Part shown: positions 1 through 64,000 of the stretch, piece by piece
Numbering within the stretch: position 1 is the stretch's first letter
How the letters are laid out: each line of letters begins with the position of its first letter
Assembly: GCA_943789375.1 (NCBI GenBank)
Contig: CALSTX010000002.1
Span: forward strand, 124,001-188,000
Reading direction: 5' to 3'
Length of the DNA: 64,000 nt
Source of the DNA: an uncultured Opitutales bacterium
GTDB taxonomy: Bacteria; Verrucomicrobiota; Verrucomicrobiia; Opitutales; Seribacteraceae
The notes under the pieces: generated by a model
Database searches by the model: none
What the model was told of the DNA's origin: nothing
The model's input: only the letters and a program-made list of their open reading frames with translations
Position numbers and translations under genes: made by a program

Positions 1-722
1 TATACAGCTTGAATAACTTCAACATTTTGAAGAGAGGGTAGTAGGCGTTTTTTTTCTACCAGTGCCTGGTTACCTTTAGTGGATAAAGCAGCCTGATGCC
101 AAAGCATCTCTCCTTTTGCAAGCGGGACGTATCTTGACTTTACTCCACCAACTAGTAGGCGTAAGGCAAATTCATAGTCACCGATTACATGATATTCCGG
201 ATCAAAAACTCCGAATTGGGGATGAAGGTTGGCCCGCCACATCGGTTGTGCTCCATATGGGTAATGCAGAAAAAGAGATCCATGGAAAAAATGCTGGGAA
301 TCACATACAACCTCATCTCCTTTTTTTTCTTCATCCTCTAATGAAAAAACTTTTTTCATTTTTCCATATACCAGCCCTAGGTCTTTTTCTTGATCCAAGG
401 CATCACTAAGCTTTTTGAGACAGTTGGTATCATGGCGATCGTCGGTATTGGCATTGGTCAAATATTGACCTTTTGCCATAGAAATGCCTCGGTTCCATGC
501 CTTATACAAAGATTCTTTGTTTTCAGTACGAAAATATTTAATGTGATCCCATTCTTTTTGGAATGATTCGACAATCGTTTTTTCTTGTTGAGTTGATCCA
601 CTATCAACCACAACTACTTCAAGATTCCCAATTTTGTAGAGTGATTGGCTTATCAGGTTTTGTAGGCAACCAGCGAGGTAGGTAGCAGAATTGAATGTTG
701 ATACTATGGCGCTAACTTTCAA
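1..722 (-). CDS. GT2-family glycosyltransferase, 3' part outside window
   Basis: Open frame on the minus strand running off the left edge, about 240 codons visible. It opens with a classic GT-A nucleotide-sugar fold: KVSAIVSTFNSATYLAGCLQ at the N-terminus, VVVDSGSTQQ about residue 40, and NANTDDRHD as the DxD-like metal/nucleotide site. Further on HVIGDYEFALRLL resembles the acceptor-side ED/DYE region of GT2 enzymes. The enzyme would transfer a sugar from a nucleotide donor to a surface glycan in the cytoplasm. No ATG lies near the start; a TTG at 722 is the best initiator, with a purine-rich AGAGG about 16 nt upstream, so the start is uncertain. It lies about 105 bp downstream of the sulfotransferase gene on the same strand, suggesting a glycan biosynthesis locus that continues to the left. 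The acceptor cannot be predicted. Confidence 0.85.
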   Translation of the reverse strand, partial: MKVSAIVSTFNSATYLAGCLQNLISQSLYKIGNLEVVVVDSGSTQQEKTIVESFQKEWDHIKYFRTENKESLYKAWNRGISMAKGQYLTNANTDDRHDTNCLKKLSDALDQEKDLGLVYGKMKKVFSLEDEEKKGDEVVCDSQHFFHGSLFLHYPYGAQPMWRANLHPQFGVFDPEYHVIGDYEFALRLLVGGVKSRYVPLAKGEMLWHQAALSTKGNQALVEKKRLLPSLQNVEVIQAV

Positions 723-827
723 TCGTTGAAATATAACGCCTCTTTCGTTCTTTGATTGGGCAGGATATACTGATCATGGGCCACAACATCTTTGACCAAA
801 TAAGTAAGAAGTCGGATCTTTTAGGAC

Positions 828-1697
828 CTAGGTGTTTGATCTGCATCTGATTAAACTCCGCTGTTTTATAAAAGTTTTTTTAAAATCCTCAAAGTCTTTA
901 GTTCTCGAAAAATTTTCAGTGGTTAAGCCAAAATTTTGTAAATACTCAGATCCGAGAGAGTGAGCATATCCTTGAATGAAATCTTGAAAGTGAGGTGCGA
1001 TCTGTTGATTTCGCTTTTCCTGTCCGTTTAAATATGGGTCACCATATTTGCCGCAAACTTTTAAGTTGTTGGAAATATTTAAGAATGCTTTTTGAAATGG
1101 CACCCCAACCCATTTGTACAAATCTCCTGTAATTTTTTCAGTATTTTTTATCAAGTCTTGATAAGACAGGGATAGAATATTTTTTTGATCTTTGTGCTGA
1201 TTGATGAAATTCGTGATTTGTTGCGGAGCAAAAAGGAGATCGCGAGCCAAGTACTGTAGATCGTTTAAAGTTTTTAGGTTCCAAGCTTTTATCATCGACT
1301 CAACAACATCAACTGGATTCCTTTGAAGAAGCATATATCTTGCCTTTGGAAAAAGAGCATATAATTCATCAAGAATTTCCCAGTATCGAGGGGTTTTGTC
1401 GATGATCAAAGAAAAACCTTCGAGCATTGGGCTGTAATGAGCAAAGGCAAATTTCTTTAGTTGTTGCAGTTGGTTAATCTTAAATTTCGCACAGTAATCA
1501 TTGAATGCATCTGTGGCCATTGCATGATCATAATCCGCTTTCTTGACCGTAGAAGGTTTGAGTAAGGGGGATAACCTCAGCATCATCCAGGATTCACTCG
1601 AGGTATTGATTTGTAAATTGTTGCTTAGCAGGCTTTGCAGGTAGGTAGAGCCCGACCTCGGTTGAGAAATGATAAAGATTAAATTTTGATCATTCAT
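828..1697 (-). CDS. Sulfotransferase family protein (PAPS-dependent)
   Basis: A 289-aa protein with both PAPS-binding signatures of the sulfotransferase fold: the 5'-phosphosulfate loop SQPRSGSTYLQSLL at residues 11-24 and the 3'-phosphate motif RNPVDVVESM at residues 126-135. A DKTPRY element near residue 100 is also typical of the bacterial branch (Sulfotransfer_3 type). It should transfer sulfate from PAPS to a glycan or other hydroxyl acceptor. There is no signal peptide or membrane segment, so it is probably cytoplasmic. It lies between an unknown 734-aa gene and a GT2 glycosyltransferase on the same strand, so sulfation of a polysaccharide being assembled here is a reasonable inference. 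The acceptor is unknown. Confidence 0.9.
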   Translation of the reverse strand: MNDQNLIFIISQPRSGSTYLQSLLSNNLQINTSSESWMMLRLSPLLKPSTVKKADYDHAMATDAFNDYCAKFKINQLQQLKKFAFAHYSPMLEGFSLIIDKTPRYWEILDELYALFPKARYMLLQRNPVDVVESMIKAWNLKTLNDLQYLARDLLFAPQQITNFINQHKDQKNILSLSYQDLIKNTEKITGDLYKWVGVPFQKAFLNISNNLKVCGKYGDPYLNGQEKRNQQIAPHFQDFIQGYAHSLGSEYLQNFGLTTENFSRTKDFEDFKKTFIKQRSLIRCRSNT

Positions 1698-1757
1698 AAT
1701 TTTAAAGAACTACAAGTGAGCTTTGATCATCATGAAACCAAGACCCTTACCAAAACC

Positions 1758-3962
1758 TTAGAGAAAACGATAGACGCTGGTATCTAGAAGCTTTAATACT
1801 TCTTCTATTGATTCAGGTTGGATGGTATTCTCTTCGATGGCAGCAAATATAAACGGAGAAATATCATTGGAATGGTCTGAGAATTTTTGGCATATTTCTC
1901 TGGCATTAGATAAATAAGTTTCCTTTTTACTTTGAGCGGCAAGGATAGAGAAAATCTGGGCGAAAAAATATGGTTCAATTGCGCTTAGGTTAATCTTTCC
2001 CTTTTGGGTTGAAATCTTGCCAGCCAGAACAGAAGCTTCATCTTTGTTGTTTAGCAAAAGGTTTGTACACAACATCATAAGTAGAGTAACCTGGCTGTAC
2101 CTGGAGATGTCTTTTGCATTCATAGAGGTGGTTATTTTTTCCGCCAGTGTGAGTTTCTTATGTAATAGGCAGTGAATCACACATTTAAATAAAAAGGGAT
2201 AGTCCAAGGTTTCATCTAAGTAAGAGACTTCTTTTGCGCTAAAGCTTTTCTTATCAGGGGATAAAATAGATTGCAGTATGTCTGTCTTTTCAAAGATCAC
2301 AGGTGGCAGCTCCTGCTTTGATTCTTGAAACCACTTTTCCAAAAATAATTTGAGGTTGCCCGGGGATGGTAAATGATTCAGTAAGCAAAAGTTGAAGAAT
2401 TTATAAAAACGTAATTTATCGGAGGAACCGTAAAGCTTATGAAAGTTTTCAGAAATCCATTTTGGATCCTTGGTGTAAAGGGCGAAAAGTAATTTAAATT
2501 CAACCTCGATATTAAGATTTTGTAGTGAAAGCAAAAACTTGGTTTTGCGCTGATTTTCTTTTCCAAAAGAAAGAATTGAAAAACATACTAATCTTATCAG
2601 CCTGATTCTATCTTGAAAAAGTAAGTTTGTCTGAAGTTGGGAATAAATAGCGTTATGAAATAAACTCTCTTCACTGCCAATAATTCTGGTAAAGGAGTTA
2701 ACCAACGGATCAGAAGTTTCTTCCTCTAGAAATAAGGCAATAACCTCCTTTGCATAATGGAATAAAAATTCATGTAAATTAGGTTCCTGTTGCTCAGTTT
2801 TATGAATTAACCTGAAGTGAGTTATCGCATTGTATAAAAAATGAAACCGTAAAGTTCTTTCCGAAGCAGTAAATGGGTTAACATGTTCAAATGCTTCTTT
2901 TTGAAGGGATAAGTGATACTGAGATTTTTGGGTTTCCCTAATCGCTCGAAGAGAATTGGACGCTTGCAAACGACGAGGACATTTGAGTACCCCAAGGTCA
3001 GTAAGGGTCTGTGAAATACTGTCAGGAAATTTATCTTTCTGCTTCGAAAGTGAAGCCGGCTGGGGCTGGGAGATTTCCTTTTCAAAAAGACTCTTGAATT
3101 TTTTACGGATTGAAAATTCTTTATTCTGATCAAAAAATAACCTCAGTTCCAGCTGGTTGTAAGAGAGGAAGAATCTTTCTATTGAGTAATGGGGCGGGCG
3201 TTTTAAAATTTTTAAATCAATAGAATGAGTCCGGCAAAAATCGGCAATAAAATGCGAAAGCGAAGCAGGAAGGTTACTCACTATAAACCTAGTTCCGTCC
3301 GCAAAATTAAGGGCCTTATAAATTTTTTCAATCGAGGCCAATTCACTAATTTCAACAATTTTAAAATCTTTGCTTTGGTGAAAGGTCTTAAGGTAGATGT
3401 CATCAATTTCAGTATGATTACAGTTTGATTTTGAATCAGTAATGAAGCAAAACGATGGAGCATCTGAAGACTGGGTTGGAATGAAATCATCAATGTCTCC
3501 ATGGGGCAGGAAAATACTTAGCTGTAAGAAATACTCAAAATCCTGAGCTGTAAGCACTGGTTCCACTTCAGCAGGCAAAAGGTCGCATATTAAAAAATTC
3601 ACTTTTGCTTTCTTTGCCCAATCTATTTGCTCGGCAAGACTGATGCCATTAATTCCGCCTAAAAAACAACCATATCGAGTCCTGATTTCTTTTACTTGGT
3701 AAGAATCTAAATGATCTGGTGTGTCAGCAATTAAAACAACTTGATCTTCACCTAAGCAAGAAGGACCCGTAAAATCCTGAATATCATGCCCTTTTTCAAT
3801 AATATCGTTCTCCTCCAGATCGAAGTCAGAATCATTTTGCAACACAAACAGGGAGGCTGCTTCTTCTTTCACTAGATTTTTGAGTAAAGGTATCCAAAGA
3901 AGTATTCTCGGGGAGCTTACTTTTTTAGTTAGTAAAGCAATCTTTTCAGGTAATATATCCAT
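1758..3962 (-). CDS. Hypothetical protein, 734 aa
   Basis: Long intact frame starting at ATG 3962 and read toward the sulfotransferase gene 60 bp downstream. I do not recognise a family. The first 300 residues alternate hydrophobic strands and helices (for example QVVLIADTPDHL, VNFLICDLL, TRFIVSNLP), which looks like a Rossmann-type fold and could be a GT-B-like or CgeB-like domain. Residues from about 380 to the end are almost entirely helical and Leu/Phe/Lys-rich, like a TPR or other alpha-solenoid. There is no signal peptide or clear membrane segment. Co-direction with a sulfotransferase and a GT2 suggests a part in surface glycan assembly. This is context only; no catalytic motif is visible. 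Confidence 0.8.
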   Translation of the reverse strand: MDILPEKIALLTKKVSSPRILLWIPLLKNLVKEEAASLFVLQNDSDFDLEENDIIEKGHDIQDFTGPSCLGEDQVVLIADTPDHLDSYQVKEIRTRYGCFLGGINGISLAEQIDWAKKAKVNFLICDLLPAEVEPVLTAQDFEYFLQLSIFLPHGDIDDFIPTQSSDAPSFCFITDSKSNCNHTEIDDIYLKTFHQSKDFKIVEISELASIEKIYKALNFADGTRFIVSNLPASLSHFIADFCRTHSIDLKILKRPPHYSIERFFLSYNQLELRLFFDQNKEFSIRKKFKSLFEKEISQPQPASLSKQKDKFPDSISQTLTDLGVLKCPRRLQASNSLRAIRETQKSQYHLSLQKEAFEHVNPFTASERTLRFHFLYNAITHFRLIHKTEQQEPNLHEFLFHYAKEVIALFLEEETSDPLVNSFTRIIGSEESLFHNAIYSQLQTNLLFQDRIRLIRLVCFSILSFGKENQRKTKFLLSLQNLNIEVEFKLLFALYTKDPKWISENFHKLYGSSDKLRFYKFFNFCLLNHLPSPGNLKLFLEKWFQESKQELPPVIFEKTDILQSILSPDKKSFSAKEVSYLDETLDYPFLFKCVIHCLLHKKLTLAEKITTSMNAKDISRYSQVTLLMMLCTNLLLNNKDEASVLAGKISTQKGKINLSAIEPYFFAQIFSILAAQSKKETYLSNAREICQKFSDHSNDISPFIFAAIEENTIQPESIEEVLKLLDTSVYRFL

Positions 3963-4053
3963 TTTTTGTAAGTTAAATGGTTTCTAGGCGTTGAAAACGA
4001 AAAATTTTAGTTGGAAATCGACAATATTTCATCAATTTTGTAGAAATTAGTAA

Positions 4054-5415
4054 ATGGCGATTGAAAAGATAGTGGTAGTGGACGATGAGTTGATGATTCG
4101 CAAAGCATTGGAAACTCAACTGCGAAATAAAAGATATTCTGTCGCTTCGACTGGCAACCTTAAAGGTGCCCGCAAGATTTTAGCGAGGGATTCTTTTGAC
4201 CTTGTTTTTCTGGATTTACGACTTCCGGATGGTGAGGGAACAGACTTACTTGAAGAAATAATGGCAAAAGCTGACGGACCAATGGTAGTCATGATGACTG
4301 GTTACGGATCTGTTGAGTCTGCCGTCTCTTGTATGCAGATGGGGGCATTTGATTATGTGGTCAAACCATTTTCATTTGATCAAATTGAGGTCGTTGTCGA
4401 TAAAGTGGCATCTTTTGATAAAATGAGGAGGGTGACCAAGTATTACGTCGAGGAAAGTGATAGTCGGTCATCTGATATCGTTGGGGAGAGTAATCCAGTG
4501 AAAGCGTTGAAAACTTTGGTCGATAAAGTTGCGAAAACCGAAGCGACCGTACTAATCTCTGGGGAAAATGGTACAGGCAAGGAATTAGTGGCTCGTGAAT
4601 TGTATCGGAACAGCCTGCTGGCCAAACAACCTTACATCCGGGTAAATTGTGCTGCGATTTCTGAAACACTGATGGAGAGTGAGTTTTTTGGGCATGAGAA
4701 AGGTTCGTTTACCGGTGCAACGGAGCGACGAGAAGGTAGGTTTGAGTTGGCAGATGGAGGGACTATTTTACTCGATGAAATTAGTGAGATTTCTCCCGCT
4801 CTTCAGGCTAAGCTTCTTCGCGTTTTACAGGAAAAAGAATTTGAACGGGTTGGCGGAAATAAAACCATTCAAGTCAAGGTGCGGGTACTTGCTACCACGA
4901 ACCGAAATTTATTGGAGGAAGTGAAAGCAGGGAAATTTAGGGAGGATTTATATTATCGCCTTAATGTTTTCCCTATTTCTGTGCCCCCACTCCGTGACCG
5001 GGATGAAGATATTCTGTTACTTGCTAAAACCTTTCTAGTCCGCCATAAAACAAGGCATGGGATAGAAAAAATATCGTTCTCTCCAAGCTGTGAGAAGGCT
5101 ATCATCGCTCATGAATGGCCGGGTAATGTAAGGGAACTTGAAAACGCTGTGGAAAGGGCCGTAATTCTTGCGGATGCAGGCAAACCATTGCATGGAGAGC
5201 TTCTTGGGCTTGGGCATTTAAGCAATATTAAGCCAGCCGAAGAGGTCACCCCTTCTTTAGCTTCTGAGGTTGAGTCCATTGAAGAAATTGAAAAAATGCA
5301 CATTACTAAAATTTTGCAAAAATGTGATGGGAACAAAACCCATGCTGCGAAAAAGTTAGGCCTTAATGTAAGAACTCTTCGTAATAAAATTAAACAGTAC
5401 GAAATCGAAAATTAG
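4054..5415 (+). CDS. Sigma-54-dependent response regulator, NtrC family
   Basis: A 453-aa three-domain activator. The receiver domain (1-120) has the acidic pair D10-D11, phospho-acceptor D54, T82 and K104. The AAA+ domain has Walker [14 protein letters not shown] near 169-180, the sigma-54 contact loop as GSFTGA (217-222; GAFTGA is the usual form) and Walker [10 protein letters not shown] near 235-243. A Fis-type helix-turn-helix ([20 protein letters not shown]) ends the protein. When phosphorylated it would open sigma-54 promoters. No sensor kinase is adjacent, so it is an orphan in this window. It is divergent from the 734-aa gene with 91 bp between starts. I see no -24/-12 promoter in that gap, so its target is elsewhere or not recognisable. 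Confidence 0.95.
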
Positions 5416-5462
5416 ACAGATAATAAGGTTTATATAAAAGCGATTGAAGCCTTTTGAAATTC

Positions 5463-6326
5463 TTATTCGTTGAAAAGCATGTTGACCAAATTGGGATCTT
5501 TAGAATCTGTGATGTCAATGATTTGGTTCCCATCAAATGGCTTACCACCTAAGATCGAGAATTGAACCAATTTTCCTCGGTCAAATTCTCCCTCTTCCCA
5601 AAGCATTCCTTGATCATTCCATTTGGAAATAGTTCCATGATATTTCCCATTGCGATATCGTAGTACAGCCTCTTTTCGTCCTTTATCATCCAAGGCGGTT
5701 ACTGTTCCGCTGTAGAGCTCTTCAGTTGCCCGGATGTAGAGTATCCCTCCACGCTTCGGGTCGCCCGCAAATTTAAAATAAAATTCTGAGCCTTTACCTT
5801 CCCAGGTTTCTAATTGAATAGCATCAAGGCTTCGCCCGCTTTCCACCGCTCCTTGATCTGGGAATCGGCCAAAGTCCTCGAGGTCATTTTGGTAGAATTT
5901 TCGAGAGTAAATTGTCCCTTTATCCGTCCAAACATAAAAGTAACCATGTCGCATACCTTCTTTATATTGAGACTTTGATTTAAGTTTCCCATTGTCGTGC
6001 CATTCAAAAAAATCTCCATCCCTTGAGCCCATAGCATAACTGCTAGAGGCTGCCACCAGTCCTGTTCTCGACCTAACCTTAATAACCCCAGAGTACGGTT
6101 CTTTTGTCTTGGTTTTACAAAATAAGAACTGATCATTTACAAAAAAGCTTTCTTGGTATTCCGTCGATGAACCTTCCCAGTATTCCTCATCATACAATAA
6201 CTTGGATAGGGCATATCCTTTGTTTTTATTCACAGAATCTGGTGGCTGGTTTTCGCAACCAAAAAGGATCAAGCAAGCAAAACACACCCAAATGTGTATG
6301 AAATATTTTGGCATTAAAACTTTCAT
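5463..6326 (-). CDS. Lipoprotein with MORN-like (YwqK-type) repeats
   Basis: A 287-aa exported protein. Its signal peptide ends in a lipobox (CLILFGC, Cys about residue 24), so it is probably lipidated and anchored in an envelope membrane. The mature part contains MORN_2-type repeats: YSGVIKVRSRTGLVAASS, then a DGDFFEWHDNGKLKSKSQY segment and KEGMRHGYFYVWTDKGTIYS, and a second set YSGTVTALDDKGRKEAVLRY followed by HGTISKWNDQGMLWEEGEF. Such repeats occur in the YwqK family of bacterial surface proteins, whose function is poorly known. It lies 14 bp downstream of the SUMF1-domain gene, so the two are probably co-transcribed. It is convergent with the NtrC regulator gene. Confidence 0.8.
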   Translation of the reverse strand: MKVLMPKYFIHIWVCFACLILFGCENQPPDSVNKNKGYALSKLLYDEEYWEGSSTEYQESFFVNDQFLFCKTKTKEPYSGVIKVRSRTGLVAASSSYAMGSRDGDFFEWHDNGKLKSKSQYKEGMRHGYFYVWTDKGTIYSRKFYQNDLEDFGRFPDQGAVESGRSLDAIQLETWEGKGSEFYFKFAGDPKRGGILYIRATEELYSGTVTALDDKGRKEAVLRYRNGKYHGTISKWNDQGMLWEEGEFDRGKLVQFSILGGKPFDGNQIIDITDSKDPNLVNMLFNE

Positions 6327-6340
6327 AATCCCTCACTTTT

Positions 6341-7180
6341 TCACAAAGGAGGACCAAATGCGATACGAAATCCAATATCCTTTGATTTTGAATTTGGAGA
6401 TGCTTTTGACCGAGTACCTGACTTGCAGCATTCTTCGCAAGAGTCCCAACTACCGCCTCGGTGAGTTCTCTCCTTTGATTGATAGCTACTTTCCGGTTCT
6501 TTTGCTGGGCTTGTGCCCCAAGGACTGTAAGTATCCTGGCACCATTCACGGACATTACCATATATATCATAGAGACCAAATGAATTGGGTCGAAGTAAGC
6601 CAACTTCATGAGTTTGTTTATTTGAGTTTAGATAAATCCAGGCATAATCGGTAATTTTTGACTCTTCATTTCCAAAGAAAAATAAAGAAGACGAATGTGC
6701 TCGTGCAGCAAATTCCCACTCGGATTCCGATGGAAGGCGAAATTTCATACCTTGGGGTAAAAGATCGCGATCTGCTTGTTCATTCAGCTTTTGGCAAAAA
6801 GTTTGGGCTTCCAACCAGGAGATATTTTCGACCGGCTTTTTATTTCCCCGGTGAATGCTTGGGTTATATTTCATGACTTTTTGCCATGATTCTTGAGTAA
6901 CTTCGGTGGAACCTAGGTAGAAAGGGTGGGGGATCTTGACTTTTCGCAAGCCTTGGTAGGCTTTCATTTCTGGAAGTTGATGGGGGAGCCCTAAAATTTG
7001 TTCCCCTTTTGGGATTTTTTTCAATTCCAGAGATCCTGCCATTATCTTTGCAGGCAGAGAAGGAGAAGCAAAAGTCAAAGCGGTGGAAAAAATGAAAAAA
7101 GTGAAAAACTTAAGGCCAGAAAAAATGACCAACAAAGTGATTATTTTGTGATTGTCTTGTTGCAAAAGGGGCTTGGACAT
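6341..7180 (-). CDS. Secreted SUMF1/FGE-like domain protein, lacks one FGE cysteine
   Basis: A 279-aa protein with a hydrophobic N-terminal signal region (about residues 10-40) and a full formylglycine-generating-enzyme fold: PFYLGSTEVTQESWQKVM, PVENISWLEAQTFCQKLN, FRLPSESEWEFAARA, FGLYDIYGNVREWCQDTY and a C-terminal RGGSWDSCEECCKSGTR ending IGFRIAF. Genuine FGEs use two cysteines five residues apart after the RGGSF motif. Here the second position is Cys but the first is Ser, with extra Cys residues alongside. Sulfatase activation is therefore doubtful, and a non-FGE SUMF1 role is more likely. The start at 7180 lies only 14 bp from the divergent DAHP synthase start, so the promoters of both genes must lie inside each other's coding region. 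Confidence 0.85.
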   Translation of the reverse strand: MSKPLLQQDNHKIITLLVIFSGLKFFTFFIFSTALTFASPSLPAKIMAGSLELKKIPKGEQILGLPHQLPEMKAYQGLRKVKIPHPFYLGSTEVTQESWQKVMKYNPSIHRGNKKPVENISWLEAQTFCQKLNEQADRDLLPQGMKFRLPSESEWEFAARAHSSSLFFFGNEESKITDYAWIYLNSNKQTHEVGLLRPNSFGLYDIYGNVREWCQDTYSPWGTSPAKEPESSYQSKERTHRGGSWDSCEECCKSGTRSKASPNSKSKDIGFRIAFGPPL

Positions 7181-7194
7181 GAAAAAGAGTAAAA

Positions 7195-8238
7195 ATGATT
7201 ATACCAAAAGGGTCAAAGCTTAGTCCCGAACAACTATTTGAAGTCGAAAAAATTGCCCAGGATTTTGACTGCTCTATTTTAGAAATTCAGGGGCATAACC
7301 GCTGCGTTTACGCCATCCTCGGGGATGAGGGGCGGGAAGTAATGTTTAAAAGAATTGCGGGTCTTTCCTTCATTCACAAAGTGGACATGATTGAGTCTCC
7401 TTACAAGCTCATGGATCGAAGGTCCGGACTTTCTGATCATGCTGTAAAAGTTGGAGAGGATGAAGTCGGTAGGACTGCCCCTTTCATTATCGGTGGTCCA
7501 TGTACGATCGACCCAGACAATCCAAGCCTTTATCTTGAAACAGCTCATGCCCTTAAAGAAGCCGGAGTTAATGCACTTCGTGGGGGAGTTTGGAAGCCAA
7601 GGACCAATCCATATTCTTACCAGGGTGATATAAAAGCACTAGAAATCATTTTACAGGCACGAGATGAGACAAAGCTGCCTATAGACATTGAAGTCATGGA
7701 TGTAGAGCAACTGAAAATTGCAAGTGATGCGAAGGTCGATGTTTTACAAATTGGTACCCGTAATGCCTTGAATTATTCACTTCTTAAGGAGGTGGGAAGC
7801 ATTACAGCTGGTAGCCAGGTTTCCGTACTGCTTAAAAGGGGAAGACATATGGCTCCTCCCAATGAATTTATCGCAGCTGCAGAATACTTGATTGCCGCCG
7901 GGAATCCTAATATTTTGCTTTGCCCCCGGGGGACCACTCCAGTGTTGGATGGCTATCGTAACCACCCAGATGAGTCCATTACCCCTTTGCTTAAAAATAG
8001 AACATGGGCTCCAGTGATAGTCGACCCATCCCACAGTGTAGGGCATGCAGATTTTGTCAAGGCATGCTCCCTGGCTTCGATTGCATATGGCGCCGATGGC
8101 CTATGTATTGAGTCTCACATTGAGCCTTCAAAGGGAATCGGAGATGATCCCAAGCAGGCCATTACTCCACAAGCAATGAAGGAATTAATCGATGCATGCC
8201 GGGTGGTGTGGCCAAACAGATATCAGGCAAATTTTTAG
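7195..8238 (+). CDS. aroF: 3-deoxy-7-phosphoheptulonate (DAHP) synthase, AroF/AroG beta type
   Basis: A 347-aa enzyme that joins phosphoenolpyruvate and erythrose 4-phosphate in the first step of the shikimate pathway. The first 70 residues form a small regulatory ferredoxin-like domain, as in the Thermotoga and Bacillus-like I-beta subgroup. The barrel carries GGPCTIDP, LRGGVWKPRTNPYSYQG, VLLKRGRHM, CPRGTTP and DPSHSVGHADFV, which include the metal- and phosphate-binding residues (Cys of GPC, His of SHSVGH). Length fits this subgroup. The final 4 bp overlap the end of the convergent hldD gene. The N-terminal domain suggests allosteric feedback, but no attenuator is visible in the 14-bp leader. 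Confidence 0.95.
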   Translation: MIIPKGSKLSPEQLFEVEKIAQDFDCSILEIQGHNRCVYAILGDEGREVMFKRIAGLSFIHKVDMIESPYKLMDRRSGLSDHAVKVGEDEVGRTAPFIIGGPCTIDPDNPSLYLETAHALKEAGVNALRGGVWKPRTNPYSYQGDIKALEIILQARDETKLPIDIEVMDVEQLKIASDAKVDVLQIGTRNALNYSLLKEVGSITAGSQVSVLLKRGRHMAPPNEFIAAAEYLIAAGNPNILLCPRGTTPVLDGYRNHPDESITPLLKNRTWAPVIVDPSHSVGHADFVKACSLASIAYGADGLCIESHIEPSKGIGDDPKQAITPQAMKELIDACRVVWPNRYQANF

Positions 8239-9236
8239 GCTCCGAGCCGCTGCCCTTTTTGGAGGTATTGCTGTACATAGTCAATAACTCCTGTTTCAAG
8301 GGTAAAGAGTGGGAGGTTGAAGCCTGCTGAGCGAATTTTTTCAATATTGGCTTCGGTGAAATATTGGTATTTCTCGCGAAGAATTTCAGGCATATCCAAA
8401 AACTCAATATTAGGGGTTTGGTTGAGGGCTTTAAAAATTGAATGGCCTAGGTCCAACCAAGTTCTTGCTTGCCCACTCCCCAAATTAAAAAGGCCATTTA
8501 CTTTTTCATTTGATGCCAACCAGAGAGTCATGTTTACCGCATCCTTAACATAAAGAAAATCTCGCATTTGTTTACCATCCTCGTAATCAGGATGATGGCT
8601 TTTAAAGAGGGTCATTTTTCCCGTTTCGCAAATTTGTTGGTACGCTTTACTGACAACAGATCGCATAAGTCCCTTGTGTTCTTCGTTAGGGCCAAAAACA
8701 TTAAAATACTTAAGGCCAGCAATATTTTTATCCCAGGCTCTCTTTTTGGCAAGCAGGTCAAACTTATGTTTTGACCAACCGTAGAGGTTAAGCGGCTGTA
8801 GTTTCCCAATATCAGAGTTCTGGTCACTCATGCCATGAAAGCCATCTCCATAGGTGGCCGCCGATGATGCATAGACAAATCTCACATTGGATTCGAGGGA
8901 GAATTCGCACAAATCTTGTGTGTACCGAAGATTATTGTCGTTTAGGAAATCTTCATTGGTCTCCGTTGTACTGGAGCAAGCCCCCAAGTGGATAATTGTG
9001 TGTATGTCTTGCAGCTCTTGGCTTTTGGACAGTACCAGTTTCCGAAATAGTTTTGGATGCAGCTGTCTATTGAATGAAAGGTTTTCCAGGTTTTTCTTTT
9101 TCGGGGTTGAAGGTTTATCTTCATCAACAAGTAAGATATTCTGAAAACCTTTTTGATTGAGTCCCCAAATAACTGCACTGCCAATCAAGCCTGCACCACC
9201 AGTGACAACCGTAATGCCTTTGCTTAGATCATGCAT
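8235..9236 (-). CDS. hldD: ADP-L-glycero-D-manno-heptose 6-epimerase
   Basis: A 333-aa short-chain epimerase that converts ADP-D,D-heptose to ADP-L,D-heptose for the inner core of lipopolysaccharide. It has the NAD(P)-binding loop TGGAGLIGS at 12-20, the family hallmark LGACSSTTETNEDFLNDNN, the YASSAATYGDG segment, the catalytic YGWSKHKFD (Tyr-x3-Lys) and the NVFGPNEEHKG substrate loop. Its presence supports a Gram-negative cell with heptose-containing LPS. The first 8 bp overlap the end of proC, placing it last in the minus-strand operon that begins near 12928. Its stop codon overlaps that of the convergent DAHP synthase gene. Confidence 0.95.
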   Translation of the reverse strand: MHDLSKGITVVTGGAGLIGSAVIWGLNQKGFQNILLVDEDKPSTPKKKNLENLSFNRQLHPKLFRKLVLSKSQELQDIHTIIHLGACSSTTETNEDFLNDNNLRYTQDLCEFSLESNVRFVYASSAATYGDGFHGMSDQNSDIGKLQPLNLYGWSKHKFDLLAKKRAWDKNIAGLKYFNVFGPNEEHKGLMRSVVSKAYQQICETGKMTLFKSHHPDYEDGKQMRDFLYVKDAVNMTLWLASNEKVNGLFNLGSGQARTWLDLGHSIFKALNQTPNIEFLDMPEILREKYQYFTEANIEKIRSAGFNLPLFTLETGVIDYVQQYLQKGQRLGA

Positions 9237-10047
9237 TGGATAATTCGATAGATCTCTCGTGTGCGGCTTTTACTGCTTTGTATACGGTCTTGCGCAGAGC
9301 ACTTGAGCTAAAACTTTCGAGTGCGGCCTGAGTGGTTCCGTTTGGAGATGTTACTTGATTTCTCAACTCTTTTGGGTGGAGCACACTTTCGGATATTAGT
9401 TTCGCAGATCCCGTAATTGTGTGGATAGCAAACTGATGGGCTAAGTCATGACTAAGCCCAATTTCTTTGGCTGCTTCTTCAAGGGCACAGGTAAACTCAA
9501 ATAGATAGGCAGGTCCACTGCCACTTACCGCGGTAACCCGATCAATATCATCCTCAGATTTTAGTTCCAAGGCAGGACCCAGGGAAGACAGGACATCTGA
9601 AACCAGAAGTTTGTCAGATGAAAGTGGAGGGTTTGCGAAAACATAACCCGTAATCCCCGCACCAATTTGCCCAGGTGTATTGGGCATCGACCTGATAATG
9701 TTAGGGGCATCAGGAAAAGTTGAAGATAGTCGATCCAAAGGAATTCCAGCCATAATTGAAAGTACGAGGGATTCGACTTTTCGGCTGCCCAGGTCAGACG
9801 ATAATGTGGATATTTGTTGAGGCTTGCACCCGAGCACGAGTAAATCGGGATTAAAATCTAAAACTTCATCAGGTGAACCTGACCGGTGTATCTTTGTTGC
9901 TTCCGCAAGTTTTTCGGAAGTACCATCGTTTGCCGAGCAGCAGATGATTTGGTCCGCTTGAAAAAATTGAGAACGAAGAAGGGAGGAAACAATGGCAGTT
10001 ACCATTTTTCCGGCTCCTATAAATGCTAGTTTTGCTTTGTTTGCCAT
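9229..10047 (-). CDS. proC: Pyrroline-5-carboxylate reductase
   Basis: A 272-aa enzyme of the last step of proline synthesis, reducing 1-pyrroline-5-carboxylate with NAD(P)H. It has the N-terminal dinucleotide loop AFIGAGKMVTAIV, the internal SIMAGIPLDRL and RSMPNTPGQIGAGITGY motifs, and the C-terminal family signature AVSGSGPAYLFEF followed by TSPNGTTQAALESF. Length matches the family (about 270). It overlaps hldD by 8 bp and follows the RDD gene by 20 bp, so it is translated from the same operon message. Confidence 0.95.
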   Translation of the reverse strand: MANKAKLAFIGAGKMVTAIVSSLLRSQFFQADQIICCSANDGTSEKLAEATKIHRSGSPDEVLDFNPDLLVLGCKPQQISTLSSDLGSRKVESLVLSIMAGIPLDRLSSTFPDAPNIIRSMPNTPGQIGAGITGYVFANPPLSSDKLLVSDVLSSLGPALELKSEDDIDRVTAVSGSGPAYLFEFTCALEEAAKEIGLSHDLAHQFAIHTITGSAKLISESVLHPKELRNQVTSPNGTTQAALESFSSSALRKTVYKAVKAAHERSIELSNA

Positions 10048-10067
10048 GAAAGAAAGTACATGCAGAA

Positions 10068-10634
10068 TTACTCAGATTGAGTTGTCGAAGTTTTCGAAGC
10101 CAAATCGTGCAAGCATCTATGATTACGATTAAAAATAAAAAAGAGCAGGTTGGCTAACCCGAGGAACATAAAACTGCATGAAATTCCTTTGATGAACGAT
10201 CGTAACACAAGCTGCCTCGCGGTCAGGCTGAGATCTTTGTCAGTCGATGATGTTTGTAAGCAAAAGGTTGCTTTGCCAACCGATCGACCCCCAAAAAATA
10301 CTTCTCCTATTAAAAAATACAGGACAAAAAAGAATGACATGATAAGTTCGTAGTTCATATTTCCCGTAAATTCAGAAAATTCTATCATGAGATTCTCAAG
10401 GGCAGCTTGATCTTGGTCTGGTGAACTGAGCGCGTTGGAAAGCCTGTCGGTGAGTCGGCCAAATTCCTGGTCAGTCGCCTGCCCGTGGAATTTTGGGATA
10501 TAAAAAAAGAGGAGAGTAGAGGCAAAGGATAGGAGAACAAAATCCATTCCAAATGCAAGGATACGCTTGAAGTTGGAGGCGGGTATCAGGCTTTTTTCGG
10601 GGGATTCAAGCGAATCCTCTGGTTCGGTACTCAT
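10068..10634 (-). CDS. RDD-family membrane protein
   Basis: A 188-aa membrane protein. Its first hydrophobic segment (FKRILAFGMDFVLLSFASTLLFFYI, about 23-47) carries the Arg and Asp typical of the RDD family. A second segment (YELIMSFFFVLYFLIGEVFFGG) ends in the conserved GGRSVGKATF, and a third near 150-170 follows (GISCSFMFLGLANLLFFIFN), ending in NRNHRCLHDLASKT with the HDxxAxT family terminus. Function is not established for the family, though some members are linked to ion or osmotic stress. Start ATG overlaps the folD stop by 4 bp, indicating translational coupling. Confidence 0.85.
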   Translation of the reverse strand: MSTEPEDSLESPEKSLIPASNFKRILAFGMDFVLLSFASTLLFFYIPKFHGQATDQEFGRLTDRLSNALSSPDQDQAALENLMIEFSEFTGNMNYELIMSFFFVLYFLIGEVFFGGRSVGKATFCLQTSSTDKDLSLTARQLVLRSFIKGISCSFMFLGLANLLFFIFNRNHRCLHDLASKTSTTQSE

Positions 10635-11518
10635 GTGTAAGAGTTAGTCGACAGAGATAGCTCAAAGGCTTTGACCGTGTTACTCATAAGCATGGCCACG
10701 GTCATCGGACCCACTCCCCCAGGTACCGGGGTTATAGAAGTGCAAAGTGGTGCCACTTTTTCAAAATCAACATCACCCACAAGTCGATAGCCAGATTTCT
10801 TGGATTGATCTGGAATTCGGTTTATTCCGACATCGATAACTGTAGCCCCTTTTTTTATCATTCCCTCCCCAACAAAGTGAGGCTTCCCAATTGCAGCAAT
10901 AAGAATGTCAGCCTGCTGGGTAATATTCTCGATGTTTGCAGTGCGGGAGTGGCAAAAGGTAACGGTGGAGTTTCCAGGGAAAGCTTTCCTTAACATGAGC
11001 ATGCCAACAGGTTTACCAACGATCAAACTTCTACCAAGGACTACGACATGCTTACCTTCGGTGACAATGTTTTGCCTTTTGAGAATTTCAATAATTCCCG
11101 CGGGCGTGCAGGAAGCAAAGCAATCATCCCTTTCTTGGCAAAGCAGGCCAAGATTTGTGGCATTAAAGCCGTCTACATCTTTTTGGGGAAGAACATGGTT
11201 AAAGATATCTCTTTCGTCAATATGAGAGGGCAGGGGGGCTTGTATAAGGATTCCGTGTATGCCTGGGTTGTGGTTAGCTTCACTGATTTTGTCGATTAAC
11301 TCGGGTTGGGTAATTGAATCAGGGAGCACAAGCAGATCGCTGGTGATCCCAATTTTTTCCGCCGTCCTTTGTTTTTTCCTTACATAAGACACAGAAGCTG
11401 GATCTTCTCCTACGCGGATAAATAAGACTACAGGCTTGTTGCCACTAAATTCTCGTACTTTTTCAGTGAGTTCATCGATAATCTGACTCGCGATCTCATT
11501 ACCATCAATAATTTCCAT
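10631..11518 (-). CDS. folD: Bifunctional methylenetetrahydrofolate dehydrogenase / cyclohydrolase
   Basis: A 295-aa FolD that interconverts 5,10-methylene-, methenyl- and 10-formyl-tetrahydrofolate using NADP. Visible signatures are SYVRKKQRTAEKIGI (catalytic Lys), ILIQAPLPSHI with QKDVDGFNATNLG, CTPAGIIEIL, the cofactor loop VVLGRSLIVGKPVGMLM and the C-terminal PVPGGVGPMTVAMLMSNT. Length is normal. It is followed with a 4-bp overlap by the RDD gene and lies 29 bp after the small exported protein gene. Confidence 0.96.
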   Translation of the reverse strand: MEIIDGNEIASQIIDELTEKVREFSGNKPVVLFIRVGEDPASVSYVRKKQRTAEKIGITSDLLVLPDSITQPELIDKISEANHNPGIHGILIQAPLPSHIDERDIFNHVLPQKDVDGFNATNLGLLCQERDDCFASCTPAGIIEILKRQNIVTEGKHVVVLGRSLIVGKPVGMLMLRKAFPGNSTVTFCHSRTANIENITQQADILIAAIGKPHFVGEGMIKKGATVIDVGINRIPDQSKKSGYRLVGDVDFEKVAPLCTSITPVPGGVGPMTVAMLMSNTVKAFELSLSTNSYT

Positions 11519-11547
11519 AACCTAGAAGAAATAAAGAAATTGAAATT

Positions 11548-12150
11548 TTACTCAACTAAACGAATTATTTTTGCCCGGATTACCAAATCTTTTGACCCTT
11601 CTTCGATGACTTCAAGTTTACCTAGAACATTAATTTTTTTCCCGTTGTAATGAAGTGGGTTAATCGCATTCATTTTTGTCATGTCAAGAAAGGCGAGTCT
11701 TTTTCCCGAAAAACTTTCGAGTTGGTAGGGGAATTTGTTTTGAAAACCCAATTTCCTCGGTTTAAGGACCAACTTCCCTTCGAAATTACGATGCAAGTTA
11801 ACGGCAGGCATAAACTTGGGAGGAAGAATGGGAAGACCATTGGCTCCAATATTGGTTTGTTTTGTTTCGAGAGGATCAAGCTCTTCGATTTCGGAACTTT
11901 CTGAAAGCTTCTTCGGAGATTCCGTTTCATCAGTCCCTTCCCTTGGTGGCTGGTCCCAGTGTTCACGACCTACTACAATAGGTTCCACTTCCGCAACTGA
12001 ATCTGGGGCAGAAATTTGTTTTACATTCTTTGCCTTACCCGTTCCGTCAGGAGTTGGCTTTTCATCAGCAAATAGGTGAATGCAGAAGATGCTGTTAACC
12101 AAGATGGTTGTCAGAATTTGAATGGTGGTAATTGATTTTAAAATTCCCAT
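11548..12150 (-). CDS. Hypothetical exported protein, about 200 aa
   Basis: The frame opens at 12237, but that would place 68 bp inside the upstream pseudouridine synthase gene. The internal ATG at 12150 (MGILKSITTIQILTTIL) starts directly with a signal peptide ending near HLFADEKP and is preferred. The mature part is acidic and low in complexity at first (ETESPKKLSESSEIEELDPLE). It then has a compact C-terminal half with FPYQLESFSGKRLAFLDMTKMNAINPLHYNGKKINVLGKLEVI, which looks like a small beta-rich domain. I do not recognise the family. It lies between a pseudouridine synthase and folD in the operon. Confidence 0.65.
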   Translation of the reverse strand: MGILKSITTIQILTTILVNSIFCIHLFADEKPTPDGTGKAKNVKQISAPDSVAEVEPIVVGREHWDQPPREGTDETESPKKLSESSEIEELDPLETKQTNIGANGLPILPPKFMPAVNLHRNFEGKLVLKPRKLGFQNKFPYQLESFSGKRLAFLDMTKMNAINPLHYNGKKINVLGKLEVIEEGSKDLVIRAKIIRLVE

Positions 12151-12169
12151 AGCTATCAATGTAGAAAAG

Positions 12170-12928
12170 TTACCTAGATAAGAGCAAATCAATTTCCTTT
12201 TTCTGAAGCTCTCGGTAGTTTCCAATTGGTAAACCATCCAAAAATAATCTACCCACAGAGTATCTCCTCAATTTTTTAACTCGATATTTGAGCATCAAGA
12301 AAGCTCGGCGAATTTCTCTTTTTTTCCCATGTCCCATTATTACTTCCATTTTTAAGGATCCAACTGGTGATCCCCCTTTACCCCGGATTTCATCAAGTTT
12401 CAAAAATTCACCTTCGACTTCTAATCCATTTAGGAGTGTATGAAAGTCATCTTTTTCAAGCTTACGATTAAGTTCGACTTGATACCTTTTTCTTACCTCA
12501 TGAGAGGGATGAGTGAGGCGATGGCTTAAAGTACCGTCATTTGTAAGAATGACTAAGCCTTCGCTTTCTAAATCAAGCCTTCCTGCACAGAAAAGACGGA
12601 GTTTTGCATGCTTTTTTTCCAAGAGTTCAAAAATTAAGCGCTCCGCATGTTCATCTTCATTGGAGCAGGTAAAGCCTTTGGGCTTGTTGAGCATAAAAGT
12701 AACAGAATTCACCCGATTGGCTTGAACTCTCTTATTTCCAACTTTCACTACATCCTTATTTGGGTTTACCCGCATCCCAAGTTCAGCAGTCTGTCCATTC
12801 ACGGAAACGATTCCTTGCGTTATCCACTCTTCTCCTTTTCTTCGTGAGCATAGACCCGATTCTGCTAAAAACTTTTGAAGTTTTGGTGAATTGGATGGAT
12901 TTTGATTTTGTTCTGGTTTGGTCGGCAT
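12170..12928 (-). CDS. Pseudouridine synthase, RsuA/RluB/E/F family
   Basis: A 252-aa RNA-modifying enzyme. An N-terminal S4 RNA-binding domain (LQKFLAESGLCSRRKGEEWI, residues 18-37, then GIVSVNGQTAELG) precedes the catalytic domain with the Asp-containing motif GRLDLESEGLVILTNDG. Then come THPSHEVRKRYQVEL and the C-terminal GKKREIRRAFLMLKYRVKKLRR motif of this branch. It should convert a uridine of 23S or 16S rRNA to pseudouridine; the target position cannot be read from sequence. It is the first gene of the minus-strand operon and is divergent from fabG with an 82-bp gap. Confidence 0.93.
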   Translation of the reverse strand: MPTKPEQNQNPSNSPKLQKFLAESGLCSRRKGEEWITQGIVSVNGQTAELGMRVNPNKDVVKVGNKRVQANRVNSVTFMLNKPKGFTCSNEDEHAERLIFELLEKKHAKLRLFCAGRLDLESEGLVILTNDGTLSHRLTHPSHEVRKRYQVELNRKLEKDDFHTLLNGLEVEGEFLKLDEIRGKGGSPVGSLKMEVIMGHGKKREIRRAFLMLKYRVKKLRRYSVGRLFLDGLPIGNYRELQKKEIDLLLSR

Positions 12929-12942
12929 AATTTAACTTGTGG

Positions 12943-12958
12943 GTTGCTTTCGCGCAAC
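12943..12958. promoter_or_regulatory. Small inverted repeat in the fabG / pseudouridine synthase divergent promoter
   Basis: GTTGC and GCAAC half-sites separated by 6 nt lie in the 82-bp gap between the divergent starts. The arms could be an operator or a short hairpin. Two TTGTCG copies follow near 12978-13003. No known regulator box is recognisable. Confidence 0.25.
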
Positions 12959-13010
12959 AAATGTCGCATTTGTAAATGACTTGTCGTAAGCAGTTTGTCG
13001 AAATTAATTT

Positions 13011-13759
13011 ATGAGCGAAGAAAATAGTAAACCCAAGATAGCCCTAGTTACTGGTGCTGGAAGAGGAATTGGCCGTTCGATTGCGGAGGCTTTAGCCAAA
13101 GATGGAATGAAAGTTATTTGTGTAAGCAAATCCGAGTCATCCTGCGGGGCAGCTGCAGAGTCTATTTGCGCGGATGGTGGAGATGCTATAGCTCGTGCTG
13201 TAGATGTTTCTTCAGGAGAAGAAATTCGTCAGGCATGCGACGCACTCCTTGAAGAATACGAATGCGTTGATGTTCTCGTCAATAACGCCGGGATTACCCG
13301 AGATAATCTTCTGTTCAGGATGGAAGAAGATGATTGGAATGCTGTGTTACATACAAATTTAACTAGTTGTTTTCATTGGATTAAACATTTGGGCCGACCT
13401 ATGACAAGAAAACGATGGGGGCGAATTGTAAATATTTCTTCCGTGGTCGGTTTAACCGGAAACGCTGGGCAGGCGAATTATTCTGCAGCCAAGGCTGGGA
13501 TGATTGGCTTAACCAAAAGTTTGGCCCGTGAGTTTTCTGCTCGTTCGGTCACCGTCAACGCTGTAGCTCCGGGATTCATCGATACGGACATGACATCCGG
13601 GCTTGATGAGAGGTAAAGGAAGTTGCCTTATCTCAGGTTCCCTTAAAGCGTTTTGGGTCGGTCGAAGATATCGCCGATATGACCTCCTTTCTATGTTCTG
13701 AAAAAGCATCCTATGTCACCGGCCAAGTTTTTACGGTTGACGGAGGCATGGTGATGTGA
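13011..13759 (+). pseudogene. fabG: 3-oxoacyl-[ACP] reductase FabG, single frameshift
   Basis: The first 201 codons encode a typical SDR: VTGAGRGIGRSIAEALA cofactor loop, LVNNAGITRDN, ISSVVGLTGNAGQANYSAAKAG (catalytic Ser, Tyr, Lys) and NAVAPGFIDTDMTSGLDE. The frame then hits a stop at 13614. The missing 48 residues (VKEVALSQVPLKRFGSVEDI and onward to QVFTVDGGMVM) are perfectly preserved one frame over, ending at 13759. Restoring one G in the GG at 13612-13613 rejoins them into a 249-aa protein of exactly family length. FabG is normally essential, and no other lesion is present, so a base missing from the assembly is more likely than true gene loss. It is the first gene of fabG-acpP-fabF. Confidence 0.9.
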
Positions 13760-13799
13760 ACAAGAGAAACTATACCATTAACTAACCAATATAAAAAAT

Positions 13800-14039
13800 A
13801 TGTCAGAAAATAACGCCGATCGCGTAAAGAAAATCATTATTTCTCAACTTAACGTCAGTGAAGAGCAAGTCACTCCAGAAGCGAGCTTCATCGATGACCT
13901 CGGAGCTGATTCGCTTGATCAAGTCGAGCTTGTTATGGCTCTCGAAGAAGAGTTTGGAACAGAAATTCCTGAGGAGGATGCTGAAAAACTCCAGACTGTG
14001 GGCTCTGTTATATCCTTTGTCGAAAGTAATCTTTCGTAG
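13800..14039 (+). CDS. acpP: Acyl carrier protein
   Basis: A 79-aa acidic four-helix protein with the phosphopantetheine attachment site [19 protein letters not shown] (Ser 38). It carries growing acyl chains through fatty acid synthesis. Length, acidity and the C-terminal [12 protein letters not shown] match primary AcpP. It lies 40 bp after the end of fabG and 54 bp before fabF, the usual fab cluster order. It is intact, in contrast to both neighbours. Confidence 0.97.
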
Positions 14040-14093
14040 TTTTTTAGTGAGTGGATGTGGAAAAACGACTCACGTTAAATTTTTGGTTAGATT

Positions 14094-15333
14094 ATGAATG
14101 AAGTCGTCGTAACAGGCATTGGAGTCCTTACTTCTGTTGGGACTGGGGTAGACAATTATTGGAATAGTCTCAAGGAAGGAAGGTCAGGTATTACCAGCGT
14201 AACCCGTTTTGATGCCAGTGATATTGCTAGTAAGGTAGCTTCCGAGATCACCGACTTCAATCCCGAGGACTACATGGACCCAAAGGAAGCTCGTAGGAAT
14301 GACAGATATGCTCAGCTTGCTCTTGCAGCTGCCCAGCATGCGTTGAAGGATTCTGGGCTTACTCGGGACGATATTGTTCCTGACCGTACCGGTGTGATTG
14401 TTGGGTCAGGAATAGGAGGGATGGAAACAATTGAGAAACAGATGACCACCCTGATTGAAAGAGGTCCTCGCCGAGTTTCCCCTTTTATGATTCCTTCCTT
14501 AATAGCAAACATTGCTGGTGGGATTATTGCCATCGATCTTGGTGCCACTGGCCCAAATTTTTCGCCTGTAAGTGCATGTGCTTCTGGCTCCCATGCTATT
14601 GGTGAAGCTTTCGAGATGCTTAGACGAGGCGTATCAGATGTCATTTTTGCTGGAGGTAGTGAAGCCGCTGTCACTCGCATCGGATTTGCTGGCTTTTCTT
14701 CCATGAAAGCAATGAGCACCAAATTTAATGATGATCCTGCTCGCGCGTCCAGGCCGTTTGATAAGAACAGGGATGGATTTGTAATGGGAGAAGGAGCTGG
14801 GGTTTTGGTTCTTGAGACCAAAGAGAAGGCACAAAAAAGAGGTGCCCGAATTTATGCCGAAATTATTGGGTACTCTGCGACCTGCGACGCTTTTCATGTA
14901 ACTACGCCTGATGGGGAAAGCAAAGCTCTCACTCGTTGTATGAACCATGCTATTGAGCAAGCTCAAGTGCCAGCTGAAAGTGTCGATTATGTAAATGCCC
15001 ACGGCACTTCCACACCTTACAATGATCGTTCTGAGACCACAGCTCTCAAGAATGTATTTTCAACTCATGCCAACTACTGGACTTATGGTAAGTTCAACTA
15101 AATCCATGACTGGACATTTATTAGGTGCAGCGGGTGCCATAGAGGCTGCAGCCATTTGCAAAGCGATCGAGGAGAATGTTGTTCCTCCTACGATTAACTA
15201 CGAGGACCCAGATCCGGATTGTGATTTAGATTACATTCCCAATGAAGCCCGGGATGCCGAAGTTACAATTGCTATGAGCAACAATTCTGGCTTCGGAGGC
15301 CATAATGCTTCCTTGGTCTTCCGGAATATTTAA
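14094..15333 (+). pseudogene. fabF: 3-oxoacyl-[ACP] synthase II FabF, single frameshift
   Basis: The first 330 codons contain the ketosynthase features VVTGIGVLTSVG, the active-site Cys in VSACASGSHAIG and the first catalytic His in [12 protein letters not shown]. The frame then derails into [11 protein letters not shown] and stops at 15101. The remainder ([20 protein letters not shown] with the catalytic Lys and second His, through [13 protein letters not shown]) continues in another frame to 15333. Removing one base (or adding two) near 15075-15085 restores a 412-413 aa protein, the normal FabF length. All active-site residues survive. Together with the fabG lesion 1.5 kb away, this looks like a consensus error rather than decay, but that cannot be proven from sequence alone. 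Confidence 0.9.
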
Positions 15334-15361
15334 ATTTTAGAACGCCTGTAGTCATTTGTGC

Positions 15362-15389
15362 TTGCAGGAAATTCTACTTCCAATAGATT
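15362..15389 (+). promoter_or_regulatory. Candidate sigma-70 promoter of tRNA-Arg
   Basis: TTGCAG (15362-15367) and TAGATT (15384-15389) are separated by 16 bp and lie 13 bp upstream of the tRNA 5' end. The spacing fits a -35/-10 pair starting transcription just before the tRNA. Confidence 0.45.
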
Positions 15390-15402
15390 TATTCTTTAGT
15401 GT

Positions 15403-15479
15403 GCACCCGTAGCTCAATTGGATAGAGTGCCTGGCTACGGACCAGGAGGTTGGGGGTTCGACTCCCTCCGGGTGTGCCA
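15403..15479 (+). tRNA. tRNA-Arg (anticodon ACG)
   Basis: A 77-nt cloverleaf. Acceptor GCACCCG pairs with CGGGTGT, the D-arm starts TAGCTCAATTGGATAGAG, the anticodon stem CCTGG/CCAGG encloses loop CTACGGA (anticodon ACG), the T-arm is GGGGGTTCGACTCCC, the discriminator is G, and CCA is encoded. Its 3' end is the attachment site for the island that follows: 23-bp and 50-bp copies of the same 3' sequence recur at 17799 and 19924. Confidence 0.95.
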
Positions 15480-16150
15480 TTCTATAACTAGCGGGAATCC
15501 CGCTTAAATAGAGACCTTCCTTCGGGAGGGTCTTTTTTTTGGTAGACTTATATTTTGCCACTCTATACCTAAATATACCCATGTTTCACCTATTTTCTGC
15601 CAACAAATCTGCCAACACATGAAGGTATCAATAAGTATAGCATAGGAGAAAAGTTCGCGAAGACGGATATAGTGGGCGACTTGACGGTTTACTCACCACG
15701 GGAAAAGGAAGAGGAAATTCTTTAATACCCAAGTTGAAGCAAAACAATTTGATGTTTTGGCGTTGGCTTGCAGGGGAGTACGGCAAAAAAGGAGCCCGCG
15801 GGTGATACAGGACGATCCTGTCGGTTGCCTTCGATCTATACATGTTTGAGCTATTCGGGAAAGAGGAATGAGGAATGACCACAAGCTCAGGACAGAAGGG
15901 GTATGCTACGACCGGGGACCGTGTCAGTGAAGTTCATTGCGACTGGTTCGGAGCGGAGAGATCAGATTGGTCAGTGAGGTGACATCGGAGGATTGGCATT
16001 AAGTATCTGAGACTCCGGCAACTGGTCGTCACAAAACAAAGCTTGGGTATGGTGGTGCAGTTAAGATATTTCATGGCTTGGTGCGGATCCAAGGGATTAC
16101 GGGCAAGTTGAAGGAGCACTGGTACTCCACCGTCAACAAGGGGCTTCATG
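15457..16150. repeat. Direct repeat copy A: tRNA 3' end, terminator and integrase start
   Basis: From the tRNA-Arg T-arm through the terminator and about the first 180 codons of a tyrosine recombinase, this segment is closely related to 17799-18470. Both copies have the same order and spacing. Copy A has many more substitutions inside the integrase part. It marks the left end of the first integrated unit. Confidence 0.85.
15513..15540 (+). terminator. Rho-independent terminator after tRNA-Arg
   Basis: Stem GACCTTCC / GGAGGGTC (one G-T pair) around a TTCG tetraloop, followed by a run of eight T. A second perfect hairpin AGCGGG-AAT-CCCGCT lies just before it (15490-15504). The whole block recurs at 17831-17881. 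Confidence 0.85.
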
Positions 16151-16695
16151 ATCGAAGCTACAAAGCAAAAGAAGTTTCGCTAAGTTGCCAGGTATTTGTA
16201 CTCCGTTGAGGAAACGCAGGGGATTACTTGGTGCGATTCACGAGAAGTATCAGCCCCGCTACTTGCCGTTATGTTCTTCACGGGAATACGCGCTGAGATT
16301 GAAATGGACCATGCTTCAGGTACTCTGACATTCAAGTGGGGCAAGCGGATTGGCTTGAATGGCAGAGATCGACCTAAGACCGGGAGGGAGCGATGGATCA
16401 TACCGCACCTGAGAACTTATGGGAGTTGGCTACCCAAGGACGGAAAGGGAAGGGTTCAGTAAATCCTGTTACCTATAATGCTCTTAGTCGCAGGCGAGGG
16501 CTTTGGCGGCCAGGGAGGGCATTTGGGTGGGAGAATAATGCAAGGCACAAGTGGCGGGGGAGGAGTTCGACGGTTTTAGTCCATCCCGCAAATGGTGCGA
16601 GGCACTCCTTTGGTAGCTACGGGTATTGGCGAGACTTTCGCGTGGGCTCTCGATACCATGGGGCATATGAGTCAGTCAGAGTCGTTCCTTTCTAG
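15619..16695 (+). pseudogene. Tyrosine recombinase (integrase) remnant of unit 1
   Basis: The ATG AAG GTA TCA ATA start matches the better-preserved copy at 17960, but stops and frameshifts follow within 10 codons and recur throughout. Readable stretches in various frames align with the 17960 integrase up to about 16150. Beyond that point they retain pieces of the catalytic domain missing from the other copy: FFTGIRAEIEMDHASGTL (box I Arg) near 16270 and ARHSFGSYGYW (box II-like) near 16597. A complete integrase was therefore once present. It points inward from the tRNA, the standard position for an element integrated at a tRNA 3' end. It is inactive as written. Confidence 0.8.
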
Positions 16696-17226
16696 AACTA
16701 CAAAAATAACAGGGTAGGGCAAGGAGGAGGCCGAGGAGTTCTTTAGTATTGTTCCTACATAAATCCTACATTTTGTAAAATGGTTCACCAATTTGTCATA
16801 GCGTGTTTTTATTTGATAACACACTTTTTCGTGTTGCATAGGCAACACCGATTGCATGCATGTGTTAAATCTGACACACCATTCACTACATTAATCGTGT
16901 TTGTGGATGATAATCGGGCGTTCAGTACGCTTGATAACGGAAAGAAAAGAACAGGAGCAGATATTCTAGGTATTGAAGGATATAAGAATACTACTCACTT
17001 GGCTGCTTCTCCCTTTTTTATCAATCGTTGTTTATCCACACTATTTCTTGTCATGGAAAGGGTTGTACATACACATTCTGATAAAGAAAAGAAAAAACTT
17101 TTATTTTCGTAAAATAAATAAAGTTTATTAAATACCTAATATTTTTTATTATAAAAACTTGACATTCTTATCATTTCTTAACATAAGATCACATTCCGTG
17201 CTTAAATTGCCCTAAATCACATCAAA
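16696..17226. other. Non-coding, A+T-rich stretch inside unit 1
   Basis: About 530 bp between the integrase remnant and the small ribbon-helix-helix-like gene. It has a perfect 7-bp inverted repeat GTGTTGC-ATAG-GCAACAC at 16831-16848, a consensus DnaA box TTATCCACA at 17032-17040 and a run of A+T before 17227. A 110-codon open frame (16780-17112) has no ribosome site or recognisable domain and is not called. Confidence 0.5.
17159..17189 (+). promoter_or_regulatory. Candidate promoter for the unit 1 cargo genes
   Basis: Consensus -35 TTGACA at 17159-17164, with CATAAG (17 bp spacing) or TAAGAT (19 bp) as -10. It lies about 40 bp upstream of the ATG at 17227. Confidence 0.5.
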
Positions 17227-17454
17227 ATGAAAAAGACATCAAAAAAGGATTACATTGCGATAAACACTCGCATACCACTGGAAATATACCAGCAAATGCA
17301 AGAATCCCTTCTTGTAACCAAAAAAACCGTAGGAGCCTATGTAGCTGACTCGGTAGAACAATACACCCAATTAATAACAAACACGGGCAATAAGGTGCCT
17401 GAAACTAATGCCATGCAGATTGACAAATTTGCCTGGCAGTTAAGCAGAAAATAA
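17227..17454 (+). CDS. Small ribbon-helix-helix-like protein
   Basis: A 75-aa basic protein. The segment DYIAINTRIPLEIYQQMQES followed by KKTVGAYVADSVEQYTQL has the strand-helix-helix pattern of Arc/MetJ or CopG-type DNA-binding proteins common on small mobile elements. It is preceded by a good promoter and is followed after 1 bp by a membrane-protein gene, so the two form an operon. It could regulate element genes or be an antitoxin-like partner. No toxin family is recognisable next to it. Confidence 0.6.
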   Translation: MKKTSKKDYIAINTRIPLEIYQQMQESLLVTKKTVGAYVADSVEQYTQLITNTGNKVPETNAMQIDKFAWQLSRK

Positions 17455-17455
17455 T

Positions 17456-17848
17456 ATGCAAAATCAATATTCCCAAGAACCTACGGTAACAATACTCCAC
17501 GATTCAAAAGAATGGGAAACCCAGTTTGATGTTCCAATTAAAGAAATCAGGGTGGATGGACAAAAGTTAAATGATGTTCACGATCTAACACTTAAGATCG
17601 ACGGTATGACTGGTATCATAAAGAAACTAGCACACACTGCCACTGTTCTAGCTGTTGTTGCAGTTACTGTTTTATTGGCTATCGGAGCTTGGCTTCTTAT
17701 ACATCATGAAGAGCTAGTTATATCCCAAGAGGCCACTGCGAAGTTAAGAAGTTCCAATTTTGTAATGGGGGATAAATTAAACTCCCTTGGATGGAAATTT
17801 CGACTCCCTCCGGGTGTGCCACTCATAACTAGCGGGAATCACGCTTAA
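17456..17848 (+). CDS. Single-pass membrane protein whose C-terminus reads through the att site
   Basis: A 130-aa protein of unknown family. An acidic N-terminal region (1-60) is followed by one strong membrane helix (TATVLAVVAVTVLLAIGAWLLI, about 62-83) and a short C-terminal domain. The last 17 residues (KFRLPPGVPLITSGNHA) are encoded by the tRNA-Arg 3' repeat and the sequence beyond it, so the reading frame crosses the recombination junction at 17799-17821. The natural C-terminus was therefore probably set or replaced by integration of the neighbouring unit. It is co-transcribed with the RHH-like gene. Confidence 0.6.
   Translation: MQNQYSQEPTVTILHDSKEWETQFDVPIKEIRVDGQKLNDVHDLTLKIDGMTGIIKKLAHTATVLAVVAVTVLLAIGAWLLIHHEELVISQEATAKLRSSNFVMGDKLNSLGWKFRLPPGVPLITSGNHA
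17799..17821 (+). repeat. att repeat: 23-bp tRNA-Arg 3' end
   Basis: Identical to the last 23 nt of tRNA-Arg (T-arm half, acceptor strand and CCA). It separates the two tandem units. Confidence 0.9.
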
Positions 17849-17853
17849 ATAGA

Positions 17854-17881
17854 GACCTTCCTTCGGGAGGGTCTTTTTTTT
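17854..17881 (+). terminator. Rho-independent terminator, copy B
   Basis: Same GACCTTCC-TTCG-GGAGGGTC hairpin and T-run as after the tRNA. Here it ends transcription of the unit 1 cargo genes. Confidence 0.85.
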
Positions 17882-17959
17882 GGTAGACTTATATTTTATC
17901 ACTCTGTACCTAAATTTACCCATGTTTCACCCATTTTCTGTCAACAAATCTGTCAACAC

Positions 17960-18502
17960 ATGAAGGTATCAATAAAAAAGCATAAGGTTCGCGAAGACAT
18001 AAAGTGGGTGATTGAGGTTAGCCACCACGGGAAAAGAAAGAGGAAATTCTTTAATACCCAAGTTGAAGCAAAACAATTTGATGTTTTATCGTGGCTAGGG
18101 GATAAGGAAAAAAAGGAGCCTGCTGGTAACAGGACGATCCTATCTGTTGCCTTTGATTTATATATGAATGACTATTCAAAGAGAAATAGGAATGAGTACA
18201 AGATCAGGCAGAAGGGTTATGATACGACATATGACCGAGTGAGTAAGTTCATTAACTGGTTTGGAGCGGAGAGAAAAGTTTCAGATGTAAAAACTGAGGA
18301 TTGGCATAATTATCTAGAGTCCGGCAACTGGAGTCACAAAACAAAGCTAGGGTATGGAGGTGCAGTTAAGATATTTCTAGCTTGGTGCGGATCCAAGGGA
18401 TTAGGTCAGTTGAAAGAAAACTGGTACTCCACCGTCAATAAGGAGTTGATTATAGAGCAAAAGCAAAAGATACTTTTTCTATTTCAGACAAATTTCACTT
18501 GA
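17960..18502 (+). pseudogene. Tyrosine recombinase, N-terminal half only (unit 2)
   Basis: A 180-codon open frame that ends abruptly. It contains the N-terminal arm-binding-like region (IKKHKVREDIKWVIEVSHHG, KRKRKFFNTQVEAKQFD) and the core-binding SAM-like domain (TTYDRVSKFINWFGAERKVS, VKTEDWHNYLESGNWSHKTK), matching copy A. Related integrases continue for another 150-200 residues with the catalytic R-H-R-Y domain, which is absent. The sequence switches after ENWYSTVNKEL to unrelated codons and a stop, so the 3' half was deleted or replaced. The truncated protein could bind DNA but cannot recombine it. Confidence 0.85.
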
Positions 18503-18533
18503 GTGCCCAATATATTTTAATAATTATACAAAT

Positions 18534-19864
18534 ATGAAGAAAATTTTAATTTTTTTGTTTTACAGTATTACTCAGTTTTCGCTTGTTTACGCCCAGTATG
18601 CCCCGGATAGTTTATCTGGTACTAAAGCTAACTTTGATTTTACTTTAGAAGGTGAAAATATAAGTATTGATTTCTACAATATTGATGATTTTGCATCATT
18701 TGGTGAACATGGTCATATAGGCGAATGGGGAGGATCGTGGTACACTTGGGAAAAAACTTCACCCAATACTGGTACTCTTAAAATGGCGGAGCACGGACCC
18801 TTTACAACTGGATTTACCGAAGTATTCATGACCTTTACCTCCCAGACTACAGGTACATGTATCTTAAAAGAGTATGAATATGAGGATGGTCAATTTGACC
18901 AAAGTCCAGTTATGGGATGGGAAGCAACTGGTTCATTTACCTTATTTGAAATGACTGATTCAGATGCTCTTCCTTTTGATGTTTATTTCAAAGATGATTT
19001 TAGCTCGGATAATATAAATCGAGATATTTGGCCTCAAGAACAGGAGTACGGGATTGAATTGGTCCAATCAGATGGAGCTTTGAGTCTTCAAGGTACATTA
19101 ACTGACGCAGATGAGCGGTGGTACGAAATTAATGCGAATACGATACTTAAAATGTCCGAGGACTGGGTGGTAGAAGGAGAGGCTTTCTCCAATTTGCATG
19201 AGACTGAAGCAACAAATTACGGTGCTTTATTGGGGATAGATCTTGAGACAACTAAAATTGCCTTAACCGTTGATTTAAACATAGGTATATCCCCTTGGGG
19301 TATATACTCTGAAATTAATGCTCTATGATCAGGAGGCGGGCGATCATCCAAGCTTAGGAAGAGAAGAATATCAATTTCAGTCCATCACTCTTCAAGAGGG
19401 AAATAGTGGGAAATTCAGAATCCGAAATGATTCTGAGAATAAGATAATTTATGCAGAATACATGAAAAGAAGGGGACTGGACTTCTGTTTTTGAGCTAAA
19501 CTGGCAGTCAGGTTTGTTAACCCGTGCAAGTTCTAATCTCTATTCCTCATCATCTGACTTACAGCACCAATTTACAGGTTGGGTTGCTTTAGATGATTAC
19601 AATGCTAGACCCGACATTGATTTCAGAACTCCAGTAAAAGAAGAAAACGGTAATATTGAAATCCTTCCTTTGACCGCGGGTAACCTTGGTTTTCGTAACT
19701 ATTCGGTTACCAAAGGCAAGCCAGTCGCGAAAAATTGGATGTGGTTTGATCATTATCCTTGGGTTTATTCTGCTGAAGAAAGCAATTGGATTTATTTCTA
19801 TCCATCTAACAGCAAGCTTATGTATTTTAGTGTTAAGAATAACGCCTGGATGGAAATGAAGTAA
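18534..19864 (+). pseudogene. Secreted beta-rich protein with C-terminal WMWFDHYPW domain, two frameshifts
   Basis: The gene starts with a clear signal peptide (KKILIFLFYSITQFSLVYA) and then APDSLSGTKANFDFTLEG, the same opening module as the two large proteins at 31.8-36.6 kb. A DVYFKDDFSSDNINRDIWP element begins a LamG-like region with WYEINANTILKMSEDWVVEG. Frameshifts near 19322 and 19472 (in a GGGG run) split it. In the other frames the sequence continues cleanly (DQEAGDHPSLGREE, GKFRIRNDSENKIIYAEYM, DWTSVFELNWQSG) to the C-terminal WMWFDHYPWVYSAEESNWIY block. Two one-base corrections give 442 aa. It is the cargo of the second integrated unit and is either decaying or misread. Confidence 0.8.
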
Positions 19865-19923
19865 TTCTTCTGGCAACAAAATGCCAACACCAGTCCAGGG
19901 GTCAGTAAATAAGCCGATCATTT

Positions 19924-19973
19924 CCTGGCTACGAGCCAGGAGGTTGGGGGTTCGACTCCCTCCGGGTGTGCCA
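19924..19973 (+). repeat. att repeat: 50-bp tRNA-Arg 3' half (right end of island)
   Basis: Matches tRNA-Arg from the anticodon stem to CCA with two adjacent differences in the anticodon loop. It lacks the 5' half, so it cannot be a functional tRNA. It is the displaced original 3' end expected at attR. Confidence 0.9.
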
Positions 19974-20088
19974 TTTTTAATAAGCCACAATCTTACTAAT
20001 AAAGCACCTCTCAGCAATTGCGGGGTATATAATTACTTACTTTATAATACTTCTTGAATACCCACATTTTCTTGGTTATTTTGGCGAA

Positions 20089-22035
20089 GTGAAAGTTGTT
20101 AGTAAAAAGCCTACGGTTTGTGTGGCTATAAGGTGGGTCCTGCTCGTAAATCTGTTGCTCGCATCACTCGCTGGGAAAGATGATCGCCCAGCCAAACCCA
20201 ATGTCATCCTGATGTTTGTTGATGATCTCGGCTGGCAGGATGTGAAGTGCTACGATATCGATAAACCTAGCCCGATGGAAACTCCCAACCTCGACGCACT
20301 TGCTAAACGGGGTGTACAATTCTGGAATGGCTACTCTCCTGCACCCACCTGTGCCCCTTCCCGCTCTGCGCTGTTAAGTGGCGTGCACCCAGCGCGAGCT
20401 CAGAAAACCCATGTTGTCGGTGGCACCCCACCGCACCCGCACCATAGTGTCGGTACTACCTTGATGGCCCCCTGGTACAGTGGGCGCATGCCTGAGACCA
20501 CATTCAACCTCGCCAAAGCAATGAAAGCAGAGGGCTACAGCACCGGCCACACTGGCAAGTGGCACATTGCCGTGGAGCACCACGCATTTCCCCAGCCGAT
20601 GGATATCGGCTTCGACTTCACCACCCACCAAGCAGGCTGTAATACCCGAGGAGTACAAAGTGGCATGCGAAACCGTCTCGATGGATTTGCCACCAACGCC
20701 AAAAACGACCCTTATCGCCTAGATCAAAACGGTTTCGCCAGAGACATCGTCACCACCGAGGCCATCAATTTCATTGACGATCACAAAGAAGAGCCCGTCT
20801 TTCTCTACTACGCCACTTGGCTGGTGCACACGCCCATTCAAATCAGGAGCAAACGTCTACTGGAGAAATACTGCAAGAAACTCGGCGTAGAAATGCCTAG
20901 TGACCCGGGGAAATGGCCTCTAGAAGGTCAAAATAATCCCTACTACTGCGGCATGGTCGAGACCCTCGATTACTACGTCGGCCAAATCATCTCCCATCTC
21001 GAAGAAACTAACGATCCACGCTGGCCTGGTCATAAGCTCATTGAGAACACTTACATCATCTTCACCTCTGATAACGGCGGCATGGAAGGTGGCGGTGGCC
21101 ATGAGGTTATCACCGATAACTACCCGTTGGATAAAGGCAAAATCAACGCCAAGGAGGGCGGCACCCGTGTCCCTTTTATAATTGCCGGCCCAGGAATCAA
21201 GAAGGGTGTTCAATCCGAAGTCGTTATCAACGGGTTGGATCTCTACCCGACAATTCTATCATGGGTAGGTGCTCAGCCTAAGGAAGGTAAAATTCTCGAC
21301 GGCTCCGACCTCTCCACCATGCTCAAGACGGATGCTACCAAGGCCGAGCTCGTTGTCGATGCAGATGGCAAACCCCGCAATACCATGGTCTGGCATTTCC
21401 CTCACAGTTCCATGCAGAGTACCATCCGCATTGGCGGTTTCAAACTCATCCGCAATCATAATTACCTCTTTCACCCATCTGTTCCCCAATTTGAGCTTTA
21501 CCAACTCTATGATGAAAGCGGGAAGCGCGTCGACATCGAGGAAGCCAAAAACCTTTCCGATCAAGACCCCGAACGTGTCCAAAAAATGGATCAGTGCCTC
21601 ACTGAGATCCTCACCGAGATGGATGCCAGCCAACCGCTCTACAACATATATGGCCGCCATGTATCCGCACAATTCAAAAATTCAGCCCCCACCGCGCTCA
21701 AGCACACCCAGTCAGGAAACACCGTTACGCTTAATTACAAGGAAAACGGCACTAAGCTGCGCAAGGCTCATTTGATCTATACCAACAATCCCGGCGTACA
21801 CGAGGAAGAGTGGTTTCGCAACCCAGCAACTATCAACGCGGACAACACAGTCACTGCGATACTGCCCGCGGATGCTACCCACTACTATATCAACCTGATC
21901 GATACCAACCAAGTGCTAGTCAGTTATCCCGAGTGCCCTGACTCTCGTGCCCACAGCGAGGCAACAACCAAGGCTTTGGGCAAGAAAGCCCACAAGAGCA
22001 GTTACATCCACTTTGCGCTTCCAACCAAGCCTTAA
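20089..22035 (+). CDS. Sulfatase, Cys-type, with extra C-terminal domain
   Basis: A 648-aa exported arylsulfatase-like enzyme. GTG start, signal peptide (WVLLVNLLLASLAG), then NVILMFVDDLGWQDV (metal Asp pair), the formylglycine motif CAPSR in SPAPTCAPSRSALLSG, TGHTGKWHIA and IIFTSDNGG. The core ends near residue 530. About 110 further residues form a beta-rich domain (NTVTLNYKENGTKLRKAHLI onward). It should hydrolyse sulfate esters of marine glycans after conversion of the Cys to formylglycine. Base composition is visibly richer in G+C than every neighbour, and the gene starts 116 bp beyond the right att repeat, so recent acquisition is likely. No partner glycosidase lies beside it. Confidence 0.93.
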   Translation: MKVVSKKPTVCVAIRWVLLVNLLLASLAGKDDRPAKPNVILMFVDDLGWQDVKCYDIDKPSPMETPNLDALAKRGVQFWNGYSPAPTCAPSRSALLSGVHPARAQKTHVVGGTPPHPHHSVGTTLMAPWYSGRMPETTFNLAKAMKAEGYSTGHTGKWHIAVEHHAFPQPMDIGFDFTTHQAGCNTRGVQSGMRNRLDGFATNAKNDPYRLDQNGFARDIVTTEAINFIDDHKEEPVFLYYATWLVHTPIQIRSKRLLEKYCKKLGVEMPSDPGKWPLEGQNNPYYCGMVETLDYYVGQIISHLEETNDPRWPGHKLIENTYIIFTSDNGGMEGGGGHEVITDNYPLDKGKINAKEGGTRVPFIIAGPGIKKGVQSEVVINGLDLYPTILSWVGAQPKEGKILDGSDLSTMLKTDATKAELVVDADGKPRNTMVWHFPHSSMQSTIRIGGFKLIRNHNYLFHPSVPQFELYQLYDESGKRVDIEEAKNLSDQDPERVQKMDQCLTEILTEMDASQPLYNIYGRHVSAQFKNSAPTALKHTQSGNTVTLNYKENGTKLRKAHLIYTNNPGVHEEEWFRNPATINADNTVTAILPADATHYYINLIDTNQVLVSYPECPDSRAHSEATTKALGKKAHKSSYIHFALPTKP

Positions 22036-22322
22036 TAAAGTTTATCTAGCTTTCTCCACATTGAATCTTACAGCTCCCCACCAGCTTCTGAGCACATGGA
22101 GTTACAAAATATTGCTATTCTGAACTTACTACCACACTACATCTTTGTGGATCAATATTTCCACTCTCAAATCTCTAATTTGGCAGTCTCAGCTCAACCG
22201 CCTCTAACCCTTGTAACAAAGAAGTTAAGGGGCTTGTTTTTTGCTACAAGACTTTGAAACCGATTGCAACCAGATGGTTGATTAACAGAAAATTGTAAAC
22301 CCAGACTGAGCACACAATTATT

Positions 22323-23864
22323 TCAGCTTTCCCTTGAATCTTTTTTATCAACTGAATTGTCTTTTTGCTCAGACTCAGATCCGGGCTTTTCAAGATCAAC
22401 ATCCACACTTTTCGGTATTTCAGAGCTGGGCTTAATTAAATTCTCAACCTTTACTGCTCCACCTTTTGTAGTGTCTTCGGTGGAGGTATTAGCTTTTTGG
22501 GGCAGAGGGCTATTATCTGAAGAAGACACTTTATTTTGGGTCTTTGTTTCGCCTAGTTTCGTGCCCTCTTTTCCAACTCCATCCTCAACTTTTTCTTTTT
22601 CCCCAATAGTAGGATCAACTTCTTTTGTTTTCTTTTCCTCGTCTTGGGATGCCTTTTTAACCGAATTATCCGCAATAGTCTCTGCATTTTTACCGTCCTT
22701 TTCAGGTGTAGATGGAGAATCTTTAGTGGGAGTTTTAAAAGCGTCAGCAGGTTTTGCTACTTTGGAGTCTTCCTGGTTTGTGCCACCTGAAGAAATTGAA
22801 GATTTTGTATCTTGTTTCTTAGGCTCGGTTTCTTTTTTACCGGAGTCCTTCTTATTAGAATCAGATAAACTTTCTTTTTTAGCCGATGAAGAGCCAGTTG
22901 GCTTGTTTAAATCTTGCTTTTTTTCCACCTCAACAGATTCATTTTTCTTTTTAACTTTCTGCAAGACTTTCTTTTTCTTGTCATCTTCGGACTTTGTTTT
23001 GGCGGCCATTTCCTTACGAGCACTTACAAAAGAAATGATACAGAGAAGAACATAAATAAACAATAATCCCGAAGTTAATAACATCGAAAGGGGTTTAAGC
23101 ATGGATGCATGGATAATCCCATAGGGTTCTCCTTTCAACCAGTTCATTTCAGCAACAGCAGTCCCAATTTTTCCCGCACTGACAATGAAACCAAATAAGC
23201 CAACGAGAACAGCCACATGCATTATGTGCTTTCGGGCTTTTTGTGCCATTTCCGCTCCTTGGGCTAAGAGAATGAGTAGCAGTCCGATGATTCCTGGTAT
23301 AAAAGCGGTCCAACTTTTTGAAAAAGTCAGTTCTTGACCTGCTTCTGGAAGGGGGGTTAGATCCACATTATCCCAATTGTTTGATGTGAGGGTGGCAGGA
23401 CCGGCATTTCCAGCTATGTTTTTGTAGATAATTCGGAGACTGGAGGAATTAACATCAATTTTGGTCCAATCAATGGAGATTTGATTCTCACTGCCTGCTG
23501 AGTTGTACCTTTCGGATTCAAGAAGCAAGCCTTTCATGGTTTCCCCACGGGAAGAGGCGTACCAAAACGAATGCAAATCGTTGTCATTTGCCCCGTTTTC
23601 AGTGGCAAAATTCTTCTGGGAGGCGACTCGGGCATGGTCCTCGTTAAGTTTGTGGGCAATCCACCAAACATTTTCACCAGCGGATTCTGGGCAAGGGATG
23701 AAATCTAGTACATGCTTGTCAACTCCATCCGAGAGAACGAATGAGGCATTACTCGCAAGAGGACCTTTTAGTTTTAAGGTCAAACCGGGATCTTGTACGA
23801 GATATCCGATTAGACCTGTAAGGACAAGAAAACCTCCTATTATAAAAGTTGGAACTTTAATCAT
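22323..23864 (-). CDS. Membrane protein with long charged low-complexity tail
   Basis: A 513-aa protein. One N-terminal membrane helix (TFIIGGFLVLTGLIGYLV) precedes an extracytoplasmic domain of about 165 residues (ENVWWIAHKLNEDHARVAS). Three more helices follow (FIPGIIGLLLILLAQGA, MHVAVLVGLFGFIVSAGKI, LSMLLTSGLLFIYVLLCII). From about residue 285 to the end it is a Lys/Glu/Ser/Asp-rich disordered tail of some 230 residues (VLQKVKKKNESVEVEKKQD and similar), probably cytoplasmic. I recognise no family, and the tail could tether or bind other proteins. It is divergent from clpS across 110 bp. Confidence 0.75.
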   Translation of the reverse strand: MIKVPTFIIGGFLVLTGLIGYLVQDPGLTLKLKGPLASNASFVLSDGVDKHVLDFIPCPESAGENVWWIAHKLNEDHARVASQKNFATENGANDNDLHSFWYASSRGETMKGLLLESERYNSAGSENQISIDWTKIDVNSSSLRIIYKNIAGNAGPATLTSNNWDNVDLTPLPEAGQELTFSKSWTAFIPGIIGLLLILLAQGAEMAQKARKHIMHVAVLVGLFGFIVSAGKIGTAVAEMNWLKGEPYGIIHASMLKPLSMLLTSGLLFIYVLLCIISFVSARKEMAAKTKSEDDKKKKVLQKVKKKNESVEVEKKQDLNKPTGSSSAKKESLSDSNKKDSGKKETEPKKQDTKSSISSGGTNQEDSKVAKPADAFKTPTKDSPSTPEKDGKNAETIADNSVKKASQDEEKKTKEVDPTIGEKEKVEDGVGKEGTKLGETKTQNKVSSSDNSPLPQKANTSTEDTTKGGAVKVENLIKPSSEIPKSVDVDLEKPGSESEQKDNSVDKKDSRES

Positions 23865-23974
23865 ATATTATACTAAATTGATTTTCGTGATTTCAGGCAA
23901 GCTCGTATCCTCGGCAAAGGTAGAAAAATGAGCTTTGTTATTTGATCGTTTTAGCATAGTTTGTGAAGTAAATT

Positions 23975-24268
23975 ATGAGTCTATCCCTACCCATACCAGA
24001 GCTCAAAGAAAAGCTAGAGGAAGAGCTTGATACATCCAAACCCTGGAAGGTAATCGTTCTGAATGATCCTGTAAACTTAATGAGTTATGTGGTGATGGTC
24101 TTTAGAAAAATTTTTGGTTTCAATGAGACGAAGGCAAACAAGCACATGATGGAAGTCCATGAATTAGGAAAGTCCGTCCTGTGGACTGGAGAGCGTGAAC
24201 AAGCAGAAAGTTATGTGTACCAACTTCAAAGGTGGAAATTACAGACAATCATGGAAGTAGATGATTGA
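23975..24268 (+). CDS. clpS: ATP-dependent Clp protease adaptor ClpS
   Basis: A 97-aa adaptor that passes N-degron substrates to ClpAP. The core KVIVLNDPVNLMSYVVMVFR, containing the N-D pair of the N-degron pocket, is followed by ETKANKHMMEVHELGKSVLWTGEREQAESY, with the conserved His region. A 20-residue flexible N-terminus precedes it, as in other ClpS. It overlaps the next gene by 8 bp, so the two are translationally coupled. Confidence 0.93.
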   Translation: MSLSLPIPELKEKLEEELDTSKPWKVIVLNDPVNLMSYVVMVFRKIFGFNETKANKHMMEVHELGKSVLWTGEREQAESYVYQLQRWKLQTIMEVDD

Positions 24269-24710
24269 ATTTCAACTACAGGCTGATTCCCGAATACTTC
24301 GTGCCATTCTGCCTAAAATTGAAGAGGCTTTTGCTTTAATGTCAAAGCATCCCTGGCATGTAACCTTTCCTTGCCCAACCGTTGAAGATGAGGATCTTGC
24401 CAGTGCTTGGGATGACAGCCTTGGCCAAGATTTTTCAGAAGATCGCATAGCTTTAGCAAAACTACTGAGGGGCAAGAAATTACCTCACGGTTATGTGGAA
24501 CTTGAAGAAGAGGCAGCTGAAAGTGCAGTACGAGGATTGAGCGAACTTCGACTCATTGTTCGTCAAAATTTACTGGCTGAAATTACTGATGGCCAATTAG
24601 AGAGAGGTAATTTTGATTTAGAAAAATGTAAAGGCCCAGTGAAACTTGGTTATTTCTCTTACCTTATTCTTGCAGAGATTCAGGAAAACCTGATTTCTTG
24701 TATGGGCTAG
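24261..24710 (+). CDS. DUF2017-like protein coupled to clpS
   Basis: A 149-aa soluble helical protein. In many bacteria a DUF2017 gene directly follows clpS. Length, all-helical character and position match, though no catalytic motif is visible and I assign it mainly from context plus the general pattern (EDRIALAKLLRGKK, LSELRLIVRQNLLAEIT, LGYFSYLILAEIQENLI). It may modulate N-degron turnover or stress response. Its last 4 bp overlap the convergent oxidoreductase gene. Confidence 0.6.
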   Translation: MIEFQLQADSRILRAILPKIEEAFALMSKHPWHVTFPCPTVEDEDLASAWDDSLGQDFSEDRIALAKLLRGKKLPHGYVELEEEAAESAVRGLSELRLIVRQNLLAEITDGQLERGNFDLEKCKGPVKLGYFSYLILAEIQENLISCMG

Positions 24711-26155
24711 AGATTTCTAAGAATTTGGTTATTGGCCACTGCAATCCCTCCAAGCATGGCACCTACAATGCCGACATAGCCTTGGTCAGTACCCGCAAGA
24801 AAAAGATTTTGAAAGGAAGTCGCCCCATCTCTTCTTTTTGTTGGTGACCCATAGAGTGCACCATTTTCATGGCTAGTGAATTTTTTTATAGTTCGAGGAG
24901 TAAAAGTATCTGTCATCCGGGTTTTACTTTTAAATTTGGCAACTTTCTCTTTGATTGTTGGTAAATATCGAAGACCGTTTTCAAGAATTTTACCTTCCCA
25001 TATTTTTTTTTGGCCCGCATAACTTTCTTCATTCAGTGCAGACCAAAGGCTATAGTTTGCAGGGTGGGTCACTCTCAATTTACTTTCTTGCTTCTGGTCA
25101 AGCGAAGGGAGCCCATAGTTGTTAGGAATGCAAATTACGCCAGAGTGCAAATCAACCAGTTCTTTAGGTTCATTGTAAGAAAAAGAGTCACTGTCATTAA
25201 AAAAAACTACGGTTTCATCCCAGCCCCATGCCTTTGGATGACCTTCAAAAACAGAAATTGATTCAATGATAGAAAACCTGCCAATTTCAAAATTTTTGGT
25301 TTGGGGCGGGGGTTGCAGCAGGGTTTCAGTTTCAAGCCCGCCGCAAGTGGAAATGTAATGAGTCGCGGTTAAATACTCCCCATTTTCAAGCTCGATCTTT
25401 GTGATTCTGTCTTCCTCTGCATGAACGGCTTTCACCGGCGTATTCATTTTCCTTTCAACACCCAGCTCCTTAAGTTTGGAAGTTAAAGGGTCGAGTAAGG
25501 CTCTAATTCCTTTTTCAGGCCGGGCTAAGCCTTGTTTGAAAATTGCGTCAAAAAGCATGACGAAGGTTGGGAAATCAATATCATTTTCCCTGGCCGAGCC
25601 ATAATAGCATGTGGGGCAAAGTAACATTTCCGCTAAAAGCGGATCATTCAGTTCTTCGGCTAATATATTCCGTGTTGATAATTCTTCCGCGTCAACCGAG
25701 TAGGCAGGAAAGTTTTCCATTTTGGAAAGCAAGCGGTGGAATCGTTCCTGTTCATGGGGGAAAACTCTTTCGATTTCGGAAATAAAAAAATCGAAGTTGT
25801 TGGTAAATCTTAAATCAGTGGTTCCAAAAGTAATTCTTGAACTTGTCTGTTCCTGTAGTGCCAGGGAATCTAATGGGATTCTCAATTGGCGACATAATTT
25901 AAAAAGAGGGGAGGATTTTCCAGAAGAAGGTGATGGAAAATTGGTCAAGGCATGGAGTCCCACATCAAATTTTCGTCCTCCTTTTGCATAAAAACTATTC
26001 AACCCCCCTACAATGTAATGCTTTTCGAGTAAAAGAACTTTAAGCCCAAACATACCGAGCCTAACCGCAGAAGAAAGCCCGGATAGTCCGGCACCTATGA
26101 TGATTACATCATAGTGACTGTCTGCCGTTGAATCTTTGGGCGAAACAGTCGACAA
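24707..26155 (-). CDS. FAD-dependent oxidoreductase, phytoene desaturase / CrtISO / RetSat-like
   Basis: A 482-aa flavoprotein. An N-terminal dinucleotide fold DVIIIGAGLSGLSSAVRLG with EKHYIVGGLNSFYAKGGRKF, and the C-terminal FAD-binding stretch LFLAGTDQGYVGIVGAMLGG, place it in the carotenoid desaturase/isomerase and retinol saturase superfamily. It lies 33 bp downstream of an ACP gene and in line with a ketosynthase, so it may act on an acyl or polyene chain rather than on phytoene. No phytoene synthase or other carotenoid gene is present. The exact reaction cannot be read from sequence. Confidence 0.85.
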   Translation of the reverse strand: MSTVSPKDSTADSHYDVIIIGAGLSGLSSAVRLGMFGLKVLLLEKHYIVGGLNSFYAKGGRKFDVGLHALTNFPSPSSGKSSPLFKLCRQLRIPLDSLALQEQTSSRITFGTTDLRFTNNFDFFISEIERVFPHEQERFHRLLSKMENFPAYSVDAEELSTRNILAEELNDPLLAEMLLCPTCYYGSARENDIDFPTFVMLFDAIFKQGLARPEKGIRALLDPLTSKLKELGVERKMNTPVKAVHAEEDRITKIELENGEYLTATHYISTCGGLETETLLQPPPQTKNFEIGRFSIIESISVFEGHPKAWGWDETVVFFNDSDSFSYNEPKELVDLHSGVICIPNNYGLPSLDQKQESKLRVTHPANYSLWSALNEESYAGQKKIWEGKILENGLRYLPTIKEKVAKFKSKTRMTDTFTPRTIKKFTSHENGALYGSPTKRRDGATSFQNLFLAGTDQGYVGIVGAMLGGIAVANNQILRNL

Positions 26156-26188
26156 TGTAAAAGTCCGAAATGGGTAGTTATTGTCTAC

Positions 26189-26449
26189 CTACGCAGTTGC
26201 TCCTGTTTCAAATTTAGGGAGCAAGTAATTGGCACAACTGTCAAGTGACTCGAGTTCACGGTATTCACCTTCTGGTACATCAATACCATGTTGCTTGCGA
26301 AGTTCCATGACAATGTCGAGGAAATCCATGGAATCAAGGTCAAGTTGGTCGCGTAAGCGAATTTCAGGTTTTACATCAGTAAGGACCTCATCCGGTGCGA
26401 TTTCAGCAATGATGTCTAGTACAATTTGTTTAATCTTATCCTTGTTCAT
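26189..26449 (-). CDS. Acyl carrier protein, second copy (pathway-specific)
   Basis: An 86-aa ACP with the phosphopantetheine site RDQLDLDSMDFLDIVMELRK; the attachment Ser is in DSM rather than the DSL of AcpP. It is quite different from AcpP at 13800. It lies 25 bp after a ketosynthase gene and before an oxidoreductase gene, so it most likely serves a dedicated lipid or polyene pathway rather than bulk fatty acid synthesis. Confidence 0.9.
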   Translation of the reverse strand: MNKDKIKQIVLDIIAEIAPDEVLTDVKPEIRLRDQLDLDSMDFLDIVMELRKQHGIDVPEGEYRELESLDSCANYLLPKFETGATA

Positions 26450-26474
26450 ATGTGCAATTAAGAGTCTGTATAGC

Positions 26475-27716
26475 CTATCCTTCGAACTTTTTCAAGATAA
26501 GAACGGAATTGATTCCCAGCATTCCAAAAGAGTTGTTTAGAATTACATTCACTCCACCTTCTTTGGCTACAGCATGACCCGAAACTAAGCCGGGAAGTGC
26601 ACAAGCTGGATCTAAATTGTCTAGGTTGAGGGTTGCATGAACTTGTCCGTCCTCAAACGAAGGGATATTTCCAGCCAGTTCAATGGCACCTGCAGCACCC
26701 ATAGAGTGTCCGATAAAACTTTTGGTATTATTCACCAATGTATTTCCACTGTCTCCAAAAACATTTCTAATGGCTTTGCATTCTTGTTCATCTCCCTGGG
26801 GAGTGGAGGTGGCGTGAGAACTGACTAGGTCTACTTGGTCCGGGGTGATGCCGGCATTGTCAAGTGCTTGCCTTATACATTCTTCCTGCCGTTCGGGGTT
26901 GGGCAAAACATAATCAGTACCATCTGAATTAATTCGATATCCAAGAATTTCAGCATAGATCTTTGCACCCCTTGCCTGGGCATCCTGTAATCTTTCCAAA
27001 ACATATATACAACCGCCCTCACTGACCACAATCCCATTTCGGCCAGTATCAAAAGGTCGGCTTGCTTTGGTCGGGTCCTCATGGTCAGCCAAGGCCCCTT
27101 GGCTTTTAAACCCAGCAAAAATTCCATAAGCCCGGATACTTTCACTTACCCCTCCGGCAAGGGCATAATCACATTCTCCCAAACGTAGCATTTGAACCCC
27201 TTGGATAATCCCAGCATTGCCGGCAGCACAAGCTGCACCCACGGTGTAATGAGGTCCGGTGAGGCCAAGGTTGATCGTTATTTCACCGGCAGGATTATTT
27301 GCCACCGTTCTCGGGTTGTGATGGTGACTCCAGTACTTGACTTCTTCATCGTAATGGTCAAAGAGTTGGCATACTTCGGTCTCGGTTTCGACATTGCCAT
27401 GTTCGGTAATGCCAAGATAAACCCCGACCCGGGAGCGATCTATATTATCCAACTCCAACCCAGAGTCGTGCAAGGCTTCATGGGCACAATATATGGCAAT
27501 ACTACCAGCTCGTGTACCAATTCTTATTTCTTTTCTCTTTTGGTGCTTCGTTTGCTCGAAGTCGCAGACACCAGCCGGTAAGTCTCCCATGTTGCGAACA
27601 GGAAACCGGCTGACTCCACTGTTGCCCTCGAGGAGATTTTGACGAAAGGTGCCAAGATCGTTGCCTAATGGACTGGTGAGGCCAATGCCTGAAATAACGA
27701 TTCTATCCAATTGCAT
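26475..27716 (-). CDS. Beta-ketoacyl-ACP synthase (KAS II-like), pathway-specific
   Basis: A 413-aa condensing enzyme with all catalytic residues: Cys in VGAACAAGNAG, His in SSHATSTPQGD, and Lys and His in NTKSFIGHSMGAAG. It starts with RIVISGIGLTSPLGNDL and ends ILNNSFGMLGINSVLIL. It is clearly diverged from fabF at 14094 (for example AACAAGN against SACASGS). With a dedicated ACP and a CrtI-like enzyme downstream and an NtrC regulator upstream, it defines a small biosynthetic operon, perhaps for unusual fatty acids or a polyene. No chain-length factor, thioesterase or acyltransferase lies in the operon, so missing steps must be supplied from elsewhere. Confidence 0.93.
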   Translation of the reverse strand: MQLDRIVISGIGLTSPLGNDLGTFRQNLLEGNSGVSRFPVRNMGDLPAGVCDFEQTKHQKRKEIRIGTRAGSIAIYCAHEALHDSGLELDNIDRSRVGVYLGITEHGNVETETEVCQLFDHYDEEVKYWSHHHNPRTVANNPAGEITINLGLTGPHYTVGAACAAGNAGIIQGVQMLRLGECDYALAGGVSESIRAYGIFAGFKSQGALADHEDPTKASRPFDTGRNGIVVSEGGCIYVLERLQDAQARGAKIYAEILGYRINSDGTDYVLPNPERQEECIRQALDNAGITPDQVDLVSSHATSTPQGDEQECKAIRNVFGDSGNTLVNNTKSFIGHSMGAAGAIELAGNIPSFEDGQVHATLNLDNLDPACALPGLVSGHAVAKEGGVNVILNNSFGMLGINSVLILKKFEG

Positions 27717-27783
27717 GTTGAAAAAGAGAAATACTGTTAGGTTGCATCATTTTATTAAGAAGGCAAGAAGGCAAATTGATAAC

Positions 27784-29355
27784 TTAATATCGAATACTAT
27801 ACGCATCAATTCTCTTCCGCAAGGTTGCTCGGGTAATTCCAAGCAAAGCAGATGCCTTCACTTGGTTGCCGCCACACTCTGATAGTGTTCGTTGAATCAT
27901 CTCTTTTTCCACTAATTCGAGGAGATTAGAATCAGCTAGTTTCCGGGAGTGAGCATAGGCAATATCATAGCTTTCCTTGAGGGAGATTGATGAGGGAGGA
28001 GTTTCTAACGATGCATGATCATCTACTGCGGTGTGACTGGTACCAAAATGCCCAACTTTTTCCTCGCTGGGCGAAGCCTTACCTCTGTTCTGCATATTCT
28101 CTGATGCAGGCTTTTCTTCGGGGCGGTTTACTGAAATACTTTGCTCTAGTTTAGAGGTGGCTGTTTCTTCAGTTGGAGTAAAAGTGTCAGGTAAGTCCTT
28201 CAGTAAAATTCTCTTCCCTTTTGATACAACTGAAGCGGAATGGAGAATATTTTCAAGTTCTCGGACATTCCCGGGCCAATTATATTTTCTTAAAGTGTCA
28301 ACTGCATCCTTTGATATTTCCGTGGTGCCTGTTGCATGCTTTTTATGTAACCGTTGGAGCATGAAATCAATCAACTCAGGTAAATCCTCCATGCGGTCCC
28401 GAAGCGGAGGGGTTTCAATTCTTACCACATTTAGGCGGTAGTATAAATCTTCCCGAAAGGTTTTATCTTTGACCATTACTTCGAGGTTTTTGTGGGTGGC
28501 TGCGAGTAAGCGAACATCTACTTTTTTTACTTTGGTTGCACCCACTCTTTGGATTTCTCCTTCTTGGATTGCCCGCAAAATTTTTGTTTGTGTGGGCAAC
28601 TGCATATCTCCAATTTCGTCCAAGAATAATGTTCCACCATGACAAAGTTCAAATTGCCCGGCTTTTGCATCGGTGGCTCCGGTAAATGAGCCTTTTTCGT
28701 GCCCAAAAAGTTCACTTTCAATGAGATTTTCTGGAATGGCTGCACAATTGACAGCATGGAAAGCGCTATCCGACCGGTGGCTGTGACGATGAATACACCT
28801 GGCGATTAATTCCTTTCCTGTTCCACTTTCTCCCGTAACCATAACGGTTGCTTCTGATGCTGCCACTTGACCCACTTTTTTTAGTACTTCCTGCATTTTT
28901 TCACCACTTCCTACGATACCCTCAGCGTAGTCAGCTGTATTGAGGAGGTGTTCGTAGGATTCATCGGAGCCTGTAGAGTCTCTGCTCGCTTTGAGTGCCT
29001 TGGCAACCAACTCCTTAAGTTTTACTAGATTGAAGGGTTTCAATACATAGTCAAAAGCACCATGTTTCATCGCTTCGATCGCGGTCTGTGTTGTACCATA
29101 GGCCGTCATTAAAATTACCAATGAATCCGGAGCAGCAGTTCTAAGGTGTTGGAGGGTCTCAATTCCTGAGATTCCTCCCATGCGGTTATCCAAAAAAATA
29201 AGGCTTGGATTTAATTCTTTTGCGGTCTGAATTCCTTGTTCCCCAGAGTCAGCTGCGACTACATTATGACCTTCTTGTGTTAATACACGGTCTAGAGAAT
29301 AGCGAATTTCCGCATCGTCATCAATCAGCAGTATGGATGAGTTTTTATTAGACAT
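27784..29355 (-). CDS. Sigma-54-dependent response regulator, NtrC family (second)
   Basis: A 523-aa activator. The receiver domain has D56 as phospho-acceptor, T84 and K106. The AAA+ domain has TGESGTGKELIAR, the sigma-54 loop GSFTGA and GGTLFLDEIGDM. A linker of roughly 90 residues rich in Ser, Glu and Pro (TEETATSKLEQSISVNRPEE and on) separates it from the Fis-type helix-turn-helix (GGNQVKASALLGITRATLRK). The long linker is unusual compared with the regulator at 4054. It lies 67 bp upstream of the ketosynthase gene on the same strand and may control that operon or be co-transcribed with it. No histidine kinase is adjacent. Confidence 0.94.
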   Translation of the reverse strand: MSNKNSSILLIDDDAEIRYSLDRVLTQEGHNVVAADSGEQGIQTAKELNPSLIFLDNRMGGISGIETLQHLRTAAPDSLVILMTAYGTTQTAIEAMKHGAFDYVLKPFNLVKLKELVAKALKASRDSTGSDESYEHLLNTADYAEGIVGSGEKMQEVLKKVGQVAASEATVMVTGESGTGKELIARCIHRHSHRSDSAFHAVNCAAIPENLIESELFGHEKGSFTGATDAKAGQFELCHGGTLFLDEIGDMQLPTQTKILRAIQEGEIQRVGATKVKKVDVRLLAATHKNLEVMVKDKTFREDLYYRLNVVRIETPPLRDRMEDLPELIDFMLQRLHKKHATGTTEISKDAVDTLRKYNWPGNVRELENILHSASVVSKGKRILLKDLPDTFTPTEETATSKLEQSISVNRPEEKPASENMQNRGKASPSEEKVGHFGTSHTAVDDHASLETPPSSISLKESYDIAYAHSRKLADSNLLELVEKEMIQRTLSECGGNQVKASALLGITRATLRKRIDAYSIRY

Positions 29356-29447
29356 TATTTAAAAATTGGTAGAGCTATATCATTGTAGTTTCCCACAAAT
29401 GGTAAAGACGAAACCAATAATTTTAAAAAAAGTACCCACGCTTATCA

Positions 29448-29477
29448 TTGACTAAAGCTGTAAGATAAACATGATTT
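29448..29477 (+). promoter_or_regulatory. Candidate promoter of tRNA-Met
   Basis: TTGACT at 29448-29453 and TGATTT at 29472-29477 with an 18-bp spacer, ending 10 bp before the tRNA. Confidence 0.4.
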
Positions 29478-29487
29478 ACACATTCGT

Positions 29488-29564
29488 GCCAGGGTAGCTC
29501 AGGCGGTTAGAGCGTCGGACTCATAACCCGAAGGTCGGCGGTTCAAGTCCGCCCCCTGGTACCA
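29488..29564 (+). tRNA. tRNA-Met (anticodon CAT), elongator or Ile2 type
   Basis: A 77-nt cloverleaf with acceptor GCCAGGG/CCCTGGT, loop CTCATAA (anticodon CAT), T-arm GGCGGTTCAAGTCCGCC, discriminator A and encoded CCA. The anticodon stem lacks the three G-C pairs of initiator tRNA. It is therefore elongator Met or lysidine-modified Ile2, which sequence alone cannot separate with confidence. Confidence 0.92.
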
Positions 29565-29580
29565 TTTTAAAGCCGTTTTT

Positions 29581-30633
29581 TTATTCCGCGTCTTTTTTAA
29601 ACAAGCGATCAAACAGACTTTTACTTTTCGGGGATTCTTTTTCCTCGCTTTTCTTGTCAGTCCCTTCTTCTGAAACAGCCTTACTTTCAATGTTTTCAAC
29701 CGGTTGCTCCCTCACGATTGCCTCTTGATTTGTTTTGATTGCAGGTTTTTGATCAATGGGGTCTGTCTTTTCCTCTAGGGCGGAAACTGGTACCATTTTC
29801 TTTTCATTTACTTCTACAGCTGGTTTGTAATCTACCGTTGGTGCTATGCGAGGCCCATTCCCAAGCATTGGTTGAGGAGGAGGAGGCTGCGTAACAGGGG
29901 ATTTTGCGATGGAAGGTGTCGCTAAACCATCGGGCGAAGAAAGTGGAGCAGGGGAGTTTTGTAGGTTTTGGGCGGGGTCGGTTGGTTTTCCTACATAAGT
30001 TCTAAAAACAAGATCATGTTCGGGGTGTAACCAGTGCCGACCAGCCGGGTAAGTGTTGCCTTCGCTGAATGCAAATGCCCCAAACCAAGGCCTTCCATCC
30101 GAAATTTCTTGGCAGATTAAGAAGTAGGTTTTTCCGCTTTCTTGTGGAATTTCTCCACGCATCCGAATTGTAATCCAACCGTCTTGGGTTTCAGGTAATC
30201 CTTGGGCAGCAAGCTGATTGACAATCTCATCTCGTGATAAGGACCATTCTCCTAATTTCGGTCCTTTGGCAGGATTATTTTCTCGTACAAATCCTTTCAT
30301 CCCCGAACCATAATGCTCAGAGATCAAATAGTTAGCTTTCCCAAAAAATAGGATTTTGGTGAGGATACCGTCTTTACCTGCGGTGAAACTCATCCAGTTT
30401 TTGTTGGGTACATGACTGAAGCTCGTCTCATGCTGCTCTTTAAAAAATTCTTGAGACTGATCAAGTTCCTCAATGTATACTTTGGGGAAGTCCGCTTTGG
30501 TTACATTCGGTTTGTCTGTAGTTTCAGCTTTTTCGATAGCCGGAGGGAGTTCCGTTTTTTCTATGTCGTCCGAGCAAGAAAAAAGGATCAAAAGGGTGAA
30601 TACAGAGATCGATAATTTAGGGAAGGTTTTCAA
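29581..30633 (-). CDS. Hypothetical lipoprotein with Pro-rich C-terminal tail
   Basis: A 350-aa exported protein with signal peptide and lipobox (LILFSC, Cys about 20). A globular part (about 50-215) has SFTAGKDGILTKILFFGKAN and ESGKTYFLICQEISDGRPWF, resembling a jelly-roll or carbohydrate-binding-like sandwich; this is only a fold impression. The tail after 220 is Pro/Ser/Lys/Glu-rich and probably disordered. The gene ends 16 bp from tRNA-Met on the opposite strand. I do not recognise a family. Confidence 0.7.
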   Translation of the reverse strand: MKTFPKLSISVFTLLILFSCSDDIEKTELPPAIEKAETTDKPNVTKADFPKVYIEELDQSQEFFKEQHETSFSHVPNKNWMSFTAGKDGILTKILFFGKANYLISEHYGSGMKGFVRENNPAKGPKLGEWSLSRDEIVNQLAAQGLPETQDGWITIRMRGEIPQESGKTYFLICQEISDGRPWFGAFAFSEGNTYPAGRHWLHPEHDLVFRTYVGKPTDPAQNLQNSPAPLSSPDGLATPSIAKSPVTQPPPPQPMLGNGPRIAPTVDYKPAVEVNEKKMVPVSALEEKTDPIDQKPAIKTNQEAIVREQPVENIESKAVSEEGTDKKSEEKESPKSKSLFDRLFKKDAE

Positions 30634-30739
30634 TAGGGGCAGTAGGGTTAGGAATCCATGGAAACAAGCTTATTAAAATGATGCAAGTTCATTAATAATC
30701 GACTCGTTTTTTGGATATCGTTGGGATATTACATAAACT

Positions 30740-31524
30740 ATGGATACGTTAGCCTTTTGGCTTCCTTTACTTTTACTTTTTATAACGGCTCTTCTTGGAA
30801 CTGCCCTCAAGCGCAAAGCCCGAGATCATTGTTTAAAAAAATTTGAAGCAAGCAAAGTTATCGTCCCTTTAAATGATGAAAGCTGGGAGAAAGGGATTTT
30901 GTATGTTTTTGCTCAAGGTCTTGAATTAATCTATGAAAACCCATTACTTTCCCCTGTGGCTAAAATTTCTTCCAGAGTGCTTCATCCCAGTGAGGTTTGT
31001 AAAATCCCATACTTTATCCGTCCTGCGCCTGACGCCGATACCAGATCAGGATACAGGTGGTGGAAAGAATTAGAAAACCCAATTTTATCGACAAAGCCCG
31101 CCGGACTTCTCTCAACTTCTATAACATGTTACGAGATGCATTTGGGCAGGCATCTCAAGTAATTGTTGGAGCAATCAGTAAAGACACTTCTTTAGCCAAG
31201 ATAAAGAATTCTGATAAAAGAATGAATGAGCTCAAGTCTGGACTGGGAGAGTTGGTACCCAATGCCTGGGAACCAGTTTTAGAAAAATATCGTGGTGCAG
31301 AAATTGTTGTGGAAAGAAAGACCGCAAAGGGAATGATTAAAGAATCTGGTATTCTTGAAGATTATTCAGCTCAATATATCTTGGTCCGAGAAGTTGAGGT
31401 CAATGATCCAGTGTTGCTTAAATATTTCAAGTCAGCCTCGGTGAAAGAGAAAAAAAAGCACGATTACTCTACAATCGTAGTCTTTCAATTCTCCGTCACC
31501 GGGTGGCTAGTTAAGAAGCCATGA
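30740..31524 (+). pseudogene. Hypothetical membrane-anchored protein, one frameshift
   Basis: The first frame encodes an N-terminal membrane helix (LAFWLPLLLLFITALLGTAL) and about 95 residues ending at SGYR. The frame then goes astray. The rest of the protein continues in another frame from VVERIRKPNFIDKARRTS through FYNMLRDAFGQASQVIVGAI to FQFSVTGWLVKKP at 31524. Adding one G to the GG at 31056-31057 gives a continuous 261-aa protein. The same kind of lesion (GGG read as GG) occurs in fabG and in the 33.8-kb gene. No family is recognised. It is likely a real, intact gene in the organism. Confidence 0.75.
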
Positions 31525-31553
31525 GAATCCATAAAGTTTAGGGCAAGTACCAC

Positions 31554-31581
31554 TTGACCCCTGAGTTTTTTTAAATAGGAT
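31554..31581 (+). promoter_or_regulatory. Promoter of the putative 6S RNA
   Basis: TTGACC (31554-31559) and TAGGAT (31576-31581) with a 16-bp spacer would start transcription near 31588-31591, exactly where the RNA closing stem begins. Confidence 0.5.
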
Positions 31582-31590
31582 AGTATACTT

Positions 31591-31773
31591 GATTTCTGCG
31601 TCGTTCGAGAAGTCTCGTTGGTTCTTTTCCTTACTCCTATCACTCAGGGAACTCATCGACAATCGTTTGCAGTCATGCCGTAAATCGGAAGACTAAGGGC
31701 GGTGCGAGGGTACCCACCTAGATCTTGAAGGTCATATAACTGATGAATGCGATGCACGGCGAAGGCAGAAGTC
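31591..31773 (+). ncRNA. ssrS: Putative 6S RNA
   Basis: A 183-nt segment between two protein genes, close to the 184 nt of E. coli 6S RNA. The ends pair perfectly: GATTTCTGC (31591-31599) with GCAGAAGTC (31765-31773), extended by TTCG/CGAA after a bulge, giving the long closing stem of 6S. The 5' part has CGTTCGAGAAGTC, like the conserved CGTCCGAGAAGCC. The 3' part has ACTAAGGGCGGTGCGAGGG and TACCCACCTAGATCTTGAAGG, close to the ACCTTGAA...TTCAAGG region of known 6S RNAs. A good promoter precedes it. It would bind sigma-70 RNA polymerase. The assignment rests on pattern similarity and has not been tested with a covariance model. Confidence 0.55.
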
Positions 31774-31793
31774 ATCCACTTTTTAGAATAAAT

Positions 31794-33692
31794 TTATTCC
31801 ATTTCTCTCCAAGCTTGGTCGTTGGAACTAAAGGTCATAACTTTTGACCCAGTGGGATAAAAATAAAGCCACCCCTTTTCGACTTCGGAATAAACCCAAG
31901 GGTAGTGGTCGAACCACATCCAACCTTTAGTGGAAGGCTGATTAGAACCATCGACAAAATAATCAAAACTTCCGGTGCCACCTTCTGAAAGAGTGCCAGT
32001 ACCCGAAGAGGAGTAAGTGAGATTGTAGAGGGAGCTCGTTACATTTACTGCCTGCGCCGGAATACTCAGTATAATTTCATTATTCCCTGATTTCAAGAAG
32101 CCATAGGTTGTGTCCTGGGAACCTGTAGTGGTTCGAATTGTAACCACACCATTTTCTTTAAAGTTGTAGGTCGTCGTTCCTGCGGTCATGGAATCTCCTG
32201 CTAAACTTGACGGTGCATAGCCAGCGGAGGCATCCGTAAGGGTAAAAGTACCACTGGAAGTATTGTTGCTTCCTTCTTCCTGTCGCACCGATGATCCTTT
32301 CGATTCAGAGGAAAAGGTGAGGGTAGTGGTTTCGTCCAGGCTCGTGGTCAAGGTTCCCGTGTTTCCACTTCCAGTCCAAGTGTAGGTGATTTCCGAGATT
32401 TCACTGTCTTGGAAATTGCTTTCTTCGTGGTAGAAGATTGCCTTGCTACTATCTAAAAATTGGTAGCGATCGTTATCCGACCCTTGGTATATTTTTCCGA
32501 CCAGAGAAGAAGGAGCGTATTCAGGGATTGGCTCCGAAGTAGTTTCAGTGACCGAGTAGTTTTTAAAACCAAGGTCTCCCTCGGATAGACTATACACTTG
32601 GATATTTTCACCATTCCAATCTTGATCTGTGTGGGGAATTACATAATCCATCGTTGGAAGTGCATACTCGGAAGAAAATGAAGTCCAGGGACTGAGCTGG
32701 GTTTCGGAATTATTGACTTTATCTGTCAAAACACCCGAATCCCAATTTAGTTCGTATAATGTTTTCCACTCACTTCCTGAAAGGTATTGGGTAGTAAGGT
32801 TTTTATTTGTGGAGTCGTTCACCACTCTAAAATCTCCTTCCTGCACCACACCACCACCGCTTCCCGTTGAGTGGTACTGGGATGCATAACTATCAAAGTC
32901 ACCCACATAAATCTCACTTCGTACGCCCCAAGGAGTAAGCCCAATTGAAATTTCAAACTCCAACCCAGTAGTCTTTGAATTTCTAAGTTCGACTCCTGTG
33001 GCAGCCTGATAATTCAGAAAGTCATTTTGGACATCAATTTTTGCAAAGGAGGACCCGCTCACTTTCCAATCATTGGCAGTTGACAAAATCGAGCTTGCGG
33101 AAAAAGCATACCAGCGTTGGTCATCAATTTCATCATTGAGGGTTCCTGTTAGTTGCAATGCATTATCCTTCACCCCAATGGTTATGCCATAAGCTGTTCC
33201 TAATGGCCAAATCGCTTGGCTAACTTGTTGGTCGGAAAATTGATCTTCAAAATAGTTGTCGAACGGAATTTCCGAAATATCAAAGTTCGTTGTTGTGAAA
33301 GTACCAGAACCACTGTCTACGATTTGGACCGGTCCACCATCATCGGATTCGTGCAGGTTGTAGGTAAAAGACCCAGCCGAGGAAGAAGAAAAAGTCACCA
33401 CCATACTTAGATAGTCAGATGGTATTCCGAGTTGTATTGTACCTTGATTTGTAGATGTCTTAGTCCAGGTTAAAACATCAAGCTCCCACTCGCCATCTTC
33501 GACTTCATGAAGCCAAGTTTTTGTTCCATCTTCCAGCACATACCACTCCATATCATAATACTTGGAGGGCACGGTCACAGTGATTTTCTTTCCTGCAAGC
33601 GAGGCTGGTGCATTGGCCGCTGCACTTACTACCGAGACAAGTAAACTAAGTAGGGGGAAAATGTAATAGAATAACTTATTAGATTCAATCAT
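31794..33692 (-). CDS. Large secreted modular protein with C-terminal WMWFDHYPW domain
   Basis: A 632-aa exported protein with an N-terminal signal peptide (LFYYIFPLLSLLVSVVSAAA). It contains three copies of a short beta-rich module that starts APxSLxGxxI (near 27, 395 and 495) and ends in SGTFT-type strands. One LamG-like region (about 145-390) has DNYFEDQFSDQ, WYAFSASSILSTANDWKVSG and YELNWDSGVL. The extreme C-terminus is Trp/Tyr-rich: GWMWFDHYPWVYSEVEKGWL followed by YFYPTGSKVM. That terminal block is shared with the proteins at 33820 and 18534 and may be a surface-sorting or binding domain. It is similar in design to its upstream neighbour, from which it probably arose by duplication. Function unknown. 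Confidence 0.8.
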   Translation of the reverse strand: MIESNKLFYYIFPLLSLLVSVVSAAANAPASLAGKKITVTVPSKYYDMEWYVLEDGTKTWLHEVEDGEWELDVLTWTKTSTNQGTIQLGIPSDYLSMVVTFSSSSAGSFTYNLHESDDGGPVQIVDSGSGTFTTTNFDISEIPFDNYFEDQFSDQQVSQAIWPLGTAYGITIGVKDNALQLTGTLNDEIDDQRWYAFSASSILSTANDWKVSGSSFAKIDVQNDFLNYQAATGVELRNSKTTGLEFEISIGLTPWGVRSEIYVGDFDSYASQYHSTGSGGGVVQEGDFRVVNDSTNKNLTTQYLSGSEWKTLYELNWDSGVLTDKVNNSETQLSPWTSFSSEYALPTMDYVIPHTDQDWNGENIQVYSLSEGDLGFKNYSVTETTSEPIPEYAPSSLVGKIYQGSDNDRYQFLDSSKAIFYHEESNFQDSEISEITYTWTGSGNTGTLTTSLDETTTLTFSSESKGSSVRQEEGSNNTSSGTFTLTDASAGYAPSSLAGDSMTAGTTTYNFKENGVVTIRTTTGSQDTTYGFLKSGNNEIILSIPAQAVNVTSSLYNLTYSSSGTGTLSEGGTGSFDYFVDGSNQPSTKGWMWFDHYPWVYSEVEKGWLYFYPTGSKVMTFSSNDQAWREME

Positions 33693-33819
33693 TCATCTTT
33701 AATCTTAATTTCATGATCGTTTGGCAAACCCTAAGTATTTCTTAATATTCAATAACTTGATGTTTTGCCTATCAAACACAAGCAAACCTGTTGATAGTTT
33801 ATTGAGAAAATGGGCAAAA

Positions 33820-36557
33820 TTACTCAGTCATTTCCCGCCAGGCTTCATCCTTTACACTGTAAACCATCAGTTTGGAACCACTTGGCTGGAAATATAACCA
33901 ACCACCTTCCACATGGAGTAGACCCATGGGTAGTGGTCAAACCACATCCAGCCTTTGGTATACGGAAGTTCTTCCGCGGTGAAGTCTGAGATAGTAAAAG
34001 TGCCAGTTGCTGATTCCTGATATACAAGTTCCCCGTTTGATGGTTCGTAAAATTTTAAAGTAAAAGTACCGGTTTCTTCAGATTCAAAATTCAATTCACC
34101 AGTGACTACTCGACCGTCGGAGTTTGTGATGGAGGAGGATACTTGATTGTTGCCAGATTCCGACCAGTTGTAGGACTCCTCATCCCAAAATGCATCTTCA
34201 GTACCAGCCAAATAATGAACCTTTACTGTATCATCATCTAAAAAATAATTATAATTGGTTCCTGATGATCCCGATTCTGTTTCATAAGTAATGGTTATTT
34301 TTTTATTCTGTAAAGATGGTGGGATAGAAAGAGGTAAATCTTCGCTGACCCCAAACTCTTCGAAACCAAGATCGCCAGACTGCAGAAATAAAAATGAAGC
34401 TTCCCCGTTACTGTTTCTTGTTGAAGGCAACTGAAAATCCATCATGGGCGAGCCATAGGCTTCTTGGTAGGTGACCCAGTTGGCAATTTGGGAATTGGTA
34501 GTTTGACCTGAAAGAATATCTGTCTCGGAGTATTCGCCTGTTTCCCAGTTTAATTCATGAACAGTATTCCAATTACCGCTCAATAAATATTGAGAGCTAA
34601 TCTTTTTTTCAGATGCAGAATTAATGATTCTAAACTTACTTGCACCATATGCGGATCCTGAATTTTTCTGCATTTCTCTATTTTTGCCTGGTCGGGCACT
34701 TGTGTTGATCTCGGAGAAAATTCCCTCCTCAGACAAACCAATGGATAACTCAAACTCTTCGCTTCCGTCTTTTATTTCGAAATCTACCCCAACTGCGGAT
34801 TGGAAAGAAAGGCTTTCATTTTTACTTAAGTCTGCAATGGGTGTTCCATGGATCACCCAATCTTTTTGTATGGAAAGTATGGAATGGGCGTTCACATCAT
34901 GATTTTGGTGGCTAGGGTCTGATATTGTGCCACTAAGAGAAAATGCATTCTCATATAGATGGTTTGTGATGCCGTTATGGGTATGGATGGGCCAATTTAT
35001 TTCGCTCGAAGAAGATGAGGAAAAATTATCCAAAAAGTAGCGATCGACAGGAAGATCCTCATTGTCGATTGGTTCGGTAGTGAAGTCACCGTAACCATCT
35101 GCAACCTTTACTAGCGGGTTGGTGCCCTCACTGTCCCAGTATTCAAATGTGTAAGTTCCGCTGGATGGACTATCAAAAGTAATAACGCCCTCTCGGTAAC
35201 TATTATTTCGAGTGCCAATAAAATTCTCAGCTTGGTCATGTCCAGTTTTTGTATATTCAACTCCTGCCGGGTACCATTGACCATTTCCATCCTCATCTTT
35301 GTCCCAGTATGTTCCTTCGGCATCAATCCAACCAATTCGGGTTTCAGTCCCAACTCCATCAATGGTTAGGTTGGATGTGATTTTTACTCCGTTTAAGGAT
35401 GAAGGAGCAATGTCGGAAACTGGAGATCCTTCCGTGATTGAAAAGCTTTTAAAACCAAGATCACCCTCCGAAAGAGGGAAAATTTCAACTTGGTCATTTC
35501 CATGATTCATGTTGGGTGTAACGACATCCAGCATGGGTGCAACAAATCCATTTCCGTTAGATGACCAGTTGGAAAACTGATGATTCACATCCGCACCGGA
35601 GTAGGTATTTTTTTCAGTCAAAATGCCAGTTTCCCAATTAAATTCATAGATTGTTTTCCAGGTATTCTGTGCGTTGCTCAAAGACCAGTATTGAAGTATC
35701 ACTATTTTGTCATTTGGAGAGTTGAAAATGCGGAAAGTCCCCTCGGAGGCAGATTCTCTAGGTGTAGATTTATACTGAGAAGGTTCATCCTCGTAACCAT
35801 GAATATAACATTCTGCGAAAATATTGCCTCCTGGTCCAACTCCGATGGACATATCGGCAAGACTACCCTCATCAAAACCTACATAAATACCTATGCCGGC
35901 AAGAAAATTGTATGATTCATCTAAAGTCGCGAAGGAGCTTGTTTCAACTATCCAATCATTATTTAGGGAAAGAATCGAATTGGCACCTGCTTCAAACCAC
36001 CTTTCTTCCGGATCCGTCAAAGTACCTGAAAACAGAAGTTTTCCGTCCTGAATAGTTCGACTAATTCCATGTTTTGTTGAGAGGTTCCAATGTTGGTCCG
36101 AAAAAGAGTCGCTATCGAAGTTGTCGAAGAAAAATTTGTCATAAGGAATTTCTGATTGGTTGAAGTTCGATGTGATGAATGTGCCTTCTCCTGAACTCAA
36201 GACTTGCGAGACACCATTTGAGTCCTTCTCTGAATAATCGTAACTGAAGGTTCCATTAGATTGATTATTAAAAGTCAGAATGAGTTCAATTTTACCAGTG
36301 AATGGAAAACTAATGGTAAGGTATCCAGTGCTGTTGCTTTTGGAATAAGAGGTTTCCATAGGTTGCCAGATTCCATCCTCTAGCACATAACCTGAAGAGT
36401 CTAAGTTTATGTAGACTCCACGATCTTGATCTTCAAATGTAGCCTGGATTTTGTTTCCACCTAAAGAAGTCGGTGCAGTTGCATATATTTGAGAGCCCCA
36501 AAAAAGGTAAAAAAACTGGGCCAATACAAGTGTGAAAAATTTATTGTTCAAATTCAT
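33820..36557 (-). pseudogene. Very large secreted modular protein, frameshift close to the 3' end
   Basis: The open frame gives 896 aa and stops at 33867 within the terminal domain (GWMWFDHYPWVYS then garbled). Adding one base in the GG at 33915-33916 (plus strand) continues it as HVEGGWLYFQPSGSKLMVYS to AWREMTE at 33820, 912 aa in all, matching the paralogue at 31794. It has a signal peptide, two full rounds of APxSLxG module plus LamG-like region (DKFFFDNFDSD about 145; DRYFLDNFSSS about 525), a third module near 755 and the Trp-rich C-terminus. The start codon sits inside a perfect 10-bp palindrome. It is probably intact in the organism and misread here. Function unknown. Confidence 0.8.
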
Positions 36558-36576
36558 ATACTGTACTATATGAATT
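36551..36576. promoter_or_regulatory. Perfect palindrome covering the start codon of the 912-aa protein
   Basis: AATTCATATA and TATATGAATT are exact inverted arms around CTGTAC. The start codon (complement of 36555-36557) is in one arm. In the mRNA the hairpin would bury the start, or in DNA the site could bind a dimeric repressor. No clear Shine-Dalgarno precedes it. Confidence 0.5.
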
Positions 36577-36635
36577 TAAAATTAGCCTAATTCAATTTTA
36601 TTAATTAAGGGTGGGGAACTGAAACTGCATTAATT

Positions 36636-37479
36636 TCAAGTGGTAATGCCAGCAACGCCGATACCTAAATTTCGAGATTCTTTCAAAACTTGATGCTTGT
36701 CTAAAAGCAAGACGGAACCGGATTCTAAGGCAACATTTCCGATGTTGGCATCTTGCATCGCTTGCAAAGTTTGTAGTCCAAATACGGGGACATCAAATCG
36801 GGTATCTTGTTTAGGTTTTCCAAGTTTTACAAACAAGCAATTCTTAGCACCGAAGTTCCCAGCTCGATTAAGCATGTTATTGGTTCCTTCAAAGGCCTCC
36901 ACCGCAAGCACGGTTCCCCGGCTGACGACTACGCCCTGACCGACATCGAGGCGGGCATTTTCGCGGGCGATTTCAATGCCGTGATTCAAATGCTCTGGTG
37001 CTATCTTTTCCTTTCCTTTGACCATGACTCCTTCTTCTGCCAGGTCTTCATCCATAAAGACGCGGGCATCGAGAAGGTGCACACCGACCTTTTCAATTTC
37101 ATCGCCAATGGCCCCAAAGATAGTCTCTGCATTTTTACGGTCGAGCCCGGCAAGCATGCGGATGGCCTTGAGGTCCGGGTGTAATCCTTTGAAGAGTTTG
37201 CCTGGAGTGACCTGTCCTGCCATTACCGCGTAGCCCGCATCCAGTCGCTTTAGTTCCTTGAGCAGTTTGCCCACCTGACCAACCTTAACCGCGGAACGCT
37301 CGTCCATATGCAAAGGACTCGACCAACTCCGGTGAAGTTTCCCCGCCCAATTCGATCAGGCGAACGGAGATGCCGGCCTGTCTGGCTCTTTCAGCGAGCA
37401 AGACAGGGTATAGCCCCTGACCGGCAATCAGAGCGAGCGGGCGGCTCGCATCAAAATTTTCGGGCAGAAAGCGGGACAT
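36636..37479 (-). pseudogene. lpxI: UDP-2,3-diacylglucosamine pyrophosphatase LpxI, one frameshift
   Basis: LpxI (DUF1009) makes lipid X in lipid A synthesis in bacteria lacking LpxH. The N-terminal part (37479 downward) reads SRFLPENFDASRPLALIAGQ and GLYPVLLAERARQAG, then loses frame after LVESFA. The body continues in the second frame: DERSAVKVGQVGKLLKELKR, YAVMAGQVTPGKLFKG, MDEDLAEEGVMVKG, EIARENARLDVGQGVVVSRG, AVEAFEGTNNML, VGKPKQDTRFDVPVFGLQTL-like, ending at 36636. Removing one base near 37300-37310 joins them into about 280 aa, the family length. It lies 11 bp after leuS. Because it is normally essential, a sequence error is likely. Confidence 0.88.
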
Positions 37480-37490
37480 GACCAGTGGGG

Positions 37491-40064
37491 CTAGCCTTTG
37501 ACTGCGAGGTTGACAAGTTTGCCAGGCACGTAGATTTCCTTGACGATTTCTTTACCCTCCAAAAAGGATTGTACCTTGGCGTCTGTCTTGGCTGCGGAAA
37601 GAATCGTATCTTTGTCCGCATCGGTGGGGAACTGGCCCTGACCACGAAGCTTTCCATTTACCTGGAATACAATGGTGATCTCTTCTGCTACCAATAGTTC
37701 CTTGCGGGCCTGCGGCCAGGGTTGGTGGACGATGGAGGGTTGCCCGCCCAAAGATTCCCACATTTCCTCAGCGAGGTGAGGGGCGAACGGTGCGAGGAGT
37801 TGGAGCAAAGCCTTCAGGCTATCCTGGGAATAACTCTCAGCTTTCTGCAACTGATTGATCAGAATCATCATCTGGGAGATGGCCACATTGAAGCGCAAGT
37901 CCTCGATCGCCTCGGTCACCTTGAGGATGGTCTCGTGAAGAACCTTGAGGGTGTCCTTATTGTTCTCTTCCCCGGATAAATGCTTCTCGGTCCGAAGGCA
38001 TTCGCGGTGGACTTTGCGGAGGAATCGATGAACCCCTTCAATTCCTTTCTCACTCCAAGGCTTGACTGCTTCCAAGGGTCCTAGAAACATTTCAAAGAGC
38101 CGGAGGGAGTCGGCCCCATAGGCATCGATCACTACATCCGGGCTGACCACATTGCCCACGCTCTTGGACATCTTATTACCGTCTTCCCCGAGAATCAGAC
38201 CCTGGTGGAAAAGTTTTTTGTAAGGTTCTGGGTTTTGCAGCACTCCCTCGTCGTGTAAAAAACGGTGCCAGAACCGTGCATAGAGTAGATGCAGCACAGC
38301 GTGCTCTGCACCACCGATATAGAAATCCGGGCTTCCCCAATAGGCTTCTTTCTGGGGGTCGACTAGATGATCTGAATTGGTCGGATCCAAATAACGTAAG
38401 TGATACCAGCAGGAACCAGCCCATTGGGGCATGGTGTTGGTCTCACGGGTAGCGGATACCCAGTTCTCTCCATCCGGTTTTGGCTCAGTTCTGGAAACGG
38501 ATTGGCCGGACTCCAAGTCAAACCAAATATCCAACCAATCAGTAATGGTTGCCAACGGGCTCTCTCCGGTACCGGCAGGTTGATAGTTTTCCACTTTTGG
38601 AAGTGTAAGGGGAAGCTCGGAGGGGGGAAGGGGAAGGGCGTAAAAAATTTCCCCTTCCTTGTCAGAGGTTACTTCATTTTCAGGTAACAAATCTTTGATG
38701 ATTCCCACTGTGGCTTTAGCTTTTTCAAAATCCGCATGGTTTACCCAGACCAGAGGAATGGGTTCTCCCCAGTAGCGTTGGCGGGAAAAAATCCAATCCC
38801 GAAGCTTATAATTGGTGGCACCTTTTCCGTTCCCTTTGGACTCGAGGTCAGCAATGATCTGATTTTTACAACTATTTGTGTCGAGGCCGTTGTAGGCACC
38901 GGAATTGACCATGTTGCCCATCCCGGAATATGGGAGTTTTCCTTTTTCCTCATCTCCTCCCGGGTGTGCAATGACACGCCTGATGGGAATGTTGAATTTC
39001 TCCGCAAATTCATGATCCCGCTTATCATGGGCAGGGACGGCCATAATCGCACCCGTTCCGTAGCTGATCAACACATAGTCGGCTACCCAGACAGGAATCT
39101 TTTCTCCGTTGATTGGATTAATACAATAACTGCCGGTGAAAACACCTGATTTGTCTTTGGCTAGATCCGTCCGATCCAGGTCACTCTTTTTAGCTGCCGT
39201 ATTGATGTAGGCTTTTACTTCGTCGGCTTTTTCTTGAACGACTAAATTTCTAAGCAAGGGATGCTCCGGTGCGACCACCATGTAAGTTGCCCCAAATAAA
39301 GTATCTGGTCGGGTAGTGTAGACCGTAAGTTTTTTATCGCTTTCATCTATAGAGAATTCAACCTCTGCACCTTCGGACTTCCCAATCCAAGCCTTTTGCT
39401 GGCGCTTGGTCGAGTCTGGCCAGTCCAGTTCATCCAATCCTTCGAGCAGTTTTTCTGCATAAGCGGTAATGCGGAGCACAACCTGTCTAAGGTTCCGTCT
39501 CTCGACAGGATGATTTCCGACTTCTGATTTTCCATTGACCACTTCCTCATTGGCGAGAACCGCTTTTAAATTGGGGCACCACCAGACTGGTTTTTCATCT
39601 ACATAAGCCAAACCGCGCTGGAAAAGTTTAAGAAAGATCCATTGAGTCCATTGGTAGTAGCCTGGGTCAGTGGTGTTGATTTCCCGATCCCAGTCTATCG
39701 CAAATCCAATGCTCTTAATTTGCCTGCGAAAATTAGCAACATTTGCCTTGGTGGTTACTGAGGGATGTGTGCCGGTCTTGATAGCATACTGTTCAGCAGG
39801 TAACCCGAATGCATCCCATCCCATCGGGTGCAATACATTAAAACCACAAGATTTCTTGTAGCGAGCAAGGATGTCTGAAGCCACGTAGCCTTCGGGGTGA
39901 CCTATATGCAAACCTGCACCAGATGGGTAGGGGAACATATCCAAAGCATAGTACTTTGGTTTTTCTGCTTGATCATCCGCAAGGAAGGTTTTTTCGCGTT
40001 CCCAATACTCTTGCCATCTTTTTTCGATGGAAGAGAAGTCATATTTGATATCGTCTTCAGCCAT
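37491..40064 (-). CDS. leuS: Leucyl-tRNA synthetase
   Basis: An 857-aa class I aminoacyl-tRNA synthetase. It shows the HIGH box as HIGHPEGYVASDILARYK, the KMSKS loop as GNKMSKSVGNVVSPD near residue 625, the CP1 editing domain with TTRPDTLFGATYMVVAPEHPL, and the C-terminal KLRGQGQFP and KEIYVPGKLVNLAVKG tail typical of bacterial LeuRS. Length is normal. It attaches leucine to tRNA-Leu and edits mischarged products. It lies immediately upstream of lpxI on the same strand. Confidence 0.97.
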   Translation of the reverse strand: MAEDDIKYDFSSIEKRWQEYWEREKTFLADDQAEKPKYYALDMFPYPSGAGLHIGHPEGYVASDILARYKKSCGFNVLHPMGWDAFGLPAEQYAIKTGTHPSVTTKANVANFRRQIKSIGFAIDWDREINTTDPGYYQWTQWIFLKLFQRGLAYVDEKPVWWCPNLKAVLANEEVVNGKSEVGNHPVERRNLRQVVLRITAYAEKLLEGLDELDWPDSTKRQQKAWIGKSEGAEVEFSIDESDKKLTVYTTRPDTLFGATYMVVAPEHPLLRNLVVQEKADEVKAYINTAAKKSDLDRTDLAKDKSGVFTGSYCINPINGEKIPVWVADYVLISYGTGAIMAVPAHDKRDHEFAEKFNIPIRRVIAHPGGDEEKGKLPYSGMGNMVNSGAYNGLDTNSCKNQIIADLESKGNGKGATNYKLRDWIFSRQRYWGEPIPLVWVNHADFEKAKATVGIIKDLLPENEVTSDKEGEIFYALPLPPSELPLTLPKVENYQPAGTGESPLATITDWLDIWFDLESGQSVSRTEPKPDGENWVSATRETNTMPQWAGSCWYHLRYLDPTNSDHLVDPQKEAYWGSPDFYIGGAEHAVLHLLYARFWHRFLHDEGVLQNPEPYKKLFHQGLILGEDGNKMSKSVGNVVSPDVVIDAYGADSLRLFEMFLGPLEAVKPWSEKGIEGVHRFLRKVHRECLRTEKHLSGEENNKDTLKVLHETILKVTEAIEDLRFNVAISQMMILINQLQKAESYSQDSLKALLQLLAPFAPHLAEEMWESLGGQPSIVHQPWPQARKELLVAEEITIVFQVNGKLRGQGQFPTDADKDTILSAAKTDAKVQSFLEGKEIVKEIYVPGKLVNLAVKG

Positions 40065-40479
40065 TTTTTATTGATCTACAATGAATGTTTTTCAACATTT
40101 GGCAAAAGGAAAGGTGGACTAAAATTTGACTATTATTCACTTAGGTCATTACCAAGAGTTTTTAGATATACGATTCTTTGTTTTGCCTCTTTTTTTGATC
40201 CCCCTGTTCTGCTTGCCCAAAGATAGAAAAAGCTGAATTGAAGTATTCATTCGATAGTCAAAGTTTACTTCATGTCAGGAAACGTGATCTTAGTTGTCGG
40301 TTAAAAAAAGGGGGTGAGATGCGTGGGAATTCCCCGGTATCAGAAAACATACAGGAAACATTTTGAGTTATAATATCCATGGTTATGGTTGTGATTGTTT
40401 CTGCTTAATTGAAGAAATGAGCAGATCAAAGCATCTAAGAAGCTTTACTTAAAGAAATAGAAAAAATGCTTGTTTTTGT
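40065..40479. other. Intergenic, no feature recognised
   Basis: About 415 bp between the divergent-side end of leuS upstream region and the channel gene. No open frame with a ribosome site, RNA gene or strong hairpin was found. It presumably holds the leuS promoter. Confidence 0.4.
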
Positions 40480-41388
40480 TCAGGATTTTTTATCCTCGAG
40501 CATTTTTTTAATTATATCCATTTCTTTGGAAATTTTTCCCAATTTTACTTGAAGGTCATGAATCCCATCGCGAAGGGGTTCCGGATTTGATTTTCTTTTT
40601 AAAAGTTCCTGCTTGATCGCCATTTCTGCGTTTGATTCTTCCATGCTGTTCATGATCACCCCGATTACCAAATTGAGAACGATCATGGTGCCAATGAGGA
40701 CAAAACTGACAAAAAAAAGTGCAGCGCCTGTAGGAGATGCAGTGGATACTGGATTCCATGTGATTAAATCTACATCTGAATATCCGTAATGATTGGAGCC
40801 ATACATGTTTATATACATTACATCTGTCCAATCTTCTAAAGTTACGACACGAAACAAAGAAAGAATAGAAGTTTGTAAATTACGAAAGTGAATTGGATCA
40901 TTCTCGCCATAGAAAAAGACTGCCATTGTTCCGTAGATGTAAAATAATAAAAATAACAAAATACTCACATAGAACATAGAAGGGAGACTTTTGAGCAGGC
41001 ATGTCACCAAAAGTTGGAGTTTGGGAATAGCGGTAACCAAACGAAGGACACGCAGTATTCTTGCAAGTCGAAGTACGGGTAAAAAAGTACCACCTACCTG
41101 AATAAATGGCTCAACGAGACAAGCGGTAACGATGATGAAATCAAAGACATTCCAAGGGTTCTTAAAATAACGAAAAGGACGATTACCTTCCGCGATTATT
41201 TTAATCAGGGCTTCAATGACAAATATTGTCAATATAGCCTGGTCGAGCAGACGCAGTAGTTCTTGATTTCGGAGTGCAAATTCCTTGTAGGTTTGGGCTC
41301 CCACTACTACCCCAGCAAGTAAAATAGTGGCGATGATGAAACGCTGGAAAAAAAGACCCTTGGATAATGATTTACAAAAATTACTCAT
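40480..41388 (-). CDS. Voltage-gated cation channel subunit, NaChBac/Nav-type
   Basis: A 302-aa six-helix channel protein that would act as a tetramer in the cytoplasmic membrane. S1-S3 are visible (IATILLAGVVVGA, AILTIFVIEALIKII, VFDFIIVTACLV). The S4 voltage sensor LPVLRLARILRVLRLV has four Arg at three-residue spacing. The pore has selectivity filter TLEDWTD, followed by a long pore-to-S6 loop and S6 (VLIGTMIVLNLVIGVIMNSM). The C-terminus is a coiled coil (LQVKLGKISKEMDIIKKML), as in other bacterial Nav channels. The filter has more acidic residues than the TLESWAS of NaChBac, so calcium may permeate. It stands alone, not in an operon. Confidence 0.92.
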   Translation of the reverse strand: MSNFCKSLSKGLFFQRFIIATILLAGVVVGAQTYKEFALRNQELLRLLDQAILTIFVIEALIKIIAEGNRPFRYFKNPWNVFDFIIVTACLVEPFIQVGGTFLPVLRLARILRVLRLVTAIPKLQLLVTCLLKSLPSMFYVSILLFLLFYIYGTMAVFFYGENDPIHFRNLQTSILSLFRVVTLEDWTDVMYINMYGSNHYGYSDVDLITWNPVSTASPTGAALFFVSFVLIGTMIVLNLVIGVIMNSMEESNAEMAIKQELLKRKSNPEPLRDGIHDLQVKLGKISKEMDIIKKMLEDKKS

Positions 41389-41464
41389 TTTCTATAAACC
41401 CGTTTTAACACAATAAAGGATCACTGTCCATGACAGCTGTACCCAAAAGGGGAACTGAATGCCG

Positions 41465-42109
41465 TTACAGGACTAGGGTAGGAAGTGATCCTAATAGTTT
41501 AGAGCAAGCCTTGGAAACTAATTCAATGATTTGCTCATAGTGCTCGTCTACATCGGTATCTTCTCCTCGCTCGTAAGGATCTTGTATGTGTGGCTCACAG
41601 CCAGGTGAAAGAAATACACCCAATGGCCGCACTTGACCGCGAATAGCGTGTTTGTGGATCTTTACAAAGTCTTCACTGTCAGCATCCATAGTAACGATTA
41701 GGGATGCGTTTGCGAGTTCGGGAACAGTTGCAAATTTAGAAGTGCTGTGAAGAATTAGCCCAAGTTTGGAGGAATAGGTCTGCATTCTTCCATCGACTGA
41801 ACAGTCATTGTAAGCAATGTTTACTCCTCTGGAAGAAACACGAACGCGACCAAAGTAAGAAGATTTCTGAATGAGATCTCTCATTATCTCTTGTGCGAGA
41901 GGGGACCTGGACATGCCTCTTTTGCTTAGAAATAGAATCGTGGGTAAATCATTAGACTGGTAGGTCCTAGCCGGGGCATTACCAAGAAGAGACATACCGG
42001 GGTGGCCAACCTTGGGAGTGTGATTCGGATCACAATTAGTTTTATCTTTACCAGATGAAAATGGATTGTGTCTTTTGAGTGCTGATTTGAATTTGTTTGT
42101 GTTTGTCAT
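41465..42109 (-). CDS. LMW protein tyrosine phosphatase-like protein, catalytic Cys replaced
   Basis: A 214-aa protein with a poorly conserved 60-residue N-terminus and an LMW-PTP fold. The phosphate loop, normally C-x5-R-S/T, reads FLSKRGMSRSPLAQE, so the nucleophilic Cys is Ser while the Arg and the following Ser are kept. The downstream general-acid motif DPYERG is preserved (IQDPYERGEDTDVDEHYEQI). It could bind phosphotyrosine or phosphoarginine without cleaving it, i.e. a pseudophosphatase. It is a single gene, following the channel gene in the same direction on the minus strand. Confidence 0.8.
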   Translation of the reverse strand: MTNTNKFKSALKRHNPFSSGKDKTNCDPNHTPKVGHPGMSLLGNAPARTYQSNDLPTILFLSKRGMSRSPLAQEIMRDLIQKSSYFGRVRVSSRGVNIAYNDCSVDGRMQTYSSKLGLILHSTSKFATVPELANASLIVTMDADSEDFVKIHKHAIRGQVRPLGVFLSPGCEPHIQDPYERGEDTDVDEHYEQIIELVSKACSKLLGSLPTLVL

Positions 42110-42326
42110 TTTTCCGCCAAAAATTTGATTATGTCAGGTGTTATATTACTAATCAATTCGAAACCCAAGTTTAGGACACCAAAATAAGACTTAAGTAAAG
42201 TTTAATTAACATAAAACAATTGATTGCACCTACCATGCCAAAAATAATTTTAAGGCACAGATGTTAAAAAAAATTCAATTTTGAAGATGTAGAACAATGA
42301 ATGCTAAACACTCTGAGGGGGCTTAG

Positions 42327-42887
42327 CTACTCTTGTGCTTTAAGCGACTTGGTATTTGGGCCCACAATCTCAACAAAGTTACCATCTGGATCTTTGAGCA
42401 TGAGGAGGCAAAGATCTTGTGGGAATCCTGGAGGCAGGATTCGGGGACTTTGTGCGTAAGGCTTGAGCCCTTTTTTTTCAGCATTATGTACAACTTTATC
42501 CACATCGTTTACAAATACAGTGATGTAAGAAAAACCCGTAATAGTATGGATAAAGGGTTGGCTGATCTCCTTCGCTTCCTTTTTAGAATTAACCTGCATC
42601 ACTTTGAGCTTTGTTGCGGTTTCAGCATCTCCTAGTACTAAAACTTTGATATCAAGAGCTGCACCATCGGTAAGCCCAACGGCTTTGGGAAATGTGCCTT
42701 TCACTTCGAAACCCTCGATTTCCCTAAAGCCCACGACTTCTTTGTAAAAACCCAGTGATTGATTGAGGTCTGAAACCACAATACCCAGGTCTACAGTTTG
42801 TTTTGGGAAATTGGTCTCTCCTGCAAGGGTGAAGCCAAAGAGGCAAGAAATGAAAGGAGCCGACTTATGAATCAGATTACATATCAT
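42327..42887 (-). CDS. Secreted VOC-superfamily (glyoxalase-like) protein
   Basis: A 186-aa protein with an N-terminal hydrophobic segment (LIHKSAPFISCLFGFTLAG) that looks like a signal peptide, then one VOC unit: TVDLGIVVSDLNQSLGFYKE, VGFREIEGF, and FSYITVFVNDVDKVVHNAEK with MLKDPDGNFVEIVGP. The pattern resembles metal-dependent glyoxalase or dioxygenase folds, but the substrate is unknown. Export of a VOC protein is uncommon. Confidence 0.75.
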   Translation of the reverse strand: MICNLIHKSAPFISCLFGFTLAGETNFPKQTVDLGIVVSDLNQSLGFYKEVVGFREIEGFEVKGTFPKAVGLTDGAALDIKVLVLGDAETATKLKVMQVNSKKEAKEISQPFIHTITGFSYITVFVNDVDKVVHNAEKKGLKPYAQSPRILPPGFPQDLCLLMLKDPDGNFVEIVGPNTKSLKAQE

Positions 42888-43011
42888 AGGTAATCATGAT
42901 TAACTTGTGGGATAATTTATTCAACGATGAATTAATCGTCTTGGCCAATAAAAATAAAAATGATCACTATAAGAGGTTGCCATTTTCAAAAATATCTTCA
43001 TCCGAAGAATT

Positions 43012-44394
43012 ATGAGACTGTTACCATATATTTTATATTTTGCTTTTTACCTGACAAACTTATGGTGCGAAATAAAGCCTAATTTTATACTTATATTTAC
43101 GGATGACCAAGGGTATGGTGACTTAAGTTGTTTTGGCTCAACTACAATTAAAACACCAAATATTGACCGAATTGCCAGAGAGGGCCGAAAGTTTACCAGT
43201 TTCATGGTTGCTTCACCGGTTTGTACACCATCGCGGGCTGCCTTGCTAACTGGATGCTACCCCAAAAGGGTTGGGATGCATCAACATGTTCTTTTTCCAA
43301 GTTCAAAAAAGGGATTACATCCAAAGGAATACACCATGGCAGACCATTTCAAGTCTCTCGGGTATGCCACGGCATGTTTTGGGAAATGGCACCTTGGCCA
43401 TCACCAGCAGGTTCTACCTACCTCCAATGGATTCGATACTTATTTTGGGATCCCATATTCCAATGACATGAACCATCCGGACAACAAGGGAAGACCACCA
43501 GGTGGACATGCTGGCATGGATGTCCTTTGGACTGATCCTGAATCCACGCTTACAAAATGGAAAACTCCGCTTTATGAGAACGAAAAGATTATCGAATTGC
43601 CCGTGGATCAACGCACCATTACCCGTCGTTGCACTCAGAAATCAATTGATTTTATCAAGGCAAATCATAAAAAACCATTTTTTATCTATATTCCTCACTC
43701 AATGCCCCATATCCCTCTTTATGTTCCGGACGAAGTTCGTGACCCTGATCCCAGAAACGCTTATTTTAATACTATTGAGCATATTGATTCTGAAGTGGGT
43801 AGGTTACTGGATACATTGGATAAGCTTAAATTGACCGGTAAAACTTATGTAATCTACACAACGGACAACGGACCATGGCTATCTTTTCGTCATCATGGTG
43901 GATCAGCCGGGCTTTTAAGAGATGGTAAGGGCACTACTTTTGAGGGGGGCCAACGGGTGCCCTGTGTCATGCGTGGTCCTGGAATAATGGCTGGTACAGA
44001 ATGTGACCAGTTAATGGGTACGATTGATCTGTTACCTACTTTTGCCTCTATCACTGAAAAGGCGTTGCCACAGGGAAAGAAAATTGACGGCGTAGATGCA
44101 AGCGGTCTGCTTACAGGTAAAGGGAGTCCTCCGAGGTCTGAATTTATTCATTACTCCTCTAGGGGAATGGTAGAGGGTATCCGCCAAGGAAATTGGAAAC
44201 TATTAATTAAAAAAAAGAAGGGTAAATCTGCTATCACCAATGAGGTTTTACTATTCGACCTAAAGAATGATTTGGGAGAAACAAACAATCTTGCTTCCCA
44301 AAAACCTGGCATTGTCGAGAAACTGACAAAAAGAATGATCTTGGTGGATGATGAAATTACTGCAAACTCTCGTTCTCCTTGGATTATGCCATAA
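43012..44394 (+). CDS. Sulfatase, Cys-type
   Basis: A 460-aa exported sulfatase with a signal peptide (LLPYILYFAFYLTNLWC). It has FILIFTDDQGYGDLSCFG (metal ligands), the formylglycine motif CTPSR in VASPVCTPSRAALLTG, CFGKWHLGH, VIYTTDNGPW and GGQRVPCVMRGPG. Length and motifs match N-acetylgalactosamine-6-sulfatase/arylsulfatase A-like enzymes of marine bacteria. It requires formylglycine conversion of the Cys. Unlike the sulfatase at 20089, its base composition matches its surroundings. Convergent with sufS, 28 bp apart. Confidence 0.94.
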   Translation: MRLLPYILYFAFYLTNLWCEIKPNFILIFTDDQGYGDLSCFGSTTIKTPNIDRIAREGRKFTSFMVASPVCTPSRAALLTGCYPKRVGMHQHVLFPSSKKGLHPKEYTMADHFKSLGYATACFGKWHLGHHQQVLPTSNGFDTYFGIPYSNDMNHPDNKGRPPGGHAGMDVLWTDPESTLTKWKTPLYENEKIIELPVDQRTITRRCTQKSIDFIKANHKKPFFIYIPHSMPHIPLYVPDEVRDPDPRNAYFNTIEHIDSEVGRLLDTLDKLKLTGKTYVIYTTDNGPWLSFRHHGGSAGLLRDGKGTTFEGGQRVPCVMRGPGIMAGTECDQLMGTIDLLPTFASITEKALPQGKKIDGVDASGLLTGKGSPPRSEFIHYSSRGMVEGIRQGNWKLLIKKKKGKSAITNEVLLFDLKNDLGETNNLASQKPGIVEKLTKRMILVDDEITANSRSPWIMP

Positions 44395-44422
44395 GCAAAT
44401 ATTTTACGGTGTACCCAAAAGT

Positions 44423-45637
44423 TCAGCTTAAAATAGAAACGGATTTTTTAACCGCATTTGCGAAGCGTTCGGCTTCTTCGGTAGTATTGTAGAAGGCAAA
44501 CGATGCCCGGGCAGTAGCCTCAACACCAAGGGTTTTCATCAGTGGCTGACAACAATGATGACCAGTTCGAATCGCAATGCCTTCAGCATCCAATATTGAG
44601 GCCAAGTCGTGGGGGTGAACCGAATCTATTGTAAAAGATATGACAGCAGCTTTATCCACAGTTGTTCCGTATTCTTTAAAGCCGTCAATTTGATGAAGCT
44701 GTTCCTGGGCTACCTTTAAAAGGTTTTGTTCGTGCATATGAACCTCATTCATATCGAGTTGATCGAGGTAATGAATGGCTCTACCTAAACCAATTGCTCC
44801 AGCCACATTTGGAGTTCCTGCTTCAAACCTTTGCGGTGATGGTGCGAAAGTGGTTCCTTCAAAACTAACTTGATCAATCATGTCACCCCCGCCTTGATAA
44901 GGAGGCAGGTCATCTAGCACCGAGGCTTTTCCAAATACGACTCCAATGCCCATGGGACCAAATACTTTATGACCAGAAAAAACAAAAAAGTCACATCCAC
45001 ATTCAGAAAGATCTATTTTTTCATGGGGCATGCTTTGAGCTCCATCTACCACGACATAAGTGCCGTGCTTGTGTGCCTCCTTCGTAATTTCTTTGATCGG
45101 ATTGACCGTGCCCAAAGTGTTAGAAGTGGCACAAAGGGATAATACTCGAACCTTTTCAATAGATAAATAATCGAAGAGTTTTTCTAGATCCAACGACCCG
45201 TCTGGTAAAACAGGAACAACTTTAATGGTAGCTCCAATTTGTTCACAAATCATTTGCCAAGGAACGATATTTGCGTGGTGTTCCATTTCGGTAAGGATCA
45301 CAATATCACCCTGTTTTAATACCGAGCGTCCCAGCGTATTTGCTATAAGATTTAAGCCTTCTGTGGCACCTCTTACAAAAATGATTTCATTCTGCTTCAC
45401 GGACAAAGAGTCCGCGATACATTTTCTAGCATTGGTGTAGAGGGATTCAGCCTCTTCAGCTAGCTCATAAATTCCCCGGTGTACATTAGAATTGAATCGT
45501 CGGTAGTAGTCCGAAAGGGCATCTATTACGCAATTTGGTTTTTGTGATGATGCTGCATTATCTAAATATGCAATGGGTTTGCCCCGATTCAGCCTATCTA
45601 AGATAGGGAAATCATTTCTTGTGTCTTTTAATTTCAA
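44423..45637 (-). CDS. sufS: Cysteine desulfurase SufS
   Basis: A 404-aa PLP enzyme of iron-sulfur cluster assembly that takes sulfur from cysteine. It shows the N-terminal FPILDRLNRGKPIAYLDNAASSQKP, a TEMEHHANIVPWQ motif, the PLP lysine in FFVFSGHKVFGPMGIGVV and the active-site Cys in RTGHHCCQPLM (group II, SufS). No other suf gene is next to it in this window. Convergent with the sulfatase gene. Confidence 0.95.
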   Translation of the reverse strand: MKLKDTRNDFPILDRLNRGKPIAYLDNAASSQKPNCVIDALSDYYRRFNSNVHRGIYELAEEAESLYTNARKCIADSLSVKQNEIIFVRGATEGLNLIANTLGRSVLKQGDIVILTEMEHHANIVPWQMICEQIGATIKVVPVLPDGSLDLEKLFDYLSIEKVRVLSLCATSNTLGTVNPIKEITKEAHKHGTYVVVDGAQSMPHEKIDLSECGCDFFVFSGHKVFGPMGIGVVFGKASVLDDLPPYQGGGDMIDQVSFEGTTFAPSPQRFEAGTPNVAGAIGLGRAIHYLDQLDMNEVHMHEQNLLKVAQEQLHQIDGFKEYGTTVDKAAVISFTIDSVHPHDLASILDAEGIAIRTGHHCCQPLMKTLGVEATARASFAFYNTTEEAERFANAVKKSVSILS

Positions 45638-45768
45638 GGGTGTTCTTATTTACGGGTAATCTAAGGAATAATAGTCCTGTTATATCAGATGTATCACCGA
45701 AGGACAACCTCTGCGGAATAGGTTGTTTCTACTTTTTAGAGTAAAACAAATAGAGGTTTGAGGGGGAG

Positions 45769-47871
45769 TTAGAAAATTATTTTAGCCTCAGGTAAAGCCT
45801 GTCTCAGTTTCTCCACCCCTGATTCAGTAACCTTAGAATTCCAGAGATATATCTCATTGAGAGACTTAATTGAAGCTAAATCCCTCATACCTTTGTCTGA
45901 TACTTGAGTCCCTGAAAGATTAACATACTGTAAAAATTTTAATTTAGATAAAGATTTGAGTCCACCGTCTGATACTTTGGTGTTTCTTGCATTAATCCAA
46001 GTTAGGTTTGGATAACCTCCTGCAACATTCAAGGTTTTATTGGTAATCTTAGTGCGAGAAACATCAAGGTGGGAGATGTTGTTTTTGATCCCACTGAAGG
46101 CCCCAAGATTGGAGTCTTGAACTTCACTTGAAAAGGAAGAAAATTCAGCTCTGACTAATGGGCTCTTTTCTGAAATTTGACGCACAAGAGCCCCCGTTTT
46201 TTCAGCTGCTGTTAATGATGACCTGGAAGGACTGCTCAGTCTTTTGGCAATGATATCCAAGATAGAAGACTTGCTATCAGTGGTAGCCAGGACAGGTTCA
46301 GCTTTTTTAACCTTGGGCTTGGCATTCGGGTCTGCCGCGATTGCTGCCGGTTGTTCGGATGCACCTTCAAGAATCCATCTTTTCACCATGGTAATTTCAT
46401 CTTCGGATAAAGGCCCACCCTTGGGAGGCATGATTTCAGGATCTTCTTTGTCGAGAGTGATCACTCGGTGCAAGGTGCTATCAGTATGATCCCCGGGCGT
46501 AACGATTATGCCGTCAAGGTTTCCTTTGAGCACCCATTCATGAGTGTCTAATCGCAAACCTGCCCTAGGTTTAATAGTACGACTATTTTTAACATAGGGA
46601 GCGCCATGACATTCTAGGCATTTTTTTTCAAAGAGTGGTAAAATATGATGATTGAAACTGACCGGTTCGTCAGGAGCAGGTATCCCACCTTTTGTTGCAG
46701 ACATATTGTTTTTCGACGGCTTGGCCCCTTCGGATATCCATCTTTTGATAATATCGATTTTCTCAGCATCGACTGGACCACCTTTGGGGGGCATGAATAA
46801 ATCATCATCTTCAGGAAGATTAAGGACAGAATAAAGCCGACTTTTTTCTAGATCATTAGCGACAACAACAGGACCGTCTAAATTTCCTTTCATAACCTCG
46901 GCAAAGCTATCAAATCTTAGGCTTGCTTTGGGGTTGACCAATCGTCCTGATCGGTCGAAGGGGGCGTGATGGCAGTCATTACAACGCTCTTCGAGAATAG
47001 GTAGAACATGCCGGTCAAAATCAATGGGTTCTCCAGGTTTCGGTTTGGCTCCAACTGCTTTTGCCATGGCTTCTTCTGGACTCACTCCTAATAAGACGGG
47101 AATATGGGAGAAAAAAGAACCGGGTCGAAAAGTAACTTCCTTAGGTGGGGGTGGCTTACGGATCTCATTAAGATCAGTAGTTTCCTCAGTCGGTGTTGAG
47201 GTAGCAACTGAAACAACTTTTCCGGACGGTTTTTCTGTGGCACCTTCAAGTATCCAACGGCGAATAAGATTAATCTGCTCTGAGTTCAAAGGATCCCCTT
47301 TAGGTGGCATAATCATATCATCATCGGGAGGAAGGGTAACCACTTCCAACAATAGGCTTCCTTTGTCATCCCCGGGAATGATAACAGGGTCATCTCCAAA
47401 ACCCTTCATAAGCATTTCATAATTATCAAACCGAAGCCCTGCTTTTGGCTTCATAGTACGACCATTTTTTTCGTAGGGTGCTTGGTGGCATTCATTACAA
47501 TTTTGAGTCAGGATCGGCATGATTTGGGAGTGGAAATCTATGCCTTTGGCTGCCCCTGCAGTCGTGACACTCGGTTGAGCACTTGCAGGTGAAGAGGGGG
47601 TAGACGGATTTGGCATCCCCTTGGGGATACGATTTAACCTTGCTCCACTAATTAAGTAAGTTTGATCACCTTTAGATAGTGCTTTGAGGGGGACTTTGAA
47701 AAGCTTCCCACTTTTATTAGAAAGAATAAAGGTTTGTCCTTCATACCCTACAGCCCGGCCTTCAAATGACTGACCTTGCGGAGTTTTATAAATACGATAA
47801 GGTTCAGCTCCGTAGGCAAAAAAGGTGGGAAAACAGGATACAATTAAGAGTAGGAGGATGGTCTTAATCAT
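45769..47871 (-). CDS. Secreted triheme c-type cytochrome with SHD1-like and leucine-rich domains
   Basis: A 700-aa exported protein (signal peptide TILLLLIVSCFPTFFAYG). Residues about 25-70 form an SHD1-like domain (SLA1 homology; FEGRAVGYEGQTFILSNKSG). Three planctomycete-type cytochrome c modules follow, each with one CxxCH: CNECH (about 127), CNDCH (about 297) and CLECH (about 420). Each module ends in DDDMIMPPKG-like stretches. The C-terminus has leucine-rich repeats (NLTWINARNTKVSDGG, LKFLQYVNLSGTQVSD). It is probably a periplasmic or surface electron carrier, co-transcribed with the DUF1501 and DUF1549/1553 genes. Confidence 0.9.
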   Translation of the reverse strand: MIKTILLLLIVSCFPTFFAYGAEPYRIYKTPQGQSFEGRAVGYEGQTFILSNKSGKLFKVPLKALSKGDQTYLISGARLNRIPKGMPNPSTPSSPASAQPSVTTAGAAKGIDFHSQIMPILTQNCNECHQAPYEKNGRTMKPKAGLRFDNYEMLMKGFGDDPVIIPGDDKGSLLLEVVTLPPDDDMIMPPKGDPLNSEQINLIRRWILEGATEKPSGKVVSVATSTPTEETTDLNEIRKPPPPKEVTFRPGSFFSHIPVLLGVSPEEAMAKAVGAKPKPGEPIDFDRHVLPILEERCNDCHHAPFDRSGRLVNPKASLRFDSFAEVMKGNLDGPVVVANDLEKSRLYSVLNLPEDDDLFMPPKGGPVDAEKIDIIKRWISEGAKPSKNNMSATKGGIPAPDEPVSFNHHILPLFEKKCLECHGAPYVKNSRTIKPRAGLRLDTHEWVLKGNLDGIIVTPGDHTDSTLHRVITLDKEDPEIMPPKGGPLSEDEITMVKRWILEGASEQPAAIAADPNAKPKVKKAEPVLATTDSKSSILDIIAKRLSSPSRSSLTAAEKTGALVRQISEKSPLVRAEFSSFSSEVQDSNLGAFSGIKNNISHLDVSRTKITNKTLNVAGGYPNLTWINARNTKVSDGGLKSLSKLKFLQYVNLSGTQVSDKGMRDLASIKSLNEIYLWNSKVTESGVEKLRQALPEAKIIF

Positions 47872-47892
47872 TAATCAATGCTTCCGAAAGAA

Positions 47893-49191
47893 TTAGGCAA
47901 TGACATCAAACAACGGTTCACCTTTGTGTGCGACGGTAAAAGGTCTGCCCGAAGGAGAGTATTGAACATCATTGAGCGGTAATCCTAAAAGGTATGCTAT
48001 GGTTGCGTTCAGGTCTTCTGGCTTGATCGGCTTTCCTTCCGTAGGTAAACGACCTCTGTCGTCAGTTTCCCCGTAGCTTGTGCCACCCTTGACTCCACCA
48101 CCGGCCATAAATGCGGTGAAGCAGTAAGGCCAGTGATCCCGACCATCGCGACCGTTAATATTTGGAGTGCGGCCAAATTCAGAAGTGAGTACAACTAAAG
48201 TTTCCTGAAGTAATCCTCTCATTTCTAAATCCATGAGTAATGCTCCTAGTGCCTTGTCCACATCTGCACAATTATTAGCTACGGCTTCAAAATTGTTACC
48301 GTGGGTATCCCAACCCCCACGAGAAACTTCAATGTAACGGACTTTATTTTCTACTAACCTGCGGGCTAAAAGGCAACCTTGGCCAAAATTGGAAGTGCCA
48401 TACAGATCATGCATCGCTTTTGGTTCTTTGGTGATGTCAAAAGCATTAAGGTCTTCGCTGTTCATCAGCTTGATCGCATCTTTATACAGATTAGAATAAG
48501 CTCGAACTTGTTTCTGTTTGTACTCGGCAGTAAAGTTAACATTAAGTTTTTCCGCCATGGTGATACGGTTACCAAATGTCTGCTGGTCCAGATAAGAAGC
48601 CATCGAGCTATTCGCAAGGCCTGACTTTGGATTTCCTATGGGCAGGGCACCGTGCTCGGCTTCGAGGAAACCAGCTCCACCGCCACCACCACCAATCCTT
48701 ACATTTCGAGGAATTGTGCGATTAATAGGCCCTGAAAGTTTCGATACCCAACTGCCGAATGTTGGATGTACTATCGTTCCACGCTTGAGATAACTCGTGT
48801 GCATTAGGTAACTGGCTTGCATGTGGGCTCCTTGGCTTGTGACCATGGTTTTTATCAAAGCCGAGTTGTGCATGTGCTGAGCGGTGAGTGGAAGATTTTC
48901 CGATAAAATAACACCGTCTGCACTGGTCGCAATTGATTTAACAGGCCCTTGAATGTCAGGGTTATTTGGCTTTGGCCCAAAGGTGTCGAGGTGAGACATT
49001 GCACCTGACATATTCAAATAAATGACATGTCTTGCCGCAGCTGGTCTTGCTCCAGGGGTCAGTGCTTTGACACTGTTGTGAATGTAAGATCCAGCCATGG
49101 GCATAAGGCCAACTCCGAGGCAAGCTTTTGCAGCGTTTGCAATAAATTCACGGCGGCCGAGTTCGTCAATGGTGTTGGGTGATAAGTTCAT
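47893..49191 (-). CDS. DUF1501 family protein (Tat-exported)
   Basis: A 432-aa protein. The twin-arginine signal is LGRREFIANAAKACLGVGLM. The body has the DUF1501 features (sulfatase-like alkaline phosphatase fold): VIYLNMSGAMSHLDTFGPKP, RGGWDTHGNNFEAVAN and VVLTSEFGRTPNINGRDGRD. The family always neighbours DUF1549/DUF1553 genes in Planctomycetes and Verrucomicrobia. It is exported folded, probably with metal ions bound. It is in the middle of a three-gene operon. Confidence 0.93.
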   Translation of the reverse strand: MNLSPNTIDELGRREFIANAAKACLGVGLMPMAGSYIHNSVKALTPGARPAAARHVIYLNMSGAMSHLDTFGPKPNNPDIQGPVKSIATSADGVILSENLPLTAQHMHNSALIKTMVTSQGAHMQASYLMHTSYLKRGTIVHPTFGSWVSKLSGPINRTIPRNVRIGGGGGGAGFLEAEHGALPIGNPKSGLANSSMASYLDQQTFGNRITMAEKLNVNFTAEYKQKQVRAYSNLYKDAIKLMNSEDLNAFDITKEPKAMHDLYGTSNFGQGCLLARRLVENKVRYIEVSRGGWDTHGNNFEAVANNCADVDKALGALLMDLEMRGLLQETLVVLTSEFGRTPNINGRDGRDHWPYCFTAFMAGGGVKGGTSYGETDDRGRLPTEGKPIKPEDLNATIAYLLGLPLNDVQYSPSGRPFTVAHKGEPLFDVIA

Positions 49192-49236
49192 GTAATGTAT
49201 CCTTGATTAGTATTTATAAATGGTTGGGTTTTCAAA

Positions 49237-51762
49237 TTATTGCACAAAGAGGAATTCGTGACTATTGACCAAGACCCAAATTAGGTCTTTTTCTGGGTGA
49301 GGACTTTCGCGCACCGCATCCTTAAAGGTTCGAACTTCTGAACTGCTCGGTTCACGATTTAAAACAGCAAGAAAAGCATTTTCGATTTTAGTGTCTATCG
49401 TTTTGCCTTTTTGAATGATTTCAAGGATTTTCACCTTATCATTTTTAAGTAATTGATTTTCGACATAACCGTTCAACAGGTTAAGAACTTGTGTGACTGA
49501 TGCCTGTTTGTGGCTCCCTTCAATTTGGTCTCTGTTAGAGGCCCCGAATTCACTGATTAAGTGACCAGCTGGTGCTGGAGACCCAACTTCGGAAGCCCGA
49601 ATAGTACTGCGGTCCTTAACATAATTACCATAGTCATGTGCAGGTTTTGCGTAAGATTTTGTGACCTCTGGCGGAGCATTTTGTTTCTGTTTAAACTGAT
49701 TCAAGCAAGAACGGCAGCAAAACGCGACCGTATCGCCATCATCATTAAAGGCAAGAAGAGAAGGATCTATGGGACGACCAGGTTTGATCGGGCAATCTGA
49801 ATTGATGGGATCACCAAACTTCATCGCTGTTGTTTTCGATGCTGTTGAGCTTGCTGGGCTTGGTTGGCTTTCTTTGAATCGGTTCAGGCAGGAACGACAG
49901 CAAAACCCTATGGTTTCACCTTTATCATTGAGTGCTTTCAGGGATGGATCAATGGCACGACCAGGTTTAAGAGGACATTCAGCATTAATGGGATCGCCAA
50001 GTTTTGCAGCCATCTCTTTCATTTCTTTTTTGGGAGCTGCTACAGCACCAGGCTGAAGTCCAGCTCGTTTCATCATTAAGGCAAATAATTCTTCACCCGA
50101 CATTTCCAGGTAACTTTCGTAGGTACTGTAATCATCCCGTCTTTTGAGCTGTCGGGTATCCACATCTGAAAAATTTAAGGCCACAAGAGAATCCCAAAGC
50201 TGCTCGCCAGACATTCTTTCCATAAGTGGGCCCTGATAAAAATAGGGAATACTTCCACGAGTTGGGGTTTGTACATTTGGACCGGCAAGCACCCACTTGA
50301 CTTCAGGTGGCATGATAGTATCCTTAGCATCACGAGCCATCATATCAGGTTTGGGAGCCTCGCGTTGAAATGCTTGGGTGTTATAAATAATGCGTTGAAA
50401 TTCTTTAATATCGTAATTAAGAGCCACCATAACTTTTTCAAGATGGAGTTGGAGTGTTGGATCCGTCGGCATAGTATCATCAATCATGTTATCCAATGGT
50501 TCGATAAATGCTAAACCGAAGGCTTCTTTCCATAGTCGGTTCACAATAACTGCGGTAAACCTAGGGTTAGATTCAGAGGCAACCCAATTAGCATAAGAAG
50601 ATCTTGAACCGGTAACCTCAAGATTTTCATCAAGCTCAGCAGCGAGACCGAAAATTGTGGAAGCTTTTATCTCTTGGTTAGGGTTGGCGTTATCATACTG
50701 ATAGTCTCCAGGAAGCTTAATCTTTCCATTGCCCATGCTTGCCAAACCGATGCCCATTATGTCGTTAAAATTCAAACTCGCTCTTCGGATTTTTTCGGAT
50801 GCATTGACATTATCCTCCCTGTTCATCCTGTTGCGTTCCGCTCTTACAAGTTTATTAAAAGTATCCATGTTCTCTCCGGTTCTGTAACGGGAATTACCGG
50901 CCCCTTCAGTAAAGGCTGCCATCTCATAGAATTGTTTTTGAGACCAGCGGTCGAAAGGGTGGTCATGGCACTGTGCGCATTCCAAACTTGTTCCAAGGAA
51001 GATACGAACTGTATTGGACATGTTATCCAATTGCATTCCTCGATCACGAATAAAATAACCAACTGCACCGTTTCCGCGTTCCCACATCGGACCAGAAGCA
51101 GATAACATTTCTTTGACCCAAACATCATAGAGTTTATTGGTGGCGATCGATTCACGAATATAATCGATATAAGGCCTTCCGGAAACTCGGTTCCCGAGAT
51201 TTTCTTTAGCACGGAGAATATCTGCCCAAAAGTTAAACCAATGACTCACATACCCATGACTACCTAAAAGTTTATCGATAAGCGCAGATTTTTTGATGGA
51301 TCTGTCTCGGTTTTCTAAAAATTCAGTGGACTCTTCGTATGTGGGAATTCTACCAATTATTTTCAGATAAGCTCTTCTAAGAAAGACTTCTTCACTTGCA
51401 GATTTGTTGGGACGAAGCTTGTAAGATTGAAGTTTTTTTTCGATGAGGCTGTCTATGTAGCGGGAGTTTGCTTTCAGTACAGATGATGAAAGTGGCCTTT
51501 GGAACTCGGGTAGGGCGTCATGATTGGGAGCAAAGTTATTTTTGACAAATGCTTGGTCATCTTCAGTGAAAATGTCTAAACTGATTCGAAAAAGTTGATT
51601 GTCTTTACTACGCCGGAGAAGAATGTCTCCGTCTTCAAAAAACTTTTCCACAGAACCCTTGATCTTTTGCCCATTTTTGGAATGAAAATCTCTTTCGGCT
51701 GATCCATACGAGGAAAAAGGCAAAAGTGCAAAAAATGAAATAAAAGCGAGAAAGTTATACAT
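49237..51762 (-). CDS. DUF1549/DUF1553 protein with two inserted Cys-rich YHS/TRASH-like modules
   Basis: An 841-aa exported protein with signal peptide, an SHD1-like domain (FHSKNGQKIKGSVEKFFEDG) and the DUF1549 domain (RYIDSLIEKKLQSYKLRPNK, CAQCHDHPFDRW). The DUF1553 domain (YANWVASESNPRFTAVIVNR) is present, and the protein ends in RDALIWVL-like ENSHEFLFVQ. Uniquely, residues about 585-635 and 650-695 are two related copies of a small Cys-rich motif: GDPINAECPLKPGRAIDPS with FCCRSCLNRF, and GDPINSDCPIKPGRPIDPS with FCCRSCLNQF. These resemble metal-binding YHS/TRASH motifs. It is the first gene of the operon leading to DUF1501 and the triheme cytochrome. Confidence 0.9.
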   Translation of the reverse strand: MYNFLAFISFFALLPFSSYGSAERDFHSKNGQKIKGSVEKFFEDGDILLRRSKDNQLFRISLDIFTEDDQAFVKNNFAPNHDALPEFQRPLSSSVLKANSRYIDSLIEKKLQSYKLRPNKSASEEVFLRRAYLKIIGRIPTYEESTEFLENRDRSIKKSALIDKLLGSHGYVSHWFNFWADILRAKENLGNRVSGRPYIDYIRESIATNKLYDVWVKEMLSASGPMWERGNGAVGYFIRDRGMQLDNMSNTVRIFLGTSLECAQCHDHPFDRWSQKQFYEMAAFTEGAGNSRYRTGENMDTFNKLVRAERNRMNREDNVNASEKIRRASLNFNDIMGIGLASMGNGKIKLPGDYQYDNANPNQEIKASTIFGLAAELDENLEVTGSRSSYANWVASESNPRFTAVIVNRLWKEAFGLAFIEPLDNMIDDTMPTDPTLQLHLEKVMVALNYDIKEFQRIIYNTQAFQREAPKPDMMARDAKDTIMPPEVKWVLAGPNVQTPTRGSIPYFYQGPLMERMSGEQLWDSLVALNFSDVDTRQLKRRDDYSTYESYLEMSGEELFALMMKRAGLQPGAVAAPKKEMKEMAAKLGDPINAECPLKPGRAIDPSLKALNDKGETIGFCCRSCLNRFKESQPSPASSTASKTTAMKFGDPINSDCPIKPGRPIDPSLLAFNDDGDTVAFCCRSCLNQFKQKQNAPPEVTKSYAKPAHDYGNYVKDRSTIRASEVGSPAPAGHLISEFGASNRDQIEGSHKQASVTQVLNLLNGYVENQLLKNDKVKILEIIQKGKTIDTKIENAFLAVLNREPSSSEVRTFKDAVRESPHPEKDLIWVLVNSHEFLFVQ

Positions 51763-52183
51763 AATTTTAAATCTGATCCGATTGAACTTTTATGGCAAGA
51801 TTTTTTTAGCGTTTTACAGGTTCGTAATGAGTAAGAAAACTCTTTGTTATTTTATTCCAAAACACTTCTAAATCTTTTGTTTTTTTTAAGGATTATTTCA
51901 TTTTGCGAAATTTTGCGTGGAATCGTCTTGAATATCATCAGATTTTGCTTGTTTGCTTTAAGTTCAAAAGAAGTGATCCGTCCTCAGTTTTGGCAAGATT
52001 TCTTAATAAATATCAATGAGTGAATTCGCTCTATTAATGAAGTTCAACCGGATTGCTCAATTTTAAGTAAATAAATATGATGTATGGCTTTGAGAAGTGG
52101 ATGTGATTTATGTTAAAAAAGTGACAGATTATCTGTTGGTCGTTGCTTTAAAGCTATTTTTCGAAATAAAGAGATAAATTGTA
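51763..52183. other. Intergenic, promoter region between divergent genes
   Basis: About 420 bp, A+T-rich. It must hold the promoters of the DUF1549 operon and the octaheme cytochrome gene. No open frame, RNA or strong operator palindrome is evident. Confidence 0.4.
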
Positions 52184-54490
52184 ATGACATCTTCTTTTAA
52201 GATAATCCTTATCAACATCACATTGTGGGTTTGCGTTTCGTGCGAAAAGAAACAGGCAACTGCCACAGAAGGGAGTTTCACAAATACTGACAAGCAACTC
52301 TACAGGTTAGACGATCATGTCGGTTCAAAAACCTGTGCGGAATGTCACCAGGAGGCTCATGGAAAATGGAAAGAATCTCATCATTTCCATGCAATGGAAT
52401 TACCGAATGATCAAACTGTAAGGGCAGATTTCAATAATTCGCTTTTTGAAAATTATGGAGTGACCACCAAATTTTTTAGGAAAGACGAAAAATATTTGGT
52501 AGAAACTGAAAATCAAGCAGGTGAAATGGAGGTGTTTGAAGTCGCCTACACGTTTGGGTGGGAGCCTTTACAACAGTATTTGGTGAAATTCCCAGACGGT
52601 CGCATGCAAGTGCTCCCAACCTGTTGGGATGTGGAGAAAAAAGAATGGTATCATCTGTATCCAAATGAAAAAATTGCTCCATCGGATCCTCTTTTTTGGA
52701 CTCGATCTCTTCAAAACTGGGATCATATGTGTGCCGATTGTCATTCCACGAATCTGAGGAAAAAATTTGATGAGGCATCCCAAACCTTTTCTACTGCTTA
52801 TTCTGAAATTAATGTTTCATGCGAATCATGTCATGGTCCAGGGCGAGAGCATGTTGAGCTGGCAAGGTTAGGTACTGATTTTAAAGAAATGCCAGATTTT
52901 GCACTGGCTGATGTGAATAGCACCAATATTGCTCAAATTGAAACTTGTGCAAAGTGTCACGCGAGGAGGGGCTTTGTTCATCCTGGGCATCATGCAGGCA
53001 GTTCTTTTTTGGATCATTTTTTGCCTGAAGTCGTACAACCATGGTCACCAGACATGCAAGTTCCTACTTATCATGTTGATGGTCAGATTGACGATGAAGT
53101 TTATGTCTATGGATCTTATGTTCAAAGCAAAATGTTCCACCAGGGAGTCAAGTGCGTTGATTGTCATGATCCTCATACGGTGAAGTTACATACTTATGAT
53201 AATCAGCTTTGTACGCGTTGTCATGTCCCCAATGATAAGAATCCGCTCGGTTTCGATACACCTTCGCATCATTTTCACCCCATGGGTACAGAAGGAGCAA
53301 AATGTGTGGAATGTCATATGCCCCATAAAACCTACATGGGTATAGATGATCGCCGGGATCACAGCATCCGTATTCCCCGACCTGATCTTTCTGTACGGTT
53401 TGGTTCTCCAAATGCATGCAACCAATGCCATCAAGACAAAAATGCTCAATGGGCAGCAGATGCGATTACTAAACTTAAAGGACCAGATCGCCCGAAAGAG
53501 GCCAGGCACCCCGAAGCCTTTCATGCTTTTCGAACCGGTGGGCCCAACGCGGAAAAGCTGTTACTTGAAACCTGTCGGGATGTAGAATCGCCAGCATTTA
53601 CCCGTGCTGGAGCTATGCTTGCTTTGCGACGATTTATAAGTGATGTTAGCTTTGAAGAGGCGAAGAGAAACCTAGATTCTAATCAGTCGGTCGTTCGGGT
53701 GGCGGCTCTATCTAAATTAGAGGGTATGCCAGTTTCGGAAGCTTACCCTGAGCTGGTAAAAATGCTCAACGATCCCATCCGCTCAGTACGTACTGAAGCC
53801 GCTCGCCTACTTTCCCGTGCTCCACATTCTTTATTTTCCCCTTCAGACTTTAGACTTTTCCAGGAAGTTTTTGAAGAGCTCAAGCTTCGCTATACCAGTA
53901 ATCTTGACAGGCCTGAATCATATCTTTCACTCGGAATTCTAGCAGAAAATCAAAACCTTCCCCTTGATGCAGAGAAGTATTACCGGCAGGGTATTCGTCG
54001 AGAGGATACATATGTGCCCGCCCGGATGAATCTGGCAACTTTATTGAGCAGAAGAGGGAAAAATCAGGAGGCGGAAAAATTTTTAAGAGAAGCAGTTCGG
54101 TTGCAACCAACTTGGGGGCAGGTTCACTATTCCTTGGGCTTACTATTGGCTGAGGATGAGAAGCGCATCTCCGAAGCCATTCGTTCTCTAGAGAGAGCTT
54201 CCGCATATTGGCAGGAAAATCCCCGTGTTTTCAATAACCTAGCGATTGCTTACTGGAAGAGCGAAGAATATGAAGATGCAATCATTTCTTTTCGTCAAGC
54301 CTCTAGGTTACAACCAGACAATCCTGAGTTTTTGCAAAACCTTGTACAGTTATTGTTGCAACAACAAAGATGGAATGAGGCTTTGCCATTTGTTGAGAAA
54401 ATAGTCGAACTTTTGCCGAATAACCCCCAATACATTTCATTGCTGTCCGAAATTAAAGGGGAAGTAATGCGAGTGCGTAATTCGAAATAA
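52184..54490 (+). CDS. Octaheme c-type cytochrome lipoprotein with HEAT and TPR repeats
   Basis: A 768-aa protein with a lipobox (LWVCVSC, Cys about 20). Eight CxxCH haem sites lie at about residues 50, 182, 210, 254, 323, 342, 373 and 411 (CAECH, CADCH, CESCH, CAKCH, CVDCH, CTRCH, CVECH, CNQCH), with several HEAT-like helices near 455-560. TPR repeats fill 590-760 (YVPARMNLATLLSRRGKNQE, WGQVHYSLGLLLAED, NPRVFNNLAIAYWKSEE). The haem part is of the cytochrome c554/NrfA-like multihaem type. It is an electron carrier or reductase at the cell envelope; the electron acceptor is unknown. It ends 2 bp before tRNA-Thr. Confidence 0.92.
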   Translation: MTSSFKIILINITLWVCVSCEKKQATATEGSFTNTDKQLYRLDDHVGSKTCAECHQEAHGKWKESHHFHAMELPNDQTVRADFNNSLFENYGVTTKFFRKDEKYLVETENQAGEMEVFEVAYTFGWEPLQQYLVKFPDGRMQVLPTCWDVEKKEWYHLYPNEKIAPSDPLFWTRSLQNWDHMCADCHSTNLRKKFDEASQTFSTAYSEINVSCESCHGPGREHVELARLGTDFKEMPDFALADVNSTNIAQIETCAKCHARRGFVHPGHHAGSSFLDHFLPEVVQPWSPDMQVPTYHVDGQIDDEVYVYGSYVQSKMFHQGVKCVDCHDPHTVKLHTYDNQLCTRCHVPNDKNPLGFDTPSHHFHPMGTEGAKCVECHMPHKTYMGIDDRRDHSIRIPRPDLSVRFGSPNACNQCHQDKNAQWAADAITKLKGPDRPKEARHPEAFHAFRTGGPNAEKLLLETCRDVESPAFTRAGAMLALRRFISDVSFEEAKRNLDSNQSVVRVAALSKLEGMPVSEAYPELVKMLNDPIRSVRTEAARLLSRAPHSLFSPSDFRLFQEVFEELKLRYTSNLDRPESYLSLGILAENQNLPLDAEKYYRQGIRREDTYVPARMNLATLLSRRGKNQEAEKFLREAVRLQPTWGQVHYSLGLLLAEDEKRISEAIRSLERASAYWQENPRVFNNLAIAYWKSEEYEDAIISFRQASRLQPDNPEFLQNLVQLLLQQQRWNEALPFVEKIVELLPNNPQYISLLSEIKGEVMRVRNSK

Positions 54491-54492
54491 AA

Positions 54493-54568
54493 TGGAGCCA
54501 CCTGTCAGGGTCGAACTGACGACATCCTCATTACAAGTGAGGCGCTCTACCAACTGAGCTAAGGTGGC
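54493..54568 (-). tRNA. tRNA-Thr (anticodon TGT)
   Basis: A 76-nt cloverleaf on the minus strand: acceptor GCCACCT/AGGTGGC, D-arm TAGCTCAGTTGGTAGAG, anticodon loop CTTGTAA (TGT), T-arm GTCAGTTCGACCCTGAC, discriminator T and encoded CCA. Confidence 0.95.
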
Positions 54569-54634
54569 GAAATCCAATTTTCAATAGCTTAGTAAATGGT
54601 TTTTGAAAATGCAATCGGATAGTCGTGTTCTTAT

Positions 54635-55639
54635 TTATTTTATTTCAACAGAGTCGCAAAGAAACAGTTTTTCTATGGGGATGTGAGAGAGTAAGAGCGA
54701 TCGGCAGGTGGAAATCCTTTCCCTTTCAATCTCGGCACGATAAGAAATGCTTCCATCTTTCTTTTCTAATTTACCAGAAAATAATGGTTCCTTTGGATAA
54801 AGTTTTTGTATGCTTCTGAAAAAGCCTGTGGGCATACGGAAGGCACCTAAACTAACGGAGTGAAGGGAGTGCGCGGGCAGTGCCGCAATTAATTGATTAA
54901 AAAGTTTGGCGTAGCGGGCGTCGAAGTCGACACAATCAATGATGGGGTCAATACGGAGACCTATCTTCCATCCGAGTGCAGCCAGTTTTTCCATCGCTTT
55001 AATACGGGACTGAACAGAGGGAACCTTGTGCTCTAGTTGCTGGCTAATTTCCTCCGGGGTAAAACTAAATGCAACCACTGCATTATCTAATGGGTCTGTT
55101 CTTTCCAACACTTGGCTAGCAATACTCTTGGTTCGAAGCTCAAGCCATGAATTTGGTAATTCCCGAAAGAATGGAATAAATTCTTGGGCAAACCCCGTGA
55201 GCGATTCTAGCGCTAAACTATCACAGTCATAACCTGAAAAAAACCAACTGGGTTCCTCCCCTAATTCATCATGCTTTTTTTTAATCTCTGCTTTAAAATC
55301 CTCAAAGTTTACGAACAGAACATAGTGAGCGGATGGAAACATACCTTGCAAAAAACAATACCTGCAATCATAGAGGCAGTTAAGAAGATGGGAGAAATAA
55401 AAGTTTTGAGACCCACCGATGCCATAGCTTGCGGGAATCGGATGAATTTTTTTCCCATTTTGTTTTGCCAGGATGAGTGCGGGGTTCTTCTTTTGCAGCC
55501 TGAAACTTTGCCCCCTGGGGTTAAATACCTCTTTGTAGTGCTTACAGGGAATCTTTGTCGCCTTCGGGAATCGACGAAAAAACTCTTGAGTCCGAGGGTG
55601 TTCTTCGATGTCTTCCTCGAAATAAATATATTCGATCAT
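54635..55639 (-). CDS. Spore photoproduct lyase-like radical SAM protein
   Basis: A 334-aa enzyme of the SplB type. The cluster motif C-x3-C-x2-C is CLYDCRYC, preceded by the family element GGSQNFYFSHLLN. SGYDCDSLALESLTG, ELRTKS and VVAFSFTPEEISQQLEHKVP follow, as in spore photoproduct lyase, ending with GLRIDPIIDCVD and HSVSLGAFRMP. SPL repairs thymine dimers in spores. In a Gram-negative bacterium the role is more probably another DNA or RNA repair or modification. It overlaps a nucleosidase gene by 4 bp. Confidence 0.88.
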   Translation of the reverse strand: MIEYIYFEEDIEEHPRTQEFFRRFPKATKIPCKHYKEVFNPRGQSFRLQKKNPALILAKQNGKKIHPIPASYGIGGSQNFYFSHLLNCLYDCRYCFLQGMFPSAHYVLFVNFEDFKAEIKKKHDELGEEPSWFFSGYDCDSLALESLTGFAQEFIPFFRELPNSWLELRTKSIASQVLERTDPLDNAVVAFSFTPEEISQQLEHKVPSVQSRIKAMEKLAALGWKIGLRIDPIIDCVDFDARYAKLFNQLIAALPAHSLHSVSLGAFRMPTGFFRSIQKLYPKEPLFSGKLEKKDGSISYRAEIERERISTCRSLLLSHIPIEKLFLCDSVEIK

Positions 55640-56448
55640 GATAGAATTCGATAAGGTTCGATCAAATGAGCAAGGGAGTTTAAGCTAGATTTTGCATTAT
55701 TTTCATTCCGCAAAGATTGCAGGATTTTAGCTTCTTCTATCTTGAAGGATTTGGATTGATTAAGCAGTTGAAAGAGTAGGTGGGTTTGGGTTTCTGTAAA
55801 GTTTTGAGAGAGTAAAGCTTCTTTTTTAAAGGCTACAGTCTCACTATCAGGAAAAATTTCATTGGCTAGCATCTCCAAGCTTTCCACAAAACCAAGGATT
55901 ACGGGGAGATTTTTATCAATCACTTTTGATACGATCTTGGGATTAAAAGTATTGAGCGGTTGCCTCAAGTTGTCCGACACAACTTTAACAACTTGGACTA
56001 ATTCTCGGGTTACACTTTTGGAGGCTATGGTATAAAACCCGTGGGCTTCCATATCATATCCACTTTCTCTCTCGTAATCAGTGTTGGGCCGATCACAAGT
56101 TTGAAGGGGGGATCTTACGATTCCAGAATCTATAATTTGAGGAGGATAATAGGTGGAGGAACAATCTTCCAAGAAGATACGATCTGCAATAAATAGAGAC
56201 CCTATGTCCAGGGATCTATGTCCGGCGATGCCGAGGTTTAAAAATGAAGACGGCCGATCTTGGCTGGGGCTTTTCCCAAGTAAAAAACCAGTTGCTCCAG
56301 CAGATGCAACTTTGCCAATGCCCGAGACCACAAGTTGATGATTTTTATTTTGAAAGGTTGGAAAGGGAAGGGGACCAGGTACCTTTTTCAACTTCAGTGC
56401 ATCAATAAGGGGCTTGGCTTCTGCTTCTAAGGCAATGATGAAATTCAT
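55636..56448 (-). CDS. Nucleoside phosphorylase-like (MTA/SAH nucleosidase-type) protein
   Basis: A 270-aa protein with the PNP/UDP-phosphorylase fold: FIIALEAEAKPLIDALKLK at the N-terminus (with catalytic Glu as in MTAN), VSGIGKVASAGATGFLLG, FLNLGIAGH, and YDMEAHGFYTIASK (the ME/Glu motif) followed by VKVVSDN (Asp). About 80 residues longer than MtnN, with an extra helical C-terminus. It would remove adenine from 5'-substituted adenosines such as 5'-deoxyadenosine or methylthioadenosine. Located immediately upstream of the radical SAM gene (4-bp overlap), which may produce such a nucleoside. Confidence 0.8.
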   Translation of the reverse strand: MNFIIALEAEAKPLIDALKLKKVPGPLPFPTFQNKNHQLVVSGIGKVASAGATGFLLGKSPSQDRPSSFLNLGIAGHRSLDIGSLFIADRIFLEDCSSTYYPPQIIDSGIVRSPLQTCDRPNTDYERESGYDMEAHGFYTIASKSVTRELVQVVKVVSDNLRQPLNTFNPKIVSKVIDKNLPVILGFVESLEMLANEIFPDSETVAFKKEALLSQNFTETQTHLLFQLLNQSKSFKIEEAKILQSLRNENNAKSSLNSLAHLIEPYRILS

Positions 56449-56452
56449 TTAG

Positions 56453-57325
56453 TTAAACTCTGTTTAAAGTACGCAATAAGTTTTGATATTTTAAGGATTG
56501 TTGAAAGTACAGCTCAGACTCTTTGTTTTTATCATGCTTTCTAAATCCTTCGGCTAAAATTTTACATTTTTGAACGAGAATGGACAAGATAGCTTCTTGT
56601 TTACTGTTTGAAAACCCAGCCTTCTCAACAAGTTTTTCTAAAGACCTGACCCGAAAACGATCCATGCCCCAATTCTGTCTGGATAATTGGTCAGAATGCC
56701 CACCATGTTTGACCACAAGTTTTTCATCGATGTATCCAAAGGATTCTTCTAACAAAACCCGCAACCATAAGTCATAGTCTTCGCAAACGGGTAGATCATT
56801 ATCAAAGCCTCCAAACTTTTCAAAGATAGAATGGTGAAGGAGAACAGAGGATGGGCAGATTAAGCATCTCTCAAGTGATCTTTTAAAAAGCTCTTCGGGT
56901 GTCTTGTTGAGGTATTTGGGAGGTAACACTTGGTTGCCGTTTCTAATCCATACTTCATCGGTGTGAGATGCAAGGATAGTTGGATGGCTTTTGTGGAACC
57001 TAATTTGCCTTTCTAATTTCTCTGGTTGCCATTCATCGTCCGAGTCTAAAAAGGCAACCCAGGGGCAGTGGGCTTTTTGGATGCCAAGGTTTCTGGCTGA
57101 GGACACCCCTTGGTTTTCTTGCCGATACCATACCGTTCGAGGGAATTCAGTGCCTAGTTCTTTTTCTAGAGGCGATATGGATCCGTCATCAATTACAATG
57201 ACTTCAGTTGGGCTAAGCCTTTGCTTAGAAACTGAAACTAGGGCACGCCTGAGAAAATTAACCCGGTTGTAGCAAGGAATAATGACAGAGGTGTCAAAAG
57301 CGTACGCTTGGGCGGACGCATTCAC
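56453..57325 (-). CDS. GT2-family glycosyltransferase
   Basis: A 290-aa cytoplasmic enzyme with the GT-A signature SVIIPCYNRVNFLRRALVSV, VIVIDDGS, NQGVSSARNLGIQKAHCPWV, FLDSDDEWQPEKLERQIRF (DxD) and CEDYDLWLRVLLEE. Family length fits. Its donor and acceptor are unknown. It is 4 bp upstream of the nucleosidase gene in the same direction, an unexpected pairing. Confidence 0.9.
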   Translation of the reverse strand: MNASAQAYAFDTSVIIPCYNRVNFLRRALVSVSKQRLSPTEVIVIDDGSISPLEKELGTEFPRTVWYRQENQGVSSARNLGIQKAHCPWVAFLDSDDEWQPEKLERQIRFHKSHPTILASHTDEVWIRNGNQVLPPKYLNKTPEELFKRSLERCLICPSSVLLHHSIFEKFGGFDNDLPVCEDYDLWLRVLLEESFGYIDEKLVVKHGGHSDQLSRQNWGMDRFRVRSLEKLVEKAGFSNSKQEAILSILVQKCKILAEGFRKHDKNKESELYFQQSLKYQNLLRTLNRV

Positions 57326-57350
57326 TCCGCAAATCCTCGAGGTCGAGGTG

Positions 57351-58259
57351 TTAAAATACTTTTACAGGAACTTCAACTGGCTCGTAGCCAGAAGCGGTTA
57401 TAATCATTTTCCCTTCTCCAGGATCTCCTCCCCGAACGGGAATATTTACTGTTTTGTCACCTTCTGAAATTAATGCCACTGGCATCACTAGTGATTTAGG
57501 AACATTGGTTTTAATATCTATGGGGATACCTCCACTCGGGGCTTCGTAATCAATTTTAAACAAAATCGTTGCGGAATCTCCTGACTGAATCTCCAGGGAA
57601 TTGGGGACAACACTGAGCACGCTTTCATCTACCCGGAAATTGCCTATATCCAATGCACCATGTGGGCCGCCTATCAATTGGACTTGGTAATCGACCCCGG
57701 CAGGTAAGGAAGGAACTGTGAACCTAAGCTCGTTTTCCGAAAGGTAACGGGTGCTGGCTTTTTCCTCCCCTATGGTAATGGAGTCATATTTTGTAAGACC
57801 ACGACCTTGGACAGCGATTTCAACCCCAACGGGTCCACGGTAAGATGCGAGGTTTCCAACATATCGGTTTTCCAAGCGAAAAACCTGAAGGTCACTTTTT
57901 AATGATCTTTGCGACTGTGCCCCATTATCTTTTTCTTTTATGTAAGAAGCCTCAAAGTAATAAGTCGCTTCATCAAAACCGGCAGGTAATTTATAGTCAC
58001 AACTCCAAAGAAATGGATTAAGCGGGTCTTGGACCATGGGAACATTCTCTCCACCAACCACAAGAGTAACTTGAATCGATTCCGACAAAACTTTTCTGTC
58101 TTGAAGATCTACCTCAGTTTGCAGGGTGTAGATGCCGGATGGATTTTGGCTGATATTAGAAGAGGTCAGGTTGATGAAACTCGGCCTTTTGCAACTCGAT
58201 AAAATGAACAAGCTTAGTGACAAGCTGATAAAAGAGATTAGTTTGATTTTTAATTTCAT
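57351..58259 (-). CDS. Hypothetical lipoprotein with IPT/TIG-like domain
   Basis: A 302-aa exported protein with a lipobox (LFILSSC, Cys about 23). A first beta-rich domain (IYTLQTEVDLQDRKVLSE to KLPAGFDEATYYFEAS) is followed by an IPT/TIG-like domain (VGVEIAVQGRGLTKYDSITI) with a second beta sandwich (SVVPNSLEIQSGDSATILFK). The function is unknown. It is 26 bp upstream of the GT2 gene and divergent from hemW. Confidence 0.75.
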   Translation of the reverse strand: MKLKIKLISFISLSLSLFILSSCKRPSFINLTSSNISQNPSGIYTLQTEVDLQDRKVLSESIQVTLVVGGENVPMVQDPLNPFLWSCDYKLPAGFDEATYYFEASYIKEKDNGAQSQRSLKSDLQVFRLENRYVGNLASYRGPVGVEIAVQGRGLTKYDSITIGEEKASTRYLSENELRFTVPSLPAGVDYQVQLIGGPHGALDIGNFRVDESVLSVVPNSLEIQSGDSATILFKIDYEAPSGGIPIDIKTNVPKSLVMPVALISEGDKTVNIPVRGGDPGEGKMIITASGYEPVEVPVKVF

Positions 58260-58294
58260 GATTTATTTACAGATGACAATGCCAAGTTTACACA

Positions 58295-59470
58295 ATGCTC
58301 AAAAAAAGTAAAGAGACAGGACAACTTTCGAGCCTGGGTATGTATGTGCATGTTCCATTTTGTTCTACCACATGTGACTTTTGCGCATTTTACCAAGAGA
58401 GACCAAGCAAAAAGGGATTTGAATTATTTTTTAGTGGGTTAAAGCGTGAGATGGATCACTTTTCACCGCCTCACTCATTTTCCACGGTTTTTATTGGTGG
58501 CGGAACACCGGGGCTCCTTGGTCCTGAGCAAATAGTACGGTTGGGTGAAATTATTCATACTCAAAATATAGAAAATTTGATTGAATGGAGTGTGGAGATT
58601 GCACCCTCTGAAATCACTCCAGATAAATTAAAAAATTTTAAAGAAATTGGGGTGACTCGAATATCTTTAGGGGTTCAGACATTCAATCCCCAATTAATGA
58701 AAGAGTTGGGGCGGGTCCATGAAGTAGATCGGGCTCTAAGTGCCTATTCTCTGATTCGAGAGGCTGGTTTTTCCTCAGTAAATATTGACTTACTCTTTGG
58801 TGCCCCTGGGCAGAGTCTAGAAATGTGGGAAGAGGATTTAAAGCGAGCGGTGCAACTCGACCCCGACCATATTTCCACTTATTGCCTTACTTTTGAGGAA
58901 GATACCGCTCTTTTTGTAAAACTCTCGGAGGGAAAAGTGAAAATTAATCCTGAAAAAGAGGCCACATTCTACGAAAAAGCGTGGGAGTTTTTACCTCAAC
59001 ACGGTTATCCACAGTATGAGATCTCCAATTATGCCAAGCCTGGTAAGACTTGTTTGCATAACATTAATACTTGGGCGATGAATGATTGGATTGGGTATGG
59101 ACCATCGGCGGCTACGCAATATCAAGGGGTACGGCGAAAGAATCTTGCCAATGTGGAAGAGTGGGCAAAGCAATGGGAGCAATCAGAAGAGGGGGGCTTT
59201 GCCGAGTTTGAAGAACTTCAACCCCATGACTTGGCGAATGATGCGGTCCTCTTTGGACTTCGTATGAATCAAGGAATAGACTTGGATGAAATTGGGCAAA
59301 AGTTTAAAATTGATGAGTTATATTTTGCTGAGATTGAAAGTTTTTTCCATAAGCTTCAGGCAGCAGGGATGATGGAGAAAGCGAACACCTGGAAATTAAC
59401 AGGCAAAGGTAGGATCTTAGCGGATGCGATTGCGAAAGAATTACCTACTGAAGATAATTTCTCTAGGTAG
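58295..59470 (+). CDS. hemW: Coproporphyrinogen oxidase-like radical SAM protein HemW
   Basis: A 391-aa radical SAM enzyme. Cluster motif CSTTCDFC (C-x3-C-x2-C) in VHVPFCSTTCDFCAFYQER, then FIGGGTPGLLGPEQI, ISLGVQTFNPQLMKELGRVH, NIDLLFGAPGQSLEMW, and the C-terminal HemW domain (YEISNYAKPGKTCLHN). HemW is a haem chaperone rather than an oxidase in most bacteria. Its 3' end overlaps the convergent GH20 gene by 8 bp. Confidence 0.9.
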   Translation: MLKKSKETGQLSSLGMYVHVPFCSTTCDFCAFYQERPSKKGFELFFSGLKREMDHFSPPHSFSTVFIGGGTPGLLGPEQIVRLGEIIHTQNIENLIEWSVEIAPSEITPDKLKNFKEIGVTRISLGVQTFNPQLMKELGRVHEVDRALSAYSLIREAGFSSVNIDLLFGAPGQSLEMWEEDLKRAVQLDPDHISTYCLTFEEDTALFVKLSEGKVKINPEKEATFYEKAWEFLPQHGYPQYEISNYAKPGKTCLHNINTWAMNDWIGYGPSAATQYQGVRRKNLANVEEWAKQWEQSEEGGFAEFEELQPHDLANDAVLFGLRMNQGIDLDEIGQKFKIDELYFAEIESFFHKLQAAGMMEKANTWKLTGKGRILADAIAKELPTEDNFSR

Positions 59471-61259
59471 CTTTTAGGGCATCTGTCAAAAGCATACTGC
59501 TCTCTTCAAGCCCGCCTGGTCTTGCCTTCTGCATCCAGTTGTTTTCAAAACGCTTCACGATCTCTTTTGCATTATATTGAGGGGAGGAAAAGGAGGTCAT
59601 CAGAGAAATCCCTTTTTGTAGACTTAGTAAACTTAACTCTATGCCCAGCGAGATCTCTTTTTGGAACTCATCTTTTCCTTCAAAATTATTGATTCCTTTC
59701 AAATCGTGGTGCAGTGATTTGAGATATTCAATGCCTTGGTTTAGCTTGTTGGTTGTGAAATTTTCTTTAAGGAAAGCAGGCATTTTCTCAGGTTGTGGGC
59801 TGAACAAAATATTCCATGCAAGGCTTGCATTTGGAATCTTAGAGTCGAGGATTTGATCTAATGTGCCGAGCTCCATGAGTATCCCTGCAGGATCCGAAGA
59901 AGCGGTGGACCAAAGGGTCGAGTTGATTTCTTTTGCAAGAGCTTGATCATCAATTTCCTGATTCCGCCATCCCCACTGAGCGGCAAGAAAAATGGAGGGG
60001 TAAAAAATTGGCCATGGTTGATGGTTTCCACAATCTCCCCAACTCGTGAGGAGGATACCCTCGGCATGATGTTTAAACGCATTGTTAAAAGCATTGGAAA
60101 GGTTTTGCCTGGCTGTTGGCCATCTCCCTGAAAAACTTCGCCACGTCGCAGTTCCGGGAGCCAAGCAGAAAGATAAATCACAGGAAGAGATGATTTCAGC
60201 CTGTTGGTCAAAGGGATGGTCTGCTTCATAGCCCCAAATTATTGGTTTGGCTGATGGAGGAAGGAGCTTTGCATTTTCCGGTTCTTCGAGCAGAACATCC
60301 GCCCAAAATTGCATGTGTTTTCCATATTTTTCCACCAAGGCCCGGATGCCATCAAGGTGATTAAGGTACACTTTGGCTTTGCCATGAGTCTTTACCTTAT
60401 CTGCACTCCACCCTTGACCAAGTTCCCAAGGTTCATCCATGCCAACATTGAAGTTTGACGAGCTGAAGTTGGGTAAATATTCCCGGTAAAGGAGGTTCAT
60501 AAAATCCAAGCTTCCTTGGTTTGGCTTCAGAGTGCTCCCGTGATCTCTTTCCATGAAGGGCTCATCTCTGCGAAAGCCATTGGGGCACTCGGCGAGGTCA
60601 TGGTAAGCATCATGCTTAAGCCACCTCTCGAAGTGTCCAAATGAGTTGAGATTGGGAACGAGTTCAATGAATTTCTTTTTACAATATCCGTCTATTTGCC
60701 TGATCTCATCGCCAGTCAAGGGAGATGCCTCTTTCCATACGATGGGGTGTTCAGCGAATGCAAATGTATGCTCCACATAAAGTTGTAACTCATTGTAACC
60801 AAGCTTGGCTAACAGATCGATAAGTTCCCAAATACTTTTCATAGTTGGCACTTTTCCTCGGCTTACATCGAGCATGAACCCCCGGCGCTTAAAAATTGGA
60901 TAATCTTCAATTTTCGTGCAAGGGAGTTGGTTTGGGGCGTCACTATTTTGGACAATTTTCGCCAGGGTATTAAGTGCCCGAAAAACTCCTTCCTGACCTG
61001 AGGCATGGATGCACACCTGGTCTGTGTTTATCTCTAAGCTATATCCCCCGTTTTTTTTGTGTGGCCCTTTCCCCACGAGGAGCGTTGGGTGTGAGTTTCC
61101 AGTGGAAAAGTTTTGCTTACCACTTTTTAAAGTCTCGTGGACCACTTTTTCAAATTTGGATTCAAGGACTTGAATTTCCCAGTTTTTGGTTTTGGTGAAA
61201 AAGCCTGATGAGAAAGAAATTTTATGAGGCCTTGGGAAAATCTGAAGCTGCTCGTTCAA
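59463..61259 (-). CDS. Glycoside hydrolase family 20-like beta-N-acetylhexosaminidase
   Basis: A 598-aa protein with an N-terminal GH20b-like domain (QIFPRPHKISFSSGFF to YSLEINTDQVCIHASGQEGV) and the catalytic TIM barrel: DYPIFKRRGFMLDVSRGKVP, QLYVEHTFAFAEHPIVW, and the acid/base pair DE in NFNVGMDEPWELG near residue 275. There is no signal peptide, so it is probably cytoplasmic. It would release N-acetylhexosamine from disaccharides imported by the SSS permease located 1 bp upstream. The barrel motif GMDEPWEL differs from the GGDE of classic hexosaminidases, so the subfamily specificity is uncertain. Confidence 0.85.
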   Translation of the reverse strand: MNEQLQIFPRPHKISFSSGFFTKTKNWEIQVLESKFEKVVHETLKSGKQNFSTGNSHPTLLVGKGPHKKNGGYSLEINTDQVCIHASGQEGVFRALNTLAKIVQNSDAPNQLPCTKIEDYPIFKRRGFMLDVSRGKVPTMKSIWELIDLLAKLGYNELQLYVEHTFAFAEHPIVWKEASPLTGDEIRQIDGYCKKKFIELVPNLNSFGHFERWLKHDAYHDLAECPNGFRRDEPFMERDHGSTLKPNQGSLDFMNLLYREYLPNFSSSNFNVGMDEPWELGQGWSADKVKTHGKAKVYLNHLDGIRALVEKYGKHMQFWADVLLEEPENAKLLPPSAKPIIWGYEADHPFDQQAEIISSCDLSFCLAPGTATWRSFSGRWPTARQNLSNAFNNAFKHHAEGILLTSWGDCGNHQPWPIFYPSIFLAAQWGWRNQEIDDQALAKEINSTLWSTASSDPAGILMELGTLDQILDSKIPNASLAWNILFSPQPEKMPAFLKENFTTNKLNQGIEYLKSLHHDLKGINNFEGKDEFQKEISLGIELSLLSLQKGISLMTSFSSPQYNAKEIVKRFENNWMQKARPGGLEESSMLLTDALKAT

Positions 61260-61260
61260 A

Positions 61261-62811
61261 TTAACTTTTCTTTCGGGGTATTAAAATTCCCATTCCCCAG
61301 GTTATAAAAACAGTAAGAGGCCAGGCCCAAACTGTATTGATAAGTATTCCAAGCTTACCATGATTATCTTTGAGAAAGCTCCATTCCAACGCATCTTGGA
61401 GTGTGATGATATTGTAATTAATCAGGATTTGATAAAAGTCTGGACGGAGGCTTGCGACCAAAAAGAAGGAGAGAAAGAATCCAATTGATAGCCCTCTTGC
61501 ACTCGCTTTGGGGGTCAGTAACGAGGCTAGAAACATTCCCAGCATAGGCCCTGTAGTGTAAGAAATCATTCCAAATGCCAACTTAACCACATCTACATTA
61601 CCTCGAAGCGAATCGAGTTCTATGGCAAAGGCAGACAATAAAATTCCCCAAAAGAGAACCAATAGTCTGGAAAAACGTAGTTTTTTCTTCTCTTCATTTT
61701 TTGCAAACCTGTCCTTAAATAAGCTCAGGGTGGTCTGAGATAGCGCTGCGAGTATAGAATCAAGACTGGAGATCGCGGCTGCAAAAACACCGGCGAGAAT
61801 AAGTCCTCTCAACCCCACCGGTAACTCAGTCACAATCCAAACAGGATAGATAGCATCTGAATCTTTAGCGAAAATCTGAGGCTCTGTCCCAGACATTCTC
61901 ATTGGTTCATAATAAGCAAAGAGAGCAGCCCCCACAAAAAGCATCAGTAGTGTGAGGATAAGGGCTCCGGAGCTTGCAATCATTGCTTTGCGGGCATCTT
62001 TTTCATTTCGGCAGCAAAACATTCGCTGAGCGTTTAGTTGATCGACCCCAAAGGCACTTAAATTTTGGAAGGGGACAGCGATAATTGCTACCCAAAGGGT
62101 AAAGCCAACTGCTGGATCGCTAGATAGATTAAGAAGGGTAAACTTATCAGCAGAGCTTCCAATCTCAATCATTTCCTTCCAACCGCCATCCAAGGTTGAA
62201 AGAATCCAAAAGAGAGAGAACAGGCCGGCACTTACAAAGAGAAAAAATTGCATAACATCCGTCCAAATTACGGTTCTCATACCTCCCATTAATGTCCAAC
62301 CAATAGCAAAGAAGCCAATAATCCAGATACATTGGTCGAATTCTAGGGGAGTGACGACCTTGAGTGCGAGAGCGGCCACTAACACCCGCACACTTTGTCC
62401 AAGAATACCTCCAATTTGAAAGATGAGAGTAGCCAGCCGTTTCGCTCCTTCTCCTAATCGGTTTCCCATGTAGTCGTAAGGGCTAAAAATTTCTCTTTCA
62501 TAGAAAACTTTGACAAAGAAAATACCCACTAAAATTCGGGCAATAATCGATCCAATTCCCCATTGAAGGTAAGTAAAGTTTCCACCTGCCGCGTAAACCA
62601 TGCCGGGCACTCCTATAAAAGTAACACCACTTATCTCTGTGGCGATAATCGAGCCTGATACCGCGAGCCAGGGTAAAGATCTACCCCCAAGAAAGAAGTC
62701 TTTGATTGTAGACTGCTTGCCCTTCAATTGGTGACCCACCCAAGTGGTAAGGGCTAAGTAAGCACCTACCACTATCCAGTCAATACTCGTAAATAACTCG
62801 TGATAATCCAT
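61261..62811 (-). CDS. Sodium:solute symporter (SSS family)
   Basis: A 516-aa integral membrane transporter with about 13 hydrophobic helices. It has the SSS features STIKDFFLGGRSLPWLAVSG, SIIATEISGVTFIGVPGMVY, the GGMRTVIWTDVMQFFLF segment and QRMFCCRNEKDARKAM. Na+-coupled import of a sugar, amino sugar or sialic-acid-type substrate is likely. The downstream gene (1 bp away) is a GH20 hexosaminidase, suggesting an N-acetylhexosamine or chitobiose-type substrate. Divergent from the coiled-coil protein at 62934. Confidence 0.93.
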   Translation of the reverse strand: MDYHELFTSIDWIVVGAYLALTTWVGHQLKGKQSTIKDFFLGGRSLPWLAVSGSIIATEISGVTFIGVPGMVYAAGGNFTYLQWGIGSIIARILVGIFFVKVFYEREIFSPYDYMGNRLGEGAKRLATLIFQIGGILGQSVRVLVAALALKVVTPLEFDQCIWIIGFFAIGWTLMGGMRTVIWTDVMQFFLFVSAGLFSLFWILSTLDGGWKEMIEIGSSADKFTLLNLSSDPAVGFTLWVAIIAVPFQNLSAFGVDQLNAQRMFCCRNEKDARKAMIASSGALILTLLMLFVGAALFAYYEPMRMSGTEPQIFAKDSDAIYPVWIVTELPVGLRGLILAGVFAAAISSLDSILAALSQTTLSLFKDRFAKNEEKKKLRFSRLLVLFWGILLSAFAIELDSLRGNVDVVKLAFGMISYTTGPMLGMFLASLLTPKASARGLSIGFFLSFFLVASLRPDFYQILINYNIITLQDALEWSFLKDNHGKLGILINTVWAWPLTVFITWGMGILIPRKKS

Positions 62812-62933
62812 CCAATCATTATCAAAGTATTTTCAGGTCCAAGTGGAAACGGAAAAAATCATTTCGTGAATAAATAATACTCTTGGGAATAAGTTCTTGT
62901 TTTCAGTCTATGATTTATCTGAGAAAAAGAAGT

Positions 62934-64000
62934 ATGAAACCATTTACTTTGGTTATTGGCGCAACCGCGCTTTTTATAGCTGGTTGTGCTGCTTACTTTA
63001 GCGTTCGGGGTATTGCTCTTACCTTCGGTGCTGTTAGTTCCTTTACCATTCCGATCATTATAATGGCATCCAGCTTGGAGATTGGGAAGTTGGTCGCTGC
63101 ATCTTTCCTCTATCGGCATTGGAAAACCTGTAACCAAACTCTACGAACATATTTGCTGATCGCGGTTGTTTTACTGATTGGTATCACCTCCGCTGGAATT
63201 TACGGGTACCTTTCTCAAGCTTTTGAGGAAACTCTTAGCCAAGTGGAAGGATATGAAAAAGAGATTGTAAGTTTACAAAGGCAGCAAGGGGAGTTTGACC
63301 GTCTTATCCAAGCTTATCAAACTTCCGGTCAAAGAGGGTCCTTACTTCGAGAAGAAAAGCAAGGTGAGGAGAGAATTCGTCTTGAAAAATATATCGGGGA
63401 AAGAAGGAAAGATATTGTCTCCGCTGAACAATCAAAAGCACGTCTGGCGGATGAGACTGATCAAATAATAGTCGGCGAACGACAAAAACGAGAAGAAGAA
63501 AAAAAGAGACTGGAAGAGGTTATAAAAATTCGCCGTTCAGACATTTCCAAGTTGGAAGATAATCGGAAAGAGGTGAAGTCTGAAATCGACCAGAGGATTA
63601 CGAAAGAACTAGCTAAGGAAGAAAAAATTAACCAAAGACTTGAGGAATTGGATGCCGCAGTAAAAGTCTACCGAGATCAAGGACCGGGAGGTTTTTTGAA
63701 AGAAAATGGTTTTAAAAAAGCGTCCGAATTACTTAAGACCCAGGCAGAGGAGAGAGAGGGTTTACGCGGATCCCTCACCGAAATTAATGGTGCCATTGAA
63801 AAAGCCCGAGATGATTTAAATATTAGGTATGGGGCATTGGATGTAAGGATTGAATCGATCCAATTGGAAGTCTCTGATGCAAACCAAAAAATAACTGAGT
63901 TAACCACTGGAAGTGCGGAGCAAGCAGATAATGTGAAAACGGCCTTGGAAAACTTGCAGAAGGCAAGATCTTCCGTGGATGATAGAATTAAGTCTTTGGA
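62934..64000 (+). CDS. Membrane-anchored coiled-coil protein, phage-like, 3' end outside window
   Basis: An open frame of more than 355 codons running off the right edge; start ATG 62934 with AAGAAG just upstream. Three N-terminal membrane helices (FTLVIGATALFIAGCAAYFS, SFTIPIIIMASSLEIGKLV, TYLLIAVVLLIGITSAGIYG) precede a very long charged coiled coil (KDIVSAEQSKARLADETDQI, KKRLEEVIKIRRSDISKLED and so on). The N-terminal pattern with LEIGKLVAASFLYRHWK resembles coil-containing proteins of marine myoviruses and their hosts. That resemblance is from memory and unverified. Its role is unknown. Confidence 0.75.
   Translation, partial: MKPFTLVIGATALFIAGCAAYFSVRGIALTFGAVSSFTIPIIIMASSLEIGKLVAASFLYRHWKTCNQTLRTYLLIAVVLLIGITSAGIYGYLSQAFEETLSQVEGYEKEIVSLQRQQGEFDRLIQAYQTSGQRGSLLREEKQGEERIRLEKYIGERRKDIVSAEQSKARLADETDQIIVGERQKREEEKKRLEEVIKIRRSDISKLEDNRKEVKSEIDQRITKELAKEEKINQRLEELDAAVKVYRDQGPGGFLKENGFKKASELLKTQAEEREGLRGSLTEINGAIEKARDDLNIRYGALDVRIESIQLEVSDANQKITELTTGSAEQADNVKTALENLQKARSSVDDRIKSL

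Follow-up and report, generated by a model that had tools for sequence, protein, structure and literature searches.

It is very probable that the tRNA-Arg(acg) gene in the window, the whole 64,000-nucleotide stretch of DNA analysed here (G000:C2:124001-188000; G000 assembly of 2.73 Mb in 27 contigs, 92% complete), is a hotspot of tailed-phage integration, that two tandem prophages at this gene have been gutted, and that the integrase gene nearest the tRNA is a consensus of two phage alleles. The initial annotation had described tandem related integrase elements at one tRNA-Arg gene, each an integrative element of 2.2-2.3 kb, and a paradox in which the tRNA-proximal integrase was the more decayed. 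The tandem arrangement is supported; the small elements and the paradox are not.

ARAGORN and alignments bear out the three direct copies of the tRNA 3' end that delimit the two units (Table 1). The 23-mer of the middle copy is present three times in G000; of 26 further genus members searched, 13 have a single copy each. The related integrase and common terminator noted behind both the tRNA and the middle copy are likewise confirmed: 15484-15634 and 17825-17975 are 95% identical and share the same terminator hairpin, and the self-alignment that had been called for extends the similarity over 15457-16177 and 17799-18476, integrase genes included.

Table 1. Features of the tRNA-Arg locus (positions in the window)
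Feature	Position	Strand	Observations
tRNA-Arg (acg), intact	15403..15479	+	ARAGORN; last 50 bp (15430-15479) form the attL core
Phage right-arm flank, unit 1	15480..15618	+	Terminator hairpin; putative arm-type repeats at 15598 and 15610; 93-98% identity with five phage contigs; alignment from 15484 on free of indels
Unit 1 integrase, full-length in outline	15619..16762	+	52-55 insertion events versus L088 and L086; interpreted as a mixture of L086-like and L088-like alleles
Phage DNA directly 3' of unit 1 integrase	16763..16840	+	16813-16840 matches L087 and L092 at 28/28; deletion junction near 16840
Inverted 173-bp piece of a phrog_5931-family phage gene	16838..17010	+	93% to L092
Phage DNA left of attP	17002..17454	+	Intact 75-aa ORF (17227-17454); identity 96-97% to five phage contigs, 89% to another two
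Remnant of a phage membrane-protein-like gene (label judged by eye)	17456..17798	+	56-58% to L088, L096 and L097; end cut at the att core
Middle junction	17799..17821	+	Right 23 bp of the 50-bp core (23/23 to tRNA, E 8e-9); lacks the core's left half and the left arm repeats
Right-arm flank, unit 2	17822..17959	+	Same terminator as unit 1; arm repeats at 17939 and 17951
Unit 2 integrase, truncated	17960..18470	+	First 170 codons; 91% aa to L086
Host-type gene, three ORFs in three frames	18534..19864	+	Between truncated integrase and phage left arm
Phage left-arm flank, unit 2	19870..19923	+	Repeats at 19871 and 19882
attR	19924..19973	+	50-bp core, 48/50 to tRNA, E 4e-20

The relatives of these units are phage contigs. 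A scan of IMG/VR with the distal integrase returned six contigs at 63-91% identity, and a scan with a full-length relative returned ten, five of them new. The contigs of the close relatives reach 24.8 kb, and those that were aligned have full integrases of about 350 aa. Their gene order is a 75-aa gene, a 130-aa-type gene, the 50-bp tRNA core, the terminator, the integrase and then the terminase, and protein identity to the window reaches 97%. In five IMG/VR contigs the 23-mer is present without mismatch and is followed by AACTAGCGGGAAT; no contig there has a perfect match to the 48-mer from the intact tRNA. Within the window, 15432-16840 maps to the phage core, terminator and integrase plus a short downstream match (16813-16840), 16838-17010 maps inverted onto the phrog_5931-family gene, 17456-17798 maps to the phage gene next to the 75-aa gene, and 19870-19975 maps to the phage left arm and core. 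On this mapping, both units are best read as the two ends of prophages joined by deletions.

The integrase matches phrog_1 (E 5e-14) and, weakly, IntI4 (E 0.004); a Pfam search of it gave no match. Its residues R208, K235, R300, H321 and Y331, which we take to be the catalytic residues of tyrosine recombinases, are near-invariant (at least 90% conserved in integrase alignment A1), and these columns together with the phrog_1 match indicate a tyrosine recombinase. Among 50,697 phage records the integrase has no match at E 1e-5, and the terminase has 21 matches, with 23-30% identity among the 10 listed. No complete phage genome of this group was found, and a literature search found no paper on it, the existence of one not being denied. 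Judged by these record searches, the phage group is apparently undescribed. A terminase search of G000 gave no match; on this negative result the units would have lost their packaging genes and be defective. The host-type gene in unit 2 is probably secreted, from a signal-like start judged by eye; its first ORF has 31-36% identity to genus paralogues, and the IMG/VR scan gave no match for the cargo ORF. Of eight window ORFs searched against Pfam, seven had no match and the remaining one is a sulfatase.

The att core common to the tRNA and the phages is about 50 bp, so the 23-bp copy is not itself the core, as had been supposed. Putative arm-type repeats of the form NGNCAACA, a motif picked after the flanks had been inspected, lie at about -55/-44 and +165/+177 from the core start in all seven phage contigs tested, the -44 repeat being absent in L092 and L094; elsewhere in these contigs the repeat type has 0-3 matches per contig. 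By position, and by analogy with lambda-type integrases, these repeats may bind the integrase. In the window, right-arm repeats follow the first two cores and left-arm repeats precede the last, and one additional match lies at 16131, inside the integrase. No arm-repeat motif lies just left of 17799, and the core there is cut; the middle att therefore lacks its left half and left arm, and the outer pair is complete. The 23-bp copy is thus a 50-bp core shortened by a deletion that also took the left arm-type repeats. An integrase is present, and phage arm DNA lies on the inner sides of attL and attR, as in a prophage remnant.

The same tRNA is empty or differently filled in other genus members, as the initial annotation had anticipated. 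The interval was read in 14 relatives, eight with empty and six with filled sites. At empty sites, a Lys/Glu-rich gene on the opposite strand (window 22323-23864) has its end 28-108 bp after the tRNA. In G022 the filling is a sulfotransferase gene, in G016 a methyltransferase gene; it measures about 2.2 kb in G019, some 400 bp in G026, the sister species, and some 250 bp in G020, whose flanking ORF appears shortened. In a second species, G013, the tRNA 3' end stands in three direct copies, as it does in the window. Its second copy (45 bp, 91%, E 6e-13) is followed by a truncated integrase and a 254-aa cargo ORF, its third is degenerate (13 bp exact, E 0.002), and it is the only one of the 27 genus genomes with a terminase match, a 31-aa fragment in its first tRNA-Arg unit. 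On this layout G013 has a relic pair of its own at this tRNA, and one of the two includes a terminase fragment. Besides G000, four of 17 relatives have a phage-type flank behind the tRNA: G026, G023, G013 and, weakly, G019 (E 1e-4). The survey was given 21 relative loci, two of them without the tRNA and two too short, and the 17 had at least 600 bp downstream. In G023 the contig ends about 760 bp past the tRNA, so that a longer element is possible there; the G023 genome gave no integrase match. Matches to named records exist for two genus members: both records, AG-891-C06 and AG-919-G08, are of uncultured Verrucomicrobia, and names of this type presumably denote marine single cells.

These features are best explained by the following history. 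The tRNA-Arg(acg) gene would be an attachment hotspot for temperate tailed phages with a tyrosine-recombinase integrase beside attP. Their 50-bp core would recombine with the tRNA 3' end, rebuilding the tRNA and supplying the phage's own terminator. Two such prophages came to lie in tandem and then lost their interiors. What is left of unit 1 is the integrase, the 173-bp fragment in flipped orientation and the genes immediately to the left of attP; unit 2 retains the first half of its integrase and the left arm, together with a host-type gene. Half of the middle att site went in a small deletion, so that unit 1 should not excise alone, and the outer attL and attR still carry core and arm repeats. 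The insertion-riddled proximal integrase would be a consensus of two alleles in the sequenced population.

It is unlikely that one prophage was duplicated in tandem, or that a phage dimer integrated, in place of two separate integrations. The middle junction is laid out like attP, as it would be for dimers and tandem lysogens alike. Against a duplication, the alleles seem to differ: the unit 2 integrase is nearest L086 (92% nt over 17799-18470, which covers core, terminator and integrase start), the second component of the unit 1 mixture described below is nearest L088 among the homologues tried, and the retained interiors of the two units differ.

A further reading, also rather improbable, holds that the relic pair is not dead and that the 4.5-kb block could be excised and reinserted in trans by a phage of this group, which would make the locus a phage-driven cassette site moving host-type genes between strains. 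Since the outer attL and attR keep the 50-bp core as well as the arm repeats on either side, trans excision by an incoming phage is conceivable. Were this reading true, the G013 pair, with its different cargo gene, would be another instance. The initial annotation had looked to a trans-acting integrase elsewhere in the genome. A scan of genome contigs with the distal integrase found no relative, a scan with the tRNA-Thr integrase found only two genomes, and no integrase of this kind was found elsewhere in the G000 assembly, from which, at 92% completeness, such a gene could be missing.

The proximal integrase departs from its homologues almost entirely by insertion. Against the distal copy, 32 of 33 gaps are insertions in the proximal copy; there are 55 insertion events against L086 and 52 against L088, with no deletion against either, and 43-55 insertion events with 0-1 deletions against five phage integrase genes (L092 and L096 aligning only from about 15786). 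A stricter alignment with seven phage genes leaves 36 insertions (one of them a flank position near 15483) and one deletion in the proximal gene, and none of either in the distal copy. The 138 bp before the gene (15484-15621) show no indel against L086, L087 or L088, and over the rest of unit 1 deletions equal or exceed insertions in all six alignments. As background, G026 and G000 differ by four frame changes in 53 syntenic genes (21,384 aa), 47 of 100 G026 ORFs having been dropped for want of a syntenic match at the thresholds used.

That the gene is one uncorrected noisy long read is very unlikely. Some raw long reads typically have an insertion-rich error profile like the one seen here, and two of the four background frame changes, isolated single-base indels in fabG and fabF just upstream, suggest imperfect polishing. 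Random insertions, however, do not raise similarity to a second allele. The longest common subsequence of the proximal integrase is 929 of 1053 with L086 and 945 of 1062 with L088, although L086 and L088 have only 822 in common (about 78% of letters in order), and simulations of random insertion into either parent reach only 831-841.

The letters of the two alleles are also interleaved along almost the whole gene. When it is cut into 20 successive pieces (60 nt each, the last one shorter), L086-only and L088-only letters are both present in 19, and the second piece has L088-specific letters only. L086 and L088 differ at 299 ungapped columns, and the proximal gene has 129 and 130 single parental letters, 12 of them at gapped columns and 247 at ungapped ones. 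Both parental letters are retained at 37 of the 299 columns, compared with 9-24 in 16 simulated controls and none in three real homologues. Parental letters switch 87 times in 247, close to the counts for real homologues (77/250 in L087, 75/259 in L092), so switching alone is no proof of a blend; the discriminating signs are the double letters, the increase in length and the similarity to both parents. The parents used are proxies, L086 and L088 leaving 46 inserted and 40 mismatched letters over; with the unit 2 integrase as parent of the 5' part there are 27 double letters, 22 other insertions and seven mismatches. An exact 25-mer of the blended stretch is found in no IMG/VR contig. The blend runs on past codon 170, where the unit 2 integrase is truncated, and a fuller L086-like allele is thus probably present in the sample.

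The proximal integrase is most likely an assembly consensus of two co-occurring phage alleles and not a real gene in decay. Its simplest cause, we infer, would be that reads from cells or phages carrying different alleles were merged into one consensus, and this mixture could also have affected the tandem order as assembled. Usual decay does not describe this gene, and its reading as a two-allele consensus removes the decay paradox. With that argument gone, nothing seen contradicts, or proves, the usual order, in which the newest element lies next to the tRNA. Unit 1 has an intact small gene that is up to 97% identical to phages; unit 2 has a truncated integrase and a host-type gene spread over three frames.

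Insertion-biased decay, random long-read error and minimal elements were all considered as explanations and rejected. It is highly improbable that the units are two autonomous or satellite-like mini integrative elements (tycheposon- or IME-like) of integrase plus cargo. Such elements would suit the clean att-integrase-cargo-att layout, the host-type cargo gene in unit 2 and the truncated integrase and cargo between att copies in G013. The fuller relatives have a terminase and further phage genes: the terminase large subunit after the integrase in L086 is named by both PHROGs and Pfam, and L087 and L088 have the same gene, recognised because its translation is near-identical or similar. Phage contigs, some of them with terminase, account for the pieces of unit 1, which largely refutes mini elements for that unit, and its junctions are irregular, with an inverted fragment; the distal integrase is truncated, and the assembly holds no other copy. 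Compact relatives free of phage genes were not found, the close relatives being longer contigs and the compact one in G013 having its terminase fragment. That the proximal integrase is a real pseudogene with mainly accumulated insertions, which is how the assembled sequence shows it, is hardly credible against 52-55 insertions and no deletions in 1.1 kb, an indel-free stretch just before it, the low background of frame changes and letters that fit two phage alleles far better than simulated random insertion.

Tandem defective prophages at a tRNA gene are a known kind of locus, and it is the phage group that is apparently new. Tandem lysogens and accreted ICEs and IMEs have related elements lined up at a single tRNA att site, separated by a hybrid att. 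The window likewise has several related elements at one such site; unlike in ICE/IME accretion, both units are relics of phages, conjugation genes were not seen, and half of the middle att is deleted. Tycheposons combine tRNA sites with a tyrosine recombinase in a marine bacterium, as here, but the close relatives of the window units are contigs, one of which (L086) has a named terminase.

Defective or 'grounded' prophages, as a review describes them, are att-bounded remnants that can have deletions, an inversion, a resected att site and an acquired non-phage gene (PMC6379469). The window relics show the same features of grounding; they differ in being about 2 kb each and two in tandem at one tRNA, and in a phage group whose integrase is unmatched in the phage records searched. 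Merging of reads from several strains into one consensus in long-read metagenome assembly is described in the Strainberry report. The strains treated there are 97.6-98.7% identical (PMC8302730). The two alleles here have about 78% of letters in common in order and appear interleaved with a gain in length.

The blended gene is the most instructive detail of the locus. It cautions that a seemingly heavily frameshifted pseudogene can be a two-allele consensus, recognisable by letters of both alleles, greater length and the absence of deletions. For the biology of the group, the locus shows repeated integration and gutting at one tRNA within one genus, and the exact attachment site ties an uncultured IMG/VR phage group to marine Verrucomicrobia hosts.

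In the sister species, the tRNA-Arg gene is adjoined by a phage-type flank, and the 3' half of this gene may itself be phage-derived. Its T stem carries, as judged by eye, a compensated change.

The tRNA-Arg interval of three other relatives (L043, L046 and L047) is occupied by cargo genes, among them a sulfotransferase and a methyltransferase, and no second att copy was detectable in these three intervals. In L047, nuclease/phosphatase-like and isochorismatase-like ORFs were recognized by eye. Downstream of attR in the window lies a sulfatase gene of elevated GC content. Comparison of the sister species' tRNA-Arg site with the window showed no sulfatase gene there; the sister species' copy, 77% identical to that of the window, sits on a different contig.

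Features of the tRNA-Arg locus, related loci and a phage contig
Feature	Location	Remarks
Related integrase, 348 aa	L004/L005 1489-2546	Two genus genomes, adjoining tRNA-Thr(cgt)
Sulfatase gene	Window 20089-22035	Between attR and the flanking gene
Remoter phage contig	L098 9803-9850	Has the core of the other phages
tRNA-Arg of sister species G026	L040 6707-6783	

Relatives of the integrase also occur at other tRNA genes. The final codons of the 348-aa integrase overlap the tRNA-Thr(cgt) gene, and in a further genus genome (G013, L008) a truncated related integrase adjoins tRNA-Thr(cgt) too. Remoter relatives, at 30% and 27%, adjoin tRNA-Phe(gaa) in G001 and G024 (L056, L057).

Upstream of tRNA-Arg in the window, fabG and fabF are each broken in frame by one single-base indel (at ~13613-13643 and ~15071). 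The fabF frame is open, at 394-440 codons, in 20 of the 21 relatives matching its first 326 residues. Both indels are likely assembly errors, though they may be real.

In the remoter phage contig (L098), GCCATTATT-type repeats replace GCCAACA, by eye, at the putative arm positions; it looks as if arms and integrase had changed together.
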